A stretch of DNA of 64,000 nt from Aliarcobacter butzleri. GTDB lineage: Bacteria; Campylobacterota; Campylobacteria; Campylobacterales; Arcobacteraceae. The notes under the pieces were generated by a model, which saw only the letters and a list, made by a program, of their open reading frames with translations, made no database searches and was not told the DNA's origin. Location: assembly GCF_900187115.1 (NCBI RefSeq), contig NZ_LT906455.1, positions 2,232,001 to 2,296,000 on the forward strand, read 5' to 3'. Below are positions 1-64,000 of this stretch, one piece after another (positions within the stretch are counted from its first letter, which is position 1; each line of letters begins with the position of its first letter). A program made the translations under genes and the position numbers.

Positions 1-679
1 CATTTAAGTGTGGTCTTGCTCCAATACTTCCTCCTGATGCTTGAGTATTTTGTATTGTAACTTCTTTATTTATATCAGATGGCATTAAATTATATGATTT
101 TAATTTTTTAGGGTCTAGCCAAATTCTCATTGCATATTCTGCACCAAAAAGTTCAACTCCTCCAACACCATCTACTCTTGCAAGTCCATCTTTTAAATTA
201 CTAATCATATAATCTGAAATATCATTTTCGCTAGATTTTCCTAATTCATCATGAATAGAAAGTATCATTAAATAGTCAGTTTGAGCTTTTACAACACTAA
301 CTCCTTCTTTTCTAACATCTTCAGGAAGCCTTGGTAAAATTTGTTGTACTTTATTATTTACTTGAACTTGAGCAATATCAGGATCAATTCCTTTTTCAAA
401 TACAACATTTATTGTTGAAGTACTTGAACCACTTGTTGAAGAAAAATATAATAAACCATCTAATCCTCTTAACTCTTGTTCTATAATTTGAGTAATACTA
501 TTTTCAATAGCCTTAGCTGTTGCTCCTGAGTAAGTAGCCCTTATTTCAATAGTTGGAGGAGCAATATCAGGATATTGTTCTACTGCTAAATTTTTTATAG
601 AAAGTATTCCTAACAGCATTATAATCAATGATATAACCCAAGCAAAAATAGGATGATTTATAAAAAAACGAGCTATCAT
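1..679 (-). CDS. RND efflux pump inner-membrane subunit (AcrB/MexB type), 3' part cut off
   Basis: Only the first 226 residues lie in the window; the reading frame is open to base 1. It begins MIARFFINHPIFAWVISL, the usual N-terminal cytoplasmic start plus first membrane helix of HAE1-type RND pumps. A periplasmic porter domain follows, with the family-typical EQYPDIAPP, TYSGA and DPDIAQVQV stretches. These proteins use the proton gradient to expel drugs, dyes and bile acids as trimers with an adaptor and an outer-membrane channel. Its ATG overlaps the TGA of the upstream adaptor gene by 4 nt (ATGA), so the two are translationally coupled. Family assignment is firm; substrate range cannot be read. 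Confidence 0.93.
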   Translation of the reverse strand, partial: MIARFFINHPIFAWVISLIIMLLGILSIKNLAVEQYPDIAPPTIEIRATYSGATAKAIENSITQIIEQELRGLDGLLYFSSTSGSSTSTINVVFEKGIDPDIAQVQVNNKVQQILPRLPEDVRKEGVSVVKAQTDYLMILSIHDELGKSSENDISDYMISNLKDGLARVDGVGGVELFGAEYAMRIWLDPKKLKSYNLMPSDINKEVTIQNTQASGGSIGARPHLN

Positions 680-1830
680 TTTATTTCTTCTTTTAAGCTA
701 TTTATATATAAATTATTAACATCTTTTGGAATAACAATACTTTTTTCATTTATTTTACCCAAGCCTTCAATTATAATTTTATCTGTTTGAGTAATACCAT
801 CTGTTACAAGCCATTTATTATCTATTGCTCTTATTACTGTTATATTTTTTGTTTGTATCGTATTATCTTTTTGAATAGTTGTAACAATATAATTTGATTT
901 TGCATCTAAAGTAACAGCTTGCTGAGGAACTAAAAAGGCATTTTGTTTACCACTTTCAACTATTGTATTTACAAACATATTATCCAAAAGTTCTCCATCT
1001 GGATTTGGAAATTCTGCTCTTAAAGTTACATATCCCGTATCTTCATCAACTGATATTTCTTGAAGTTTAAGTTTTCCAGTATGTTTATATACAGTATCAT
1101 CAGGTAAAATAATATTTACATCTATATCATTTTCTTTTATACTATCTTTATTTAATCTTTTTAATTTAAATAATTGATTATTAGACTGACTTAGATCTAC
1201 ATAAACTTTAGTTGTATCTCTTATTGTAGTTAATGCATTTGTTTGATTTTGAGAGACTAATGATCCAACAGTATAATTTGATATTCCAATAAATCCTGAA
1301 ACTTGTGCTTTTATTTTTGTTCTATCTAAATTGATTTTGGCACTTTTTACTAAAGCTTTATTTTGTTCAACTAAAGCAATTGCTTGTAAATAAGCAGCTT
1401 TGGCATCATCTGCTTCTTGTTTAGATATAACATCAAACTTTACAGACTCTTCATATCTCTCATTTTTTAGTTTTAGTGTAATCAAGTTTGCTTCTGAACT
1501 TTTTAATGTTGCTAAAGCTTCTTCATAAATAGCTTGATATGAATCTGGATCAATTACATATAAAATATCACCTTTCTTTACAAAACTTCCTTCTTTAAAA
1601 AGTTGCTCTTTTATGATTCCGTCAATTTGAGGTCTAACTTCTGATTTATAAATAGCTTTTATTCTTCCTGATAACTCTTGTTGTAATGGAACTTCTTCAC
1701 TTTTTAGTGTTATATATCCTACTTCAATCTGCTGTATTTCAGAAGAAATATCATTATTATTCTCATTATTGCACCCAAAAAATAAACTAACTAATAAAAA
1801 TAAAAATATTTTTTTTAAGTAAAAAGACAT
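676..1830 (-). CDS. RND efflux periplasmic adaptor lipoprotein (AcrA/MexA type)
   Basis: 384 aa membrane fusion protein that bridges the RND pump and an outer-membrane channel. A lipoprotein signal peptide ends in a lipobox with Cys20 (FFGC). Next come the N-terminal beta-barrel/lipoyl half (VRPQIDGIIKEQLFKEGSFVKKG, about residues 65-88), a helical hairpin with coiled-coil character (about 95-170), the second lipoyl half (AQVSGFIG), and the C-terminal beta-barrel and membrane-proximal domains. It is first in the operon, with the pump gene overlapping its stop. A TetR gene is divergent, and a perfect palindrome lies 18-35 bp upstream of its start, which suggests local repression. Length and domain order are normal for the family. 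Confidence 0.93.
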   Translation of the reverse strand: MSFYLKKIFLFLLVSLFFGCNNENNNDISSEIQQIEVGYITLKSEEVPLQQELSGRIKAIYKSEVRPQIDGIIKEQLFKEGSFVKKGDILYVIDPDSYQAIYEEALATLKSSEANLITLKLKNERYEESVKFDVISKQEADDAKAAYLQAIALVEQNKALVKSAKINLDRTKIKAQVSGFIGISNYTVGSLVSQNQTNALTTIRDTTKVYVDLSQSNNQLFKLKRLNKDSIKENDIDVNIILPDDTVYKHTGKLKLQEISVDEDTGYVTLRAEFPNPDGELLDNMFVNTIVESGKQNAFLVPQQAVTLDAKSNYIVTTIQKDNTIQTKNITVIRAIDNKWLVTDGITQTDKIIIEGLGKINEKSIVIPKDVNNLYINSLKEEIK

Positions 1831-1847
1831 TATTTAACCTTTATAAT

Positions 1848-1865
1848 AATACATACGTATGTATT
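1848..1865. promoter_or_regulatory. Palindromic operator candidate of the efflux operon
   Basis: A perfect 18-bp palindrome, AATACATACGTATGTATT, lies between the divergent adaptor gene and TetR gene. The TACATAC half-site resembles operators of AcrR-type TetR repressors. It is probably the site through which the neighbouring TetR protein represses the pump and itself; that link is inferred from position. Confidence 0.65.
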
Positions 1866-1938
1866 TAATACTCAGAATACTATTTAAAGATAAATTAAAT
1901 CTTAATTAAATAATATGCAATTATATAGGAGTTATAAC

Positions 1939-2478
1939 TTGAGTACAAAAAATAAAATAGATAAAAATTATTTGATAAATATCATTGAAGAAATTCTCTT
2001 AAATGATGGGATTTCAGGCTTAAGTATTAGAAAAGTTGCTACAAAAGCAAATATTTCAATAGGTGGAGTTCAATATATCTTTGGAAATAAAGAGGGAATG
2101 ATAAAAGCCGTTTTAGAAAAAAATGAAGAGGATTATAATCGTCAAATAAAGATTTTATTAAAAGATGACAATTCAAAATATTCTCAATTAAAAGCACATA
2201 TTGAATATATATCAAAACACAATGACAACGAAGAATTTGATAAAATATCTAAAATTATTACTATTCTTTTACAAGAAAAATTTGTTTTTGAAGGACTACA
2301 AGATTGGTATAGTGCATCTTTAAATTCTATTGATACAAATACAGATGAAGGTAAAAAATTAAGATTAGCTTTTTTATTTTCAGAAGCAATGTTCACATTA
2401 ATGACTTTAAAATATATAAACATATCTCCTAAAGAACAAAAAGAGATTTTTGAAGATTTAAAAACTTTTCTGTTATAA
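1939..2478 (+). CDS. TetR-family transcriptional regulator
   Basis: 179 aa if translation begins at the TTG at 1939. An AGGAG lies 7 nt before that TTG, whereas the in-frame ATG at 1915 has no ribosome binding site, so the shorter form (STKNKIDKNYL...) is preferred. Residues about 15-55 form the TetR helix-turn-helix (GLSIRKVATKANISIGGVQY), and the rest is a helical ligand-binding domain without recognisable ligand residues. It is divergent from the RND efflux operon with a shared 18-bp palindrome, and upstream of an MFS exporter in the same direction. It is likely a repressor released by a drug-like ligand. Family is certain, target is inferred. Confidence 0.88.
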   Translation: MSTKNKIDKNYLINIIEEILLNDGISGLSIRKVATKANISIGGVQYIFGNKEGMIKAVLEKNEEDYNRQIKILLKDDNSKYSQLKAHIEYISKHNDNEEFDKISKIITILLQEKFVFEGLQDWYSASLNSIDTNTDEGKKLRLAFLFSEAMFTLMTLKYINISPKEQKEIFEDLKTFLL

Positions 2479-2511
2479 AGCTATCTTAATTGATTTTTCG
2501 ATAAAGTTCAT

Positions 2512-2533
2512 TTTCAATACACTTGTATTGAAA
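2512..2533. promoter_or_regulatory. Inverted repeat before the MFS exporter gene
   Basis: Perfect 9-bp arms TTTCAATAC and GTATTGAAA are separated by ACTT, ending 19 bp before the MFS start. Both arms contain the AATAC/GTATT element seen in the palindrome at 1848-1865, but with a 4-bp instead of 8-bp gap. No T-run follows, so an operator is more likely than a terminator. Which protein binds is unknown. Confidence 0.5.
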
Positions 2534-2552
2534 TATATTTTGAAAGAATTTT

Positions 2553-3743
2553 ATGAAAAAAAGATTAATTAATTTTAAATTTATTCTTACTATTGCTTTA
2601 ATAGAAGTACTTTGTTATATGGCAGTTGATATGTATTTAGCATCTATGCCAAATATTGCATCATATTTTGGAACTTCTTATTCAAAAGTACAATTAACCC
2701 TTACTTTTTATCTATTTTCAATGGGAATTGGTCAACTATTTTTTGGTCCAATAATAGATTATTTTGGAAGAAAAATACCTTTAATATTAGGAGTTCTACT
2801 CTACTCTTTATGTTCCATTTTAATTACACTTTCAACAAATATTGAACTGTTTTTACTTTTTAGAATTATTCAAGGTTTAAGTGTCGCTTTAATATATGTT
2901 TGTATTATAAGTATGGTAAGAGATGTATCAAAAGGAAGAGTTGCAGCAAATATCTTTGCAATATTAATTACTATTGGAGCAATAACTCCTATTTTAGCTC
3001 CAACTTTTGGAGGATATATAGAACAAGAGTTTGGATGGAAAACTGTATTTTATACACTATTTTCATTAGCAATTCTTTTATCAATAATGTCTTTTTTTAC
3101 ACTACAAGAGACTTTAAAAGAGGAAAAGAAAGTAAAAATAAATTTTAAAAATATTTTTATTATCTATTTCAAAATTATAAAAGACAGAAAATTCTTAACT
3201 CCTGCTATTACAGCTTGTTTGATGTATATGTTTGTATTTGCATATATTGCAGGAGCTAGTTTTGCTTACCAAGAAATTTATAAACTTGATTCAAAAACAT
3301 TTGGTTTAATATTTGGACTAACAGGAAGTGCACTTTTGTTTGGAGCGTTACTTTCTACTAAACTATTAAAAGTATTTAATATGAAACAACTATCAATTTC
3401 AGGAGCTTTTATTTTAGTTATTGGCTCAATTATTAGTTTTTTTAGTGCAAATATTACTTTTATTGGTTTTGATGGAATAGTTGCAGGATTTTTTATCTCA
3501 TTTTTTGGTTTAGGACTTTGTGAAGCAAGTCTATTTTCTATGGCTATGTCTTCTCAAGAAAAATCAGTTGGAGCAACTGCTGCACTATTAGGTTCATTAC
3601 AACTTTTACTTCCAGCAAGTGCAACTTTGGTAGCAGGATATTTAGTAGAAATATCAATTATTTATTGGTTAGGAATTATTCTTTTTTTAGGAATTTTATC
3701 TTTCTTATTTACTTATATAGTTTTTAATAATAAAAAACTTTAA
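2553..3743 (+). CDS. MFS multidrug exporter, Bcr/CflA family
   Basis: 396 aa with about 12 hydrophobic helices. The first half has the Bcr/CflA signature: a DMYLASMP motif at the end of helix 1, the GQLFFGPIIDYFGRK loop-2/3 motif A, and the motif-C-like ITPILAPTFGGYIEQEFGWK. Family members are proton antiporters that remove drugs or sulfonamides from the cytoplasm. It sits 75 bp after the TetR gene with an inverted repeat in between, so both efflux systems may answer to one regulator. It ends tail to tail with the SulP gene. Substrate cannot be predicted. Confidence 0.88.
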   Translation: MKKRLINFKFILTIALIEVLCYMAVDMYLASMPNIASYFGTSYSKVQLTLTFYLFSMGIGQLFFGPIIDYFGRKIPLILGVLLYSLCSILITLSTNIELFLLFRIIQGLSVALIYVCIISMVRDVSKGRVAANIFAILITIGAITPILAPTFGGYIEQEFGWKTVFYTLFSLAILLSIMSFFTLQETLKEEKKVKINFKNIFIIYFKIIKDRKFLTPAITACLMYMFVFAYIAGASFAYQEIYKLDSKTFGLIFGLTGSALLFGALLSTKLLKVFNMKQLSISGAFILVIGSIISFFSANITFIGFDGIVAGFFISFFGLGLCEASLFSMAMSSQEKSVGATAALLGSLQLLLPASATLVAGYLVEISIIYWLGIILFLGILSFLFTYIVFNNKKL

Positions 3744-3757
3744 GTAATTAAGGTTTT
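3734..3757. terminator. Bidirectional terminator between MFS and SulP genes
   Basis: 10-bp stem AAAACTTTAA / TTAAGGTTTT with one G-T position and a 4-nt loop. A-run and T-run flanks serve both converging genes. It contains the stop codons of both. Confidence 0.6.
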
Positions 3758-5373
3758 ATTTTTCCTAGTTGTTTTGAATATTTTATAGCATCTTCAAGAT
3801 TTGAAAAGGTTGTTACATAGTCAAATTTTGCTCTTTGTAGTTTGTTTTGAATGTTTTGATTGAGTCCACAAAATATTAGTTTCTTTTGTTCTGTTTCAAA
3901 ACTATTAACTATTGATTTCAAAGCAACCATTGCTGTTACATCAAGCATTGAAACATTTTTCATATTTAAAATTACAATATTTGTTTTTTCATTAATATTC
4001 AAAAGTGTTTTTAGAGCTTTTTGTGCGGCTCCAAAAAACATAGGTCCATTAATATCATAAATTAATATATTTTCTAAATTATCTTGATATTCTCGTGATT
4101 GATTAGATACAAGTTCAATTGAATATAAATCAATTGTTCTTTTTATAAATAAAACTGATGCAAGTCCAATTCCAACAGCAACAGCAATTTGCATATCAAT
4201 AATCACTGTTAAAAAAAAGCAAGTTAATAAAACATATACATCATCTTTTTGAGCAATTTTTATAATATTTACAAAGTGTTTTACCTCTGACATATTCCAA
4301 GCAACCATAAGTAAAAGGGCTGAAAGTGACGCCATAGGTAAATATGAAAGATATTTTGCTAAAAATGTAATTGAAACTAAAATAAATAAAGAGTGAACAA
4401 TTGAAGATAACTTTGAAGTTCCACCTGATTTTATATTTACAACTGTTCTTGCAATCGCCGCAGTTGCAGGAATTCCTCCAAAAAATGGAACAATCATATT
4501 TGTGATTCCTTGTCCAATTAACTCTTTATTTGGGTCAGTTTTATTTCCTGTCATACCATCACTTATAACAGCACATAAAAGAGATTCTAAAGCTCCCAAA
4601 ATTGCAATTGCAATTGCATGAGGAAGTAGTTTATAAATCAAAGCAAAATTTATATCTTCAGGAGCTAAAAAAGACCAAGGTAAAGAAAATTGTAACGGTA
4701 TAGGAGGAATTCCTGTTCCTTCTAATGAACCAATTTTATAATTAAATGTAGAATTAATCGTTGAAATATCTATATTAAAATAGATATTCAAAAATGCAAC
4801 TACGATAGTTGTGATAGTCAAAGCTATCAAAGCTGAAGGTATTTTACTTTTTGTTTTTTGCCAAAAAATAAGTAAAGAAAGAGTTAATGCACCTATAAAA
4901 AATTCGTAAATATTAAACGTGTGAAAAGAGTTAAAAATTAAATAAATTTTATCTAAATAACTTCCTTCAAAATTAGGAATTGTTAATCCAAAAAAATCTT
5001 TTATTTGAAAAGTTGCAATCACAACTGCAATTCCAGAAGTAAAACCTACAGTTACAGGATAAGGAATTAGCTCTATTAAAGTTCCAAGTTTTAGAACCCC
5101 AATTAAAACTAAAATAATTCCAGATAATAAACCACAAAGAAGTAATCCAGTAATTCCAAACTCTTGAACAATAGGAATTAAGATTACTATAAATGCGGCC
5201 GTTGGTCCAGAGATATTTATTTTGCTACTTCCAAAAAGTGCTGCAAATATCCCTGCAATAATTGCTGTATAAAGACCAAGTTCAGGTGGAACACCAGTTG
5301 CAATTGCTAAAGCCATAGATAAAGGAAGAGCAATTATTCCGACTGTTAAACCCGATAAAATATTATCTTTCAT
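3748..5373 (-). CDS. SulP-family anion transporter with STAS domain
   Basis: 541 aa. The N-terminal membrane domain (about residues 1-410) starts with the SulP consensus GLTVGIIALPLSMALAIATGVPPELGLYTA and contains SGPTAAF and GIPATAAIARTVVNI, typical of SLC26/SulP carriers. A cytoplasmic STAS domain follows at about 430-535 (ILNMKNVSMLDVTAMVAL, the MLDVTA being the usual STAS DxT/S site). Family members move sulfate, bicarbonate or dicarboxylates with sodium or protons. No carbonic anhydrase or sulfur gene is next to it, so the ion is undetermined. It is a single gene with 58 bp to the next gene. Confidence 0.9.
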   Translation of the reverse strand: MKDNILSGLTVGIIALPLSMALAIATGVPPELGLYTAIIAGIFAALFGSSKINISGPTAAFIVILIPIVQEFGITGLLLCGLLSGIILVLIGVLKLGTLIELIPYPVTVGFTSGIAVVIATFQIKDFFGLTIPNFEGSYLDKIYLIFNSFHTFNIYEFFIGALTLSLLIFWQKTKSKIPSALIALTITTIVVAFLNIYFNIDISTINSTFNYKIGSLEGTGIPPIPLQFSLPWSFLAPEDINFALIYKLLPHAIAIAILGALESLLCAVISDGMTGNKTDPNKELIGQGITNMIVPFFGGIPATAAIARTVVNIKSGGTSKLSSIVHSLFILVSITFLAKYLSYLPMASLSALLLMVAWNMSEVKHFVNIIKIAQKDDVYVLLTCFFLTVIIDMQIAVAVGIGLASVLFIKRTIDLYSIELVSNQSREYQDNLENILIYDINGPMFFGAAQKALKTLLNINEKTNIVILNMKNVSMLDVTAMVALKSIVNSFETEQKKLIFCGLNQNIQNKLQRAKFDYVTTFSNLEDAIKYSKQLGKIKP

Positions 5374-5431
5374 TTTATACCCGCTTAGAATAAAATTATA
5401 ATTTGCGACCTAAACATAAGTATAAATTTTT

Positions 5432-6079
5432 TTATAAGATATAAATTTTACGATTTATATCCTCTTTATTTTCTTTTATTTTCTTTTGCCAGAAATCAAC
5501 TTTTACTTGATCTCTTGGTTGTTTAAAAAGTCCATTTTTATATGTATTTACTAGCATTTTTTGTGCTTCTAAAACACCTTGTGAAGCTGCAAATTCAAGT
5601 AGTTCAACACCTTTTTCATTATCAACTTTTGTATTTATTCCTTGAAGATAAAATCTTGAAAGTTGATAAGCAGATGTTGGATCAATATCACTAGATTTTT
5701 CTAATAATTCAAAAGATTTATTTAAATCTTTTTCTACACCTTCACCTTTATAATACAAAAAAGACAAAGGTAAATTTGCATAAATATTGTCATTGTTTTT
5801 TGCTTGATTCAGATATTTTAAAGCCGATTTATAATCTTTTTTATCAGCCCAATAAGTTCCTAATCTAATTTGTGCAAAAGAGTTAGTATTTTCTATTTTT
5901 TTATAACAATCTAATTTTGTAGCTTCATTTTCTATTTCTTGACATTTATTTGCTTCATCTAAAAGTGCTGTGTAATCAGTCGAACCAAAAAAATCAAAAC
6001 TTAAAAATGATGGCATTTTAAATGAACAAGCTGTAAATAAAAATACAGCTACGGTTGAGAGTAAAATTTGTTTTATCAT
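5432..6079 (-). CDS. Sel1-repeat lipoprotein
   Basis: 215 aa with a lipoprotein signal peptide (lipobox FTAC, Cys18). It has a run of Sel1/TPR-like helical repeats from about residue 70 to 195 (YKSALKYLNQAKNNDN, GEGVEKDLNKSFELLEKS, EKGVELLEFAASQG). Such proteins are scaffolds for protein-protein contacts in the envelope. It follows directly on a paralogous gene (adjacent, no gap) sharing the NSFAQxRLG segment, a local duplication. Function unknown. Confidence 0.75.
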   Translation of the reverse strand: MIKQILLSTVAVFLFTACSFKMPSFLSFDFFGSTDYTALLDEANKCQEIENEATKLDCYKKIENTNSFAQIRLGTYWADKKDYKSALKYLNQAKNNDNIYANLPLSFLYYKGEGVEKDLNKSFELLEKSSDIDPTSAYQLSRFYLQGINTKVDNEKGVELLEFAASQGVLEAQKMLVNTYKNGLFKQPRDQVKVDFWQKKIKENKEDINRKIYIL

Positions 6080-6703
6080 CTATCTTCCATAAATTCTTTT
6101 CATAAAATCGTCATTGTTCTCTTGATATTGAAGAGTCCAAAACTCACTTTTTTCTAAATCTGGCTCAATATATTGCCCATTTGAATAAAGAATACTTAAT
6201 TCATTTTGTGCAGTTTTTACGCCATTTTCTCCAGCAAGAGTCAAATATTTAACTCCATCTACATAGTTTCCTTGTGAAAAATAGAAATATGATATTTTAT
6301 AAGCAGCTATTGGATCGATATCTTTTGTACTTTTTAAAAGGTTAAATGCTTTTTTATCATCCATATCAACGCCTAATCCATTACTATACAAATCAGCAAT
6401 TAAAGATATTGCATAAAAATTACCTTGTTCTTTAGCCATAGTATATCTTTTTAGTGATTCGTCAAACAATCCCCTATATTGAGCGTCTAATCCAAGTCTT
6501 AGCTGAGCAAAAGAGTTCTTATATGAAATCAAATCATAACAATCTTTTTCAAATGTTATATTCATATTTCTACATTGTTCTGCAATTGCAAGTTCACTTG
6601 ATAAAACATCTGCATTTTTACCATAATTTGAACATCCACTAAAAACATAAAGGGATAAAAGTGGTAAAGATAACTTTGTAAAAAATGTAATAATTTTAAT
6701 CAT
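6080..6703 (-). CDS. Sel1-repeat lipoprotein (paralogue of the next gene)
   Basis: 207 aa with a lipoprotein signal peptide (FSGC, Cys24) and three to four Sel1-like repeats (GLFDESLKRYTMAKEQGN, GLGVDMDDKKAFNLLKSTKD, YVDGVKYLTLAGENG). It is the first gene of a two-gene operon; its stop is followed immediately by the start of the second paralogue. The Cys pair in the region before the repeats (EQCRNMNITFEKDCYD) is also present in the sister (NKCQEIENEATKLDCYK), suggesting a disulfide. Role in the envelope is unknown. Confidence 0.75.
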   Translation of the reverse strand: MIKIITFFTKLSLPLLSLYVFSGCSNYGKNADVLSSELAIAEQCRNMNITFEKDCYDLISYKNSFAQLRLGLDAQYRGLFDESLKRYTMAKEQGNFYAISLIADLYSNGLGVDMDDKKAFNLLKSTKDIDPIAAYKISYFYFSQGNYVDGVKYLTLAGENGVKTAQNELSILYSNGQYIEPDLEKSEFWTLQYQENNDDFMKRIYGR

Positions 6704-6801
6704 ATAACTCCTTTTTTATAAATGCTCATATTCTAGCATTTTTTTATTCATTTGTAGTTAAGAGATATTGAGATATGATAATAATTTTTAAAGGAATTCA
6801 A

Positions 6802-7173
6802 ATGATTTTCATAGGACTATTTTTTGGAATTATTACAATTGTAATCTCTTTAAACGTTTATAATCATATAAATTCAGACAAAATTGAAGATTATTTAAAA
6901 ACTATTAATTGTAAAGATTTTATATATTCAAAAGGTTCATATAAAGCTTTTTGTGAAGATAAACTATTAGAAGTAAAAAATAATTTTATTTTAGATTTAA
7001 AAAACAATCAGATTTTAGAAATAGATTATAAAAATATCAAAAAATTGGAAGAAGAGAATGAAAATCTACATATTTTAACAACAAATGAAGATTTTAAAAT
7101 CCAATTCAAAGAAAAAAGTGATTTAGAAAAGTTTAAAGAAAAACTAAATAGTAAAATTATAGGAGAGAAATGA
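6802..7173 (+). CDS. Small single-helix membrane protein of unknown function
   Basis: 123 aa from the ATG at 6802, which has AAAGGA 7 nt upstream; an in-frame ATG at 6775 lacks such a site. The N-terminus is one hydrophobic helix (MIFIGLFFGIITIVISLNVY) followed by a charged domain of about 95 residues rich in Lys and Asp with two Cys (NCKDF, FCED). It overlaps the next gene, an AAA+ ATPase, by 4 nt, so the two are translationally coupled and probably work together. No family is recognised. Confidence 0.6.
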   Translation: MIFIGLFFGIITIVISLNVYNHINSDKIEDYLKTINCKDFIYSKGSYKAFCEDKLLEVKNNFILDLKNNQILEIDYKNIKKLEEENENLHILTTNEDFKIQFKEKSDLEKFKEKLNSKIIGEK

Positions 7174-8903
7174 AAGAGGTAATAAATTTTATAAAGGCAA
7201 AAAATATTGAGGATACGACTTTTTTTGCCCAACTAAAATGTTCGGTTGAAGAAGCTAAAATATTACAATTTATGTCAAAAGAGTTTGTAAATGGAAGAGA
7301 TACACTTTGCGTAATTGATATATTGACTGAATTTTATGATACAAAAAACTATGAACATTTAGAAAAATTAGATTTAATAAAATCTCTTTTAGAGTTTGGT
7401 TGGTTAATACAAGTTTCTTTTGACCAAGTAAAGTTAAGTGAAGCTTCAAAACTTGAGTTAATCAACTCAAATGTATCTTTATCAAGTGCTTATTTAAAAA
7501 TGTTAGAAAATGGAAGTAGCGATTTTGTACTACCAGAAATCAAAAACTATTCAGACCATTTGGAATATTTACAAGACCAATTTTTTAGAATAGATTTAGC
7601 TCAACAGCTAAATGTAGTTAAGAAAAATTTTGATGTAAACAGTCCTAGTTCAAATAGGCTAAAATCAAAACTTTTACTTTTAGAAAATAGAATAAAAGAG
7701 AGAATAAAAGTTACTTCTAACTCAATTATGCTTGAAGATTTTTTTAAAGAAAATAATCTAAATGAACAAGAACAAACTCTATTTTTAGCACTTCTAAAAG
7801 AGGAATATTCTGGAGGAGATGGAAGTTTAAGAGATATGAATTCTTTAATTGAATTAATCTCAAGTGATGATTATGAAAAAATTAAATATAGAAGTTTACT
7901 TGAAGAGAGTTCCACTTTAGTTTCAAAATCACTTATTGATTATGATGAAGTTTTAACTCCTTTTGGTGGAATAAATAGAAATTTTTATATTCCAGATGAA
8001 GTTTTATACAAAATTTCTCATCCTACTAAAAAAAGTACATCTGTTGGAAAAATCAAACTTGATACAATCATAAAAGAGCAAGATATGTTTGAGCTAATCT
8101 CTACAACAAAAAATTTAGATGATGTAATTTTAAATGAAAAAACAAAAGAGACTTTAGATTTACTTTTAAAACAAGTTGATAAAGATGTAATAAATAGATT
8201 GAAACAGTGGGGAATAAAAGATAAAAAAAGAGGAATTGAAGCAAAAATAATCTTTTATGGAGTTGCTGGAACTGGAAAAACTTTAACAGCCCTTGCTTTA
8301 GCAAAATCTTTGAAAAAAGAGGTTTTAAGCTTTGACTGTTCAAAAATCTTATCAATGTATATTGGTGAGAGTGAAAAAAATGTTAGAAGTATTTTTGATA
8401 AATATTATGAACTAAGAAGCCAAACAAAAAGTGAGCCAATCTTACTTTTAAATGAAGCTGACCAATTTTTAAGTGCGAGAAGTAGTGGAAATACAAGTAG
8501 TAGTGATAAAATGCACAATCAAATGCAAAATATCTTTTTAGAACAAATTGAAAGATTTGATGGAATATTAATCGCAACTACAAACTTACTTGAAAATTTA
8601 GACAAAGCCTTTTCAAGAAGATTCAACTACAAAATTGAGTTTGTAAAACCAAATAAAAATCAAAGAATTGCTCTTTGGAAAAAACTTCTTCCTTCAAATT
8701 TACCACTTGAAAAAGATTTTGATATAGAAGAGTTAGCAAAATACGAACTTACTGGTGGGCAAATAGAACTTGTTATAAAAAATACAGCATATAAAATAGC
8801 AGTAAATGACAATCCTATTTTTAAACTTGAAGATTTTAAAGAACAAATAACAAAAGAACAAAAAGGTCAATTTGATAGTGAAACTAAAGTTGGATTTTTT
8901 TAA
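7170..8903 (+). CDS. AAA+ ATPase with a large N-terminal domain
   Basis: 577 aa. The first 330 residues are mostly helical and of unknown role, possibly including a winged-helix part. The C-terminal AAA module has Walker A GVAGTGKT (about 364-371), a Walker B in which the usual first acidic residue is Asn (ILLLNEAD, about 423-430), sensor 1 ATTN (about 468) and an arginine finger FSRRF (about 481). It is coupled to the preceding membrane protein by a 4-nt overlap and followed after 9 nt by an uncharacterised protein. Such ATPases remodel or unfold protein partners; the partner here is unknown. Confidence 0.75.
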   Translation: MKEVINFIKAKNIEDTTFFAQLKCSVEEAKILQFMSKEFVNGRDTLCVIDILTEFYDTKNYEHLEKLDLIKSLLEFGWLIQVSFDQVKLSEASKLELINSNVSLSSAYLKMLENGSSDFVLPEIKNYSDHLEYLQDQFFRIDLAQQLNVVKKNFDVNSPSSNRLKSKLLLLENRIKERIKVTSNSIMLEDFFKENNLNEQEQTLFLALLKEEYSGGDGSLRDMNSLIELISSDDYEKIKYRSLLEESSTLVSKSLIDYDEVLTPFGGINRNFYIPDEVLYKISHPTKKSTSVGKIKLDTIIKEQDMFELISTTKNLDDVILNEKTKETLDLLLKQVDKDVINRLKQWGIKDKKRGIEAKIIFYGVAGTGKTLTALALAKSLKKEVLSFDCSKILSMYIGESEKNVRSIFDKYYELRSQTKSEPILLLNEADQFLSARSSGNTSSSDKMHNQMQNIFLEQIERFDGILIATTNLLENLDKAFSRRFNYKIEFVKPNKNQRIALWKKLLPSNLPLEKDFDIEELAKYELTGGQIELVIKNTAYKIAVNDNPIFKLEDFKEQITKEQKGQFDSETKVGFF

Positions 8904-8912
8904 TAAAGGCAA

Positions 8913-9704
8913 ATGAAAATGAATAAATTTGAAAATATAAAAACAAGTGATTTTATCATATCTTTTGGAACATTTTTTGAAAATAATCTTGAATTAAAAG
9001 ATGAAGTTTTAAAAAGTATAGAAAAAAATCAAACAAAATTTGTATATATGTTTCCTATTGATAATGCAAATTTAAAACCTTTTTACACTCAATTTATAAA
9101 ATATGAAGTTGGAAGTGAAGAAGGAATTTGTGCCCTACTTCTTGATACTTTTGCAAAAAACTATGATGAAAAAACAAAAGAGTTTATAAATAATCTTGAT
9201 TTAGGATATATCTCAGCAGAAAGTAGCGCTGGAGAAGAAGAGTTTGAAGAAGCATTTGAAGATTATAAAAATTCAAATTCTAAAATTTTAATTATTGGTG
9301 AAGATATAAAAAATCACGAAAGAGTTGATAATATCATCAAATTATTAGCAACTATAAAAAAATATTCAGATTTTGATTTTCTCATTTTAGATGAAGATTT
9401 AGAAAATAAAATAAACTCTTGTGAAGATTTTGATTTAGAAGAGATTGAAGAGTTAAAATCTTTTAATGGAACTTTAGTTTATTCTTTAGTTGGAGTTGAT
9501 TTACCTATATTACAAGCAAGTCAAACATTTGCAAATATAGCAAAAGTAAAAGATGGCGAAAATATACAAATTATCTCTAAAAATGAAAAGATAAATAAAA
9601 TTCTAAAAATAGATGAAAAACTAACAGGAACAGTTGCTATTTTAAATGTAAAGAATAGTCCAAATGAATACAAATATAAACAAGTAAAGATTGAAAAGGA
9701 GTAA
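8913..9704 (+). CDS. Uncharacterised acidic protein, weakly like NuoG/molybdopterin oxidoreductase domain
   Basis: 263 aa, acidic, no signal peptide. The segment DFIISFGTFFENN, followed by a helix, a KFVYMFPIDN strand and VGSEEGICALLLDTFAK, has the order and spacing of the substrate-pocket domain of molybdopterin oxidoreductases such as NuoG (a GT-x-EN loop, then GTD-x-ALL). The later KILIIGEDI also fits. The N-terminal iron-sulfur Cys motif and most of that family are missing; only two Cys are present. It lies between an AAA+ gene and mqnD. This relationship is an impression from pattern only; otherwise unrecognised. Confidence 0.5.
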   Translation: MKMNKFENIKTSDFIISFGTFFENNLELKDEVLKSIEKNQTKFVYMFPIDNANLKPFYTQFIKYEVGSEEGICALLLDTFAKNYDEKTKEFINNLDLGYISAESSAGEEEFEEAFEDYKNSNSKILIIGEDIKNHERVDNIIKLLATIKKYSDFDFLILDEDLENKINSCEDFDLEEIEELKSFNGTLVYSLVGVDLPILQASQTFANIAKVKDGENIQIISKNEKINKILKIDEKLTGTVAILNVKNSPNEYKYKQVKIEKE

Positions 9705-9707
9705 TAT

Positions 9708-10577
9708 ATGAGCAAAATTATTAGTGTAGGTCATTCACCTGATGCCGATGATATATTTATGTATTATGCTATTAAATTTGGCTGGGTAAGTTTAGATGAC
9801 GCAAAATTTGAAAATATTGCTTTAGATATAGAGACTTTAAATCAAGCAACACTAAAAGGCATTTATGATATTTGTGCTATTTCATTTGCTTTATATCCAT
9901 TTGTAAAAGATGATTATGCTTTACTTAAAACTGCTGTTTCATTTGGACAAGGTTATGGACCAAAACTTATAAAGAGAAAAGGAACTACTTTAAAAAGAAA
10001 CTTCAAAGTAGCACTTAGTGGTGAATTTACAACAAATGCCCTTTTATTTAAAATTGCTTATCCCGATGCAAGAATTACTTACATGAACTTTTTAGATATA
10101 GAAAAAGCAGTTCTTGATGGAACTGTTGATGCTGGAGTTTTAATCCATGAATCTATTTTAACTTATAATAATGAGTTAGAAGTTGAACGAGAAATTTGGG
10201 ATATTTGGGTTGAATTATGTGAAGGAGAAGATTTACCTCTTCCACTTGGTGGAATGTGTTTAAGACGTTCTATTCCACTTCATGATGCTATAAAATATGA
10301 AAATGCTTTAATAAAAGCTGTTGATGTTGCAAACAAAAATAGAAAAACTTTAGCTCCAATGTTACTTGAAAAAGGTCTTATCAGAGTTGATGCATCAACT
10401 TTAGATAAATATTTAGACCTTTATGCAAACGATACTTCAGTAAAAATGAGTGAAATCCAATATAAAGCCTTGGATAAACTTTTTAGTTTAGGTTATAAAC
10501 ATGGGCACTATCAAAATTTGATAAAAGCAGAAGATTTTTTAATTCCAAGCGAATATGAAGAGTTAAGAAGTAGATGA
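9708..10577 (+). CDS. mqnD: 1,4-dihydroxy-6-naphthoate synthase (futalosine menaquinone pathway)
   Basis: 289 aa cytoplasmic enzyme of the MqnA/MqnD fold. It starts with the MqnD signature VGHSPDADDIFMYYA and contains FGQGYGPKL and EGEDLPLPLGGMCLRR, all typical of MqnD. It converts cyclic dehypoxanthinyl futalosine to 1,4-dihydroxy-6-naphthoate in menaquinone synthesis, the pathway used by Campylobacterota in place of the Men pathway. A good SD (GGAG) lies before the ATG at 9708, 3 nt after the preceding gene. It overlaps murB by 4 nt. No other mqn gene is in the window. Confidence 0.92.
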   Translation: MSKIISVGHSPDADDIFMYYAIKFGWVSLDDAKFENIALDIETLNQATLKGIYDICAISFALYPFVKDDYALLKTAVSFGQGYGPKLIKRKGTTLKRNFKVALSGEFTTNALLFKIAYPDARITYMNFLDIEKAVLDGTVDAGVLIHESILTYNNELEVEREIWDIWVELCEGEDLPLPLGGMCLRRSIPLHDAIKYENALIKAVDVANKNRKTLAPMLLEKGLIRVDASTLDKYLDLYANDTSVKMSEIQYKALDKLFSLGYKHGHYQNLIKAEDFLIPSEYEELRSR

Positions 10578-11356
10578 ATAGCGTAAAAATAGTTGACTTT
10601 AAAAGATATTCATCTATTCATATAGGTCCTTTAAAAGAAGTTTTAGTTATAAATGAAATAGGTGATTATAAAGATTATCAAATAATTGGAAGAGCAAATA
10701 ATCTACTTATTTCTCCAAATTGTGAAAAAAGATTTGCCATTTTAGGTGAAGAATTTGATTACATAAAAGAAGATGAAAATTTTTTATATGTAGGTTGTGC
10801 AACAACAAGTGGAAAACTTCTAACATATACAAGAAAAAATAATATAGCAAATTTAGAATTTTTAGCAAAATTACCTGGAAATTTAGGCGGTTTAGTAAAA
10901 ATGAATGCTGGACTTAAATCTTGGGAAGTTTTTAACTATATTGAAAAAATAAAAACAAAAGATGGATATATCAATAAAGAAGATATTGATTTTTCATATA
11001 GAGAAACAAAAATAAATACTATAGTTTATGAAGTAGTTTTTCGTAAAGAGTATGGCTTTTCACAAGATATGCTAAAAGAGTTTACAAAAATGCGAGATAA
11101 CCAACCAAATATGGCAAGTGCTGGAAGCTGTTTTAAAAATCCAAAAGGTGATTTTGCAGGACGACTTATAGAAGCAGTTGGACTAAAAGGTCATAAAGTT
11201 GGGGATATGGGATTTTCTGAACAACATGCAAATTTTTTAGTAAATTATGGAAATGGAACTTTTGAAGATGCCATAACTTTGATAAATTTAGCAAAAGAAA
11301 AAATCAAAAAAGCATTTGACATAAATATAGAGGAAGAAATTATCATTTATAATTAA
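10574..11356 (+). CDS. murB: UDP-N-acetylenolpyruvoylglucosamine reductase
   Basis: 260 aa FAD enzyme that reduces UDP-GlcNAc-enolpyruvate to UDP-MurNAc with NADPH. Recognisable parts are the FAD-binding LPGNLGGLVKMNAG, the catalytic-Ser region ASAGSCFKNP and the C-terminal AGRLIEAVGLKGHKVGDMGFSEQHANFLVN. It is shorter than E. coli MurB, as usual for the compact form in Campylobacterota. Its ATG overlaps the mqnD TGA (ATGA). Confidence 0.93.
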   Translation: MNSVKIVDFKRYSSIHIGPLKEVLVINEIGDYKDYQIIGRANNLLISPNCEKRFAILGEEFDYIKEDENFLYVGCATTSGKLLTYTRKNNIANLEFLAKLPGNLGGLVKMNAGLKSWEVFNYIEKIKTKDGYINKEDIDFSYRETKINTIVYEVVFRKEYGFSQDMLKEFTKMRDNQPNMASAGSCFKNPKGDFAGRLIEAVGLKGHKVGDMGFSEQHANFLVNYGNGTFEDAITLINLAKEKIKKAFDINIEEEIIIYN

Positions 11357-11493
11357 TTTTATTTAAAATTAAAATTTAGACTTTACCTATTCCTAAATAT
11401 AATAAATATTTGTAAAAAGTATCTATACATTATTATAATATTACACTTTTTATGTTAGAATTCAAACTTTTAGAAAATACGAAGGCAGTTTAA

Positions 11494-13842
11494 GTGAAAA
11501 ATTTAGTAATAGTGGAGTCTCCAGCAAAAGCAAAAACAATCTCAAAATTCTTAGGTAATGATTTTATTGTTATGGCTTCTATGGGGCATGTAAGAGATTT
11601 ACCAAAATCGAGTTTAGGATTTGATCCAAATGATAATTTTAAACCAAAATATCAAATTAGTACAGATAAGAAAAAAGTTATAACTGATTTAAAAAAACAT
11701 ATATCAAAAGACACCACAATTTACCTAGCTGCCGATGAAGATAGAGAGGGAGAAGCTATTGCTTGGCACTTAATTCCTGCCCTTAAAATCGAAAAAAATC
11801 CAATAAAAAGAATAGTTTTTCACGAAATTACAAAAGATGCCATTTTAAAGGCTTTAGAAAATCCAAGAGATGTTGATCAAAATTTAGTTGATGCTCAACA
11901 AGCAAGACGTATTTTAGATAGAGCTGTTGGTTATGAACTTTCACCACTTTTATGGAAAAAAGTAAGATATGGGTTAAGTGCAGGAAGAGTTCAATCAGTT
12001 GCAGTTAGAATAATCGTAGATAGAGAAAATGAAATAAGAGCCTTTGTTCCTGAAGAGTATTGGAAAATAAAAGCTGATTTTATAAATCCAGAGTTAAAAG
12101 CTGAACTTGCAAAAGAAAATGGAAAAACTCTAAAAATCTCAAATGAAAAACAAGCTTTAGAAATTGAAGCTTCATTAAAACAAGGAAGTTATAAATTAGT
12201 AGATATTGAAGAAAAAGAGAGCACTAGAAATCCTGCTGCTCCTTTTACAACTTCAACTTTACAACAAGAAGCAAGTAGAAAACTTGGTTTTTCAGTTAAA
12301 CAAACAATGATTATAGCTCAACAACTTTATGAAGGAAATGTAGGAAATATTCCAAATCATACAGGTGGACTTATAACTTATATGAGAACAGACTCTTTAA
12401 ATCTTTCAACAGTTGCTACAACTGCAGCAAAAGCTGTAATTGAAGAAGAGTATGGGAAAGAGTATGCTTTAAATAAACCTCGAGTTTATACAACAAAATC
12501 AAAAGGTGCACAAGAAGCTCACGAAGCAATTCGTCCTGTAAATCTTGCTTTAAGACCAAGTCAAATAAAAGAGTTTGTTGAACCTGCTCAATATAGACTT
12601 TATAGCCTTATTTGGAAAAGAACACTTGCTACTCAAATGGCTCAAGCAAAAATAGCAAATACAACTTACAAAATTGAAGCTGGTAAAAATAAAGAGTTTG
12701 AATTTCAAGTAAAAGGTCAAAGAATTATTTTTGCTGGATTTATGAAAGCTTATACAGAAGGTAGTGATAATCCAGAGGCTGCACTTGATAGTAGTGAGAA
12801 AATTTTACCAAATATAAAAGAAGGTACTATTTTAGAGTTAGAAAAACTAGAAAGTGAGCAAAATTTCACAAAACCACCTGCTCGTTATACAGAAGCCTCT
12901 TTAGTTAAAAAACTTGAGAGTGAAGGAATTGGACGTCCATCAACTTATGCTCCAACTATTTCAACTATTCAAGCAAGAGAATATGTAAGTAAAACAGAAG
13001 ATAATAAACTAATTCCTACACAAACAGGAGAAATTGTAAATAGTTTCTTAGTTGATCATTTTTCAAATATCGTAGATTTAGGTTTTACAGCTAAAATTGA
13101 AGAAGAGTTTGATGAAATTGCAGAAGGAAAAATTGCTTGGGAAGAAGTAATGAAAAACTTTTATGGTGGTTTCAAAAAAACTATCGATGAAAAAGAAAGT
13201 AGCGTAAGTAAAGAGGATTATTTACAAGTAAATGAACTTGGAATTGACCCAAAATCAGGAAAACCAGTAAGTGCAAGAGTTGGAAGATTTGGTCCATTTG
13301 TACAAATTGGAACAAAAGATGATGAAGAAAAACCAAAATTTGTAGCAATTCCTGATAATTTGAATATGGATACAATTACGCTTGAAGAAGCTTTATTTTT
13401 ATTTAACCTTCCAAGAGTTGTTGGAAACACAGAAAATGGTGATGAAATAAAAGCAAATATTGGAAGATTTGGTCCATATTTACAAGTAAAAACTAAGTTT
13501 TATTCACTTAAAACTGATGATCCTTATACTATCGATTTAAATAGAGCATTAGAGATAATAAAAGATATAGATGAAGCAAAAGAGAAATCAACTATAAAAA
13601 CTTTTGACAAAGAAAAAATCCAAATTCTTGTTGGTCAATATGGTCCATACATTAAACAAGGAAGAAAAAACTTCAAAATCCCAAAAGGTAAAAATGCTGA
13701 AGATTTAACTTTAGAAGAGTGTTTAGAAATTATAGAAAAAGATTCTAAAGGTTCAACAAAAAGAACAACGACAAAAAAATCTGCTACAGAGAAGAAAACT
13801 ACGGCAAAAAAAACTACAAAAAAAAGTACTGATAAAAAATAA
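11494..13842 (+). CDS. topA: DNA topoisomerase I without zinc fingers
   Basis: 782 aa type IA topoisomerase that relaxes negative supercoils. Toprim domain at the N-terminus (VESPAKAKTI, DEDREGEAIAWH), active-site Tyr in TYMRTDS near residue 298, and GRPSTYAPTI. From residue about 590 come three glycine-rich C-terminal repeats (VGRFGPFVQ, IGRFGPYLQ, VGQYGPYIK) and a 30-residue Lys/Thr tail. The only Cys in the whole protein is near residue 745, so the tetracysteine zinc fingers of E. coli-type TopA are absent. The start is GTG at 11494 with GAAGG 9 nt before. It overlaps the next gene by one base. Confidence 0.95.
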   Translation: MKNLVIVESPAKAKTISKFLGNDFIVMASMGHVRDLPKSSLGFDPNDNFKPKYQISTDKKKVITDLKKHISKDTTIYLAADEDREGEAIAWHLIPALKIEKNPIKRIVFHEITKDAILKALENPRDVDQNLVDAQQARRILDRAVGYELSPLLWKKVRYGLSAGRVQSVAVRIIVDRENEIRAFVPEEYWKIKADFINPELKAELAKENGKTLKISNEKQALEIEASLKQGSYKLVDIEEKESTRNPAAPFTTSTLQQEASRKLGFSVKQTMIIAQQLYEGNVGNIPNHTGGLITYMRTDSLNLSTVATTAAKAVIEEEYGKEYALNKPRVYTTKSKGAQEAHEAIRPVNLALRPSQIKEFVEPAQYRLYSLIWKRTLATQMAQAKIANTTYKIEAGKNKEFEFQVKGQRIIFAGFMKAYTEGSDNPEAALDSSEKILPNIKEGTILELEKLESEQNFTKPPARYTEASLVKKLESEGIGRPSTYAPTISTIQAREYVSKTEDNKLIPTQTGEIVNSFLVDHFSNIVDLGFTAKIEEEFDEIAEGKIAWEEVMKNFYGGFKKTIDEKESSVSKEDYLQVNELGIDPKSGKPVSARVGRFGPFVQIGTKDDEEKPKFVAIPDNLNMDTITLEEALFLFNLPRVVGNTENGDEIKANIGRFGPYLQVKTKFYSLKTDDPYTIDLNRALEIIKDIDEAKEKSTIKTFDKEKIQILVGQYGPYIKQGRKNFKIPKGKNAEDLTLEECLEIIEKDSKGSTKRTTTKKSATEKKTTAKKTTKKSTDKK

Positions 13843-14354
13843 TGAAGATTGGTATTCTATCGGATAGTCACCTAAAAAGTGGCTATGCAAAAGAGGTAAT
13901 TGATTTATTAAAAGAAAAAAATTGTGAATATCTGATTCATGCTGGAGATTTTTGTTGTGAAAAGAATCTTCAACTTTTAAAAGAATCAAATCTAAAATAT
14001 ATTGTAGTTTTTGGAAATAACGATAGAGATTTATTTGATTTAGCTTCTAAATATAATATTAAATCTGAACCATATTATTTCAAAATAGAAGATTTAAAAT
14101 TTAAACTTATGCACTTACCATATCACTTAACTCCAGATAGTAATATAGTTATTTTTGGGCATACACACAAATTTCATTGTGAATATACAAATAAAACTCT
14201 GTTTTTAAATCCAGGAGAAGTTTGTGCAAGAGAAGAACCAATAATTTCGTGTATGCAACTTGAAATTAATGAAAATGAGTATATAATCACTCGCTATTTT
14301 AGAAATATAAATGAAAACAATTTTATGAAAGAAGAGTTTAAATATGAGCGATAA
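13842..14354 (+). CDS. YfcE/MJ0936-family metallophosphodiesterase
   Basis: 170 aa calcineurin-like phosphoesterase. Metal ligands are visible in order: SDSHLKSG (residues 7-14), HAGDF, FGNND, and the two-His motif FGHTHKFHCE with NPGEV after it. This is the MJ0936/YfcE single-domain form that hydrolyses phosphodiesters such as cyclic nucleotides in vitro; the physiological substrate is not known. It starts on the last base of topA (TAATG) and overlaps bioB by 11 nt, so the three genes form one operon. Confidence 0.85.
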   Translation: MKIGILSDSHLKSGYAKEVIDLLKEKNCEYLIHAGDFCCEKNLQLLKESNLKYIVVFGNNDRDLFDLASKYNIKSEPYYFKIEDLKFKLMHLPYHLTPDSNIVIFGHTHKFHCEYTNKTLFLNPGEVCAREEPIISCMQLEINENEYIITRYFRNINENNFMKEEFKYER

Positions 14355-15192
14355 TAAAATTTATTTATGTGCAATATCAAATATAGAAAGTGGTACTTGT
14401 AATGAAGATTGTAAATTCTGTACACAAAGTGTAAAGTACAAAGCTGATATAGAAAGATATAGAAGAAAAGAGATTGAAGATATTGTAAATGAAGCAAAAA
14501 AAGCAAGAGCAAATAAAGCTGTTGGATTTTGTTTAGTTACAGCAGGAACTGGTCTTGATGATAAAAGGCTTGATTATGTATGTCGTGCAGCTGATGCTGT
14601 TCATAAAGCTGTTCCAGATATTTCACTTATTGCCTGTAATGGAATTGCAAGTTATGAGCAATTAAAAGAGTTAAAAAAACATGGAATAGAAAATTATAAC
14701 CATAACTTAGAAACTGCTAGAGAGTTTTACAATGAGATTTGTACAACACACTCTTGGGATGATAGATATGAAACTTGTTTAAATGCAAAAAAAGCAGGAT
14801 TATATTTATGTACTGGTGGAATTTTTGGTTTAGGTGAAACTCAAGAAAATAGAATTTCAATGCTTAAATCAATTGCAAGTTTAGAACCTATGTCAGTTCC
14901 AATCAATTTTTTCCATCCAAATGATGCACTTCCATTGGTTAAAAATCCTTTAACAAAACAAGAAGCTTTTGATTTAGTAAAACTTGCAAGAAGTTATCTT
15001 CCAAATCAAATGTTAATGATTGCTGGAGGAAGAGAGTTAATGTTTGGTGAAGAACAATATGATGTATTTAAACATGGAGCAAATGCTTTAGTTGTTGGAG
15101 ATTATTTAACAACAGGTGGAAGAGATGCTCAAGATGATATAGATGCTGTTACAGCTTTAGGATATGAAATAGCTTTCGCTTGTCATCAATAA
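14344..15192 (+). CDS. bioB: Biotin synthase
   Basis: 282 aa radical-SAM enzyme that inserts sulfur into dethiobiotin. The [4Fe-4S]-SAM Cys triad is Cys19, Cys23 and Cys26 (CNEDCKFC), followed by the VGFCLVTAGTG, YNHNLETAREFY and SVPINFFHPN motifs of BioB. It is shorter than E. coli BioB (346 aa), as usual for the group. The other bio genes are not adjacent; bioC is 38 kb away in this window. It ends at a symmetrical terminator shared with the convergent AMIN-protein gene. Confidence 0.93.
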   Translation: MSDNKIYLCAISNIESGTCNEDCKFCTQSVKYKADIERYRRKEIEDIVNEAKKARANKAVGFCLVTAGTGLDDKRLDYVCRAADAVHKAVPDISLIACNGIASYEQLKELKKHGIENYNHNLETAREFYNEICTTHSWDDRYETCLNAKKAGLYLCTGGIFGLGETQENRISMLKSIASLEPMSVPINFFHPNDALPLVKNPLTKQEAFDLVKLARSYLPNQMLMIAGGRELMFGEEQYDVFKHGANALVVGDYLTTGGRDAQDDIDAVTALGYEIAFACHQ

Positions 15193-15219
15193 TAAAAGTA
15201 AGAAATTCTTACTTTTATT
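15191..15219. terminator. Bidirectional terminator between bioB and AMIN-protein gene
   Basis: Perfect 12-bp stem AATAAAAGTAAG / CTTACTTTTATT with a 5-nt loop. A-run and T-run on either side; it overlaps both stop codons. Confidence 0.75.
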
Positions 15220-15925
15220 TAGAAGTAATTGTTACAATATTCTCTTTATAATCTACGCTATATTTTGAAGGTTTATTTGCTAACTCAACTGCAACTCTAA
15301 AAAACCCTGCTTTCTCATGATTTCCAACTGCAACTGATTTAAAATTTTTTGAAGTTAAGTTGTCTTTTTTTGAGTTAAATGAAACTTTTCCTTTAAAATC
15401 AAGAGCTAATTTTTTCTCTTTTTCAATAGAGAACTTTTTAAACATCTCATGAGTAGTATGAATTAATATTTTATTATCATTAAATTCAATTTTAACAAAT
15501 GGTAAAATATTTTTTGTCGTCAAAGCTTCATTATCATCTGCAACATCTGCTCTTGGTTTAACATATACAACTTGTTCAGGCTCTTTTTTTGCAATCTCTT
15601 TTTTTACAATTTCTTTTGCTTTTTGTTCAGTTTGTTGTTTTGTTTTTTGAATTAAAGAATCAACTTCTTGTTTAGTATATGTTTTTGGAACAACTGGTGT
15701 TGGAGGCACAGGAGTACTCTTTTTTTCATTTTTATTTGCATTTTGCATTTGTTGTTGTACTTTTTTTATATATTCAGCTTCCTGAATTGCTTCAGGTGTA
15801 GTTAAATTTTCATTAAATTCATACATTTTACCTGTTTCTTCTTCATACAAAGCAAATGGATTTTCTCTTGCATTTAAACTTATTGCTAATAAAGCACCCA
15901 ATGTAAATAAAAATAAAGTTTTCAT
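15215..15925 (-). CDS. Secreted AMIN-domain protein
   Basis: 236 aa with a signal peptide (LFLFTLGALLAISLNA), a Lys/Gln-rich low-complexity linker with PVPPTPVVPK (about residues 60-125), and a C-terminal AMIN-like domain (about 140-236: LPFVKIEFNDNKILIHT ... GFFRVAVELANKPSKYSV). AMIN domains bind the cell wall and localise septal or pilus machinery. It is the last gene of the recA-adjacent group eno-FtsB-like-AMIN, an order also known in Campylobacter jejuni, which points to an envelope or division role. Starts inside the stop region of the upstream gene (ATGA overlap). Confidence 0.75.
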   Translation of the reverse strand: MKTLFLFTLGALLAISLNARENPFALYEEETGKMYEFNENLTTPEAIQEAEYIKKVQQQMQNANKNEKKSTPVPPTPVVPKTYTKQEVDSLIQKTKQQTEQKAKEIVKKEIAKKEPEQVVYVKPRADVADDNEALTTKNILPFVKIEFNDNKILIHTTHEMFKKFSIEKEKKLALDFKGKVSFNSKKDNLTSKNFKSVAVGNHEKAGFFRVAVELANKPSKYSVDYKENIVTITSK

Positions 15926-16167
15926 TCTTCTGGCTCCAAATTTTTTAGTTCAAAATACTCTTTTTGTAAATAAGCATTTTCTCTTTGTAATCTCAATATT
16001 TCACTTTCTAACCACTCTTTTTTGTGTTTTAAATCACTATAAACTTGCAAAGAGTTATCACCAAAGAGAACATTAACTGTATGATAAGAAAGATATATCG
16101 TAGCTAGCAGTGATATCACTGCTACTAAGATAAATCCTTGATATCCTTTAGTTTTTTTTTGTTTCAT
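15922..16167 (-). CDS. FtsB/DivIC-like septum formation protein
   Basis: 81 aa: a short basic cytoplasmic tail (MKQKKTKGYQ), one membrane helix (about residues 11-33), and a periplasmic coiled coil (DLKHKKEWLESEILRLQRENAYLQKEYFELKNLEPEE). This is the architecture of FtsB/DivIC, which link divisome proteins FtsL and FtsQ. It lies 3 nt after eno and overlaps the AMIN-protein gene by 4 nt. Gene order eno-ftsB is also common in other bacteria, which supports the call; sequence alone is too short for certainty. Confidence 0.7.
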   Translation of the reverse strand: MKQKKTKGYQGFILVAVISLLATIYLSYHTVNVLFGDNSLQVYSDLKHKKEWLESEILRLQRENAYLQKEYFELKNLEPEE

Positions 16168-16170
16168 ATA

Positions 16171-17520
<1,350 letters not shown>

Positions 17521-17545
17521 TTAATGTAGAAATTTTTAAGAAGTT

Positions 17546-17569
17546 AATCAAAGGAAAAATCCTTTGATT
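17546..17569 (-). terminator. Stem-loop directly after recA
   Basis: Stem AATCAAAGGA / TCCTTTGATT, 4-nt loop, 2 nt past the recA stop. Read in the recA direction the T-run is poor (AACTTCTT), so it may attenuate or protect the 3' end more than terminate. Confidence 0.45.
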
Positions 17570-17571
17570 TT

Positions 17572-18621
17572 TTAGTCGTCTAAACCAGATATATCATCGC
17601 TATCATCAGTTCCACTTGTTATAAGTTCATCATTTACACCCATAGATTCTAAGATTTTATTTTCAATCTCACGTGCAACTTCTGGATTATCTTTTAAGAA
17701 TACTTTAGAGTTTTCTCTACCTTGTCCAATTTTTGAATCTCCATAACTAAACCAAGCTCCTGCTTTATCAACAATATCAAGTTTTACACCATAATCAACA
17801 AGTTCACCAGTTTTTGAAATACCTTCTCCAAACATAATATCAAACTCTGCTTGTTTAAATGGAGCTGCAACTTTATTTTTTACAACTTTTACTTTAACTC
17901 TATTTCCAATAGAATTTTCACCTTGCTTTAAAGTTGCAATTCTTCTAATATCAAGTCTAACTGAAGAGTAGAATTTAAGTGCATTTCCACCAGTAGTAGT
18001 TTCAGGACTTCCATATCCTGTCATACCAATTTTCATTCTTATTTGGTTAATAAAAATAACCGTACAATTCATTTTACTTAAAAGTCCAGTTACTTTTCTT
18101 AATGCTTTACTCATAAGTCTTGCTTGAACTCCAACTTGTTGGTCGTCCATATCTCCATCAATTTCTACTTTTGGAGTAAGTGCAGCAACTGAATCCACAA
18201 CTACTAAATCAACAGCTCCACTTCTAATAACAGTTTCAAGTATTTCTAAAGCTTGTTCTCCAAAATCTGGTTGAGAAACAAGTAAATTATCTGTATCAAC
18301 TCCTATTTCTTTTGCATATTTTACATCAAGTGCATGTTCAGCATCTATAAATGCACAAACGCCACCAGCTTTTTGAGCTTCTGCAATAGCGTGTAAAGTT
18401 AAAGTTGTTTTTCCTGAACTTTCAGGTCCATAAATTTCAATAACTCTTCCTCTTGGAAGTCCTCCAACACCTAAAGCTAAATCAAGTCCTAAAGAACCAG
18501 TACTAATAGTTTCAACAGGAATAACTTCTTTATCTCCAAGTCTAATTAAAGTACCTTTACCAAAAGCTTTATCTATTTGTTTTATAGCTAGTTCTAACGA
18601 TTTTTTTTGATTTTCATCCAT
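17572..18621 (-). CDS. recA: Recombinase RecA
   Basis: 349 aa. Walker A GPESSGKT at residues 65-72, Walker [11 protein letters not shown], the DNA-binding loop regions ([39 protein letters not shown]), and an acidic C-terminal tail ([14 protein letters not shown]) that moderates DNA binding. It forms filaments on single-stranded DNA for strand exchange and repair. No LexA box is evident upstream, in keeping with the lack of LexA in Campylobacterota. Confidence 0.97.
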
Positions 18622-18721
18622 AATTTACTTCCTATTATTGTTCTTTTTATATTTATGCTGGAATCTTAGCAGATTTTTTTTTAACTCATAAATTTCATTA
18701 CAATTTGTAATATTTTTTATT

Positions 18722-18916
18722 TTAGATATTTTCTTTTTCTATTTTTTCAATACTTTCAATTGTTTTTATGTGGGAATTTACTCTTCTTTGCATAGAGTGA
18801 GATTTTATATGTTTTGCTAGTATTTTTGTGTATTTTTTATAATTTCTTGAATCTTTTTCAAAAGTTGCAAGTTTCTTTTGTATCTTCAAAATATCTTGTG
18901 GAATTGTATTTTGCAT
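18722..18916 (-). CDS. Small basic helical protein of unknown function
   Basis: 64 aa, very rich in Lys and Ile, no signal peptide or membrane helix, predicted almost wholly helical (KIQKKLATFEKDSRNYKKY). A ribosome binding site AAGGTG lies 10 nt before its ATG, and the codon use is like that of its neighbours, which supports a real gene. It lies between recA and the divergently read pseB. No family is recognised; it could be a small DNA- or RNA-binding protein. Confidence 0.5.
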   Translation of the reverse strand: MQNTIPQDILKIQKKLATFEKDSRNYKKYTKILAKHIKSHSMQRRVNSHIKTIESIEKIEKENI

Positions 18917-19040
18917 ATTTAAAATTCACCTTAATATAAAATGTACTTTTTAATTATTACATATATACTATTAAAATATAAAATAAATGTAATATTTGAT
19001 ATTATGTTCTTAAGACAAAGACTCATCTAAGGAATAATAA

Positions 19041-21152
<2,112 letters not shown>

Positions 21153-21160
<8 letters not shown>

Positions 21161-21851
21161 ATGTGTAGCCATAATTCCAGCTCGAGGTGGAAGTAAACGA
21201 ATTCCTAAAAAAAATATAAAAAACTTTCATGGAAAACCGCTTATTGCTTATAGTATTGAAGTTGCATTAAAATCTAAACTTTTTGATAAAGTAGTAGTTT
21301 CAACTGATGATGAAGAAATTGCAAAAATTGCAAAAGAGTTTGGAGCAGAAGTTCCTTTTTTACGACCAAAAGAGTTAAGTGATGACTTTACAGGAACTGG
21401 TGCAGTTATAAATCATGCTATTAATTTTTTAAAAGAACAAGGAGAAAATATAGATTTTGTTTGCACTATTTATGCAACTGCTCCACTTTTACAAGAGAAA
21501 TATCTAATAAAAGCCTATGAAAGACTCAAAGACTCAAATGCTAAAAATGCTTTTTCTTGTACTTCGATGCCATTTCCAATTCAAAGAACTTTTAAAATAA
21601 CATCAAATGAAAGATGTGAGATGTTTTGGCCAGAAAATTTTATGAAACGTAGTCAAGACCTAGAAGAAGCTTTTCAAGATGCGGGACAATTTTACTGGAC
21701 GAATTTAAATATAAAATCAGATGAAATCACATTTGGTAAAGATAGTATTCCAATAATATTACCAAGATATTTAGTTCAAGATATAGATACTTTAGAAGAT
21801 TGGCAAAGAGCTGAATTTATGTATGAAGCTATTAAAAGGAGTGAATTTTGA
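21153..21851 (+). CDS. pseF: Pseudaminic acid cytidylyltransferase
   Basis: 232 aa CMP-nonulosonate synthetase. It begins VAIIPARGGSKRIPKKNIKNF, the nucleotide-binding motif of the family, followed by HGKPLIAYSIEVA and VVVSTDDEEIA. It activates pseudaminic acid with CTP to give the CMP-sugar used by the flagellin transferase. Distinguished from NeuA-type enzymes by its place among pse genes and PseF-like length. Overlaps pseC by 8 nt and pseI by 4 nt. Confidence 0.92.
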
Positions 21852-22873
21852 AAATTGGAAAATTTGATTTACAAAAAGATGGAACATTCATCATTGCTGA
21901 ACTTAGTGCAAACCATAATGGAAGTTTACAAACAGCTTTGGATTCAATTAAAGCAGCTAAAGAGTGTGGAGCAAATGCAATAAAACTTCAAACATATACA
22001 GCTGATACATTAACATTAAATAGCCGAAATGAAGACTTTATGATAAGTGGTGGAACTTTATGGGATGGAAGAAATCTTTATGAACTATATCAAGAGGCTT
22101 ATACTCCTTGGGAATGGCATAAAGAACTTTTTGATTATGCAAGAAGTTTAAATATTGATATTTTTTCAACTCCATTTGATAAAACTGCTGTTGATTTTTT
22201 AGAAACACTCAATCCAACTGCATATAAAATTGCATCTTTTGAAATAACTGACTATGAATTGGTTCGATACACTGCAAGTAAACAAAAACCAATTATCATT
22301 AGTACTGGTATTGCAACTATTGATGAAATTCAAGATGTTGTTAATATCTGTAAAAGTGTTGGAAATGAAAATATTATTCTTCTAAAATGTACAAGTGAAT
22401 ATCCAGCACCACTAAATGAAGCAAACTTGAAAACTATTTCAAATATGAAAGAAACTTTTGGTGTTGAAGTTGGATTTTCTGATCATACATTAGGAATTGT
22501 TGCACCAGTAGTTGCAGTGACTTTAGGAGCAAAAGTTATAGAAAAGCATTTTATTATAGATAAATCTATTGGTGGAGCTGATTGTGGATTTTCTATGGAT
22601 AAAAAAGAGTTTAAACAAATGGTAGAAGCTATAAAAGATGCTGAAAAATTAATTGGAGTTGTTGATTATAGTTTAAATGAGAAAAGAAAAAAACAAAGAA
22701 GATTTGCAAGAAGTTTATATATAAATTCTGATATAAAAAAAGGTGAAGTTTTTACTCTTGAAAATATAAAAAGTGTAAGACCTTTTTATGGACTTCATCC
22801 TAAATACTTAAATGATATTTTAGGAAAAGTTGCAAAAAAAGATTACAAATTTGCAGATAGATTAGAACAATGA
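21848..22873 (+). CDS. pseI: Pseudaminic acid synthase
   Basis: 341 aa NeuB-family enzyme that condenses 6-deoxy-AltdiNAc with phosphoenolpyruvate. TIM-barrel domain with IIAELSANHNGSLQ, IKLQTYTADTLTL and GFSDHTLGI, then a C-terminal SAF antifreeze-like domain (about residues 285-341: RRFARSLYINSDIKKGEVFT). The SGGTLWDGRNLYELYQ loop is typical of PseI as opposed to sialic or legionaminic synthases. Start is TTG at 21848 with AAGGAG 6 nt before; it overlaps the pseF stop by 4 nt. Confidence 0.93.
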   Translation: MKIGKFDLQKDGTFIIAELSANHNGSLQTALDSIKAAKECGANAIKLQTYTADTLTLNSRNEDFMISGGTLWDGRNLYELYQEAYTPWEWHKELFDYARSLNIDIFSTPFDKTAVDFLETLNPTAYKIASFEITDYELVRYTASKQKPIIISTGIATIDEIQDVVNICKSVGNENIILLKCTSEYPAPLNEANLKTISNMKETFGVEVGFSDHTLGIVAPVVAVTLGAKVIEKHFIIDKSIGGADCGFSMDKKEFKQMVEAIKDAEKLIGVVDYSLNEKRKKQRRFARSLYINSDIKKGEVFTLENIKSVRPFYGLHPKYLNDILGKVAKKDYKFADRLEQ

Positions 22874-23892
22874 ATAACAAAAAAATTCTAGTCATTACAG
22901 AAGGAGGTAAAACTTTAGGCTTTGGGCATATTACAAGAACTATTTCCATTTGTACTATTTTTGCTTCTTTTGGATATGAAATAGAATATATAATAAATGG
23001 TGATTCTTCAATAGATAACATAATGAACTATCCTTATCAAATTTTTGATTGGCAAACTGAACAATCAAGATTAGAAGAAAATTTAAAAAATAAGTCTTTG
23101 ATACTTTTAGACTCCATTTTAGTAAAAGATAATCAAATAAAAAAAATTGAATCTTTTAATATACCAATTATATTTATTGATGATGAGAAACAAAGAAACA
23201 TTTTAAATAAAGGATTTGTTGTTGATTGGACAATATTGAGAGAAAAAGAAAACTCATTTGAAAATAGAAAAGAAAATGTTAAATATCTTTTAGGAAGTAA
23301 ATATATACCATTAAGAAAAGAGTTTTATAAAGAAAATATCCAAAATATTATCAAAGAAAATGTATCTAAAATTATGATAACTTTTGGTGGTTCAGATGTT
23401 AGAAACTTAACACCTAAGATTTTAGAAATTTTGAATATAAACTTCCCAAATATCAAAAGAGATGTGATTATTGGTCCTGGCTTTAATAATTTAGAAGAGA
23501 TAAAAAGGCACTCAAATAATGCTAATATAAATCTAATAACAAATGCATCTACAGAACAAATGATTGAGTCAATGAGAACATCTGATATAGCTATTGCAGC
23601 AGGTGGACAAACCTTATATGAGTTAGCTCACATAGGAACACCAACAATAGGAATTTTATTAGTTGAGAATGCAAAAGCAGATACCATGGGATGGTCAAAA
23701 GTAGGATTTTTAAACTATATTGGTACATATTGCGATTTACATTTAGAAGAGAAACTAATAACTGCAATTAAAAGCTTATTAACACAAGAAAATAGATTAA
23801 AAGCTCAAGAAAATGCTCATAAATATATTAGTAAAAATGGTGGTCAAATGTTAGTAAAAGAGATTTTGGAAAGCTTAAATGATAATATTTGA
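22870..23892 (+). CDS. pseG: UDP-2,4-diacetamido-trideoxy-altrose hydrolase
   Basis: 340 aa GT-B-fold protein that removes UDP from the sugar nucleotide before PseI acts. Features are the N-terminal GFGHITRT with the catalytic His, LILLDS, FIDDEKQRN, IMITFGGSD and the UDP-binding AAGGQTLYELAHIGTP. It is somewhat longer than many PseG proteins. ATG overlaps the pseI stop; its 3' end overlaps the next gene by 14 nt. Confidence 0.9.
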   Translation: MNNKKILVITEGGKTLGFGHITRTISICTIFASFGYEIEYIINGDSSIDNIMNYPYQIFDWQTEQSRLEENLKNKSLILLDSILVKDNQIKKIESFNIPIIFIDDEKQRNILNKGFVVDWTILREKENSFENRKENVKYLLGSKYIPLRKEFYKENIQNIIKENVSKIMITFGGSDVRNLTPKILEILNINFPNIKRDVIIGPGFNNLEEIKRHSNNANINLITNASTEQMIESMRTSDIAIAAGGQTLYELAHIGTPTIGILLVENAKADTMGWSKVGFLNYIGTYCDLHLEEKLITAIKSLLTQENRLKAQENAHKYISKNGGQMLVKEILESLNDNI

Positions 23893-24742
23893 AGATAGAG
23901 CAGCAACAGTTTTATATAAAACATTAAAAAGTTTGAAAAATAAAAATAAATTTTTATTACCTTTAAATATCTGTCCGATTGTACCAGATACATTTATTAA
24001 AGCTAATATAAATTTTGAATTTATTGATATCAATCTTAAAACTTTATGTATGGATGAAAATATTGTTTTAGAAAAAATAAAAAAAGATAAAAATATTGAT
24101 GGTATTTTATTTGTTAAAACTTTTGGAATAAATATTAATACAGAGGATTTTTTTAAAAATATAAAATCTATAAATAACAATATATTTATCATAAATGATA
24201 TGTGTCCATCAATTCAACAATTTGATATAAACATTGAAGAAACAGTTGCCGATATGGTTTTATTTAGTTCAGGTTATTCTAAATATGTTGATATTGGTTA
24301 TGGTGGATATGGTTTTTTAAAAGGACATTCTTTCTCAAATATTTTTGAAGACAAAACAAAAGATACTGATTTTTTAGAATATAAAAATAAAATATTGACT
24401 CAAATACCTATTATGCAAAAACATAAAAGTGAATTAAACAGCATCTATATAAATAATTTACCTAAAGATATTTTTTTAGGAGAAGAATTTAATAATTGGA
24501 GATTCTCTATTTTAGTTGATAACAAAGAAAAAATATTAGATGATATTTTTAAAATAGAAGGACTATTTGCTAGTAGTCATTATCCTCAAGTAGATTATAA
24601 TTATTCATCAAATCCAATTAAAAATTCAAATGCACAAAAAATCCATAACCGCATAATTAATCTTTTTAATGATTTTAGATTTAATAAAGAAAAAGCTTAT
24701 AAAGTTACAGATATAATAAATAAGAATTTAATAAAGGTTTAG
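23879..24742 (+). CDS. Short DegT-type aminotransferase-like protein in the pse operon
   Basis: 287 aa with a fold resembling DegT/DnrJ/EryC1 sugar aminotransferases but about 90 residues shorter. The PLP-ring Asp (IINDMCPSI) and Schiff-base Lys (FSSGYSKYVDIGYGGYGFL, near residue 138) are recognisable. The N-terminal substrate loop and VSNGTAAL motif are replaced by FEDRAATVLYKTL, and the C-terminal small domain is reduced. It could be an active divergent transaminase or have lost activity. It overlaps pseG by 14 nt and opens a set of non-pse genes in the operon. Not a standard pse gene; role unknown. Confidence 0.6.
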   Translation: MIIFEDRAATVLYKTLKSLKNKNKFLLPLNICPIVPDTFIKANINFEFIDINLKTLCMDENIVLEKIKKDKNIDGILFVKTFGININTEDFFKNIKSINNNIFIINDMCPSIQQFDINIEETVADMVLFSSGYSKYVDIGYGGYGFLKGHSFSNIFEDKTKDTDFLEYKNKILTQIPIMQKHKSELNSIYINNLPKDIFLGEEFNNWRFSILVDNKEKILDDIFKIEGLFASSHYPQVDYNYSSNPIKNSNAQKIHNRIINLFNDFRFNKEKAYKVTDIINKNLIKV

Positions 24743-24744
24743 TG

Positions 24745-25410
24745 ATGAGTATCCAAAATATCCAAGGACTTAAATTTCCTGATGAATATTTCATAAAATT
24801 CTTTTTTAAATATAAACTACATACTCAAAAAAATCTTACTTACTTAGAATTAGGATGTTCTAATGGTTGCAATCTAAATTTACCTTATCAATATAACAAC
24901 AATGTTATAGGAGTAGATTTTAATAGTGAACTTATTAAATTTGCCAAAGAAAATTTTATAAATCTCAAACAAGAAGAAGAATATCAATTTTATAATGATG
25001 ATATGAGAAAATTCTGTAATAACAATAAAAACATAAATGCTGATGTATTAGTTCTTCCAAATTCTATTTATTATATTCCTAAAAATGATTTCATAAAACT
25101 TCTAAAAGATATTAAAGTAAATAATCTAATAAAAGAAGAGATTCCTTTTTTTATTAGATTTAGAGAAATCGATGACTTTAGAAATCATAAAGGAACAAAA
25201 ATTGAAGAGAATAGTTATATCTTAGAAAATGGTATTACAGGAGAAGATGGAGCTTTTTGTAAATTTTATACTAAACAAGAAATAGTAGATTTATTAGAAA
25301 AAGAACTTAATCTAAGAGATTTTCAAACTATGTCAATAAAGTATGAAAATATCCAAAATGGTGTAAAAGTAAATAATAGTGATGTTGTTATTTGGGGAAC
25401 TATAAATTAA
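24745..25410 (+). CDS. Class I SAM-dependent methyltransferase in glycan tailoring cassette
   Basis: 221 aa. Motif I is YLELGCSNGCNLNL followed by NNVIGVDFNSELIKFAKE (acidic SAM-ribose ligand), then DADVLVLPNSIYYIP-type strand IV. The ATG at 24745 lies 7 nt after an AAAGG and is preferred over the GTG at 24742. It ends in a one-base overlap (TAATG) with the ATP-grasp gene. Its position suggests O- or N-methylation of the flagellar nonulosonic acid or its substituent; acceptor unknown. Confidence 0.7.
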   Translation: MSIQNIQGLKFPDEYFIKFFFKYKLHTQKNLTYLELGCSNGCNLNLPYQYNNNVIGVDFNSELIKFAKENFINLKQEEEYQFYNDDMRKFCNNNKNINADVLVLPNSIYYIPKNDFIKLLKDIKVNNLIKEEIPFFIRFREIDDFRNHKGTKIEENSYILENGITGEDGAFCKFYTKQEIVDLLEKELNLRDFQTMSIKYENIQNGVKVNNSDVVIWGTIN

Positions 25411-26513
25411 TGAGAAAAGTTTTTATTCTCGGAGGAAGTCAGCTTCAAATGGATTTAATCCTTGAAGCAAAAAAAATGTTTTTTTATACAATTGTTTTAG
25501 ATGGAGATAAAAATTGTATAGGTTCAAAATGGTGTGATGAATTTTTACATATAGACTTCTCAAATAAAGAACTTGTATTAGAAAAAGCATTAGAATATAA
25601 AATAGACATGATTTTAACTAGTGCTACAGAACTTGGAAATGTTTCAGCTTGTTATGTTGGTGAAGCTATGGGATTAAATACAAATACCTACGAAACAGCT
25701 CTTTTAACAACAAACAAACTTTTGATGAAAGAAACTCTTGTTAGATCTTCTATACCAACAGCAAACTACAAAATAGAATCAGTTTCAAATTTTAAAGAGC
25801 CACAAAACTTTCCAATAATCATAAAACCAATAGATAGTTCAGGAGGAAGAGGTTTAAGTTTTGTTAATTCAAAAGAAGAATTAAATCAAGCTATTAAAAA
25901 GATTTCTAAATATTCAAAAGAAGAAAAATTCTTAGTTGAAGAATATATTCAAGGTGAACAGTATAGTATTGAAACTATTAGTTGCAAGGGTCACCACTCT
26001 ATCATTGCAATTACACATGAATTTTTTAGAGAAGTACCAAATATTATAGAAAAAAAACATTATATTCCTGCAAGTTTAAATACTAATTTGAAAGAACGCA
26101 TTTCAAAAATAGTTGAAAATATTTTGAATAGTTTTAAAATAAAATTTGGTGCTTGTCATATAGAACTAAAAATCACAAGTAATAATGAAATTTATATAAT
26201 AGAATTAGCAAGTAGAACTGGTGGTATGAGAACTGAGATGATAAACTTATCTTATGGTATAAACTTTTCGCAATTATTACTACTATCTTCTTTAGGAGTA
26301 GAATTTAAAAATAAAATAGAACCTTCAAGAGGTGTTTGGTGTAAATTTATAGTTGATACAAACATGTTTGAAGAGTATTTAGAAGATAAAAATAAAAAGA
26401 ATATTATAATCTTTGAACCAAACCAGATTTCTAATATAAAACAAGATTTTATGGCAAATAATCTACACGAAAGCCTTGGATATTATTATGTAATTGGAGA
26501 AGAATATTTATGA
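25410..26513 (+). CDS. ATP-grasp ligase in glycan tailoring cassette
   Basis: 367 aa from the ATG at 25410. Pre-ATP-grasp Rossmann domain (KVFILGGSQLQMDLILEAKK), then the ATP-grasp fold with IIKPIDSSGGRG, VEEYIQGEQYSIE and the metal-binding CHIELKIT...YIIELASRTGGMR. Related enzymes join a carboxylate to an amine through an acyl phosphate (for example D-Ala ligases and amino-acid ligases). In a nonulosonic acid operon it may attach an amino acid to a sugar amine. It is coupled to both neighbours by 1-4 nt overlaps. Family is firm, reaction is inferred. Confidence 0.75.
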   Translation: MRKVFILGGSQLQMDLILEAKKMFFYTIVLDGDKNCIGSKWCDEFLHIDFSNKELVLEKALEYKIDMILTSATELGNVSACYVGEAMGLNTNTYETALLTTNKLLMKETLVRSSIPTANYKIESVSNFKEPQNFPIIIKPIDSSGGRGLSFVNSKEELNQAIKKISKYSKEEKFLVEEYIQGEQYSIETISCKGHHSIIAITHEFFREVPNIIEKKHYIPASLNTNLKERISKIVENILNSFKIKFGACHIELKITSNNEIYIIELASRTGGMRTEMINLSYGINFSQLLLLSSLGVEFKNKIEPSRGVWCKFIVDTNMFEEYLEDKNKKNIIIFEPNQISNIKQDFMANNLHESLGYYYVIGEEYL

Positions 26514-27382
26514 AAAATGTAATTATATTTGGTACTGGAGAGTTTGCTAAAAATATCTATAATCAGTACAAAAATGACTTAAATATTATTAACTTTTCTG
26601 ACAATAATAAAGATAAACATAACACTTTATTTTTCGAAAAACTTGTTGTTGCACCAAAAGATTTAATATCTATGGACTTTGATGAAATAATCATTGCAAG
26701 TTCTTATTCTGAAGAGATATATCAACAACTTGTTGAAGATTTAAATTTGGATAAAAATAAAATAAGAAGATTATATGTAAATGAATCAAAAGTTCAATTT
26801 TACTCAAAAGAAAAAGTTGAAAAATCTGAATATTTTATGTTTGAAATTTGTAAACTATTAGAAGAAAATCATATTAGTTATTATATAGATCACGGTACAT
26901 TATTAGGAATTATTAGAGATGAAGCTCTAATTCCTTGGGATAAAGATATAGATTTTGCAGTTCTTATTGAAGATAAAGAAAAAATAGAAACTATGCTAAA
27001 ATCTTATTTAAATAATTTTATTCATCCTCTTTGTAAAACTAATAATTGGAAATATAAAATAGAAAAAGAAGAGATTATAGTAGAGGGAATAAAAGAAACT
27101 TTATTTATTGAATTACAAATATTTAATGATTCAATTTTTAAAGAAGATGAAGTAGCCTTAGACTTGATGTTTCGTTATAAAAGAGACTCAATAATTTATT
27201 GGGGTGTTTGTGGTAAATATTTAAAAGCTCCAATTAATATTTGTTTCCCAACAAGTCAAATTGTTTACAAAAATCATTCTATTAATGTTCCAAATGACAA
27301 AATAGCATATTTAAGTAATTTATATGGCGATTGGCAAAAACCAATCAAAAACTGGACTTACGACAAATACAACAATCTATAA
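26510..27382 (+). CDS. PglD_N-like domain fused to LicD-family transferase
   Basis: 290 aa. Residues 1-95 form a Rossmann-like unit (NVIIFGTGEFAKNIYNQY, FDEIIIASSYSEEIYQQL) like the N-terminal domain of PglD acetyltransferases, but no hexapeptide repeats follow. Residues about 105-290 are a LicD/nucleotidyltransferase-type domain with DHGTLLGIIRDEALIPWDKD, the expected G-x-x-R and W-D-x-D-x-D metal site. LicD proteins add phosphocholine or similar phosphodiesters to glycans. ATG overlaps the preceding stop (ATGA). It is the clearest sign of a phospho-substituent on the flagellar sugar. Confidence 0.7.
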   Translation: MKNVIIFGTGEFAKNIYNQYKNDLNIINFSDNNKDKHNTLFFEKLVVAPKDLISMDFDEIIIASSYSEEIYQQLVEDLNLDKNKIRRLYVNESKVQFYSKEKVEKSEYFMFEICKLLEENHISYYIDHGTLLGIIRDEALIPWDKDIDFAVLIEDKEKIETMLKSYLNNFIHPLCKTNNWKYKIEKEEIIVEGIKETLFIELQIFNDSIFKEDEVALDLMFRYKRDSIIYWGVCGKYLKAPINICFPTSQIVYKNHSINVPNDKIAYLSNLYGDWQKPIKNWTYDKYNNL

Positions 27383-27402
27383 CAAAAAAGGAAATATACA
27401 AA

Positions 27403-28023
27403 ATGACTGATTATTGGAATACATACTATAAGACAAAAAAGAAACAAATTACTGTACCTTCTCAATTTGCAGCTTTTGCAATACAAGAATTTGGTAATCA
27501 AGAAGATACGATAATCATTGATTTAGGTTGTGGAGATGGAAGAGATAGCTATTTTTTCAGCTCTCATGGATTTCAAACTATTGGTATAGATGGTTCTTTA
27601 GAGGCTATAAATAATTGTAAACAAAATTTCAACCATGATTTATTGGACTTCTTTTGTTATGATATTGAAGAACAATCACTTTACGAAAAAATCAAAGAAA
27701 TAATAACTTCACAAAATAAAAAGCTAGTTTTTTATTCTAGATTCTTTCTACATGCTATAAACGATAATCAACAAAATATCCTTTTAAATAGCCTAAAAAA
27801 AATAAAAGACAATGAATCTCTTTGCTTTTTTGAATTTAGAACAAATAGAGATGAATTTCAAGAAAAAACAACTTCAACTCATTATAGAAGATACATATCT
27901 CCGACTAAATTCACATCTGATATAATGAAAATTGGATTTGATGTTTTATATTTTACCGAAGGATTCGGTTATGCAAAATATAAAAATGATGATGCACATG
28001 TTGCTAGATTTATTTGTAAATAA
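27403..28023 (+). CDS. Class I SAM-dependent methyltransferase, second in cassette
   Basis: 206 aa from the ATG at 27403, which has AAAAGGA before it; the longer in-frame form would overlap the LicD gene. It begins MTDYWNTYYKTKKKQITVPSQFA, then motif I IIIDLGCGDGRDSYFFSSHG and GIDGSLEAINNCKQ. The N-terminal WNxYY...PSxFA pattern is often seen in methyltransferases of surface-polysaccharide clusters. It lies 20 nt after the LicD gene and 14 nt before maf. Acceptor unknown; probably the flagellar sugar. Confidence 0.72.
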   Translation: MTDYWNTYYKTKKKQITVPSQFAAFAIQEFGNQEDTIIIDLGCGDGRDSYFFSSHGFQTIGIDGSLEAINNCKQNFNHDLLDFFCYDIEEQSLYEKIKEIITSQNKKLVFYSRFFLHAINDNQQNILLNSLKKIKDNESLCFFEFRTNRDEFQEKTTSTHYRRYISPTKFTSDIMKIGFDVLYFTEGFGYAKYKNDDAHVARFICK

Positions 28024-28037
28024 ATTGTTGTTAAAAT

Positions 28038-30068
28038 ATGACTGAAGCACAAATACAATTACAAAATGCGCTAACAACAACTTTTTTAGCAAATCTAGTT
28101 TTTCTTAGTGAGTATGATAGAAATTTATATCATAGAGTAGATGAGCTATCAAGAATGATAGAAAATGGAACTTATCAAGAAAAATATGCTCTAGAATTTC
28201 TTATGGAAAATGGTGAATTTGACATATATGATATAGTAAATGACAAATATCTATATAACAAAAATCCAAAAAAATTCAATGATGAGTTAATAAATAAAGT
28301 AAATTTTGATGAGAAACAATCTATCTTTGAAATACAGCCATATTTTGCTATGAAAAATCCACCTAAAATAGATTATGAAAAAAGATTTGAATTAGAAGAG
28401 TTAAATGATTTAAATAATCTTACACTTAAAGATGTTCAAGATTATACAAGTTTTACCAAAGAATATTTAGAAAAAAGAGAAAATAAAAAATTTAAGAAAA
28501 TTGATAAATTTATATTTTTAGGAACACTATTAGGAAGACATATCCCTAAAATTGCAAAAAAAATTAATGCTAGTTCATACTTGATTTTAGAAAGAAATTT
28601 AGAAATTTTTAGACTCTCTTTATTTACTGTTGATTATACAATTCTTGCAAAAAATGGTGCTGTTTTTTCTATCATGGACAGTGTACAAGATGAAGAAAAG
28701 AAGATTTATACATACTTAGATGCATATAGAATAGATAACTATCTTTTAAAATTATCAATAACAAATGTAAATATAAGTAGTTATATAGATACAATACTAA
28801 ATTTACTTCACACGATGAATCCAATGGCATATGATTATAATAGAAGAATATATATTCATACAAATAGAACAACTAAAAGACTTCAAGAAAACTATAAATT
28901 TCTAAATCTTAGAAGTATAAGAAATAACTCAAAATTATTTGATGAAAAACCAATTTTATATATAGCTGCTGGTCCATCTTTGGATGAAAATTTAGACTGG
29001 ATAAAAGAAAATCAAAATAAATTCTTTATAGTATGTATAGGAAGGTCATTAAGAAAATTATTAGATAATAATATCAGAGTAGATATTGTAACAACTCTTG
29101 ATGAACAAGGTTTTTTAGCAGAAACACAATTTGATGATGAAACTATGAAGAAAATGAGTAAAGATACAATAATCTTTGCAGGTTCAATAACAAATGAAAA
29201 TTTATTAAAAAAATTTCCAAAAAAGAATTTATATCTTTTTGAAGTATTTTACCCTTTATACAAAGGCAATATATCTTATGGTGGATTTAGTATTGGAGAA
29301 ATTACTCTTGAAATGCTTTATAGTTTTAATCCTAAAGAGATATTTATCGTAGGTTTGGATTTAGCTCTAAACCAAAAAACTGGTGCTACTCATTCAAATG
29401 AAGATAGAGTTAGAGTAAGAAAATTAAATTTAGAAAAAGAAGATAATAGAAGTAAATTTGAAGCAAGAGAAAGCCTAATAAAAGTTAAAGGAAACTTTAA
29501 AAAAGTAGTTTACACAACTCCTTTATTTTATGGTTCTATAAAAATAGTAGAAGATAAATTAAAAAGAAAAAACAAATCTACAAAAGTATATAATTTAGCA
29601 GAAAATGGTGCTAAATTCTTAGGAATAGCGGCAAAAAAAGCAGATAAAATCGATTTAACGAAATATAAAATCTATGATAACTTTGAAATATCAAACTTTA
29701 TTGATTCAAACTCTTTTGACTCTTTGGATAATATTTCTAAAGAAGCTATCAAAAAAGAATTAGACTATATAAAAAAAGAGTTGAATCTTACTCTAAAAAA
29801 TGTCGAAAAAAGTGATAAAGTTTTATATATAGGATTTTTAAAAGAGATTGAAAATGTTATTTTAGAACTTGATAAAAATAATTTTTTAAATATTCATCAA
29901 ATAGTTAATTTATATTGTGAAGCATATCTACCTTATTTATCATACTATTTTAATGACAAAAAAATAAAAGCTGAAATAAAAAAAGTAAAAGCTATAAAAA
30001 AGATATTTTTAAAACAACTAAAAAATATAATTGAAGACTATAAGACTTGTTTAGAAAGAGTTATTTAA
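28038..30068 (+). CDS. maf: Maf-family motility accessory factor / flagellin nonulosonic acid transferase
   Basis: 676 aa. The N-terminal 200 residues are Maf-specific, the middle (about 305-480) is the DUF115/MptE-like core (LYIAAGPSLDENLDWIKEN, DIVTTLDEQGF, FIVGLDLALNQKTGATHS), and the C-terminal part is helical. Maf proteins transfer CMP-activated pseudaminic or legionaminic acid to Ser/Thr of flagellin in the cytoplasm before export. It is the last gene of the pse operon and faces the two flagellin genes, so substrate synthesis, transfer and acceptor are side by side. Confidence 0.87.
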   Translation: MTEAQIQLQNALTTTFLANLVFLSEYDRNLYHRVDELSRMIENGTYQEKYALEFLMENGEFDIYDIVNDKYLYNKNPKKFNDELINKVNFDEKQSIFEIQPYFAMKNPPKIDYEKRFELEELNDLNNLTLKDVQDYTSFTKEYLEKRENKKFKKIDKFIFLGTLLGRHIPKIAKKINASSYLILERNLEIFRLSLFTVDYTILAKNGAVFSIMDSVQDEEKKIYTYLDAYRIDNYLLKLSITNVNISSYIDTILNLLHTMNPMAYDYNRRIYIHTNRTTKRLQENYKFLNLRSIRNNSKLFDEKPILYIAAGPSLDENLDWIKENQNKFFIVCIGRSLRKLLDNNIRVDIVTTLDEQGFLAETQFDDETMKKMSKDTIIFAGSITNENLLKKFPKKNLYLFEVFYPLYKGNISYGGFSIGEITLEMLYSFNPKEIFIVGLDLALNQKTGATHSNEDRVRVRKLNLEKEDNRSKFEARESLIKVKGNFKKVVYTTPLFYGSIKIVEDKLKRKNKSTKVYNLAENGAKFLGIAAKKADKIDLTKYKIYDNFEISNFIDSNSFDSLDNISKEAIKKELDYIKKELNLTLKNVEKSDKVLYIGFLKEIENVILELDKNNFLNIHQIVNLYCEAYLPYLSYYFNDKKIKAEIKKVKAIKKIFLKQLKNIIEDYKTCLERVI

Positions 30069-30080
30069 AAAATTAAAAGA

Positions 30081-30103
30081 AGAAGATTATATTTTAATCT
30101 TCT
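30081..30103. terminator. Bidirectional terminator between maf and flagellin
   Basis: Perfect 9-bp stem AGAAGATTA / TAATCTTCT with a 5-nt loop. It serves maf from one side and the flagellin gene from the other. Confidence 0.6.
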
Positions 30104-30114
30104 CCTTTCTCTAA

Positions 30115-31038
30115 TTATTGAAGTAATTTTAGAACGTTTTGTTGAACCGCATTAGCTTGGCTAATTGCATATGATCCCGCTTGAGAAATGATATTCAATT
30201 TATTAAAGTTTGCAGATTCTTGTGCATAATCAACATCTCTAATAACTGACTCAGCATTTTTAATATTAGTTGCTTGAGTAGATAAGTTTCTAATAGCTGA
30301 TTCAATTTGGTTTTGAGTAGAACCGATATCCCCTCTATATCCATTCAGCGTTGTAATAGCTTTATCAATCGCTTTTTGTCCAGATTGAGCCATAGTTCTT
30401 GTAAATACTCCAGTTGTACCAGCAGTTGCACCAGCTGACATTTTAGCACCACTTCTTACAGCTTTTGCAAGAGCAGATAATTTAAGACCAGCAACATTAG
30501 AGTTGATAGTTTTAGTTGTAATTAAATCGGAACTTCCTTCACCAACTTGGAAAGACAATCCACCTTTTGCAGTTCTTGCAGCAGTAAGATTATCCATATT
30601 AGATGCATCAGCAGTTGTTCTAGCATTTTGTAAAAGGTTAGTACCATTATAGTTAGTTTGCTCACCAATATTATTTAATTGTTGTAACAATTTTGTAATA
30701 TCTTTTGCAATAGCCGTTCTACCTGCAACTGAAGTTGTATCAGTATTTGCTTGAATTAACTTAGCTTTAATTGTATCAAGAATACTTGATTGCTCAGCCA
30801 TTGATTTATCTGTAATTTGCAAAAGAGCAACTGCAGAGTTACCATTTGCAATACCTTGATTAATCGAAGTAGCTTGAGTTCTTAATTTATCTGCAATCGC
30901 AAGACCAGAAGCATCATCTGCTGCTTTATTTACTCTCAATCCTGTAGAAAGTTTTTCCAACGAGTTCGTTATCGATTTATTCGTATTTGAAGCTGCTTCT
31001 TGAGCTGTTAAAGATGATACATTTGTATTGATTTTCAT
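30115..31038 (-). CDS. Flagellin (second copy)
   Basis: 307 aa filament protein with conserved N-terminal (INTNVSSLTAQEAA, LSTGLRVNKAADDASGLAIA) and C-terminal (GDIGSTQNQIESAIRNL, AQESANFNKLNIISQAGSYA, QQNVLKLLQ) D0/D1 domains. There is almost no variable D2/D3 insert, so the filament is thin-shelled compared with E. coli FliC (498 aa). The segment normally seen by Toll-like receptor 5 (LQRVREL in Salmonella) reads LDTIKAKL, as in other immune-evading Campylobacterota. No signal peptide, as expected. About 30 of 307 residues differ from the tandem copy upstream. RBS AAGGGA. Confidence 0.94.
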   Translation of the reverse strand: MKINTNVSSLTAQEAASNTNKSITNSLEKLSTGLRVNKAADDASGLAIADKLRTQATSINQGIANGNSAVALLQITDKSMAEQSSILDTIKAKLIQANTDTTSVAGRTAIAKDITKLLQQLNNIGEQTNYNGTNLLQNARTTADASNMDNLTAARTAKGGLSFQVGEGSSDLITTKTINSNVAGLKLSALAKAVRSGAKMSAGATAGTTGVFTRTMAQSGQKAIDKAITTLNGYRGDIGSTQNQIESAIRNLSTQATNIKNAESVIRDVDYAQESANFNKLNIISQAGSYAISQANAVQQNVLKLLQ

Positions 31039-31055
31039 AATAAATCCCTTAATTT

Positions 31056-31079
31056 ATAACATAAATAATAATATGTTAT
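31056..31079. promoter_or_regulatory. Inverted repeat before the second flagellin gene
   Basis: Perfect 8-bp arms ATAACATA and TATGTTAT with an 8-nt spacer, ending 18 nt before the start and just outside the RBS. It may be an operator or an RNA hairpin controlling translation. The first flagellin lacks it. Confidence 0.4.
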
Positions 31080-31165
31080 TTATTCTTGGTTTATTATTTC
31101 ATATTAATTCTGAAAGTAAGATAAAATTAATAATAACAAATGCTATGAGATTAAAAGTTTAATTA

Positions 31166-31193
31166 AAAAAACTGGAATTTCTTCCAGTTTTTT
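31166..31193 (-). terminator. Rho-independent terminator of the first flagellin gene
   Basis: 12-bp perfect stem with ACTGGAA / TTCCAGT at its core, 4-nt loop and T-run, 5 nt after the flagellin stop. It separates the two flagellin genes, so the second one needs its own promoter. Confidence 0.85.
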
Positions 31194-31197
31194 ATAA

Positions 31198-32121
31198 CTA
31201 CTGAAGTAGTCTTAAAACATTTTGTTGAGTAGAGTTAGCTTGACTAATTGCGTATGACCCTGCTTGTGCAATAATATTTAATTTATTGTAGTTTGCAGAT
31301 TCTTGTGCGTAATCAACGTCTCTAATTGTAGACTCAGCATTTTTAATATTAGTTGCTTGAGTTGTTAAGTTTCTAATAGCTGATTCAACTTGGTTTTGAG
31401 TAGAACCGATATCCCCTCTATATCCATTTAGAATTGAAATAGCTGTATCAATCGCTTTTTGCCCAGATTGAGCCATAGTTCTCGTAAATACCCCAGTTGT
31501 ACCAGCAGTTGCACCAGCTGACATTTTACCACCACTTCTTACAGCTTTTGCAAGAGCAGATAATTTAAGACCAGCAACATTAGAGTTGATAGTTTTAGTT
31601 TTGATTAAATCTTGAGTACCTTCTCCAATTTGGAAAGATAATCCACCTAATGCAGTTCTTGCAGCAGTAAGGTTTCCTTCTGTTGAAGCATTTGCAGTTG
31701 TTCTAGCATTTTGTAAAAGGTTAGTACCATTATAGTTAGTTTGCTCACCAATATTATTTAATTGTTGTAACAATTTTGTAATATCTTTTGCAATAGCCGT
31801 TCTACCTGCAACTGAAGTTGTATCAGTATTTGCTTGAATTAATTTAGATTTAATTGTATCAAGAATAGTTGATTGCTCAGCCATTGATTTATCTGTAATT
31901 TGCAAAAGAGCAACTGCAGAGTTACCGTTTGAAATACCTTGATTAATTGAAGTAGCTTGAGTTCTTAATTTATCTGCAATCGCAAGACCAGAAGCATCAT
32001 CTGCTGCTTTATTAATTCTTAAACCAGTAGAAAGTTTTTCTAATGAAGTAGAAATATTTTTATTTGTATTTACCGCTGCTTCTTGAGCTGTTAAAGATGA
32101 TACGTTTGTATTAATTCTCAT
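31198..32121 (-). CDS. Flagellin (first copy)
   Basis: 307 aa. Same architecture as the tandem paralogue: D0/D1 N-terminal half (RINTNVSSLTAQEAA, LRINKAADDASGLAIADK), short serine/threonine-rich middle with likely O-glycosylation sites (about residues 140-230, including SAGATAGTTGVFTRT), and C-terminal half ending QQNVLRLLQ. It is preceded by a 120-nt leader with several possible hairpins and an AAAAGGA RBS. It has its own terminator. A central 149-bp stretch is identical in DNA to the other copy while the ends differ at many silent sites. Confidence 0.94.
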   Translation of the reverse strand: MRINTNVSSLTAQEAAVNTNKNISTSLEKLSTGLRINKAADDASGLAIADKLRTQATSINQGISNGNSAVALLQITDKSMAEQSTILDTIKSKLIQANTDTTSVAGRTAIAKDITKLLQQLNNIGEQTNYNGTNLLQNARTTANASTEGNLTAARTALGGLSFQIGEGTQDLIKTKTINSNVAGLKLSALAKAVRSGGKMSAGATAGTTGVFTRTMAQSGQKAIDTAISILNGYRGDIGSTQNQVESAIRNLTTQATNIKNAESTIRDVDYAQESANYNKLNIIAQAGSYAISQANSTQQNVLRLLQ

Positions 32122-32245
32122 AATAAATCCTTTTTAATTATGACACATTGTAAATTCTACGAAGGTATAATTCACACCGGAAAACACTTCTTGTCTTACC
32201 AAGCATAGAGTTGCAAGTTTCTTTGCTCTCTTCGGATTTAATCAA
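32122..32245 (-). promoter_or_regulatory. Structured 5' leader of the first flagellin gene
   Basis: Read on the minus strand, three small inverted repeats follow one another: GCAA/TTGC inside GAG/CTC (32208-32230), CTTG/CAAG (32190-32203) and GGTGT/ATACC (32164-32178), with CGAAG/CTTCG (32160-32164 and 32230-32234) able to close around them. A TATTAT -10 candidate lies just upstream (32253-32258). It could be a regulated leader. Not matched to any riboswitch class I know. Confidence 0.35.
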
Positions 32246-32453
32246 ACCCTAAATTTATAATAGAATTATTTCACAACATTTCTTAAAATTAGTTTAAATT
32301 TTTATATCATTAAAAAGTTTTTTATTTTATTTGATAAGACATATCAGTTATAATATCATTAAATAATACAATATAAGTAAAAATTATAATTGATTATGCA
32401 AATCATAAGGTTGTTTTATATAAAATTTTAAAAAAAGTCGTAAAGGTTGTAAA
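32246..32453. other. Intergenic region between flagellin and ccoG
   Basis: 208 bp of AT-rich DNA holding the divergent promoters. The left end carries the flagellin -10 candidate, and 32391-32405 carries an inverted repeat before ccoG. No open frame or RNA gene is seen. Confidence 0.5.
32391..32405 (+). promoter_or_regulatory. FNR/CRP-like inverted repeat upstream of ccoG
   Basis: TGATT-ATGCA-AATCA, a 5-bp inverted repeat with 5-bp gap resembling CRP/FNR-family half-sites, about 50 bp before the ccoG start. ccoG serves a microaerobic oxidase, so such control would make sense. Short and unproven. Confidence 0.35.
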
Positions 32454-33836
32454 ATGGAAGAAAAAAATGAGTTTTTAGATAAGACTCCTTATCGATACAG
32501 AAGATATTTTGGATATATCTTAGCTACTATTGTTGCACTTAGCTTACCATTTATAAAAATAAATGAAAATCAAATTTTCTTACTATCTTTTGATAAAAAA
32601 CAATTACATTTACTTGGAATTGCTTTTGATATGCAAGAACTTTATTTGATGCCATTTTTATTAATGTTGCTATTTTTAGGAATATTTGCTGTTACATCTT
32701 TAGGTGGTAGAGCATGGTGTGGTTGGGCATGTCCTCAAACAATATTTAGAGTTATTTATAGAGATTTAATTGAATCTAAACTTTTAGGTTTAAGAAGAAT
32801 TAAAAATAAACAAAAAGAGCCTGATTTAAGTAAAGCTGAAAATAAAGTAAAAAAAATTATCGGAATATTAATTTGGGCCTGTTTAGCACTTCTTGCTGCT
32901 TCAAACTTTATGTGGTATTTTGTTCCACCTGATGATTTCTTCGCTTATTTACAAGATCCTAGCGAACACTTATTTTTAATCGGTTTTGTTTTGGCAATTG
33001 CAGGTTTTTTAGTATATGATGTTGTAATGCTAAAAGAAGATTTTTGTGTATATATCTGTCCTTATTCAAGAGTTCAATCTGTTTTATATGATAACAATAC
33101 TTATCAAGCAATTTATTCTACAAATAGAGGTGGAAATATCTATAATGACAAAAAAGAGAAAATGGTATTTAAACTAAAAGATTTAGCAAGTAACGAAAAT
33201 GAATGTACAACTTGTGAATCATGTGTAACTGTTTGTCCAACACATATTGATATTAGAAAAGGTTTACAACTTGAATGTATCAACTGTTTAGAGTGTGTTG
33301 ATGCTTGTACACAAGTTATGGGGAAATTAGGAAAACCTTCTTTAGTTCAATGGTCAAGTACAAATGCTATAAAATACAACACTCCAACAAAATTTGTAAG
33401 AAAATCTACAATTATGTATTTTGTTGCTTTATTAATCGTAATTTCTTTACTTTTTGTTATGGGTGGAGAAAAAGAGCATATGCTTTTAAATGTAAATAAA
33501 ACAACAGAATTATATAAAGTTAAAGAGGATAATGTTGTAACAAATAACTTCTTATTACTTTTCCAAAATACAGAGTCTCAAACATTGACTTATGATTTAG
33601 AAATAGTTGATAATCCTGATATTAAAATCACTAGATTTGAACCATTTACTTTAAGCCCAGGGAAATTAGCTAAAAAAGTTGTTATTCTTGAAACGAATAA
33701 AATTTTAGTTAGTGATAATACAAAAGATACTCCTATAACTATTACTTTAAAAGCTTATGCAAAAGAGAATCCAGAAAAAGTTGTAGTTTATAGAAAAGCA
33801 ACATTTATCTATCCGAGATTGGATAAACTTCAATAA
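32454..33836 (+). CDS. ccoG: Cytochrome c oxidase accessory protein CcoG (FixG)
   Basis: 460 aa membrane iron-sulfur protein needed for copper delivery to the cbb3 oxidase, acting as a cupric reductase. N-terminal PYRYRRYFGY, several membrane helices, the conserved GGRAWCGWACPQT motif near residue 90, a 2x[4Fe-4S] ferredoxin domain (CTTCESCVTVCP near 249 and CINCLECVDACTQ near 275), and a periplasmic Ig-like C-terminal domain. It stands alone; the ccoNOQP genes are not in the window. Confidence 0.93.
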   Translation: MEEKNEFLDKTPYRYRRYFGYILATIVALSLPFIKINENQIFLLSFDKKQLHLLGIAFDMQELYLMPFLLMLLFLGIFAVTSLGGRAWCGWACPQTIFRVIYRDLIESKLLGLRRIKNKQKEPDLSKAENKVKKIIGILIWACLALLAASNFMWYFVPPDDFFAYLQDPSEHLFLIGFVLAIAGFLVYDVVMLKEDFCVYICPYSRVQSVLYDNNTYQAIYSTNRGGNIYNDKKEKMVFKLKDLASNENECTTCESCVTVCPTHIDIRKGLQLECINCLECVDACTQVMGKLGKPSLVQWSSTNAIKYNTPTKFVRKSTIMYFVALLIVISLLFVMGGEKEHMLLNVNKTTELYKVKEDNVVTNNFLLLFQNTESQTLTYDLEIVDNPDIKITRFEPFTLSPGKLAKKVVILETNKILVSDNTKDTPITITLKAYAKENPEKVVVYRKATFIYPRLDKLQ

Positions 33837-33949
33837 TTTTTATATAAGATAGGTTAATTCTTATCTTGTATAACTTACTTATTATCATATCTTAGATACA
33901 ATCACTTTTTTACTTTATATTTGAATAATTTTTATTGGAGAAATTTTAA

Positions 33950-35566
33950 ATGACAAAATACATTTTTGTAACGGGTGGAGTTTTAAGTTCACTGGGGAAA
34001 GGGATTACTTCTGCATCTATTGCAACAATATTAAAACAATCAGGCTTCAAAGTAAGCATGTTAAAAATTGACCCATACTTAAATGTAGACCCAGGAACAA
34101 TGAGTCCTTTAGAGCATGGAGAAGTTTTTGTAACAGCAGATGGAGCTGAAACTGACCTTGACTTAGGAAATTATGAAAGATTTATTGACAAATCATTATC
34201 TAAAAAGAATAGTTTTACAACAGGACAAGTTTATCTAAGTGTTATAAAAAGAGAAAGAGAAGGTGGTTATTTAGGAAAAACTATTCAAGTAATCCCTCAT
34301 GTAGTTGATGAAATAAAAAATAGAATTTTTGATGCTGCTGAAGATAATGAATTTTTAATTATTGAAATTGGTGGAACAGTAGGAGATATAGAAAGTCTTC
34401 CATTTTTAGAGGCTATTCGTTCTATTCGTCATGAACTTCCAAAATCAAATACTATGAATTTACATGTGAGTTTAGTTCCATTTATAAAAGCAGCAGGGGA
34501 ACTAAAAACAAAACCAACTCAACACTCTGTTCAAGAGTTAAGAAGAATTGGAATAACTCCTCATATGCTTGTTTGTAGAACTGAAAAAGAGTTACCAAAA
34601 GCATTAAAAGATAAATTAGCATTATCTTGCGATATAGATAGAAATGCTGTTATCGAAGCTGGTGATGCACAATCAATATATCAAGTGCCTCTTCAATTTA
34701 TAAAAGAAGGTATTTTAACTCCATTATCAGAACACTTTAATATAAAAATTAAACCAAATATGGAAAAATGGGATACTTTAGTAAAAAATATTTTAGTTCC
34801 ACAAGATGAAGTTACAATTGCTTTTGTTGGTAAATATTTAGGATTAAAAGAGTCATATAAATCTCTTATTGAAGCTTTAATTCATGCAGGAGCACATCTA
34901 AATACAAAAATAAACATTCACTGGTGTGATAGTGAAAGAATAGAAGATATTGGTGTTTACGATGTTATTGGAAATGCAGATGGAATTTTAGTTGCTGGTG
35001 GATTTGGACACAGAGGTGTTGAAGGTAAAATTGCAGCAATTAAATATGCAAGAGAAAATAAAATCCCTTATCTTGGTATTTGTCTTGGAATGCAACTATC
35101 TATCATAGAATTTGCAAGAAATGTTTTAGGAATTGAAGATGCAAATTCTATTGAATTTGATGCACAAACAAAAAATCCTTTAATATACTTAATTGATGAA
35201 TTTATTGACCAAAGTGGAAATAAACAATTAAGAACTCATGAATCACCAATGGGTGGTACAATGAGACTTGGAGAATATCCATTTGAACCGTTAAAAGGTA
35301 CAAAATTACAAAAAGCTTATGGAAATGATGAAGTATATTATGAAAGACATAGACATAGATATGAAGCAAATCCAAAATATAAAGAAGCTTTAGAAAATGC
35401 AGGAATGATAATCTCTGGACAATCAAATGGTTTAATTGAAGCCGTTGAATTAAAAGAACATCCATGGTTTGTTGGAGTTCAATTCCATCCTGAATTTACT
35501 TCTCATTTGGAAACTCCAAACCCAATTATTTTAGAATTTGTAAGACAAGCAAATTCACCTAAATAA
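33950..35566 (+). CDS. pyrG: CTP synthase
   Basis: 538 aa. N-terminal synthetase domain starting [21 protein letters not shown] with the P-loop, then [13 protein letters not shown]. The C-terminal class I glutamine amidotransferase domain has the nucleophile in GICLGMQ near residue 378 and the HPEF triad part. It makes CTP from UTP and glutamine, which here also feeds CMP-pseudaminate synthesis. An SD (TTGGAG) lies before the start. It shares one base with recJ (TAATG). Confidence 0.97.
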
Positions 35567-37134
35567 TGTCAAAAATAACTAAAGATAGACTTTTTGAACT
35601 ATTATCTGCAAGGCATGTAAATAATCCTTATTCAAAGCTTGCAGATATTCCCCCTCCAACTTCATTTAAAGATATAGATATTGCTACAAAAAGAATTAAA
35701 AAAGCAATTTTGGAGAATGAAACTATTACTATAGTTGGTGATTATGATGTAGATGGTATTGTTTCCACAACCATTATGCTTGATTTTTTTAAACAAATAA
35801 ACATAAAAGTAAATCACATAATTCCAAATAGATTTGAACATGGTTATGGATTATCTACTAAAATTGTTGATTTAATAGAAAAAGGATTAGTAATTACAGT
35901 AGATAATGGAATATCTGCTTATGAAGCAAGTTTAAAATTAAAAGAAAAAAATATTGATTTAATTATAACAGATCATCATACAGTTGGTGAAAAAATACCA
36001 GAAGCTCTTGCAATAATAAACCCAAAACAAAAAGATTGTACTTTTCCATTTAAAGATATTTGTGGAGCTCAAGTTGCTTGGTATTTATGTGCTGCAATAA
36101 AAAAAGAGATGAATTTAAATGTAAATATGTCAGACTATCTTGATTTATTATGTATTGCTATAATTGCAGATATTATGCCTATGACTGCACTAAATTATAC
36201 TATTACAAAACAAGGATTAAAAAAACTAAAATCATCTTCAAGAGAAGCTTTTAAACTTTTAAATAGTATTTTGTCAAAAGAGTCTTTAATAAGTGATGAT
36301 ATTGGTTTTTTTATTGCTCCAAAACTAAATAGTGCAGGAAGAATGGATGATGCAACTATTGCTTTAGATTTTTTATTATCTGAAGACTCTTTTAGTGCAA
36401 ATGAATCTTTAAGTTTATTAGATGAACTAAACAATTATAGAAAAACTTTGCAAGAAGATATTTCAAATAAAGCAAACTTAAAAATTGACAAAAATAAAAA
36501 TGCCATTATTGTTTGGGATGAAAACTGGCATGAAGGAGTTATTGGAATAGTTGCTTCAAAATTATCTAATTTATATAAAAAACCTGCCTTTATTTTTACA
36601 GTTCAAGAAAATGATATTGCAAAAGGAAGTGTAAGAGCAAATTCAAATATAAATTTATATGAACTTATCTCAAAAGCTTCTCATTTACTTATAGGTTTTG
36701 GTGGGCATAAAAATGCTGCAGGATTATCTCTAAAATTGGAAAATATAGAAGAATTTGAAAAAATAATAAATGAAGAATTAGAAAATTTTAAAGATGATTT
36801 ACATATTGAAATTGATACACTTGGAGAATTAGATGTTTCTAGTGTTGATTTAGAGTTTTTATCTATTATTGAAGGATTTGAACCTTACGGGTTAGAAAAT
36901 CATCGTCCAATTTTCAAAATCTCAAATGTAAATTTAGTAAAATATGATTTAATTGGTCGTGATAAAAATCATCTAAAACTTACTTTAGATAGTAATGGAG
37001 TAATCTTTGAAGCTATAAAATTTAATGATTCAAATAAAAATATTCCAAATATTCTAAACTTAATTGTGTCAGTTGCCAAAAATGAATTTAAAGGAGTTAT
37101 AACTCCTCAATTCTTAATTCAAGAGATTTTATAA
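35566..37134 (+). CDS. recJ: Single-stranded-DNA exonuclease RecJ
   Basis: 522 aa DHH-family 5'-3' exonuclease. Motifs are VGDYDVDGIVST (motif I), ITDHHTVGE (DHH, near residue 135), NPKQKDC, LCIAIIADIMPM and the DHHA1-domain GGHKNAAGLSL near 380. It is shorter than E. coli RecJ (577 aa), as usual in Campylobacterota. Its ATG overlaps the pyrG stop. It overlaps the convergent FlgO-like gene by 6 bp. Confidence 0.92.
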   Translation: MSKITKDRLFELLSARHVNNPYSKLADIPPPTSFKDIDIATKRIKKAILENETITIVGDYDVDGIVSTTIMLDFFKQINIKVNHIIPNRFEHGYGLSTKIVDLIEKGLVITVDNGISAYEASLKLKEKNIDLIITDHHTVGEKIPEALAIINPKQKDCTFPFKDICGAQVAWYLCAAIKKEMNLNVNMSDYLDLLCIAIIADIMPMTALNYTITKQGLKKLKSSSREAFKLLNSILSKESLISDDIGFFIAPKLNSAGRMDDATIALDFLLSEDSFSANESLSLLDELNNYRKTLQEDISNKANLKIDKNKNAIIVWDENWHEGVIGIVASKLSNLYKKPAFIFTVQENDIAKGSVRANSNINLYELISKASHLLIGFGGHKNAAGLSLKLENIEEFEKIINEELENFKDDLHIEIDTLGELDVSSVDLEFLSIIEGFEPYGLENHRPIFKISNVNLVKYDLIGRDKNHLKLTLDSNGVIFEAIKFNDSNKNIPNILNLIVSVAKNEFKGVITPQFLIQEIL

Positions 37135-37731
37135 AACCAAAGGTTGTCTAATAATTGGTTCTTTTGGTTTATCTTTTTCTTCAATAGAATAATTTCCTTC
37201 AAGATTCACAATTTCATCATCAATATCTGTTCTAGCAAATGATGAAGATAAAATGTTACCTGTATTGATATCTATTAGTTTTATAAATACATTTAAACTT
37301 TTATTAGAAATAGAATAAGTTCCAACAACTGCATATTTTGATTTTACTTTATCAGAAAGAATCTTGTCTTTTTCTCTTGTAAGTAAATTAAATCCTGAAC
37401 TACCAAATTCAAACTCTTTACCAAGTTCTATTTCACGAACTATTATATTTAAAGAAGATAATTTATCTTTTAAAATATTTGATAATAAAAAGCCTAACTG
37501 AGATTTATTTTTTAGTTTATCCAAATTTACAAAATCAGAAACTAATACAACTTCTCCTAAAAGGATATTTCTTTTTATTTTTATTGCAGATTTATCAACC
37601 ATATCTGAAATCATTGAATGAAAATCTGTAATTCTTGTAACAGGATTTTTATATGAGCAAGAAGTGAAAATAGTACTTAAGAGTATTGAAACTAAAAAAA
37701 GTTTCAATACTCTTAACATTTTAAATCTCAT
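37129..37731 (-). CDS. FlgO-family lipoprotein (second copy)
   Basis: 200 aa with a lipobox (FTSC, Cys25) and a FlgO-like domain (about residues 60-180: VLVSDFVNLDKLKNKSQLGFLLSNILKDKLSSLNIIVREI ... YAVVGTYSISNKSLNVFIKLID). FlgO is an outer-membrane component of sheathed or polar flagella that stabilises the motor. Met5 is an alternative start. It lies 4 nt after a paralogous gene and overlaps recJ tail to tail. Flagellar function is inferred from the family. Confidence 0.7.
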   Translation of the reverse strand: MRFKMLRVLKLFLVSILLSTIFTSCSYKNPVTRITDFHSMISDMVDKSAIKIKRNILLGEVVLVSDFVNLDKLKNKSQLGFLLSNILKDKLSSLNIIVREIELGKEFEFGSSGFNLLTREKDKILSDKVKSKYAVVGTYSISNKSLNVFIKLIDINTGNILSSSFARTDIDDEIVNLEGNYSIEEKDKPKEPIIRQPLVL

Positions 37732-37735
37732 AAGA

Positions 37736-38365
37736 TTATTTCTCTTTAACTATTTTTACAGTTCTCATTGGAGGGCAATCTCCAAATAAAACACAATCAT
37801 GTGCTAGATTATGAACATAAGTTGATCTTGCACTAGATATTACTTTTCCAGTGATATTATCAATTACTCTTGCATTTAATATAACTTTTCCATTTTGTCT
37901 TGAGTAAGTTCCAACAACTATATATGTACTAGGAACTTCATTTTTGATTTCATGAGGTTTTCTTGATAAAAAATATTCACCTTTATCGTTTATAGAAACT
38001 GCCATTTGTCCTCTAAACTCAATGATATTAAAACCTCTATTCGAAAGTTCATCTATTAAACTTTCTCCAACTACTCTTCCAAACTCTGATGTTGTTTTAA
38101 ATTGATCTAATCTAACAAAAGATGTAATAAGAACAGGTTTAGTTGTATCGAGTTTTTTATTTGTCATTATTTGAGTCGCAAGAGAAGATATCGTAGCTTC
38201 TAAACTATTTTGAAGTGTAATATTTTCTTGTTTATAGTTTGCAACAGACATTCCATCTTTCATAGTTTCTACTTTTTCATGTTCATTTTGAACATCTTTA
38301 TCTTTATATGAACATCCTGACATAAAAAATAAAAGTGTAGCTGCTAAAAAAATATTTTTAAACAT
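37736..38365 (-). CDS. FlgO-family lipoprotein (first copy)
   Basis: 209 aa lipoprotein (MSGC, Cys18) with a FlgO domain: KPVLITSFVRLDQFKTTSEFGRVVGESLIDELSNRGFNIIEFR, then TYIVVGTYSRQNGKVILNARVIDNITGKVISSAR. It is more typical of the family than its downstream paralogue and carries an extra two-Cys tail (DCVLFGDCPP). The pair forms an operon with a 4-bp gap. A role in outer-membrane flagellar structures is likely but not shown. Confidence 0.75.
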   Translation of the reverse strand: MFKNIFLAATLLFFMSGCSYKDKDVQNEHEKVETMKDGMSVANYKQENITLQNSLEATISSLATQIMTNKKLDTTKPVLITSFVRLDQFKTTSEFGRVVGESLIDELSNRGFNIIEFRGQMAVSINDKGEYFLSRKPHEIKNEVPSTYIVVGTYSRQNGKVILNARVIDNITGKVISSARSTYVHNLAHDCVLFGDCPPMRTVKIVKEK

Positions 38366-38485
38366 AAAAACCCCTTTTTATAATTGTTAAGATTTTATTT
38401 AAAAATTACTTATATCTACTTTATATAAGAGAAGTTAAAACTAACTTATATATAATATTTTAATAAAAATTTAAAAGGAGCACAA

Positions 38486-39025
38486 ATGCCAAAAATTATT
38501 ATTCCTATTTCAAATGGTTTTGAAGAGATTGAAGCTATTTCAATAATTGATATTTGTAGACGAGCGAATATTGAAGTTATAATTGCAAGTGTTGAAAATA
38601 TAAAAATAATTGGTGCTCATAATATAAAAATTGAAGCTGATTGTAAAATAGAACATGTAAAAGCCGATGATTTTGATATGATTGTTTTACCAGGTGGTCT
38701 TCCAAATGCTTTTACTCTAGCTGAAGATATTAATGTACAAAATTTATTAAAAGAGTTTAAAGTAAAAAGAAAAAAAATTGCAGCTATATGTGCTGCACCT
38801 TATGCTTTACATAAAGCTGATGTTTTAAACAAAAATTTTACTTGTTATCCTAGTTTTGAAGAAAAAATTAGACTTGATGGTTACTCAAAAGAAGATGTTG
38901 TAGTAGATGAAAATGTAATAACTTCAAGAGGTCCTGCAACTGCTATGAAATTTGCACTTGAAATAGTAAAAACTCTTACGTCAAAAGAAACTTATGAAAA
39001 TGTAAAAAATGGATTATTAGCATAA
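38486..39025 (+). CDS. DJ-1/PfpI-family protein
   Basis: 179 aa. Flavodoxin-like fold with the nucleophile elbow AAICAAPYAL (Cys near residue 103), Glu in GFEEIEAI and DMIVLPGGLPNAF, as in the YajL/DJ-1 subgroup. These proteins protect against oxidative or carbonyl stress; proposed glyoxalase or deglycase activities are debated. Single gene with a good SD (AAAGGAG) and a stem-loop right after the stop. Confidence 0.85.
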   Translation: MPKIIIPISNGFEEIEAISIIDICRRANIEVIIASVENIKIIGAHNIKIEADCKIEHVKADDFDMIVLPGGLPNAFTLAEDINVQNLLKEFKVKRKKIAAICAAPYALHKADVLNKNFTCYPSFEEKIRLDGYSKEDVVVDENVITSRGPATAMKFALEIVKTLTSKETYENVKNGLLA

Positions 39026-39045
39026 GAAGTTAATCTCTTCTTATG
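39021..39045 (+). terminator. Stem-loop after the DJ-1 gene
   Basis: Perfect 9-bp stem CATAAGAAG / CTTCTTATG with a 7-nt loop. The T-run is short, so termination efficiency is uncertain. Confidence 0.45.
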
Positions 39046-39098
39046 TTAAAGTAGCCAAAATCATTTTTTGGATATACTAAAAATAAAAAGATTATAAA

Positions 39099-42000
39099 AT
39101 GTCACAAATTCCACAATTTACCCATCTACATTTACATACTGAATATTCATTACTTGATGGTGCAAATAAAATAAAACCTCTAGCAAAAAAATTAAAAAAA
39201 CTTGGAATGACAAGTGTAGCAATGACAGACCATGGAAATATGTTTGGAGCGATTGCTTTTTATAATGCCATGAGAGATGAAGGAATAAAACCAATCATTG
39301 GAATGGAAGCATATATTCACAATAGTGAAGATATAAGTGATAAAACAAATAGACAAAGATATCACTTATGTTTGTATGCAAAAAATGAAATTGGCTACAA
39401 AAACCTTATGTATCTAAGTTCTCAAGCGTATATAAATGGTTTTTACTATTATCCTCGAATTAATAAAAAAATTTTAAAAGAAAATTCTGAAGGTTTAGTT
39501 TGTAGTGCAGCTTGTTTACAAGGTGAAATAAATTGGCATCTAAATACACAAAGTGAAAGAAATGTAAAATTTGGTGCAAAAGGTTATGAAGAGGCAAAAA
39601 AAATTGCACTTGAATATAAAGAGATTTTTGGTGACGATTTTTATTTAGAAATTATGCGTCATGGAATATCTGACCAACTTTTTGTTGATGATCAAATTTT
39701 GAAACTTTCAAAAGAGACAGGAATAAAAGTAGTTGCCACAAATGATACTCACTATTTAGAACAAAAAGATGCAGATGCACACGAAGCATTTATGTGTATT
39801 GCAATGAATAAACTTTATGATGACCCAAATAGATTAAGACATAGTGTTCATGAATTTTATCTGAAATCACCAGAACAAATAGCAAAATTATATTCTGATA
39901 TTCCAGAAGCCATAGAAACAACACAAGAAATAGCTGATAAATGTAATCTAACTATAAAACTAGGAAATCCAACTCCTCCAAATTTTAAATTTACAAGACA
40001 AAAATCACAAGAAGCTGGTTTGACTTTACCTGAGCCAGACAATGAATATTCACTTGAAAATGACAAAATTTTATTCATTCATGAATGTAGAATAGGATTA
40101 GAAGATAGGTTAAAAATTGTTCCAGCTGAACATCATCAAGAATATAGAGATAGACTTGAAGTTGAAATTGAAATTATAAATAATATGAAATTCCCAGGAT
40201 ATATGTTAATCGTTTGGGATTTCGTAATTGTTGCAAAAAGAATGGGAATTCCAGTTGGTCCAGGACGGGGTTCGGCTGCTGGAAGTTTAGTTGCATTTTC
40301 TTTAAAAATCACAGATATTGACCCTATTCCTTATGGTTTACTTTTTGAGAGGTTTCTAAATCCAGAAAGGGTTTCAATGCCCGATATTGATATGGACTTT
40401 TGTCAAAGTAGACGAGGAGAAATTATTGATTATGTTGTTCAACAGTATGGTCGTGCTAACGTTGCTCAAATTATCACTTTTGGTAAACTTTTAGCAAAAG
40501 GAGTTATTAGAGACGTTGCAAGAGTTCTTGATATGCCATATTCAAAAGCAGATGCAATGGCAAAATTAATTCCTGACGAATTAGGAATAGATTTAAAAAA
40601 TTCTTGGGAAAAAGAACCAAAAATAAAAGAACTTTGTGAAGCAGATCCACAAGCTGCAAGGGTTTGGGAATATGCTTTAGCATTAGAAGGATTAAATAGA
40701 AATGCTGGAACTCATGCAGCTGGAGTTGTAATTTCAAATGAACCTTTATGGAAAAAAACACCACTTTTTAAACCAAGTGGTCTTGATACTTTGGCAACAC
40801 AATACAATGGAAAATATATTGAGGATGTAGACTTAATTAAATTTGACTTTCTTGGACTTAAAACTTTAACTGTTATTGAAGAAGCAAATAAATTAATCGA
40901 ACAACGACATGGAAAACGAGTAAATTTCATCACAACAGATGTAAATGACAAAGGTGTTTACGACTTAATTCAAACAGGAAATACAATTGGATTATTTCAA
41001 ATAGAGTCTGATGGTATGCAAGATTTATGTAAAAGATTAAAACCATCAAATTTTGAGGATATTATTGCCGTTCTTGCACTTTATAGACCAGGACCTATGG
41101 AATCAGGAATGCTTGATGATTTTATCGAAAGAAAACACGGTCGTGCAAAAATTGACTATTTCCATGATGAACTTGAATCTGCATTAAAACCAATTCTTGA
41201 GAATACTTATGGAGTTATCGTTTATCAAGAGCAAGTTATGCAAATTGTTCAAAGCGTAGGAGGCTTTTCACTTGGAGGAGCCGATCTTGTTAGACGGGCA
41301 ATGGGTAAAAAAATCAAAGAAGAGATGGATAGATTAAAAGGTGAATTTGCAGATGGTGCACAAAATAAAGGTTATACAAGAGCTTATGCAGAAGAACTTT
41401 TTGATTTAATTGTAAAATTTGCTGGATATGGATTTAATAAATCTCACTCAGCTGCTTATGCACTTGTAACATTTTATACTTCTTATTTAAAATGTTATTA
41501 TCCAGCAGAATTTATGGCCGCACTATTAACACTTGAAAAAGATAATACTGATAAAGTTGTAAAATATGTTGATGAAACAAAAAGGTTAGGATTAGAACTT
41601 TTTCCACCAGATATAAATAAATCAGATTTAGTATTTTCTGCAAAAAAAATAGATGGTAAAGAAGTTGTTATGTTTGGAATGGGTGCAATTAAAGGTGCTG
41701 GTGATGTTGCAATAAATGCTATTTTGAATGCAAGAGGAAATGCTCCATTTAAAGACTTACCAGATTTTATATCAAGAATTGATGGAAGTAAAGTAAATAA
41801 AAGAGTTATAGAATCTTTAACAAAAGCTGGTGCATTTGATAGTTTTGGTTATACAAGAAAATCTTTATTAAACCAAATAGAAAAGATAGTTGATACAGTT
41901 GGAAAAGCAGCAACAGCTAAAAAAATGATGACGGGTTCACTTTTTGGAGATAGTGAAGAACTAACAAAAATAGATATTGAATTAGAACATCTAAATGAAT

Positions 42001-42662
42001 TTGATCCTAAAGAACTTTTAGAATTTGAAAAAGCCACTTTAGGTTTTTATGTTTCAGGACACCCACTTGATGAGTATAAAAAAGATTTAGAAAAAATAAA
42101 CTTTACTTTATCTTCTCAAATTGATGAACTTGAAGATGGAAGCCAAGCACTTTTTGTAGGGAAAATTGAATCAATTACAGAAAAAACTTCAAAAAAAGGA
42201 AATAAATTTGGAATTGTTTCAATTTTAGATTTTCATGGAACAATCGAATTTATGCTTTTTGAAGATAAATTAAAAGAGCTTCAAGATGAATACAATCATG
42301 AAGAACCAATTGCATTTAAAGTAAGAATTTCTAAAAATGAAAGTTTTACAAGAATTAGTGTTTTAAAAATAGAAACTATATTTGATGCACAAAAAGAAAA
42401 ATTAAAAATAAAACAAAAAGAAGTTCAAGAACCACCTTTAAATATCGCTATTGCTTTTAGTGAAGATGAAAATATTATGTATAAATTATTTGATATTATT
42501 GCCAATAATCAAGGAAAAAGAGAACTAAAACTTATAATTAAATCAAAATTAGCAGATTTAGAACTTGAAACAGGTTTTAAAGTAACTTCAAATGTAGAAA
42601 ATTTAATAAAACAATTAGAAGGAGTTTATTTAGTAGATGAAGCATATACTACTGACAAATGA
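39099..42662 (+). CDS. dnaE: DNA polymerase III alpha subunit
   Basis: 1187 aa replicative polymerase. N-terminal PHP domain (HLHTEYSLLDGANKI, TDHGNMFG), palm with GRGSAAGSLVAFSL and the catalytic aspartates in PDIDMDF near residue 428, FNKSHSAAYALV, then helix-hairpin-helix (near 900) and OB-fold (near 1000-1080: ALFVGKIESITEKTSKKGNKFG). Full length for the family. Its 3' end overlaps surE by 26 nt. Confidence 0.96.
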   Translation: MSQIPQFTHLHLHTEYSLLDGANKIKPLAKKLKKLGMTSVAMTDHGNMFGAIAFYNAMRDEGIKPIIGMEAYIHNSEDISDKTNRQRYHLCLYAKNEIGYKNLMYLSSQAYINGFYYYPRINKKILKENSEGLVCSAACLQGEINWHLNTQSERNVKFGAKGYEEAKKIALEYKEIFGDDFYLEIMRHGISDQLFVDDQILKLSKETGIKVVATNDTHYLEQKDADAHEAFMCIAMNKLYDDPNRLRHSVHEFYLKSPEQIAKLYSDIPEAIETTQEIADKCNLTIKLGNPTPPNFKFTRQKSQEAGLTLPEPDNEYSLENDKILFIHECRIGLEDRLKIVPAEHHQEYRDRLEVEIEIINNMKFPGYMLIVWDFVIVAKRMGIPVGPGRGSAAGSLVAFSLKITDIDPIPYGLLFERFLNPERVSMPDIDMDFCQSRRGEIIDYVVQQYGRANVAQIITFGKLLAKGVIRDVARVLDMPYSKADAMAKLIPDELGIDLKNSWEKEPKIKELCEADPQAARVWEYALALEGLNRNAGTHAAGVVISNEPLWKKTPLFKPSGLDTLATQYNGKYIEDVDLIKFDFLGLKTLTVIEEANKLIEQRHGKRVNFITTDVNDKGVYDLIQTGNTIGLFQIESDGMQDLCKRLKPSNFEDIIAVLALYRPGPMESGMLDDFIERKHGRAKIDYFHDELESALKPILENTYGVIVYQEQVMQIVQSVGGFSLGGADLVRRAMGKKIKEEMDRLKGEFADGAQNKGYTRAYAEELFDLIVKFAGYGFNKSHSAAYALVTFYTSYLKCYYPAEFMAALLTLEKDNTDKVVKYVDETKRLGLELFPPDINKSDLVFSAKKIDGKEVVMFGMGAIKGAGDVAINAILNARGNAPFKDLPDFISRIDGSKVNKRVIESLTKAGAFDSFGYTRKSLLNQIEKIVDTVGKAATAKKMMTGSLFGDSEELTKIDIELEHLNEFDPKELLEFEKATLGFYVSGHPLDEYKKDLEKINFTLSSQIDELEDGSQALFVGKIESITEKTSKKGNKFGIVSILDFHGTIEFMLFEDKLKELQDEYNHEEPIAFKVRISKNESFTRISVLKIETIFDAQKEKLKIKQKEVQEPPLNIAIAFSEDENIMYKLFDIIANNQGKRELKLIIKSKLADLELETGFKVTSNVENLIKQLEGVYLVDEAYTTDK

Positions 42663-43425
42663 TGATGGATATGATAGCGTTGGATTAAAAGCTTTAATAG
42701 ATGCTTTAAGTCCAATTGCTAAAATAACAGTTGTTGCCCCTGCTAATAATAAATCAGCATGTGGTCACTCTTTAACTTTAGATAAACCATTAAGACTTAT
42801 TAGTATAAAAGATGATTTTTATAAAATTGATGATGGTAGCCCAACAGATTGTATTTTTTTATCTTTAGGAAATTTATTTAAAGAAGGATTTAAACCTGAT
42901 TTAGTAATAAGTGGAATAAATATTGGTGCAAATATGGGTGAAGATATAACTTATAGTGGAACAGCAAGTGCAGCAATGGAAGCAGTGATTCATAAAATAC
43001 CAGCTATTGCGATTTCTCAAGTATGTCAAAATAGATGTCAAGATATCCAAAATGGATGGGAATTTGAATTAGCAAAAGATACTATTGTAAAACTTGCAAC
43101 TAGAATTTTAAATAACTCTTTTCCATTAGATGAAAGAAAGTTTTTAAATGTTAATATTCCTCCAATAAAACCAAATGAATGCAAAGGTATGAAAATTACT
43201 AAAGCAGGATTTAGAGAGTATGGAACAGATTCTGATAGACATATAAATCCAAGAGGTGAGGAATACTATTGGATTGGTCTTCATCCACTTATTTGGAAAG
43301 CTTCAGAAGATCAAAGTTGTGATTTTGAAGCAATAAAAGAAAATTATGTATCAATATCTCCAATTAAATTAGATATGACATCTTATGATGATCTAAAAAA
43401 CTTAGAAAATTGGTTAAATAACTAA
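42637..43425 (+). CDS. surE: 5'/3'-nucleotidase SurE
   Basis: 262 aa. Metal-binding TNDDGYDSVG at residues 6-15, APANNKSACGHSLTL, VISGINIGANMGEDITYSGTASAAMEA, all SurE signatures. It dephosphorylates nucleoside monophosphates. It begins within the last 26 nt of dnaE in another frame and is followed 17 nt later by a small HTH-like gene. Confidence 0.93.
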   Translation: MKHILLTNDDGYDSVGLKALIDALSPIAKITVVAPANNKSACGHSLTLDKPLRLISIKDDFYKIDDGSPTDCIFLSLGNLFKEGFKPDLVISGINIGANMGEDITYSGTASAAMEAVIHKIPAIAISQVCQNRCQDIQNGWEFELAKDTIVKLATRILNNSFPLDERKFLNVNIPPIKPNECKGMKITKAGFREYGTDSDRHINPRGEEYYWIGLHPLIWKASEDQSCDFEAIKENYVSISPIKLDMTSYDDLKNLENWLNN

Positions 43426-43442
43426 AAAGGAAAATACTTATT

Positions 43443-43712
43443 ATGAATTTCACAAATTCAATTCAAAAACATATTACAAAACTTGTTGGAACACTAAAAA
43501 GTGAAGAAGAATTACAAGAAGTACTAAAAAGAAAATTTACAAGAAAAGAGTACAAAACTTTTATCGCTTTTGAAGAAGGAAAATCTATAGATGAAATTAA
43601 AAGTATTGTAAGAGATGATGAAGAAACTATTCAAAAACACTATCAAACTGCAATAAAAAAATTAAACCAAGAATTATTCAAAAGAGAACTTATAGCTTTA
43701 TCTTTTGAATAA
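43443..43712 (+). CDS. Small helix-turn-helix-like protein
   Basis: 89 aa, all-helical. Residues about 30-80 (KFTRKEYKTFIAFEEGKSIDEIKSIV..DEETIQKHYQTAIKKLNQ) have the spacing of a sigma-70 region 4 or LuxR-type HTH: a conserved opening, an E-x-GKSIDEI helix, a turn, then a recognition helix. No other domain. SD AAAGGA before the ATG. It could bind DNA or be a regulator of unknown target; operon with surE. Confidence 0.6.
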   Translation: MNFTNSIQKHITKLVGTLKSEEELQEVLKRKFTRKEYKTFIAFEEGKSIDEIKSIVRDDEETIQKHYQTAIKKLNQELFKRELIALSFE

Positions 43713-43721
43713 AGCTATAAA

Positions 43722-43985
43722 TTAGATAATCATTTTTATATCGCTATGTTCACCTAAGAGTTTAAAAATCTCTTTTCTATCATCTTCATTATGAACAAGC
43801 ATCTCTAAAGTATAACTTTTAAATTTTCCTTTGCTACTCACTTTTGATTCTTTTACTTTATGTTCTCTTTCGAATATAACTTCTTTTACCGTTTGTTTTA
43901 TATTCGTAGTCTCTAAAACAACAAGTTTATATTCCCAACTACAAGGATAATCTAATTCTAATTTTTTATCATTTAAATCTATCAT
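43722..43985 (-). CDS. DUF493/YbeD-family protein
   Basis: 87 aa with the ferredoxin-like ACT-related fold of the YbeD family (DYPCSWEYKLVVLETT ... YTLEMLVHNEDDRKEIFKLLGEHSDIKMII). No catalytic residues known. It follows moaC with a 2-nt gap. Function unknown; the family is thought to be regulatory. Confidence 0.75.
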   Translation of the reverse strand: MIDLNDKKLELDYPCSWEYKLVVLETTNIKQTVKEVIFEREHKVKESKVSSKGKFKSYTLEMLVHNEDDRKEIFKLLGEHSDIKMII

Positions 43986-43987
43986 TT

Positions 43988-44458
43988 TTACCTCTTAAAA
44001 TCTCCACTTTTTCCACCACTTTTACTTTCTAACTGAACATTTGAAATTATCATTGATTTATCAATAGCTTTAACCATATCATAAATTGTAAGCAATCCTA
44101 TAGAAACACCAGTTAAAGCTTCCATTTCAACTCCTGTTTGTCCATTTAATCTTGCAGTAACATAAAGCTTAAATGTATTGTTTTGGGGAATTTCTTCTAT
44201 ATCACAATCAATTCCAGTTAAAAGCAACGGATGACACATAGGAATTAATTCATGTGTTTTTTTTGTTCCTAAAATGGCAGCAATAACTGCTGTTTGTAAA
44301 ACAGGACCTTTTTTTGTATTGTTTGAAATAATTGCTTGATAAGCTTCTTTAGACATTTTTATTTCGCCTGATGCAACAGCAACTCTTTTTGTTTCACTTT
44401 TGCTTGAAACATCAACCATTTTAGGTCTATTTTTATCATCTAAATGAGTTAATTCCAA
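43988..44458 (-). CDS. moaC: Cyclic pyranopterin monophosphate synthase
   Basis: 156 aa, second step of molybdenum cofactor synthesis (with MoaA). [18 protein letters not shown] at the start, [40 protein letters not shown] and the C-terminal [12 protein letters not shown] are all MoaC signatures. It heads a two-gene operon, divergent from rpsU with 114 bp between. Confidence 0.95.
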
Positions 44459-44572
44459 AATATAATCCTTTTTTCTTTAAAGCTTATTCTATTAAAATAT
44501 AAGTTAAATAGGAATTAAGTATTATTTAAATATAATCAACCCCTAAATTTAAAAAGAAAGAGGGTGATTTTA

Positions 44573-44785
44573 GTGCCAGGCATTAAAGTTAAAGATAATG
44601 AATCTTTTGACGAAGCATATAGAAGATTTAAAAAACAATGTGACAGAAACCTAATCGTTACTGAAACTAGAGCTAGAAGATATTTTGAACCAATGACTGA
44701 AATCAGAAAAAAGCAAAAAATTTCTGCTAGAAAAAAAATGTTAAAAAAACTATATATGTTAAGAAGATACGAGTCAAGATTATAA
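44573..44785 (+). CDS. rpsU: 30S ribosomal protein S21
   Basis: 70 aa basic protein. The start is taken as GTG at 44573 so that it begins with [20 protein letters not shown] like other S21 proteins; AGAGGG lies upstream. The in-frame GTG at 44564 is part of that SD region. Contains the conserved [17 protein letters not shown] and ends [10 protein letters not shown]. Single gene with a strong terminator. Confidence 0.95.
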
Positions 44786-44810
44786 GATTTGTTGTTTCCA
44801 AAATAAGAGG

Positions 44811-44840
44811 AGCCAAGCTATAAAAGCTTGGCTTTTTTTA
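44811..44840 (+). terminator. Rho-independent terminator of rpsU
   Basis: 9-bp GC-containing stem AGCCAAGCT / AGCTTGGCT, 5-nt loop, then seven T. Confidence 0.9.
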
Positions 44841-45220
44841 TGCCTATAAAATTAGGAGAGTTGTATTTCTTTTGTTTAATCTGTTATATTGAAGAATTAA
44901 AACGTAGAGGATTAACGTATATAAAAGAAGCAATAATGATTAATAAAAATAACTCTAAATAGAACTACACAGTTGAAAAATCAAATAATATATAAAAAAC
45001 AAGAAATAATGAAATAAAATATGCTTAAAAAGATAAAAGGGAAGGAAGGCATAATAAAAATAAAACTTAGCACTAGATAGTAGAGAGAAGGAATTTTTAA
45101 TAGTGTGTCAATGTAAGATATGCTGAAACATAAAGGGATAAAAAATCTAAAAAAGAGTACATAACACAATATACTACTTGGAATAAATACAAAGAGAGTA
45201 AATAAAGGAAGGAAGTGCTA
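44841..45220. other. 380 bp without a gene between rpsU and the rRNA operon
   Basis: AT-rich and strongly purine-biased on the plus strand (many AAGGAAGG-like runs). No open frame with an RBS, no tRNA-like fold and no clear repeats. The 62-codon minus-strand frame here looks like a composition artefact. Confidence 0.5.
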
Positions 45221-45272
45221 AAAAAAAGCCTCACCAAAGGTAGTAAGGAAGTACTAACTTAGGAAAGGCTTT
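45221..45272 (-). terminator. Terminator of the rRNA operon
   Basis: Read on the minus strand, AAAGCCT pairs with AGGCTTT across a 34-nt interval that itself has a TAGTA/TACTA stem, followed by a run of seven T. Confidence 0.65.
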
Positions 45273-45287
45273 GAGAAAAAACTTAAA

Positions 45288-45406
45288 GAGCTGGCGATGA
45301 CCTACGTTTCCACAAGGGGACCCTGCAGTATTATCGGCGATGAAGAGCTTGACTTCCAGGTTCGGAATGGAGCTGGGTATTTCCTCTTCTCTAGTACCAC
45401 CAGCAA
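45288..45406 (-). rRNA. rrf: 5S ribosomal RNA
   Basis: Minus-strand sequence starts near CTTGCTGGTGGTACTAGAG and contains CCATTCCGAACCTGG, the conserved loop C region of 5S, ending CATCGCCAGC. Helix I pairs TGCTGG with CCAGC. Ends are good to a few bases. Confidence 0.93.
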
Positions 45407-45407
45407 G

Positions 45408-45453
45408 TTAAGTAATAAAAGCAAATAAAGAAGTAATTGATCTTATTACTTAA
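45408..45453 (-). other. Hairpin between 23S and 5S rRNA
   Basis: Perfect 11-bp inverted repeat TTAAGTAATAA / TTATTACTTAA (24-nt loop) right in front of 5S in the transcript. Probably an RNase processing signal. Confidence 0.5.
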
Positions 45454-45523
45454 CTCGAAGATTAAGTGTGAATAAAAGATAATGTTAAAGTCTAAAAAAT
45501 TTCAAACACATATTAAGTAAAAA

Positions 45524-45551
45524 TACTTAATAAGATAGTAAACCAAAGAAA
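45524..45551 (-). other. 3' half of the pre-23S processing stem
   Basis: TACTTAATAAGATAGTA followed by CCAAAGAA here is complementary, with a small internal loop, to 48533-48558 on the other side of 23S. It forms the long helix normally cut by RNase III. Confidence 0.8.
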
Positions 45552-45557
45552 TGTATA

Positions 45558-48470
<2,913 letters not shown>

Positions 48471-48855
48471 TAAATAACTCGAAAGAGTTATTTGCCTTTT
48501 AAAAGTAAATTAATACTTTTAGTTTGATAATATTCTTTGGCTACTATCTTATTAAGTACATTTTTCAATATATCTAATAATTTAGTTGTGTTCTATCTAT
48601 GTTATATCTATTATTTTCATAATAAACATTTTTAAGATATGAAATTTTTTTTGTTTTAATTATTTAATATTTATAAAAAATCTCTTCTTTATATCTATTA
48701 TTTAATCTTTACGAAAAAATTAAAGACTTTAACATTATGTTTTTAAATATCATTAGAAACTTACTTTTTATAAGTTCTAATATAAATCTTATATATCTCT
48801 ATATAAAACTTATATTAGAATTTATTCTTCTTCTATAGTTTATCTATTAATAAGA
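48471..48855 (-). other. Spacer between tRNA-Ala and 23S rRNA
   Basis: 385 bp, AT-rich, containing the 5' half of the 23S processing stem at 48533-48558 and a small hairpin (AATAACTC / GAGTTATT, about 48474-48492). No gene. Confidence 0.6.
48533..48558 (-). other. 5' half of the pre-23S processing stem
   Basis: TTCTTTGG plus ACTATCTTATTAAGTA pairs with 45524-45551 beyond the far end of 23S. Confidence 0.8.
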
Positions 48856-48931
48856 TGGTGGAGAATAGCGGGATCGAACCGCTGACCTCCTGCGTGCAAA
48901 GCAGGCGCTCTCCCAGCTGAGCTAATTCCCC
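48856..48931 (-). tRNA. tRNA-Ala (anticodon TGC)
   Basis: 76 nt with encoded CCA. Acceptor GGGGAAT pairs with ATTCTCC, D-arm AGCTCAGCTGGGAGAGC, anticodon loop CTTTGCACG, T-loop GGTTCGATCCC. Confidence 0.97.
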
Positions 48932-48985
48932 AAAATCACCCAAAAAAATATTCATTCTTTTAGGACCCGATTCTAAGATTATTCA

Positions 48986-49062
48986 TGGTGGGCCTATCAG
49001 GACTTGAACCTGAGACCTCACGATTATCAGTCGAGCGCTCTAGCCAGCTGAGCTATAGGCCC
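48986..49062 (-). tRNA. tRNA-Ile (anticodon GAT)
   Basis: 77 nt with encoded CCA. Acceptor GGGCCTA pairs with TAGGCCC, D-arm AGCTCAGCTGGCTAGAGC, anticodon loop CTGATAATC, T-loop GGTTCAAGTCC. Standard rRNA-spacer tRNA. Confidence 0.97.
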
Positions 49063-49091
49063 CTTCACCTATTCATTTCTTATTAGTTCTA

Positions 49092-49116
49092 AATAATCTT
49101 TATAAACTAAATATGT
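49092..49116 (-). other. 3' half of the pre-16S processing stem
   Basis: AATAATCTTTATAAACTAAATATGT is complementary at 23 of 25 positions (two differences allow G-U pairs) to 50832-50856, across the 16S gene. Confidence 0.8.
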
Positions 49117-49167
49117 AATCAATCTTTTTTTTTCATACTTTAAGAAACAAATCTTAAAGTATTTCTC

Positions 49168-50687
<1,520 letters not shown>

Positions 50688-50831
50688 TTTTTGATTAAAT
50701 CTCTTTAATCTTTATGTAGTTTTGAAACTGACATATTTTATAATTACTTAAATTACAAAATTATCACTCATGTTTTTTTGAATAGACAAGAGTTTTACTT
50801 CTTGTTTTTTTTCTCTTTGTTTGTTTGATTA

Positions 50832-50856
50832 ACATATTTAGTTTACAAAGATTACT
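50832..50856 (-). other. 5' half of the pre-16S processing stem
   Basis: ACATATTTAGTTTACAAAGATTACT (plus-strand reading), complementary to 49092-49116. Confidence 0.8.
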
Positions 50857-50925
50857 TCTTCTTAAACTTCTTCTTTTAAAGATCATAACTTGATTTTGAA
50901 CTTCGTCTTGTCAAATTGGACGGGA

Positions 50926-50954
50926 ATTATAATACCTTTTTCTTCTCTTGTCAA
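50926..50954 (-). promoter_or_regulatory. Consensus sigma-70 promoter of the rRNA operon
   Basis: Minus strand TTGACA (50954-50949), exact 17-bp spacer, TATAAT (50931-50926), followed by a GC-rich CCCGTCC start region typical of stringently controlled promoters. A -35 box is unusual among Campylobacterota promoters, so this is a strong one. Confidence 0.88.
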
Positions 50955-51072
50955 GAGTACTTTGCTAAAATGTAGCTTAAATTTTTGAATTTGTAAAAAC
51001 TGTTGATTTATTAATCTTTGATTTACTTTTTTTTAGTACTATAATTGTACAAAATTTAGAAAGGAAAAGAAA

Positions 51073-51774
51073 ATGTATAATAGAGATTATTTATCAAATC
51101 AATCATCTCAATATTCACAAGAATCTTCTCAAGTACAATTAATGAGCTTTTTAAAAGCTACTTACCAACTATTTGCAGGTTCATTATTAGCTGCAACTGC
51201 TGGTGCATATGTTGGATTAGGAATAGTAAGTTTACTTATGGGACCAATGAAATGGGTTTTATTTGCAATTGAACTTGCTTTAATATTCTTTGTAATACCA
51301 AGAGTAAAACATACTCCAGGTGTTAATTTAGCAGTATTATTTGTATTTACATTTATTACTGGATTAACTATTGCTCCATTATTGGCTGCAATTTTTGCAA
51401 TGCCTAGCGGTGCTTCTATTGTTGGTCAAGCTTTTTTAATGACATCAATTGCATTTGGTGGAATTTCAATGTTTGCAATGACAACTAAAAAAGATTACTC
51501 ATTTATGGGTAAATTTTTATTCATTGCTTTAATTATAGTAATTGTTGCAGGTATTTCTAATATCTTCATTCAATCATCTATGATGCAATTAGCAATTGCT
51601 AGTGTTAGTGCATTACTATTCTCTGCATTTATTTTATTTGATACACAAAATATTATAAAAGGTGGATATGATTCACCAGTAGAAGCTGCACTATCTTTAT
51701 ATTTAGATTTCTTTAATCTATTTATATCATTATTACAAATTCTTGGGATTATGAATAGTGGAGATAGAGAATAA
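51073..51774 (+). CDS. BAX inhibitor-1 / YccA family membrane protein
   Basis: 233 aa with seven hydrophobic helices after a Ser/Gln-rich tail. The end reads AFILFDTQNIIKGGYDSPVEAALSLYLDFFNLFISLLQILG, the BI-1 signature with the DTQ and D-x-x-NLF residues of the pH-sensitive calcium-leak site. Bacterial members (YccA, YbhL) modulate FtsH or form ion leaks. Single gene, SD AAAGGAAAAG, clear terminator. Confidence 0.87.
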   Translation: MYNRDYLSNQSSQYSQESSQVQLMSFLKATYQLFAGSLLAATAGAYVGLGIVSLLMGPMKWVLFAIELALIFFVIPRVKHTPGVNLAVLFVFTFITGLTIAPLLAAIFAMPSGASIVGQAFLMTSIAFGGISMFAMTTKKDYSFMGKFLFIALIIVIVAGISNIFIQSSMMQLAIASVSALLFSAFILFDTQNIIKGGYDSPVEAALSLYLDFFNLFISLLQILGIMNSGDRE

Positions 51775-51798
51775 GACTTATTAGTCTTATTCTTTTTA
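51769..51798 (+). terminator. Rho-independent terminator of the BI-1 gene
   Basis: 10-bp perfect stem GAATAAGACT / AGTCTTATTC with 4-nt loop and five T; it overlaps the stop codon. Confidence 0.85.
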
Positions 51799-51807
51799 CT
51801 GTAAATT

Positions 51808-52215
51808 ATGGATAATAATTCTTCTTTAAGACTTATTGATGCGAATTTAAATAGATTACGAGAAGGCATTCGAGTAGTAGAAGATATATTTAGATATGTA
51901 TATAATAATAAAGAAGTCGCTACAAAACTTAAAAATCTTAGACATTTAGCTCGTACTGAAAACTACTATGAACTTCTTGAAACTAGAGATGTAAAAAATG
52001 ATGTCTTAAGAGAGTCTATTAAAAGTGAACAAAATAGAGATAATCTAAATTCAATTCTAATAGCAAACTTCAAAAGGGCACAAGAAAGTGCTAGAGTTTT
52101 AGAAGAATTTATAAAATTAACTTCTATAAAAGATAGTGAAAATTTCAAATATATACGATATGAACTCTATAATTTAGAGATTGTTTTAACAAAAATCACT
52201 TCAAATTCTAAATAA
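51808..52215 (+). CDS. ThiD2-like HMP-phosphate kinase domain protein
   Basis: 135 aa. LRLIDANLNRLREGIRVVEDIFRYVYNNKEVATKLKNLRHLAR matches the ThiD2 domain usually fused N-terminally to ThiE, here as a single-domain protein. ThiD2 phosphorylates hydroxymethylpyrimidine phosphate to the diphosphate in thiamine synthesis. Annotation pipelines often call it thiamine-phosphate pyrophosphorylase because of the fusion, but no ThiE domain is present. Its last 49 bp overlap bioC on the other strand. Confidence 0.7.
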   Translation: MDNNSSLRLIDANLNRLREGIRVVEDIFRYVYNNKEVATKLKNLRHLARTENYYELLETRDVKNDVLRESIKSEQNRDNLNSILIANFKRAQESARVLEEFIKLTSIKDSENFKYIRYELYNLEIVLTKITSNSK

Positions 52216-52889
52216 TTTAAATCATACTCTTTATATAATTTTTTCGAATCACTATATGAAAGAGATTTTTCTCCACTAACTCCTGATTTTTTAATATAAT
52301 CAAATAAATCTTTTTTATTATCAAATTCTAATTTGTATAAAATAGTTTCAAATTCACACTCAAAATATTTAGAAAAAGAGTTTTTTATACTATCTTCATC
52401 TAAAATTGGTGATTTTGTATTTGTGATTTTTTGTATAGTTTTAAAAGTATTTGAGGTAAATAAAACAGTATTTATCTCTTTTGTAATCTTAGATAATGAC
52501 TCAATAATTTTAGATAAATCGCTTGACCATTGTAATGCAGAAGATGATAAAACCATATCATAACTATCATTTTTTATCTCATTAAAAAATTCTTCACTAT
52601 CAAAATTTAGACATTTTACTTCTATATTTTTTGCTTTTGGATGAAGTTCACACATCGAAAATGAAGCATCTATTGCTTTATAAAACTCAATTTCCCAAAA
52701 AATATTTGAAAAAACTTGTCCAGAACCACAACCTAATTCTAAAATTCTTTTTGGTTTAGATTTTAACTCTCGAACAAGTGATTTTGCTACAATTTGTTGA
52801 ATAATATTGTGAGTTTTATATTCATTAGCATATTTTGAAAATTGATTTTTAACTTGCAATTTTTCTCTTTGTAATTTTGATTTTAACAA
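52167..52889 (-). CDS. bioC: Malonyl-ACP O-methyltransferase
   Basis: Up to 240 aa, class I SAM methyltransferase. N-terminal VKNQFSKYANEYKTHNIIQQIVAK (the FxxxAxxYxxxAxxQ pattern of BioC), motif I ILELGCGSGQVF, and YDMVLSSSALQW, where BioC proteins have the S-N-x-A-x-QW stretch. It methylates malonyl-ACP to start pimelate synthesis for biotin. No ATG: TTG at 52889 is the longest start, TTG at 52862 with AGAG in front is an alternative. Runs convergent to the ThiD2 gene with a 49-bp coding overlap. Confidence 0.8.
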   Translation of the reverse strand: MLKSKLQREKLQVKNQFSKYANEYKTHNIIQQIVAKSLVRELKSKPKRILELGCGSGQVFSNIFWEIEFYKAIDASFSMCELHPKAKNIEVKCLNFDSEEFFNEIKNDSYDMVLSSSALQWSSDLSKIIESLSKITKEINTVLFTSNTFKTIQKITNTKSPILDEDSIKNSFSKYFECEFETILYKLEFDNKKDLFDYIKKSGVSGEKSLSYSDSKKLYKEYDLNYLEFEVIFVKTISKL

Positions 52890-52945
52890 GATTTTAACAA
52901 GTTTTTGATAAAATTAATGCTATTTTTTAAAAAGGATATTAGATT

Positions 52946-53293
52946 ATGACATCTACACTTTTAATAGTTCAATTTGTTTTAGCTGTACTTATAACTATTA
53001 CTGTTTTACTTCAAAAGAGCTCAAGTATAGGACTTGGAGCATATAGCGGAAGTAACGAATCAGTTTTTGGAGCAAAAGGTCCAGCAAACTTTTTAACAAA
53101 AGCAACAATGGCATTAGGATTAGCTTTTGTGATAAATACTTTAGTTCTTGGATACTTTTATAATGAACAAAGAAATAAAAGTGCTATCGATTCAGTAAAA
53201 ACAGAATCTTTAATCCCAGCAACTCCAGTAACACAAACTCCAACTGCACCAGTTGCACCAACAAGCCAAATTCCAACATCTTCTGAAAAATAA
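52946..53293 (+). CDS. secG: Protein translocase subunit SecG
   Basis: 115 aa. Helix 1 (LLIVQFVLAVLITITVLLQ), the conserved LQKSSSIGLGAYSGSNESVFGAKGPANFLTKATM loop, helix 2, and a Pro/Thr-rich cytoplasmic tail (PATPVTQTPTAPVAPTS). It assists SecYE. SD AAAGGA before the ATG and a terminator behind, yet frr follows only 60 bp on. Confidence 0.93.
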   Translation: MTSTLLIVQFVLAVLITITVLLQKSSSIGLGAYSGSNESVFGAKGPANFLTKATMALGLAFVINTLVLGYFYNEQRNKSAIDSVKTESLIPATPVTQTPTAPVAPTSQIPTSSEK

Positions 53294-53294
53294 T

Positions 53295-53317
53295 AAAGAG
53301 ATAAAAATCTCTTTTTA
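53295..53317 (+). terminator. Terminator after secG
   Basis: Stem AAAGAGAT / ATCTCTTT, AAAA loop, T-run. Confidence 0.7.
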
Positions 53318-53353
53318 TTTAAGAAGAAAATTTTATTAATTAAAGGAGCATAA

Positions 53354-53911
53354 ATGCTACAAGAAGTATATGCACAAACTAAAGAACATATGGAAAAATC
53401 TATAGAAGCTTTAAAAAAAGATTATAAATCTTTAAGAACAGGTAAAGTTAATACAAATATCTTAGATGGTATAAAAGTTGATTATTATGGAACAATGACT
53501 GATTTAAGTCAAGTTGGTTCTGTTTTAGCAACAGATGCAACAACTATTACAATCAATCCTTGGGAAAAAAATCTTTTAGGAACAATTGAAAAAGCTATCC
53601 AAAATGCAAATATTGGAGTAAATCCAAATAATGATGGTCAAATAATTAAACTATTTTTCCCACCAATGACAGTTGAACAAAGACAAGAAACAGCAAAACA
53701 TGCAAAAACTATGACAGATAATGCAAAAGTTGCTATTAGAAATATTAGACAAAACTCAAATAATAAAGTGAAAACTCTTTTAAAAGATAAAGCTATTACT
53801 GAAGATGAAAGTAAAAAAGCTCAAGATGAAATTCAAAAAATCACTGATTCTTATGTTTTAAAAGCTGATGAAACTTTAAAAGCAAAAGAAAAAGAAATTT
53901 TAACGGTTTGA
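53354..53911 (+). CDS. frr: Ribosome recycling factor
   Basis: 185 aa. [56 protein letters not shown] and the C-terminal helix rich in Lys/Glu are signatures of RRF, which splits post-termination ribosomes with EF-G. SD AAAGGAG. First of a run of genes frr-pyrE-RDD-MFS with 1-8 nt junctions. Confidence 0.96.
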
Positions 53912-53913
53912 TT

Positions 53914-54522
53914 ATGAAAATAGAACAAATATATAAAGATGCTTCTGCACTACTAGAAGGACATTTTAAATTAAGTAGTGGAAATCACTCAAGATTTTAT
54001 TTACAATCAGCAAAAGTATTAGAAGATCCAAAGACTGCAAAATATTTAACTGAAGAGTTAGCAAAAGAGATTAAAAAATCTAATTTAGAAATAGATGCTG
54101 TTTGTTCACCTGCTCTTGGTGGACTAATAGCTGGTTTTGCTCTTGCGACTGCACTTGATGTAAGATTTATTTTTGCAGAACGAGCTGATGGTGAAATGAC
54201 TATCAGAAGAGGATTTGAAGTAAAAGAAGGTGAAAAATACCTTGTTTGTGAAGATATAATCACAACAGGTGGAAGCGCTTTAGAAGCTGCAAGAGAAATC
54301 GAAAAAGCTGGTGGAATTGTAGTAGCTTACGCTGCTTTAGCAAATAGAGGTTTTTGTTCAAGAGTTGGAAGTTCAATTGAGAGAAAAGACAACTGTAAAT
54401 TACCTTTAGATAAACCACTTTTTGCACTAGAAGATTTTGCTTTTGAGATGTATAGCCCAGAAGATTGTCCTATGTGTAAAGAAGGAAGTGTTGCTATAAA
54501 ACCAGGTAGTAGAGGAAACTAA
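53914..54522 (+). CDS. pyrE: Orotate phosphoribosyltransferase
   Basis: 202 aa from the ATG at 53914, where the product begins [18 protein letters not shown] as in relatives; an upstream TTG at 53908 overlaps frr. PRPP-binding motif [17 protein letters not shown], plus [21 protein letters not shown]. It converts orotate and PRPP to OMP in pyrimidine synthesis. The C-terminal CPMCKEGS is a feature of this longer PyrE type. Overlaps the RDD gene by one base. Confidence 0.93.
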
Positions 54523-55001
54523 TGGCAAAATGGAGAGATGTAAAGCACAAAAAAAATAGTTCTTTAGAAAATACTACAACTGAAGATAGCTTAATTATTT
54601 GTGCATCAATCCCTTCAAGAATTAAAGCTTTCATTGTCGATATGTTTATGATTATGATGCCACTTGCATATTTAACTACTTATATATTTATGGATGGAAA
54701 AGATGATTTCCAAGGTAGTCAAGAAGCAAGATGGACTCTTTCTTTAACATATGGACTTATTATTATAATCTTTTGGATAGCAAAAGGACAAACTCCTGGA
54801 TTAAAAGCTTATAGTTTAAAACTTTTAAACGAAAAAACAAAAGAAAAAATATCTCTACCAAAAGCTATTTTAAGATATATAGCTTTTTTATTTAGTTCTA
54901 TGACTATCATTTTAGCCTTTCTTCCATTTTTAAGAAAAGATAAAAAAACTTTTCAAGATTTAGTATCTGGTACAATTGTGATTGATATAGATAAAAAATA
55001 A
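54522..55001 (+). CDS. RDD-family membrane protein
   Basis: 159 aa with two to three membrane helices. SRIKAFIVDMFMIMMP carries the Arg-Asp of the RDD motif and FQDLVSGTIVI the closing motif. Some RDD proteins act as sodium/proton antiporters; most are unstudied. It starts on the pyrE stop and shares one base with the MFS gene. Confidence 0.8.
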   Translation: MAKWRDVKHKKNSSLENTTTEDSLIICASIPSRIKAFIVDMFMIMMPLAYLTTYIFMDGKDDFQGSQEARWTLSLTYGLIIIIFWIAKGQTPGLKAYSLKLLNEKTKEKISLPKAILRYIAFLFSSMTIILAFLPFLRKDKKTFQDLVSGTIVIDIDKK

Positions 55002-56083
55002 TGCTATTTTTTAACCTATCTGCTTTTTATTTCTTTTATTTTGCTGCTGTTGGAATATATGTAATATTTTTACCAAAAGTTCTAAATGATATTGGATATA
55101 GTGCTTTTGATATTGGTATTATTTTAGCTGTTGCTCCTTTGATGAAATTTGCTATGCCTTTTTTATTTTTAAAACATATTAGTTTAAATAAAAAAATGTT
55201 TAAAAAAGCACTGTTTTTAACAGTTATTGCGGTTGCACTTTTTTATATCACAATAGAACATTTTTATATTTTTATGTTAAATAATGCTTTTTTAGCAGCT
55301 TGTTTATCTTTGATTTTACCTTATCTTGAAGTTACTGCTGTGACAATATTGGGAAAAGACAAATATGGAAAAGCAAGACTTTTTGGCTCAATTGGTTTTA
55401 CTATAATTGCTTTAGTTTTAGCAAAAGTTTTAACAACACCTTTTATTGCTCTTCATTACTATTTAGGAGTTGTTGTTCTAACAGTAATTTTTTCATTATT
55501 ACTTTTAAAAAATGATTTTGAAGAAAAAATAAATCCAATTAGCAATGAAGTTTTTTCATTTATGAAACACTTTGCTTTTTGGGCAAGCATATTTTTTATG
55601 CAAGTAAGTTTTGGTTCATTCTACAACTTTTTTACAATCTATGAATTAGAACATGGTTTATCTTTAGAAACTATTTCATATCTTTGGGCATTTGGTGTTA
55701 TTTGTGAAATTTTAATGCTTTATTATCAAGCACCAATTTTAAAAAATAATCTTTTAAATATCATAAAATTTTGTGTTGGTGTGACAGCTTTTAGATGGAT
55801 ACTTTTATATTTGTATCCTAATTCTTTAGAAGTTGTATTTTTCACTCAAGCTATTCATGCTTTTTCATTTGCTTTATTTCATAGTGCTGTTGTTATTTAC
55901 TTATATTCACTTTATGATAATAAAAAACTAGCTCAACAATTTATGTTTGGCGTTGGTTATGGATTGGGTGGATTTGTAGGGGCATTGAGTGCTGGAGCTA
56001 CTTATGGAAAATACTTATTTTTATATAGTGCAATTTTTGCACTATTTTCTTTTATTTCTATAAGTTTTGTAAAAAAAGATTAA
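55001..56083 (+). CDS. MFS transporter, PP-MFS (HcaT-like) subgroup
   Basis: 360 aa with about 11-12 helices. N-terminal FYFFYFAAVGIYVIFLPKVLNDIGYSAFDIGI and the short GKDKYGKARLFGSIGF loop resemble MFS_1-like/HcaT transporters of small acids or nucleosides. Shorter than usual MFS proteins. It follows the RDD gene with a one-base overlap and converges with the ZntB-like gene (4-bp overlap). Substrate unknown. Confidence 0.72.
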   Translation: MLFFNLSAFYFFYFAAVGIYVIFLPKVLNDIGYSAFDIGIILAVAPLMKFAMPFLFLKHISLNKKMFKKALFLTVIAVALFYITIEHFYIFMLNNAFLAACLSLILPYLEVTAVTILGKDKYGKARLFGSIGFTIIALVLAKVLTTPFIALHYYLGVVVLTVIFSLLLLKNDFEEKINPISNEVFSFMKHFAFWASIFFMQVSFGSFYNFFTIYELEHGLSLETISYLWAFGVICEILMLYYQAPILKNNLLNIIKFCVGVTAFRWILLYLYPNSLEVVFFTQAIHAFSFALFHSAVVIYLYSLYDNKKLAQQFMFGVGYGLGGFVGALSAGATYGKYLFLYSAIFALFSFISISFVKKD

Positions 56084-57045
56084 ATCCACTTTTTCTTTTT
56101 GAAAATGACATATTGAGAAAATATCACTAAAAGTAAAATTATAGTAAATATATAAAATGCTTTATCATTTGAAGCACCTGGTATTCCACCAACATTTATT
56201 CCTAAAAGCCCAGTTAAAAAAGTAAGTGGTAAAAAAATTGCAGATATAATAGATAACATATACATTTTTTTATTCATCTCTTCACTTAAACTATTTGCTA
56301 ATTCTTCTTGAATTAAAATAACTTTATCTCGAATAGTATCAAGTTCTTCTATATGTCTTATCAACTGGTCATTAGTCTCTCTAATCTCTACTTTTTTATA
56401 CTCATCAATCCAAGATATTTTTTCATTACTTAATTTGATTAAAGCCTCTTTTTGTGGAGCTAAATATCTTTTTAAAATAATAGTTTCTCTTCTTACATTT
56501 AAAATCTCTGTTCTAAACTCTTGATTTTTCATATCAATTATATTTTCTTCTAAATAATCCGTTCTATCTTGAAGTTGGTCAATAACATCATCCATTCTAT
56601 CAATCATACGATAAGTCAACTCTACTAAAAATTCAGAAGTACTTTTTACTCCTGTACCTTTTCTTAACTCTTCAATAATCTCAGTAACAGACAATAAAGT
56701 TCTTCTACTTGTACTAATAATCATATTTGAAGAGATAAATAATCGAATAGATATCATATTTTCAGGTCTTGACTGAGGATCTAAATTTACACCTCTTAAA
56801 GCAAGAAGTAAAGAATCTCCTAAAAGTGTAGTTCTTGGTCTTGTTTCATCTGCTAAAAGAGCATCAGCTACTATAGAATTATTACATTGATTTCTTATCC
56901 AATCTTTTGCTTCTTGTGTAGAATAATCAAAATGAACCCATAAAATTTTATCAGTTGCTTCTACACTATTTAGTTCTTCATATTTTAGCTCTAAAGCAGA
57001 GCCTTTTTTATCAAGTAAAAATCCTAAAAATGGAATTCTCTTCAC
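56080..57045 (-). CDS. CorA-family divalent cation transporter, ZntB-like
   Basis: 321 aa. Large cytoplasmic N-terminal domain with long helices (VIDQLQDRTDYLEENI), then two C-terminal helices. The selectivity loop reads FLTGLLGINVGGIPG: GIN rather than the GMN of Mg2+-specific CorA, as in ZntB zinc transporters. Pentameric channel or proton-coupled importer in the inner membrane. Preceded 10 bp upstream by yaaA. Confidence 0.82.
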   Translation of the reverse strand: MKRIPFLGFLLDKKGSALELKYEELNSVEATDKILWVHFDYSTQEAKDWIRNQCNNSIVADALLADETRPRTTLLGDSLLLALRGVNLDPQSRPENMISIRLFISSNMIISTSRRTLLSVTEIIEELRKGTGVKSTSEFLVELTYRMIDRMDDVIDQLQDRTDYLEENIIDMKNQEFRTEILNVRRETIILKRYLAPQKEALIKLSNEKISWIDEYKKVEIRETNDQLIRHIEELDTIRDKVILIQEELANSLSEEMNKKMYMLSIISAIFLPLTFLTGLLGINVGGIPGASNDKAFYIFTIILLLVIFSQYVIFKKKKWI

Positions 57046-57055
57046 TCATTTTCCT

Positions 57056-57793
57056 TTATTTTATAGAATATATAATTTCCGTTTTTAATTTTTGTTTTTT
57101 AATTTCTTCAATTGAAAGATTTTCAATTTCCATACTCATTAATTGATCTATATTTTGAATATTATTTTGAGCTAATAACCTTAAAATAATTCCTCTATAA
57201 GCTTTTGCCCAGTGACTTACAACTTTACCATCTTTTATGAATTTCATTGTTATATATGGTTTTTTGATTTGATAAAATTTTTCATAAAATCCAGCTCTTA
57301 AATCAATAATATCTTCATCTTTTAAAAACTCATCAAGTTTTGAAGAGAAACTATCACAGTAAAACTTTTCTATTTTTAAATTGTCAAAAGTTTCACCTTG
57401 TTTTAGTTTATAGTCAGGAATTTCATCACTTGCTTTTAAAACTCCAAAAAGATTCGAAAAAATCAAAACATTTTCGTCTATATATTTTTGTTCGTTTCTA
57501 TCTAAAACTTTATATTCCAAATAGTCATAAGCAACACCTTCATATCTTAAAATTGCTTTCATAATTAGACTTTGGAAGATATCTTTTTTATATGAATTTA
57601 TTATTTCATCTTTTTTTGTTCCAAAAAGTTTTTCAAGTTGTGTTTTTGAAGCAGTTTTTATAAAATTGTTATATTTATTTAAAATTTCTTCTCTAAAACT
57701 GTAAAGTTCAGGAAAAATAAAAGAAGAATTATCAAAAGATTTATTCAAGCCTCCAGAGTTTTTTGTTTCACTTGGAGAAAATAGGATTTTCAT
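57056..57793 (-). CDS. yaaA: Peroxide stress protein YaaA (DUF328)
   Basis: 245 aa. Begins MKILFSPSETK and carries the family motifs AILRYEGVAYDYL, LIFSNLFGVLKASDEIPDYKLK and VVSHWAKAYRG. E. coli YaaA limits free iron and protects DNA during hydrogen peroxide stress. Good match over the entire length, somewhat shorter middle region. Confidence 0.88.
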   Translation of the reverse strand: MKILFSPSETKNSGGLNKSFDNSSFIFPELYSFREEILNKYNNFIKTASKTQLEKLFGTKKDEIINSYKKDIFQSLIMKAILRYEGVAYDYLEYKVLDRNEQKYIDENVLIFSNLFGVLKASDEIPDYKLKQGETFDNLKIEKFYCDSFSSKLDEFLKDEDIIDLRAGFYEKFYQIKKPYITMKFIKDGKVVSHWAKAYRGIILRLLAQNNIQNIDQLMSMEIENLSIEEIKKQKLKTEIIYSIK

Positions 57794-57837
57794 TTATGAC
57801 CTTAAAAAATTTTATTTAAGTTTAACATAAATGAAGT

Positions 57838-57872
57838 AAAAAACTAAAGCAAGAGATTTGCCTTAGTTTTAA
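57838..57872 (-). terminator. Terminator of the helix-hairpin-helix gene
   Basis: 13-bp stem AAAACTAAGGCAA / TTGCTTTAGTTTT (one G-T) on the minus strand with T-run. Confidence 0.75.
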
Positions 57873-57876
57873 AATA

Positions 57877-58248
57877 TTATTTGAAGAAGCTTGAAGCTTT
57901 TTCGTTAAGTTTATTACTCAACTCTTCAGATTTTTCATCTAATTTTTTTTGAGCATCTTTTTTTGTTTCATCAACTTTTTCATTTACTTCATTTTTAGCT
58001 TGTTCTTTTATAGTATCTATATTGTTTTCTTTTACATTTGCAACAATATTATCACCAAAACCTTTGATGTTTTTCAAGTCATCTGCGCTTTTTATAGTAT
58101 TTGTTTTTCTATATTCCATAATTTGCTCAGCTTTTTTTTCACCTATTCCTTTAATACTCATAAGTTCTTCTTTTGAAGCTGTTTGTAAATTAATAGCACC
58201 AAAAAGAAATGTTCCGCATAAAGCAATCAATCCAAAGATTTTTTTCAT
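57877..58248 (-). CDS. Secreted ComEA-like helix-hairpin-helix protein
   Basis: 123 aa from the ATG at 58248, which has AAAGGAG 6 nt upstream and gives a clean signal peptide (MKKIFGLIALCGTFLFGA). Then two helix-hairpin-helix motifs (ELMSIKGIGEKKAEQIMEYRK and LKNIKGFGDNIVANVK), as in the DNA-binding domain of ComEA, and a Lys/Glu-rich coiled coil tail. It likely binds DNA in the periplasm during natural transformation. The tail is unusual for ComEA. Confidence 0.75.
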   Translation of the reverse strand: MKKIFGLIALCGTFLFGAINLQTASKEELMSIKGIGEKKAEQIMEYRKTNTIKSADDLKNIKGFGDNIVANVKENNIDTIKEQAKNEVNEKVDETKKDAQKKLDEKSEELSNKLNEKASSFFK

Positions 58249-58314
58249 ATTTACTCCTTTAAAAATGTACAAAATTATAGCATAGTTTTATGATTTTTAA
58301 TATCATTATTATAT

Positions 58315-59097
58315 TTATTGGGCTTGAAAAGTTAATGTTGCTACATAAAAAATTTCATTCACCTTATCTTCTAGCTCTTTTGATGCAGCTTCAGAATAGT
58401 CTGTTTTTAATATCCAATATCCAGAGTGACTTAACTTAATTTTTGCAAGTCCATCTTTATTTGTAGTTGTTACAAAAGCATAATCTCCATTATTTGAAAA
58501 TCCTGCATAACTACCATAAACTTTTGAGGAAGCCAAAGGCTCATTTTTAAATAGTATTTTTACTGTTAAGTATTGACCATTTCCAACAAGTTTATTTGGA
58601 TTCTCCATAGGAATTATTTCTAAAGTATCTCCTAGAACTTTTGAGTAATTTTCATCTTTTGTTTCTCCAACATTTAAAATTGCTTTTGCAAATTTGTTAT
58701 ATTGTTTACTTGAGATTATATTTTTTACATCTTGTTTTGTTCCAGCTTTCCAACTTTTATTTCCTTTTTCATCAAAGTAATATGTCCAAAAAGCAGGATT
58801 TGTTTTACCTGAAACTATGTAAGTTCCCTCTTTTTTTAATATCTCTTTGTAACCTAAAAGTTTTTCTTCGATAACTTTTTCTTTATTATCTGGTTGAACT
58901 ATTTTAAATTTAACATCACCATCAAAGACTTCATCTACAGGATATAAATGTCCATGTCCCATATATAAATTTGTTATAGCTCCCAATTTATTCCAAGGAA
59001 GAGTATAACTCGTAGAATGTATCCAAAAATCATGAGCTACACTTTGTACTGATGCTATTATACTAAATAGAACTATTAAACTAAATTTTTTAATCAT
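58315..59097 (-). CDS. Periplasmic DUF4198 protein (second copy)
   Basis: 260 aa. Signal peptide predicted to be cut after SVA (residue 21), leaving His22 as the first residue (HDFWIHS). A GHGHLYPVDEV motif near residue 50 and Ig-like strands follow. DUF4198 proteins are linked to metal uptake and stand near TonB receptors. It is a paralogue of 60444-61337 (shared FAKAxL, LEIIP, and xILFKxxPL segments). Not in the same operon: a plus-strand gene lies between. Confidence 0.75.
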   Translation of the reverse strand: MIKKFSLIVLFSIIASVQSVAHDFWIHSTSYTLPWNKLGAITNLYMGHGHLYPVDEVFDGDVKFKIVQPDNKEKVIEEKLLGYKEILKKEGTYIVSGKTNPAFWTYYFDEKGNKSWKAGTKQDVKNIISSKQYNKFAKAILNVGETKDENYSKVLGDTLEIIPMENPNKLVGNGQYLTVKILFKNEPLASSKVYGSYAGFSNNGDYAFVTTTNKDGLAKIKLSHSGYWILKTDYSEAASKELEDKVNEIFYVATLTFQAQ

Positions 59098-59269
59098 ATT
59101 TATCCTTTTTTTAATTTATACTATTTCTATCAAAATGAGAAATAAATATATTTTTATATATTTTAGAATACCATTGAATTACTTGTTTACTAATAAAATT
59201 ATTTTTAGATTTAATTAATTATTAATCTTCTATTAAAAAGCTGTTAACCAAAAATTTATATAATTCCCC

Positions 59270-60388
59270 ATGAATATATCATTGTTTTTTATACTTTTTA
59301 CTATTGTATTTGCTTTCCAAACTTTGATAATCAAAAAGCGTCTTATAAATAAACTTGATTTTAATTATAAGACCAAAAAATATCTTAGCCTATTTTTATA
59401 TCTAACATTTTTTGGGGTACTTATGTATCCAATGGCTAGATATTTCCCCGTAGTGCCAAATTGGCTCTATTTTCTCCTATCTTTACCAATTGGGATGATT
59501 TTTTTAACATTTATTATTACTTTATTACATGAAATCATCTCTTTTGGGATTTCAAAAACAAAATATACTAAAAATCGACGAGAATTTTTTAAAAAAGGTT
59601 TAGATATCGGTGTTATATCAGCAGTTATTGCAACAAATGTTAAAGCTATCGATAATGCACGACATGTTGAACTTGAAGTAGTTGATGTAAAAATAAATAA
59701 TCTAAAAAAACCTTATAAAATAATACAAATAAGCGATATTCACATTGGTGGATTGATTACAAAAAATTTTATAAAATCAATGGTTGATAAAATAAATCTT
59801 TTAAATGCAGATGTAGTTGTGATAACTGGTGATTTAGTTGATACTAAACTAGAGTTTGCGCGTCCAGCACTTGATGAATTAAAAAATTTACAATCAAAAT
59901 ATGGAACATATTTTATAGTTGGAAATCATGAATATTTTCACGGAGTAAAACCAATCATTGATTATGTAAACTCTTTGGGAATTAAAACTTTAGAAAATCA
60001 AAATGTTTATATTGGAGAAAAAGATGAAGGTTTCTATTTAGCTGGAGTTTACGATAGATTTGGTTTTAGATATGGTTCATATATTCCTGATATAAATAAA
60101 GCTTTAGAAAATTGTGAAAATAATCCTACAATTTTATTAGCACATCAACCAAAATATATAAATGAAATAAAAGATACGAAAAATATTGATTTAATACTTT
60201 GTGGACACACTCACGGTGGACAAATCTTTCCATTTAATTTTTTGGTAAAACTTGAACAACCTTATGTAAAAGGACTTCACCAACATAATGATACAACTCA
60301 AGTTTACGTAAATAAAGGAACTGGATTTTGGGGACCACCTATGAGATTAGGAGCTTCAAGTGAGATAACTGTTTTAAGATTGTCTTAA
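59270..60388 (+). CDS. Membrane-anchored metallophosphoesterase (YaeI-like)
   Basis: 372 aa. Three N-terminal hydrophobic helices (to about residue 95) then a calcineurin-like domain with ISDIHIGG, VVITGDLVD, VGNHEYFHG, LLAHQP and CGHTHGGQIFPF, the full set of metal ligands. YaeI/YkuE-type members hydrolyse lipid or sugar-nucleotide phosphodiesters such as UDP-sugar headgroups. It lies alone on the plus strand between two DUF4198 genes. Substrate unknown. Confidence 0.85.
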   Translation: MNISLFFILFTIVFAFQTLIIKKRLINKLDFNYKTKKYLSLFLYLTFFGVLMYPMARYFPVVPNWLYFLLSLPIGMIFLTFIITLLHEIISFGISKTKYTKNRREFFKKGLDIGVISAVIATNVKAIDNARHVELEVVDVKINNLKKPYKIIQISDIHIGGLITKNFIKSMVDKINLLNADVVVITGDLVDTKLEFARPALDELKNLQSKYGTYFIVGNHEYFHGVKPIIDYVNSLGIKTLENQNVYIGEKDEGFYLAGVYDRFGFRYGSYIPDINKALENCENNPTILLAHQPKYINEIKDTKNIDLILCGHTHGGQIFPFNFLVKLEQPYVKGLHQHNDTTQVYVNKGTGFWGPPMRLGASSEITVLRLS

Positions 60389-60401
60389 AATTTGTAAATC
60401 A

Positions 60402-60437
60402 TATAAGTGTGGAATACTTTTCAAACCCACACTTATA
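60402..60437. terminator. Bidirectional terminator between phosphoesterase and DUF4198 genes
   Basis: Perfect 11-bp stem TATAAGTGTGG / CCACACTTATA with a 14-nt loop. Confidence 0.75.
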
Positions 60438-60443
60438 AATATT

Positions 60444-61337
60444 TTACTCTTTAACATTAAAAGTTATAGTTGATGCATTAAAAACATATTCTACTTTTCC
60501 AAATAAATCTTTAAAACTTCCATCTTTAGTTACAGTATCTCTATGATTGCATGAAACTCTCCACTGTCCTGCACTTTGAACTCTAAATTGTGCTTTTCCA
60601 TTTTCAATATATGACATCAAAGAAAATCCATCATTTTGTCCAAATGAGTTACTATTCGCACTTATATAATCCATACTAGATGCAGTTAAATGTAGAGGTT
60701 TTCCTTCAAATAAAACTTCAAATTCTACTAAGTCTCCTACTTTTACATTTGATAAATCTGTTTTTGGAATGATTTCTAAACCTTTATTTGTAGCTTTTTG
60801 TTCTTCCCATTTATCAATAGTTAAATAAGATTTTGCAAATGCTTCATATTTAACAGACATTAAAATCTTTTGAATATCATCAAGTTTATCCATTGTTGTT
60901 AATTTTAATCTTTTATTACCTTTTGTATCTATATATTCAGTATAAAAAGTAGGTTTACTTTTTGCCTCTATTTTATAAACACCTTTTTGACTATTCTCTT
61001 TTAATGCAATTTTTTGCAATCCCAAATCTGCACTAAGAACATCAAAATCTTTTACTTTTTTTGTTGCTTCCTTAGGGTCACTTGATGGAATATCAAGATT
61101 TATTATTTCACCATTTGGTGAAGTTATTTTAAACTCTTCAACAATAACTCTACCATTTGGAGAGTTTAAAATATCATCAATTGGCATTAAATGTCCCCAA
61201 CCTAAACCAACTATAATATGGGCAGGTTTATGAGTAAATGACTCAAAAGAATTTACCCAAAGTGAGTGAGCATTTAAGTTTACTAAACTTAAAAAAAACA
61301 TTACACTAACAAACAGTAATTTTTTTATATTTTTCAT
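60444..61337 (-). CDS. Periplasmic DUF4198 protein (first copy)
   Basis: 297 aa. Signal peptide ending LNA at residue 23, so the mature protein would begin at His24 (HSLWVNSF). GLGWGHLMPIDDI near residue 48 matches the GH-x-x-P-x-D motif of its paralogue. The rest is beta-rich. It lies 24 bp after the TonB receptor gene on the same strand, most likely in one operon, suggesting a periplasmic metal-binding step for what the receptor imports. Confidence 0.78.
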   Translation of the reverse strand: MKNIKKLLFVSVMFFLSLVNLNAHSLWVNSFESFTHKPAHIIVGLGWGHLMPIDDILNSPNGRVIVEEFKITSPNGEIINLDIPSSDPKEATKKVKDFDVLSADLGLQKIALKENSQKGVYKIEAKSKPTFYTEYIDTKGNKRLKLTTMDKLDDIQKILMSVKYEAFAKSYLTIDKWEEQKATNKGLEIIPKTDLSNVKVGDLVEFEVLFEGKPLHLTASSMDYISANSNSFGQNDGFSLMSYIENGKAQFRVQSAGQWRVSCNHRDTVTKDGSFKDLFGKVEYVFNASTITFNVKE

Positions 61338-61361
61338 TTTTTATCCTTATATTTTATATTG

Positions 61362-63467
61362 TTAGAAATCAAGTTTAACAGAGAACATAAATGTTCTAGG
61401 TGCACCCAAACCACTACCTAACTCTCCAGCCCAGTAATCTTTATCCATAACATTATAAATATCTGCTTTGAAAGTTGTAGGGAAATTCCCAATTTTCGAT
61501 TTATATTTTGCACCTACATCATAAATAGTTCTTCCAGAAATTGATAGTGAATTATCAGCATTTATATACTGTTTTGACATGGCACTCGCATTTGCATTCA
61601 CACTAAAACTATTCGTAATATCATATTCTAGACCTAATTTTCCTTGATATTTTGGAACACCCGTAGCATATTTATTTTCATTTACTCCACCAGCTGTTTT
61701 TGTATTTTTAGCTTCAATATAAGAAAATCCTCCCATATATCTTAAATCAGTAAATATATCTCCAAAAAAGTTGTATTCTATACCTCTATTTGTTTGTTCA
61801 CCATCTACACTATATACATTTGATATAGGATCTGTATAACCATTTGGTTTTTCAATTTGAAAAATACTTAATGCATTTGTAAAGTGATCAAAATCTAGTT
61901 TAATACCAGTTTCATATTGTTTTGTTTGATAAGGAGAAAACATTTCTCCAGCATTTGCTGCTGTTGTTGGTGCAGTTGGACCTTGAGTTAATCCTTCTAT
62001 ATAGTTTGCATAAGCCATCACAGAATCTGTAAATTTGTAAGAAACTGCAACAGCGGGTGTTAGTTCATTTTCATCATATTTTGAAGTTCGTTGTCCTGTT
62101 ACAATACTAAAACTTTCTTGTATGACATTTTGTTCTCTTAAACCAAATATAATATTTAGTCTATCATCAAACATACTCATATTATCTGCAAAACCATAGC
62201 TAAATAATTCAGTCTCTGCGCTTTTTTTAGGTTTTACATTACTAAAACTCTTATCTAATTTTAAACCACTGTAATTTGGATTGTAAATATTTGTAGAATA
62301 TATAGTAGGATACATTTTCATTTCAAAATGGTTATTATTGTGATAGTATGTTAAATTTGTTGTAAGTTCATGATTTATGCCAAAAGTATTAAAATTAAAT
62401 CTAGTTCCAATATCTGCAGAATCTTTATCCATTTCCATTCTTTGATGTACAAAAGTATCATCATATTTACCATTTTTATTGACTACTTGTCTCTTCCAAC
62501 CAGCCAATGCATCCATATCAGTTTCACTATGTCCATATTTACCATAAATAAAAATATTATCTGTAATATCATAATCTCCCATCAACATAAACATATCATC
62601 TATTGTTGTTATATAAGTATCATTTGGTGCAAACAAAGTAGTATTTTTAGGAGGATTTGGAACACTTAAGCCGTTAACAAGAGTGATTCCTCTATTTATT
62701 CCATCAATATGATCATAAGAATGTAAGTATTCCGCTGATAATTGTCCTCTATCTGCCTTATAATCAAATGCAATATGAGCTAATTTTGTTTTAGCTTCTT
62801 GGTTGTCAACTGCTGTATCTCCACTTCTATATACACCATTAAATCTAGCACCAAATTGATTTTTTTCACCAAATCTTTGCCCCAAATCAAGATGAGTTCC
62901 CCATAAAGAATCTGAGCTATAAGAGGTACTGATACTTCTTGTTGGAGTGTTTTGAGCTTTTTTTGTTACTAAACTAACAGCTCCTCCAATACTTCCTCCC
63001 GGTGCCATACCATTCAATAAAGCATTTGGTCCTTTTAGAACATTGATTTTTTCTAAAAACTCAGGACTTGTTCGATAATGAGGAGACATTCCATATAAGC
63101 CATTTAATATATTATCATTAGGAAGACTTGAAAATCCTCTAATATTATAATTTTCTGTTAACATACCAATAGAACCAGAACTATATACAGAAGGATCTAT
63201 TTTTGAAATAATAGTCTGAATATTTTGTGCTTGTAAATTTTCTATATATTCAGCTGTATAACTTATGGTATTAAATGGTGTCTCCATAAAATCTTTATTT
63301 CCAAGAATGCCTAAGTTATTTTCTCTTGATATTTGTCCATTTTGAATTGTTTGAGAATTTTCTGAAGTTTCACTTACTTTAATTTCATCTAGTTTTGTAG
63401 TTTCATTTGCAAATAAAAATGAACTCACAAATAAAGACAAAAACAAGATTTTCTTATTTTTCAACAT
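61362..63467 (-). CDS. TonB-dependent outer-membrane receptor (siderophore type)
   Basis: 701 aa. Signal peptide (LFLSLFVSSFLFA), plug domain (about 60-165: YNIRGFSSLPNDNILNGLYG, EKINVLKGPNALLNGMAPGGSIGGAVSLVTKKA) and a 22-strand barrel ending in the aromatic FMFSVKLDF. The plug fits ferric-siderophore receptors. The N-terminal extension is too short for a TonB signalling domain. Upstream lie a Fur-box-like site and a divergent AraC-type regulator; downstream the DUF4198 gene. The ligand cannot be named. Confidence 0.88.
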   Translation of the reverse strand: MLKNKKILFLSLFVSSFLFANETTKLDEIKVSETSENSQTIQNGQISRENNLGILGNKDFMETPFNTISYTAEYIENLQAQNIQTIISKIDPSVYSSGSIGMLTENYNIRGFSSLPNDNILNGLYGMSPHYRTSPEFLEKINVLKGPNALLNGMAPGGSIGGAVSLVTKKAQNTPTRSISTSYSSDSLWGTHLDLGQRFGEKNQFGARFNGVYRSGDTAVDNQEAKTKLAHIAFDYKADRGQLSAEYLHSYDHIDGINRGITLVNGLSVPNPPKNTTLFAPNDTYITTIDDMFMLMGDYDITDNIFIYGKYGHSETDMDALAGWKRQVVNKNGKYDDTFVHQRMEMDKDSADIGTRFNFNTFGINHELTTNLTYYHNNNHFEMKMYPTIYSTNIYNPNYSGLKLDKSFSNVKPKKSAETELFSYGFADNMSMFDDRLNIIFGLREQNVIQESFSIVTGQRTSKYDENELTPAVAVSYKFTDSVMAYANYIEGLTQGPTAPTTAANAGEMFSPYQTKQYETGIKLDFDHFTNALSIFQIEKPNGYTDPISNVYSVDGEQTNRGIEYNFFGDIFTDLRYMGGFSYIEAKNTKTAGGVNENKYATGVPKYQGKLGLEYDITNSFSVNANASAMSKQYINADNSLSISGRTIYDVGAKYKSKIGNFPTTFKADIYNVMDKDYWAGELGSGLGAPRTFMFSVKLDF

Positions 63468-63505
63468 TTTCTTTCCTTATTATGTGTTTTTTAATAAGGT
63501 TGAAT

Positions 63506-63524
63506 TATAATGATATGTATTATT
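63506..63524. promoter_or_regulatory. Fur-box-like site between TonB receptor and AraC-type genes
   Basis: TATAATGATATGTATTATT matches the 19-bp Fur consensus GATAATGATAATCATTATC at 14 positions by eye. It lies 39 bp before the receptor start. Suggests iron control. Confidence 0.5.
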
Positions 63525-63563
63525 AGTTTCAATAAATAATTTATTATATAAGGATTACTTTTT

Positions 63564-64000
63564 ATGGAAAAAGTGTTAAATAGATTTTCATTTGATAATA
63601 TGAATGAATTCGTTTGTTCTTCATTATCTAAAAAACACCTATTTTCATTACCTAATCATTTAGGTTTTATGTATTCTGAAAAAGAAATTATTTCCGAATA
63701 CATTTATCTTTTTAAACATGGATTATCGAATTCATATGGGAATGTTACAATCGAAAATCCAAATGCAAAATTCGATAGTTTATTCATAAATATTTTAATT
63801 AATGGAACTATACAATTTAAAAACAAAAATAAAATTGATATTGTTAATGGAAATAACTCTTATGTAAAATATTTAAATGAATGTAATGTTTCATTGATGT
63901 TTAATAAAAATTCTTCTAAATCTATTGAAATAATGATAAAAAAAGATTTTCTTGAGCAAAATTTTTCAAAACTTCTCGAAATTCACTCAAAAGATTTTAC
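63564..64000 (+). CDS. AraC-family-like regulator, N-terminal part (cut by window end)
   Basis: 145 residues are present and the frame is open at base 64000. An AAGGA RBS precedes the ATG. The visible part is a beta-rich sensor-like domain (LFINILINGTIQFKNKNKI, SLMFNKNSSKSIEIMIKKDFLEQNF) like the N-terminal region of PchR-type siderophore regulators; the DNA-binding helices would lie beyond the edge. Divergent position to the TonB receptor supports the guess. Not certain without the rest. Confidence 0.55.
   Translation, partial: MEKVLNRFSFDNMNEFVCSSLSKKHLFSLPNHLGFMYSEKEIISEYIYLFKHGLSNSYGNVTIENPNAKFDSLFINILINGTIQFKNKNKIDIVNGNNSYVKYLNECNVSLMFNKNSSKSIEIMIKKDFLEQNFSKLLEIHSKDF

Follow-up and report, generated by a model that had tools for sequence, protein, structure and literature searches.

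What does an ATP-grasp enzyme do in an operon that makes pseudaminate for the flagellum? The question is raised by a gene of Aliarcobacter butzleri (25410–26513, forward strand) located in the analysed window, a stretch of 64,000 nucleotides. The initial annotation had proposed that the encoded protein may be an amino-acid ligase acting on a nonulosonic acid.

Organisation of the locus

The gene was confirmed to be intact: it starts with ATG, encodes 367 amino acids and contains no internal stop codon. An in-frame TTG at 25392 is an alternative start which would add six residues. The ATG overlaps by one base with the stop of the upstream SAM methyltransferase gene MT1 (24742–25410), and the stop by four bases with the ATG of the downstream LicD gene (26510–27382). 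As consecutive genes overlap at every junction between pseB (19041) and the LicD gene, the overlaps measuring 1 to 14 bases, the translational coupling to glycan genes that had been proposed earlier is a fair reading.

The genes are arranged in the order pseB-C-F-I-G, DegT-like, methyltransferase, ATP-grasp, LicD, methyltransferase and maf, all on the forward strand, with two adjoining flagellin genes. Four proteins passed the curated NCBIfam cut-offs: the inverting UDP-GlcNAc 4,6-dehydratase PseB (19041–20033; TIGR03589, 567.9 bits, cut-off 407.75), the aminotransferase PseC, which delivers the UDP-4-amino sugar proposed here as acceptor (20030–21160; TIGR03588, 457.1 bits, cut-off 423.5), the CMP-pseudaminate synthetase PseF (21153–21851; TIGR03584, 343.4 bits, cut-off 205.7) and the pseudaminate synthase PseI (21848–22873; TIGR03586, 515.5 bits, cut-off 340.25). 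The UDP-sugar hydrolase PseG (22870–23892; TIGR03590, 147.7 bits, cut-off 153.55) fell marginally short. It is followed by a DegT-like PLP protein with a sugar-aminotransferase fold (23879–24742) and by MT1 (Pfam Methyltransf_31), which has orthologues in other pseudaminate loci. Downstream of the ATP-grasp gene, a LicD-family phosphotransferase (Pfam LicD, 1.5e-15) with a NeuD/PglD-like N-terminal part is encoded, then a second SAM methyltransferase, MT2 (27400–28023; Methyltransf_31; upstream TTG start possible at 27331), and the Maf flagellin nonulosonyltransferase (28038–30068; MptE-like, 2.3e-36, and Maf_flag10_N). Both flagellin genes (30115–31038 and 31198–32121; Flagellin_N and Flagellin_C) lie on the reverse strand.

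Fold and active site of the ATP-grasp protein

The protein matched Pfam ATP-grasp_4 (PF13535) with an E-value of 6.1e-26 and displays the features of the ATP-grasp superfamily, namely the ATP-binding lysines, the Mg-binding acidic residues and the catalytic arginine. The active site (K103, K139, E177, H250, E252, E265 and R269) is complete, as first noted in the initial annotation, and invariant in 13 orthologues. No curated NCBIfam family reached its cut-off. The scores obtained with the models for PurK (66.2, cut-off 318.4), PurT (46.6, cut-off 502), PurD (38.7, cut-off 288), CPSaseII (44.7, cut-off 1027), Ddl and PylC were far under the respective cut-offs, so that no purine or peptide enzyme emerged as a clear best match. 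The curated model for L-amino-acid ligases, NF053745 (BacD), also stayed below its cut-off (33.8 bits, cut-off 850).

A profile of the 13 orthologues gave as best PDB matches 4dim, a structural-genomics entry named phosphoribosylglycinamide synthetase, followed by the L-amino-acid ligases 3vot (BL00235) and BacD, with RizA slightly lower. An AlphaFold model built from a 23-sequence alignment (pLDDT 90.4, pTM 0.88) was closest to 3vot in Foldseek (TM 0.81 on query), then to 4dim, PurT, BacD, PurK and RizA. LegX, named in the initial annotation for a structural comparison, is a nucleotidyltransferase and does not belong to the ATP-grasp enzymes. PurT and PurK matched the model nearly as closely as the L-amino-acid ligases, and on this predicted structure the two groups are not separable by fold alone.

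The window ligase shares a common fold and an ATP-grasp_4 core with BL00235 (3VOT), BacD/YwfE (3VMM) and RizA (4WD3), while it differs from them by an identity of about 19%, a distinct C-terminal domain, its sugar-operon context and the proposed amine acceptor, a UDP-sugar. In the alignment with BacD, the Mg ligands E252 and E265, as well as R269, H250 and E74, correspond to E311, E324, R328, H309 and E109, and M273 to W332; the numbering was fixed with the help of 3wo1, an entry for the W332A mutant that is part of the alignment. Glu109 of BacD presumably binds the donor amino acid through its amino group. All 13 orthologues have Glu at position 74, where all 10 paralogues have Asp. Trp332 has been described as a key residue of the substrate pocket of BacD (PMC6920838). 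At position 273, the window clade has Met and the others have Trp or Leu. This comparison favours an amino-acid donor, short of proof, and the donor of the window clade is perhaps bulkier. Profile and structure matches, together with the conserved synteny and the PseH fusion presented below, support the assignment of the protein as a carboxylate-amine ligase of the L-amino-acid-ligase type in pseudaminate biosynthesis. This part of the initial proposal stands, with an amino acid as a candidate for the acyl group.

Orthologues and gene fusions in relatives

Full-length orthologues with 38–60% identity were identified in about a dozen of 397 genomes of the same class, forming a clade with a tree support of 100/99. 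All those found sit in pseudaminate loci, which argues that the placement in the operon is not due to chance. One genome (G166) displays the exact window order pseB-C-F-I-G, DegT-like, MT1, ATP-grasp and LicD, including an orthologue of the LicD protein. When the whole collection was scanned with the ATP-grasp protein, a single match was obtained, on a Methylococcaceae contig (L057) where a trio of PseG, DegT-like and ATP-grasp genes lies beside pse genes. The same contig carries an ordinary PseG adjoining a formyltransferase. As the window-type PseG is found there by the ligase and the ordinary one by the formyltransferase, the former seems to be dedicated to the ligase as its partner.

Two Campylobacter-like genomes (G106 and G139) encode a single protein of 531–532 amino acids with PseH in front and the ligase behind, as confirmed by the Pfam GNAT and ATP-grasp domains, and in two others (G255 and G352) PseG, PseH, formyltransferase and ligase are neighbours. 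The label Campylobacter-like is based on gene content together with placement in the family. Six genomes of this kind carry both PseH and the ligase, which therefore does not replace PseH in every case.

The ligase gene contains a poly-G tract of 9–10 bases in three Campylobacter-like genomes (G307, G174 and G232). Such a tract is also present in a phase-variable ATP-grasp gene of C. fetus that is listed in PMC6321876. Tracts within ligase genes were located at L083:10267, L086:9615 and L087:16333 and 17558, and the second ligase copy of G232 is also interrupted by a stop. Copies consisting only of the C-terminal part, from about residue 133, lie directly upstream of the full copy at L083:9102–9857 and L086:8432–9202. 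Also adjoining the ligase is a CDP-alcohol phosphatidyltransferase fused to a methyltransferase (L083:11024–12316).

Absence of PseH and survey of PseI loci

PseH was not found in the complete genome of A. butzleri (2.35 Mb, one contig), in which the best GNAT protein scored 28 bits for a cut-off of 93.1. A Pse-type formyltransferase was not found in this genome either, the only match being Fmt-like, and in the operon the gap is not filled by a NeuD-type acetyltransferase. Weak left-handed-helix matches are present elsewhere in the genome and may act in trans. The absence of PseH, which had been missed in the initial annotation, is the best clue to the acceptor of the ligase.

In order to sample loci by PseI and not by the ligase, the PseI-positive genomes among 89 Arcobacteraceae (36 genomes, 37 loci) were selected, and up to 20 kb around each pseI was scored for gene content. 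Four loci on truncated contigs were left out. Among the 33 remaining loci, six carried an ATP-grasp gene without PseH, none carried both, 20 had PseH only and seven had neither; in the six ATP-grasp loci the gene adjoins pseG. The mutual exclusion gave a Fisher p of 0.0015 over the 33 loci and was not significant after phylogenetic pairing, as the PseI tree yielded 2 to 3 concordant and no discordant independent pairs (p 0.25), too few for significance. On this tree the ligase distribution needs four changes, and the exclusion rests on about four independent gains. Two PseH-positive genomes (G003 and G027) have ATP-grasp paralogues at distances of 15 and 24 kb from pseI; being outside of the pse operon, these were not counted. 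Two of the six ATP-grasp loci (G428 and G010) carry a paralogue-type protein with about 26% identity, and the first of these loci also encodes a weak GNAT (38.6 bits).

In three of the seven loci with neither gene (G020, G310 and G247), an ArnA/Fmt-like sugar-type formyltransferase adjoins pseG, from which an N-formyl pseudaminate is predicted. Formyltransferase genes adjoining pseG in PseH-less loci were located at L125:8195–8824, L127:11989–12618 and L131:10500–11141. Four PseH-less loci showed neither ATP-grasp nor formyltransferase in the 20 kb examined; a PseH-like GNAT (63 bits) was detected in the locus of G447 and a formyltransferase 23 kb from the locus in G434. A natural formyltransferase::PseH fusion of 366 amino acids is encoded in another Arcobacteraceae pse locus (G012; L128:6440–7537, reverse strand), which suggests that formyl and acetyl are alternatives on one amine. 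Given the exclusion between PseH and ATP-grasp, the pseG-adjacent formyltransferases and the natural fusions, N-acylation of the UDP-4-amino sugar looks like a modular slot filled by an acetyltransferase, a formyltransferase or a ligase, which is the simplest reading.

Divergent PseG and accessory genes

The window PseG and its same-clade orthologues obtained low scores (147.7, 143 and 141), compared with 225–240 in the PseH and formyltransferase loci tested, while the catalytic GxGHxxR motif was kept in the window protein according to the alignment. From these sequences, the divergence is consistent with a hydrolase adapted to a different N4 substituent. PseI of the window operon is not divergent. 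In a genome whose ligase has Trp at position 273 (G420), PseG is of the ordinary kind (218 bits), which would fit a smaller acyl group in that genome.

Among the loci read, the DegT-like gene was found only alongside ligases of the Met273 clade. Its product keeps the PLP lysine K135 and D107 in the alignment, and KabA and PseC were among the best Foldseek matches. The window copy is about 38 amino acids shorter than its orthologues, with the gap close after the PLP lysine, and stayed below the Pfam DegT cut-off, which the orthologue of G166 passed. As these residues are missing and the model is poor around K135, the window copy may be weakened. A plain duplicate of pseC was rejected in view of an identity of about 19% to the window PseC and the lack of a Pfam match at the cut-off.

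Homologues of MT1 occur in formyltransferase loci without ATP-grasp; since MT1 is not tied to ligase loci, N-methylation of an amino acid by this enzyme was not deduced. For the LicD-family protein (26510–27382), a gene for the donor is not evident in the flagellar operon. Phosphonate-type genes lie near the pse locus in three cases (L078:4258–7764, L082:14263–15570 and L086:11958–13262), with a PEP mutase fused to a cytidylyltransferase, judged for L086 by size and position alone. Those of L078 also include a TPP enzyme and an Fe-ADH. They hint at a phosphonate decoration of the flagellar glycan in these genomes.

Proposed role of the ligase

Taken on balance, we favour, with modest confidence, that the ligase performs the N-acylation of pseudaminate in place of PseH, preferably with an amino acid, giving Pse5Ac7-acyl. 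Where most bacteria place a plain acetyl group, the enzyme probably joins a small acid to the sugar, and this acid may be an amino acid. ATP would phosphorylate the carboxylate of the donor, and the nucleophile that reacts with the acyl phosphate would be the free 4-amine of UDP-4-amino-4,6-dideoxy-beta-L-AltNAc, the product of PseB and PseC. We infer that this 4-amine, the later N7 of pseudaminate, is the acceptor. PseG, adapted to the new substituent, would take off UDP, PseI would add pyruvate and PseF CMP, and the resulting CMP-Pse5Ac7-acyl would allow Maf to move Pse5Ac7-acyl onto flagellin. Candidates for making or decorating the acyl group or the sugar are one or both methyltransferases, the DegT-like PLP protein and LicD. 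PseH itself (TIGR03585, the N-acetyltransferase for UDP-4-amino-4,6-dideoxy-AltNAc) shares the proposed acceptor, pathway step and slot, and is fused to the ligase in two relatives, whereas it is a GNAT-fold protein using acetyl-CoA, has no sequence relation to the ligase and is missing from A. butzleri.

Several flagellar glycans offer parallels. A methylated amino or glyceric acid is amide-linked to a nonulosonate in Leg5GluNMe7Ac of C. botulinum (PMC5207245) and in the C. jejuni pseudaminate bearing 2,3-di-O-methylglyceroyl (PMC3068675), in both cases at C5 and not at C7 as proposed here. Glycine and N-acetylglutamine have been reported as ester-linked on pseudaminate. In C. difficile, an ATP-grasp gene (CDR20291_0245, PF13535) lies in the locus for a flagellin glycan with amide-linked amino acids; that glycan contains no nonulosonate, and the acceptor would be Fuc3N. 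The nearest biological parallel, by analogy, is S. oneidensis, in which no clear PseH is present, the nonulosonate is mono-N-acetylated (274 Da) and bears a nitrogen-free group of 236 Da with 0–2 methyls, and loss of the ATP-grasp gene sfmE, required for full flagellin modification, leads to an intermediate flagellin mass (PMC3765264). SfmE (SO_3265) is the product of an ATP-grasp_4 gene accompanied by a methyltransferase in a flagellin nonulosonate operon; unlike in the window, no clear orthologues of PseG, PseI and PseF occur in that species. Since flagellar aminoacyl-nonulosonates and sfmE were already known, the new chemistry for flagella announced in the initial annotation was overstated. 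The new part is the proposed role of the ligase as a replacement for PseH. A literature search, which covered few subscription papers, gave no ATP-grasp enzyme that has been characterised with a nonulosonate precursor or a sugar nucleotide as substrate.

The S. oneidensis case makes a hydroxy acid a serious alternative donor at the same acylation step. A non-amino-acid donor, be it a hydroxy acid, a methylated polyhydroxy acid or formate, would also agree with the di-O-methylglyceroyl group of C. jejuni and with the presence of the formate-using PurT among the top folds. It competes with the preferred reading on the donor only, and we consider it a substantial though somewhat doubtful option, as L-amino-acid ligases were the best profile and fold matches, E74 is invariant at the amino-group site of BacD and a PLP enzyme accompanies the ligase in the window clade; for formate in particular, dedicated formyltransferases already serve formyl in sister loci. 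It is rather unlikely that the ligase acts later or elsewhere, at N5 after deacetylation or at another position of pseudaminate or CMP-pseudaminate, with an unrecognised enzyme providing the N7 acetyl. The known amino-acid and glyceroyl groups at C5 and the methyltransferases in the operon speak for it, as do the Campylobacter-like genomes in which PseH, formyltransferase and ligase occur together, so that the ligase there must add something beyond the PseH acetyl. However, Pfam detected no Cj1295-like deacylase in the window operon, neither PseH nor a Pse-type formyltransferase is present for N7, and the slot adjoining pseG is that of the N4-acylation genes.

That the ligase forms its amide elsewhere in the flagellar glycan, on a different sugar or on a small molecule such as a cap handled by LicD, appears improbable. 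LicD and phosphonate genes do occur in some loci, and the type B flagellin of C. difficile combines an Ala-Gly-taurine cap with an ATP-grasp gene, but the orthologues accompany pse genes and not any particular glycosyltransferase, and both the fusion to PseH and the exclusion of PseH speak against this reading. The resemblance to PurK, PurT and PurD at superfamily level could finally suggest a housekeeping purine or peptide enzyme placed in the operon by chance. With all such curated families far under their cut-offs, four further ATP-grasp matches elsewhere in the A. butzleri genome and orthologues confined to pseudaminate loci, this is extremely improbable, and a purine or Ddl paralogue was rejected on the curated cut-offs.

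Significance

A broader view, which we hold tentatively, is that the ligase family replaced PseH several times and joins an amino acid straight to the UDP-4-amino sugar to give flagellar Pse5Ac7-aminoacyl, and that N-acylation is a cassette in which acetyltransferase, formyltransferase and amino-acid ligase can be exchanged, with phase variation in some relatives of Campylobacter. The N-acyl groups of nonulosonates set the antigenic surface of the flagellum, and host lectins as well as phages recognise them. If the proposed role is true, the exchange of acetyl for an amino-acid-like group by a ligase would account for the completion of pseudaminate in species devoid of PseH, and an ATP-grasp family that had been left unassigned would obtain a function. 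Gene content would then predict the flagellar glycan, with PseH indicating acetyl, a formyltransferase formyl and an ATP-grasp enzyme another acyl group.
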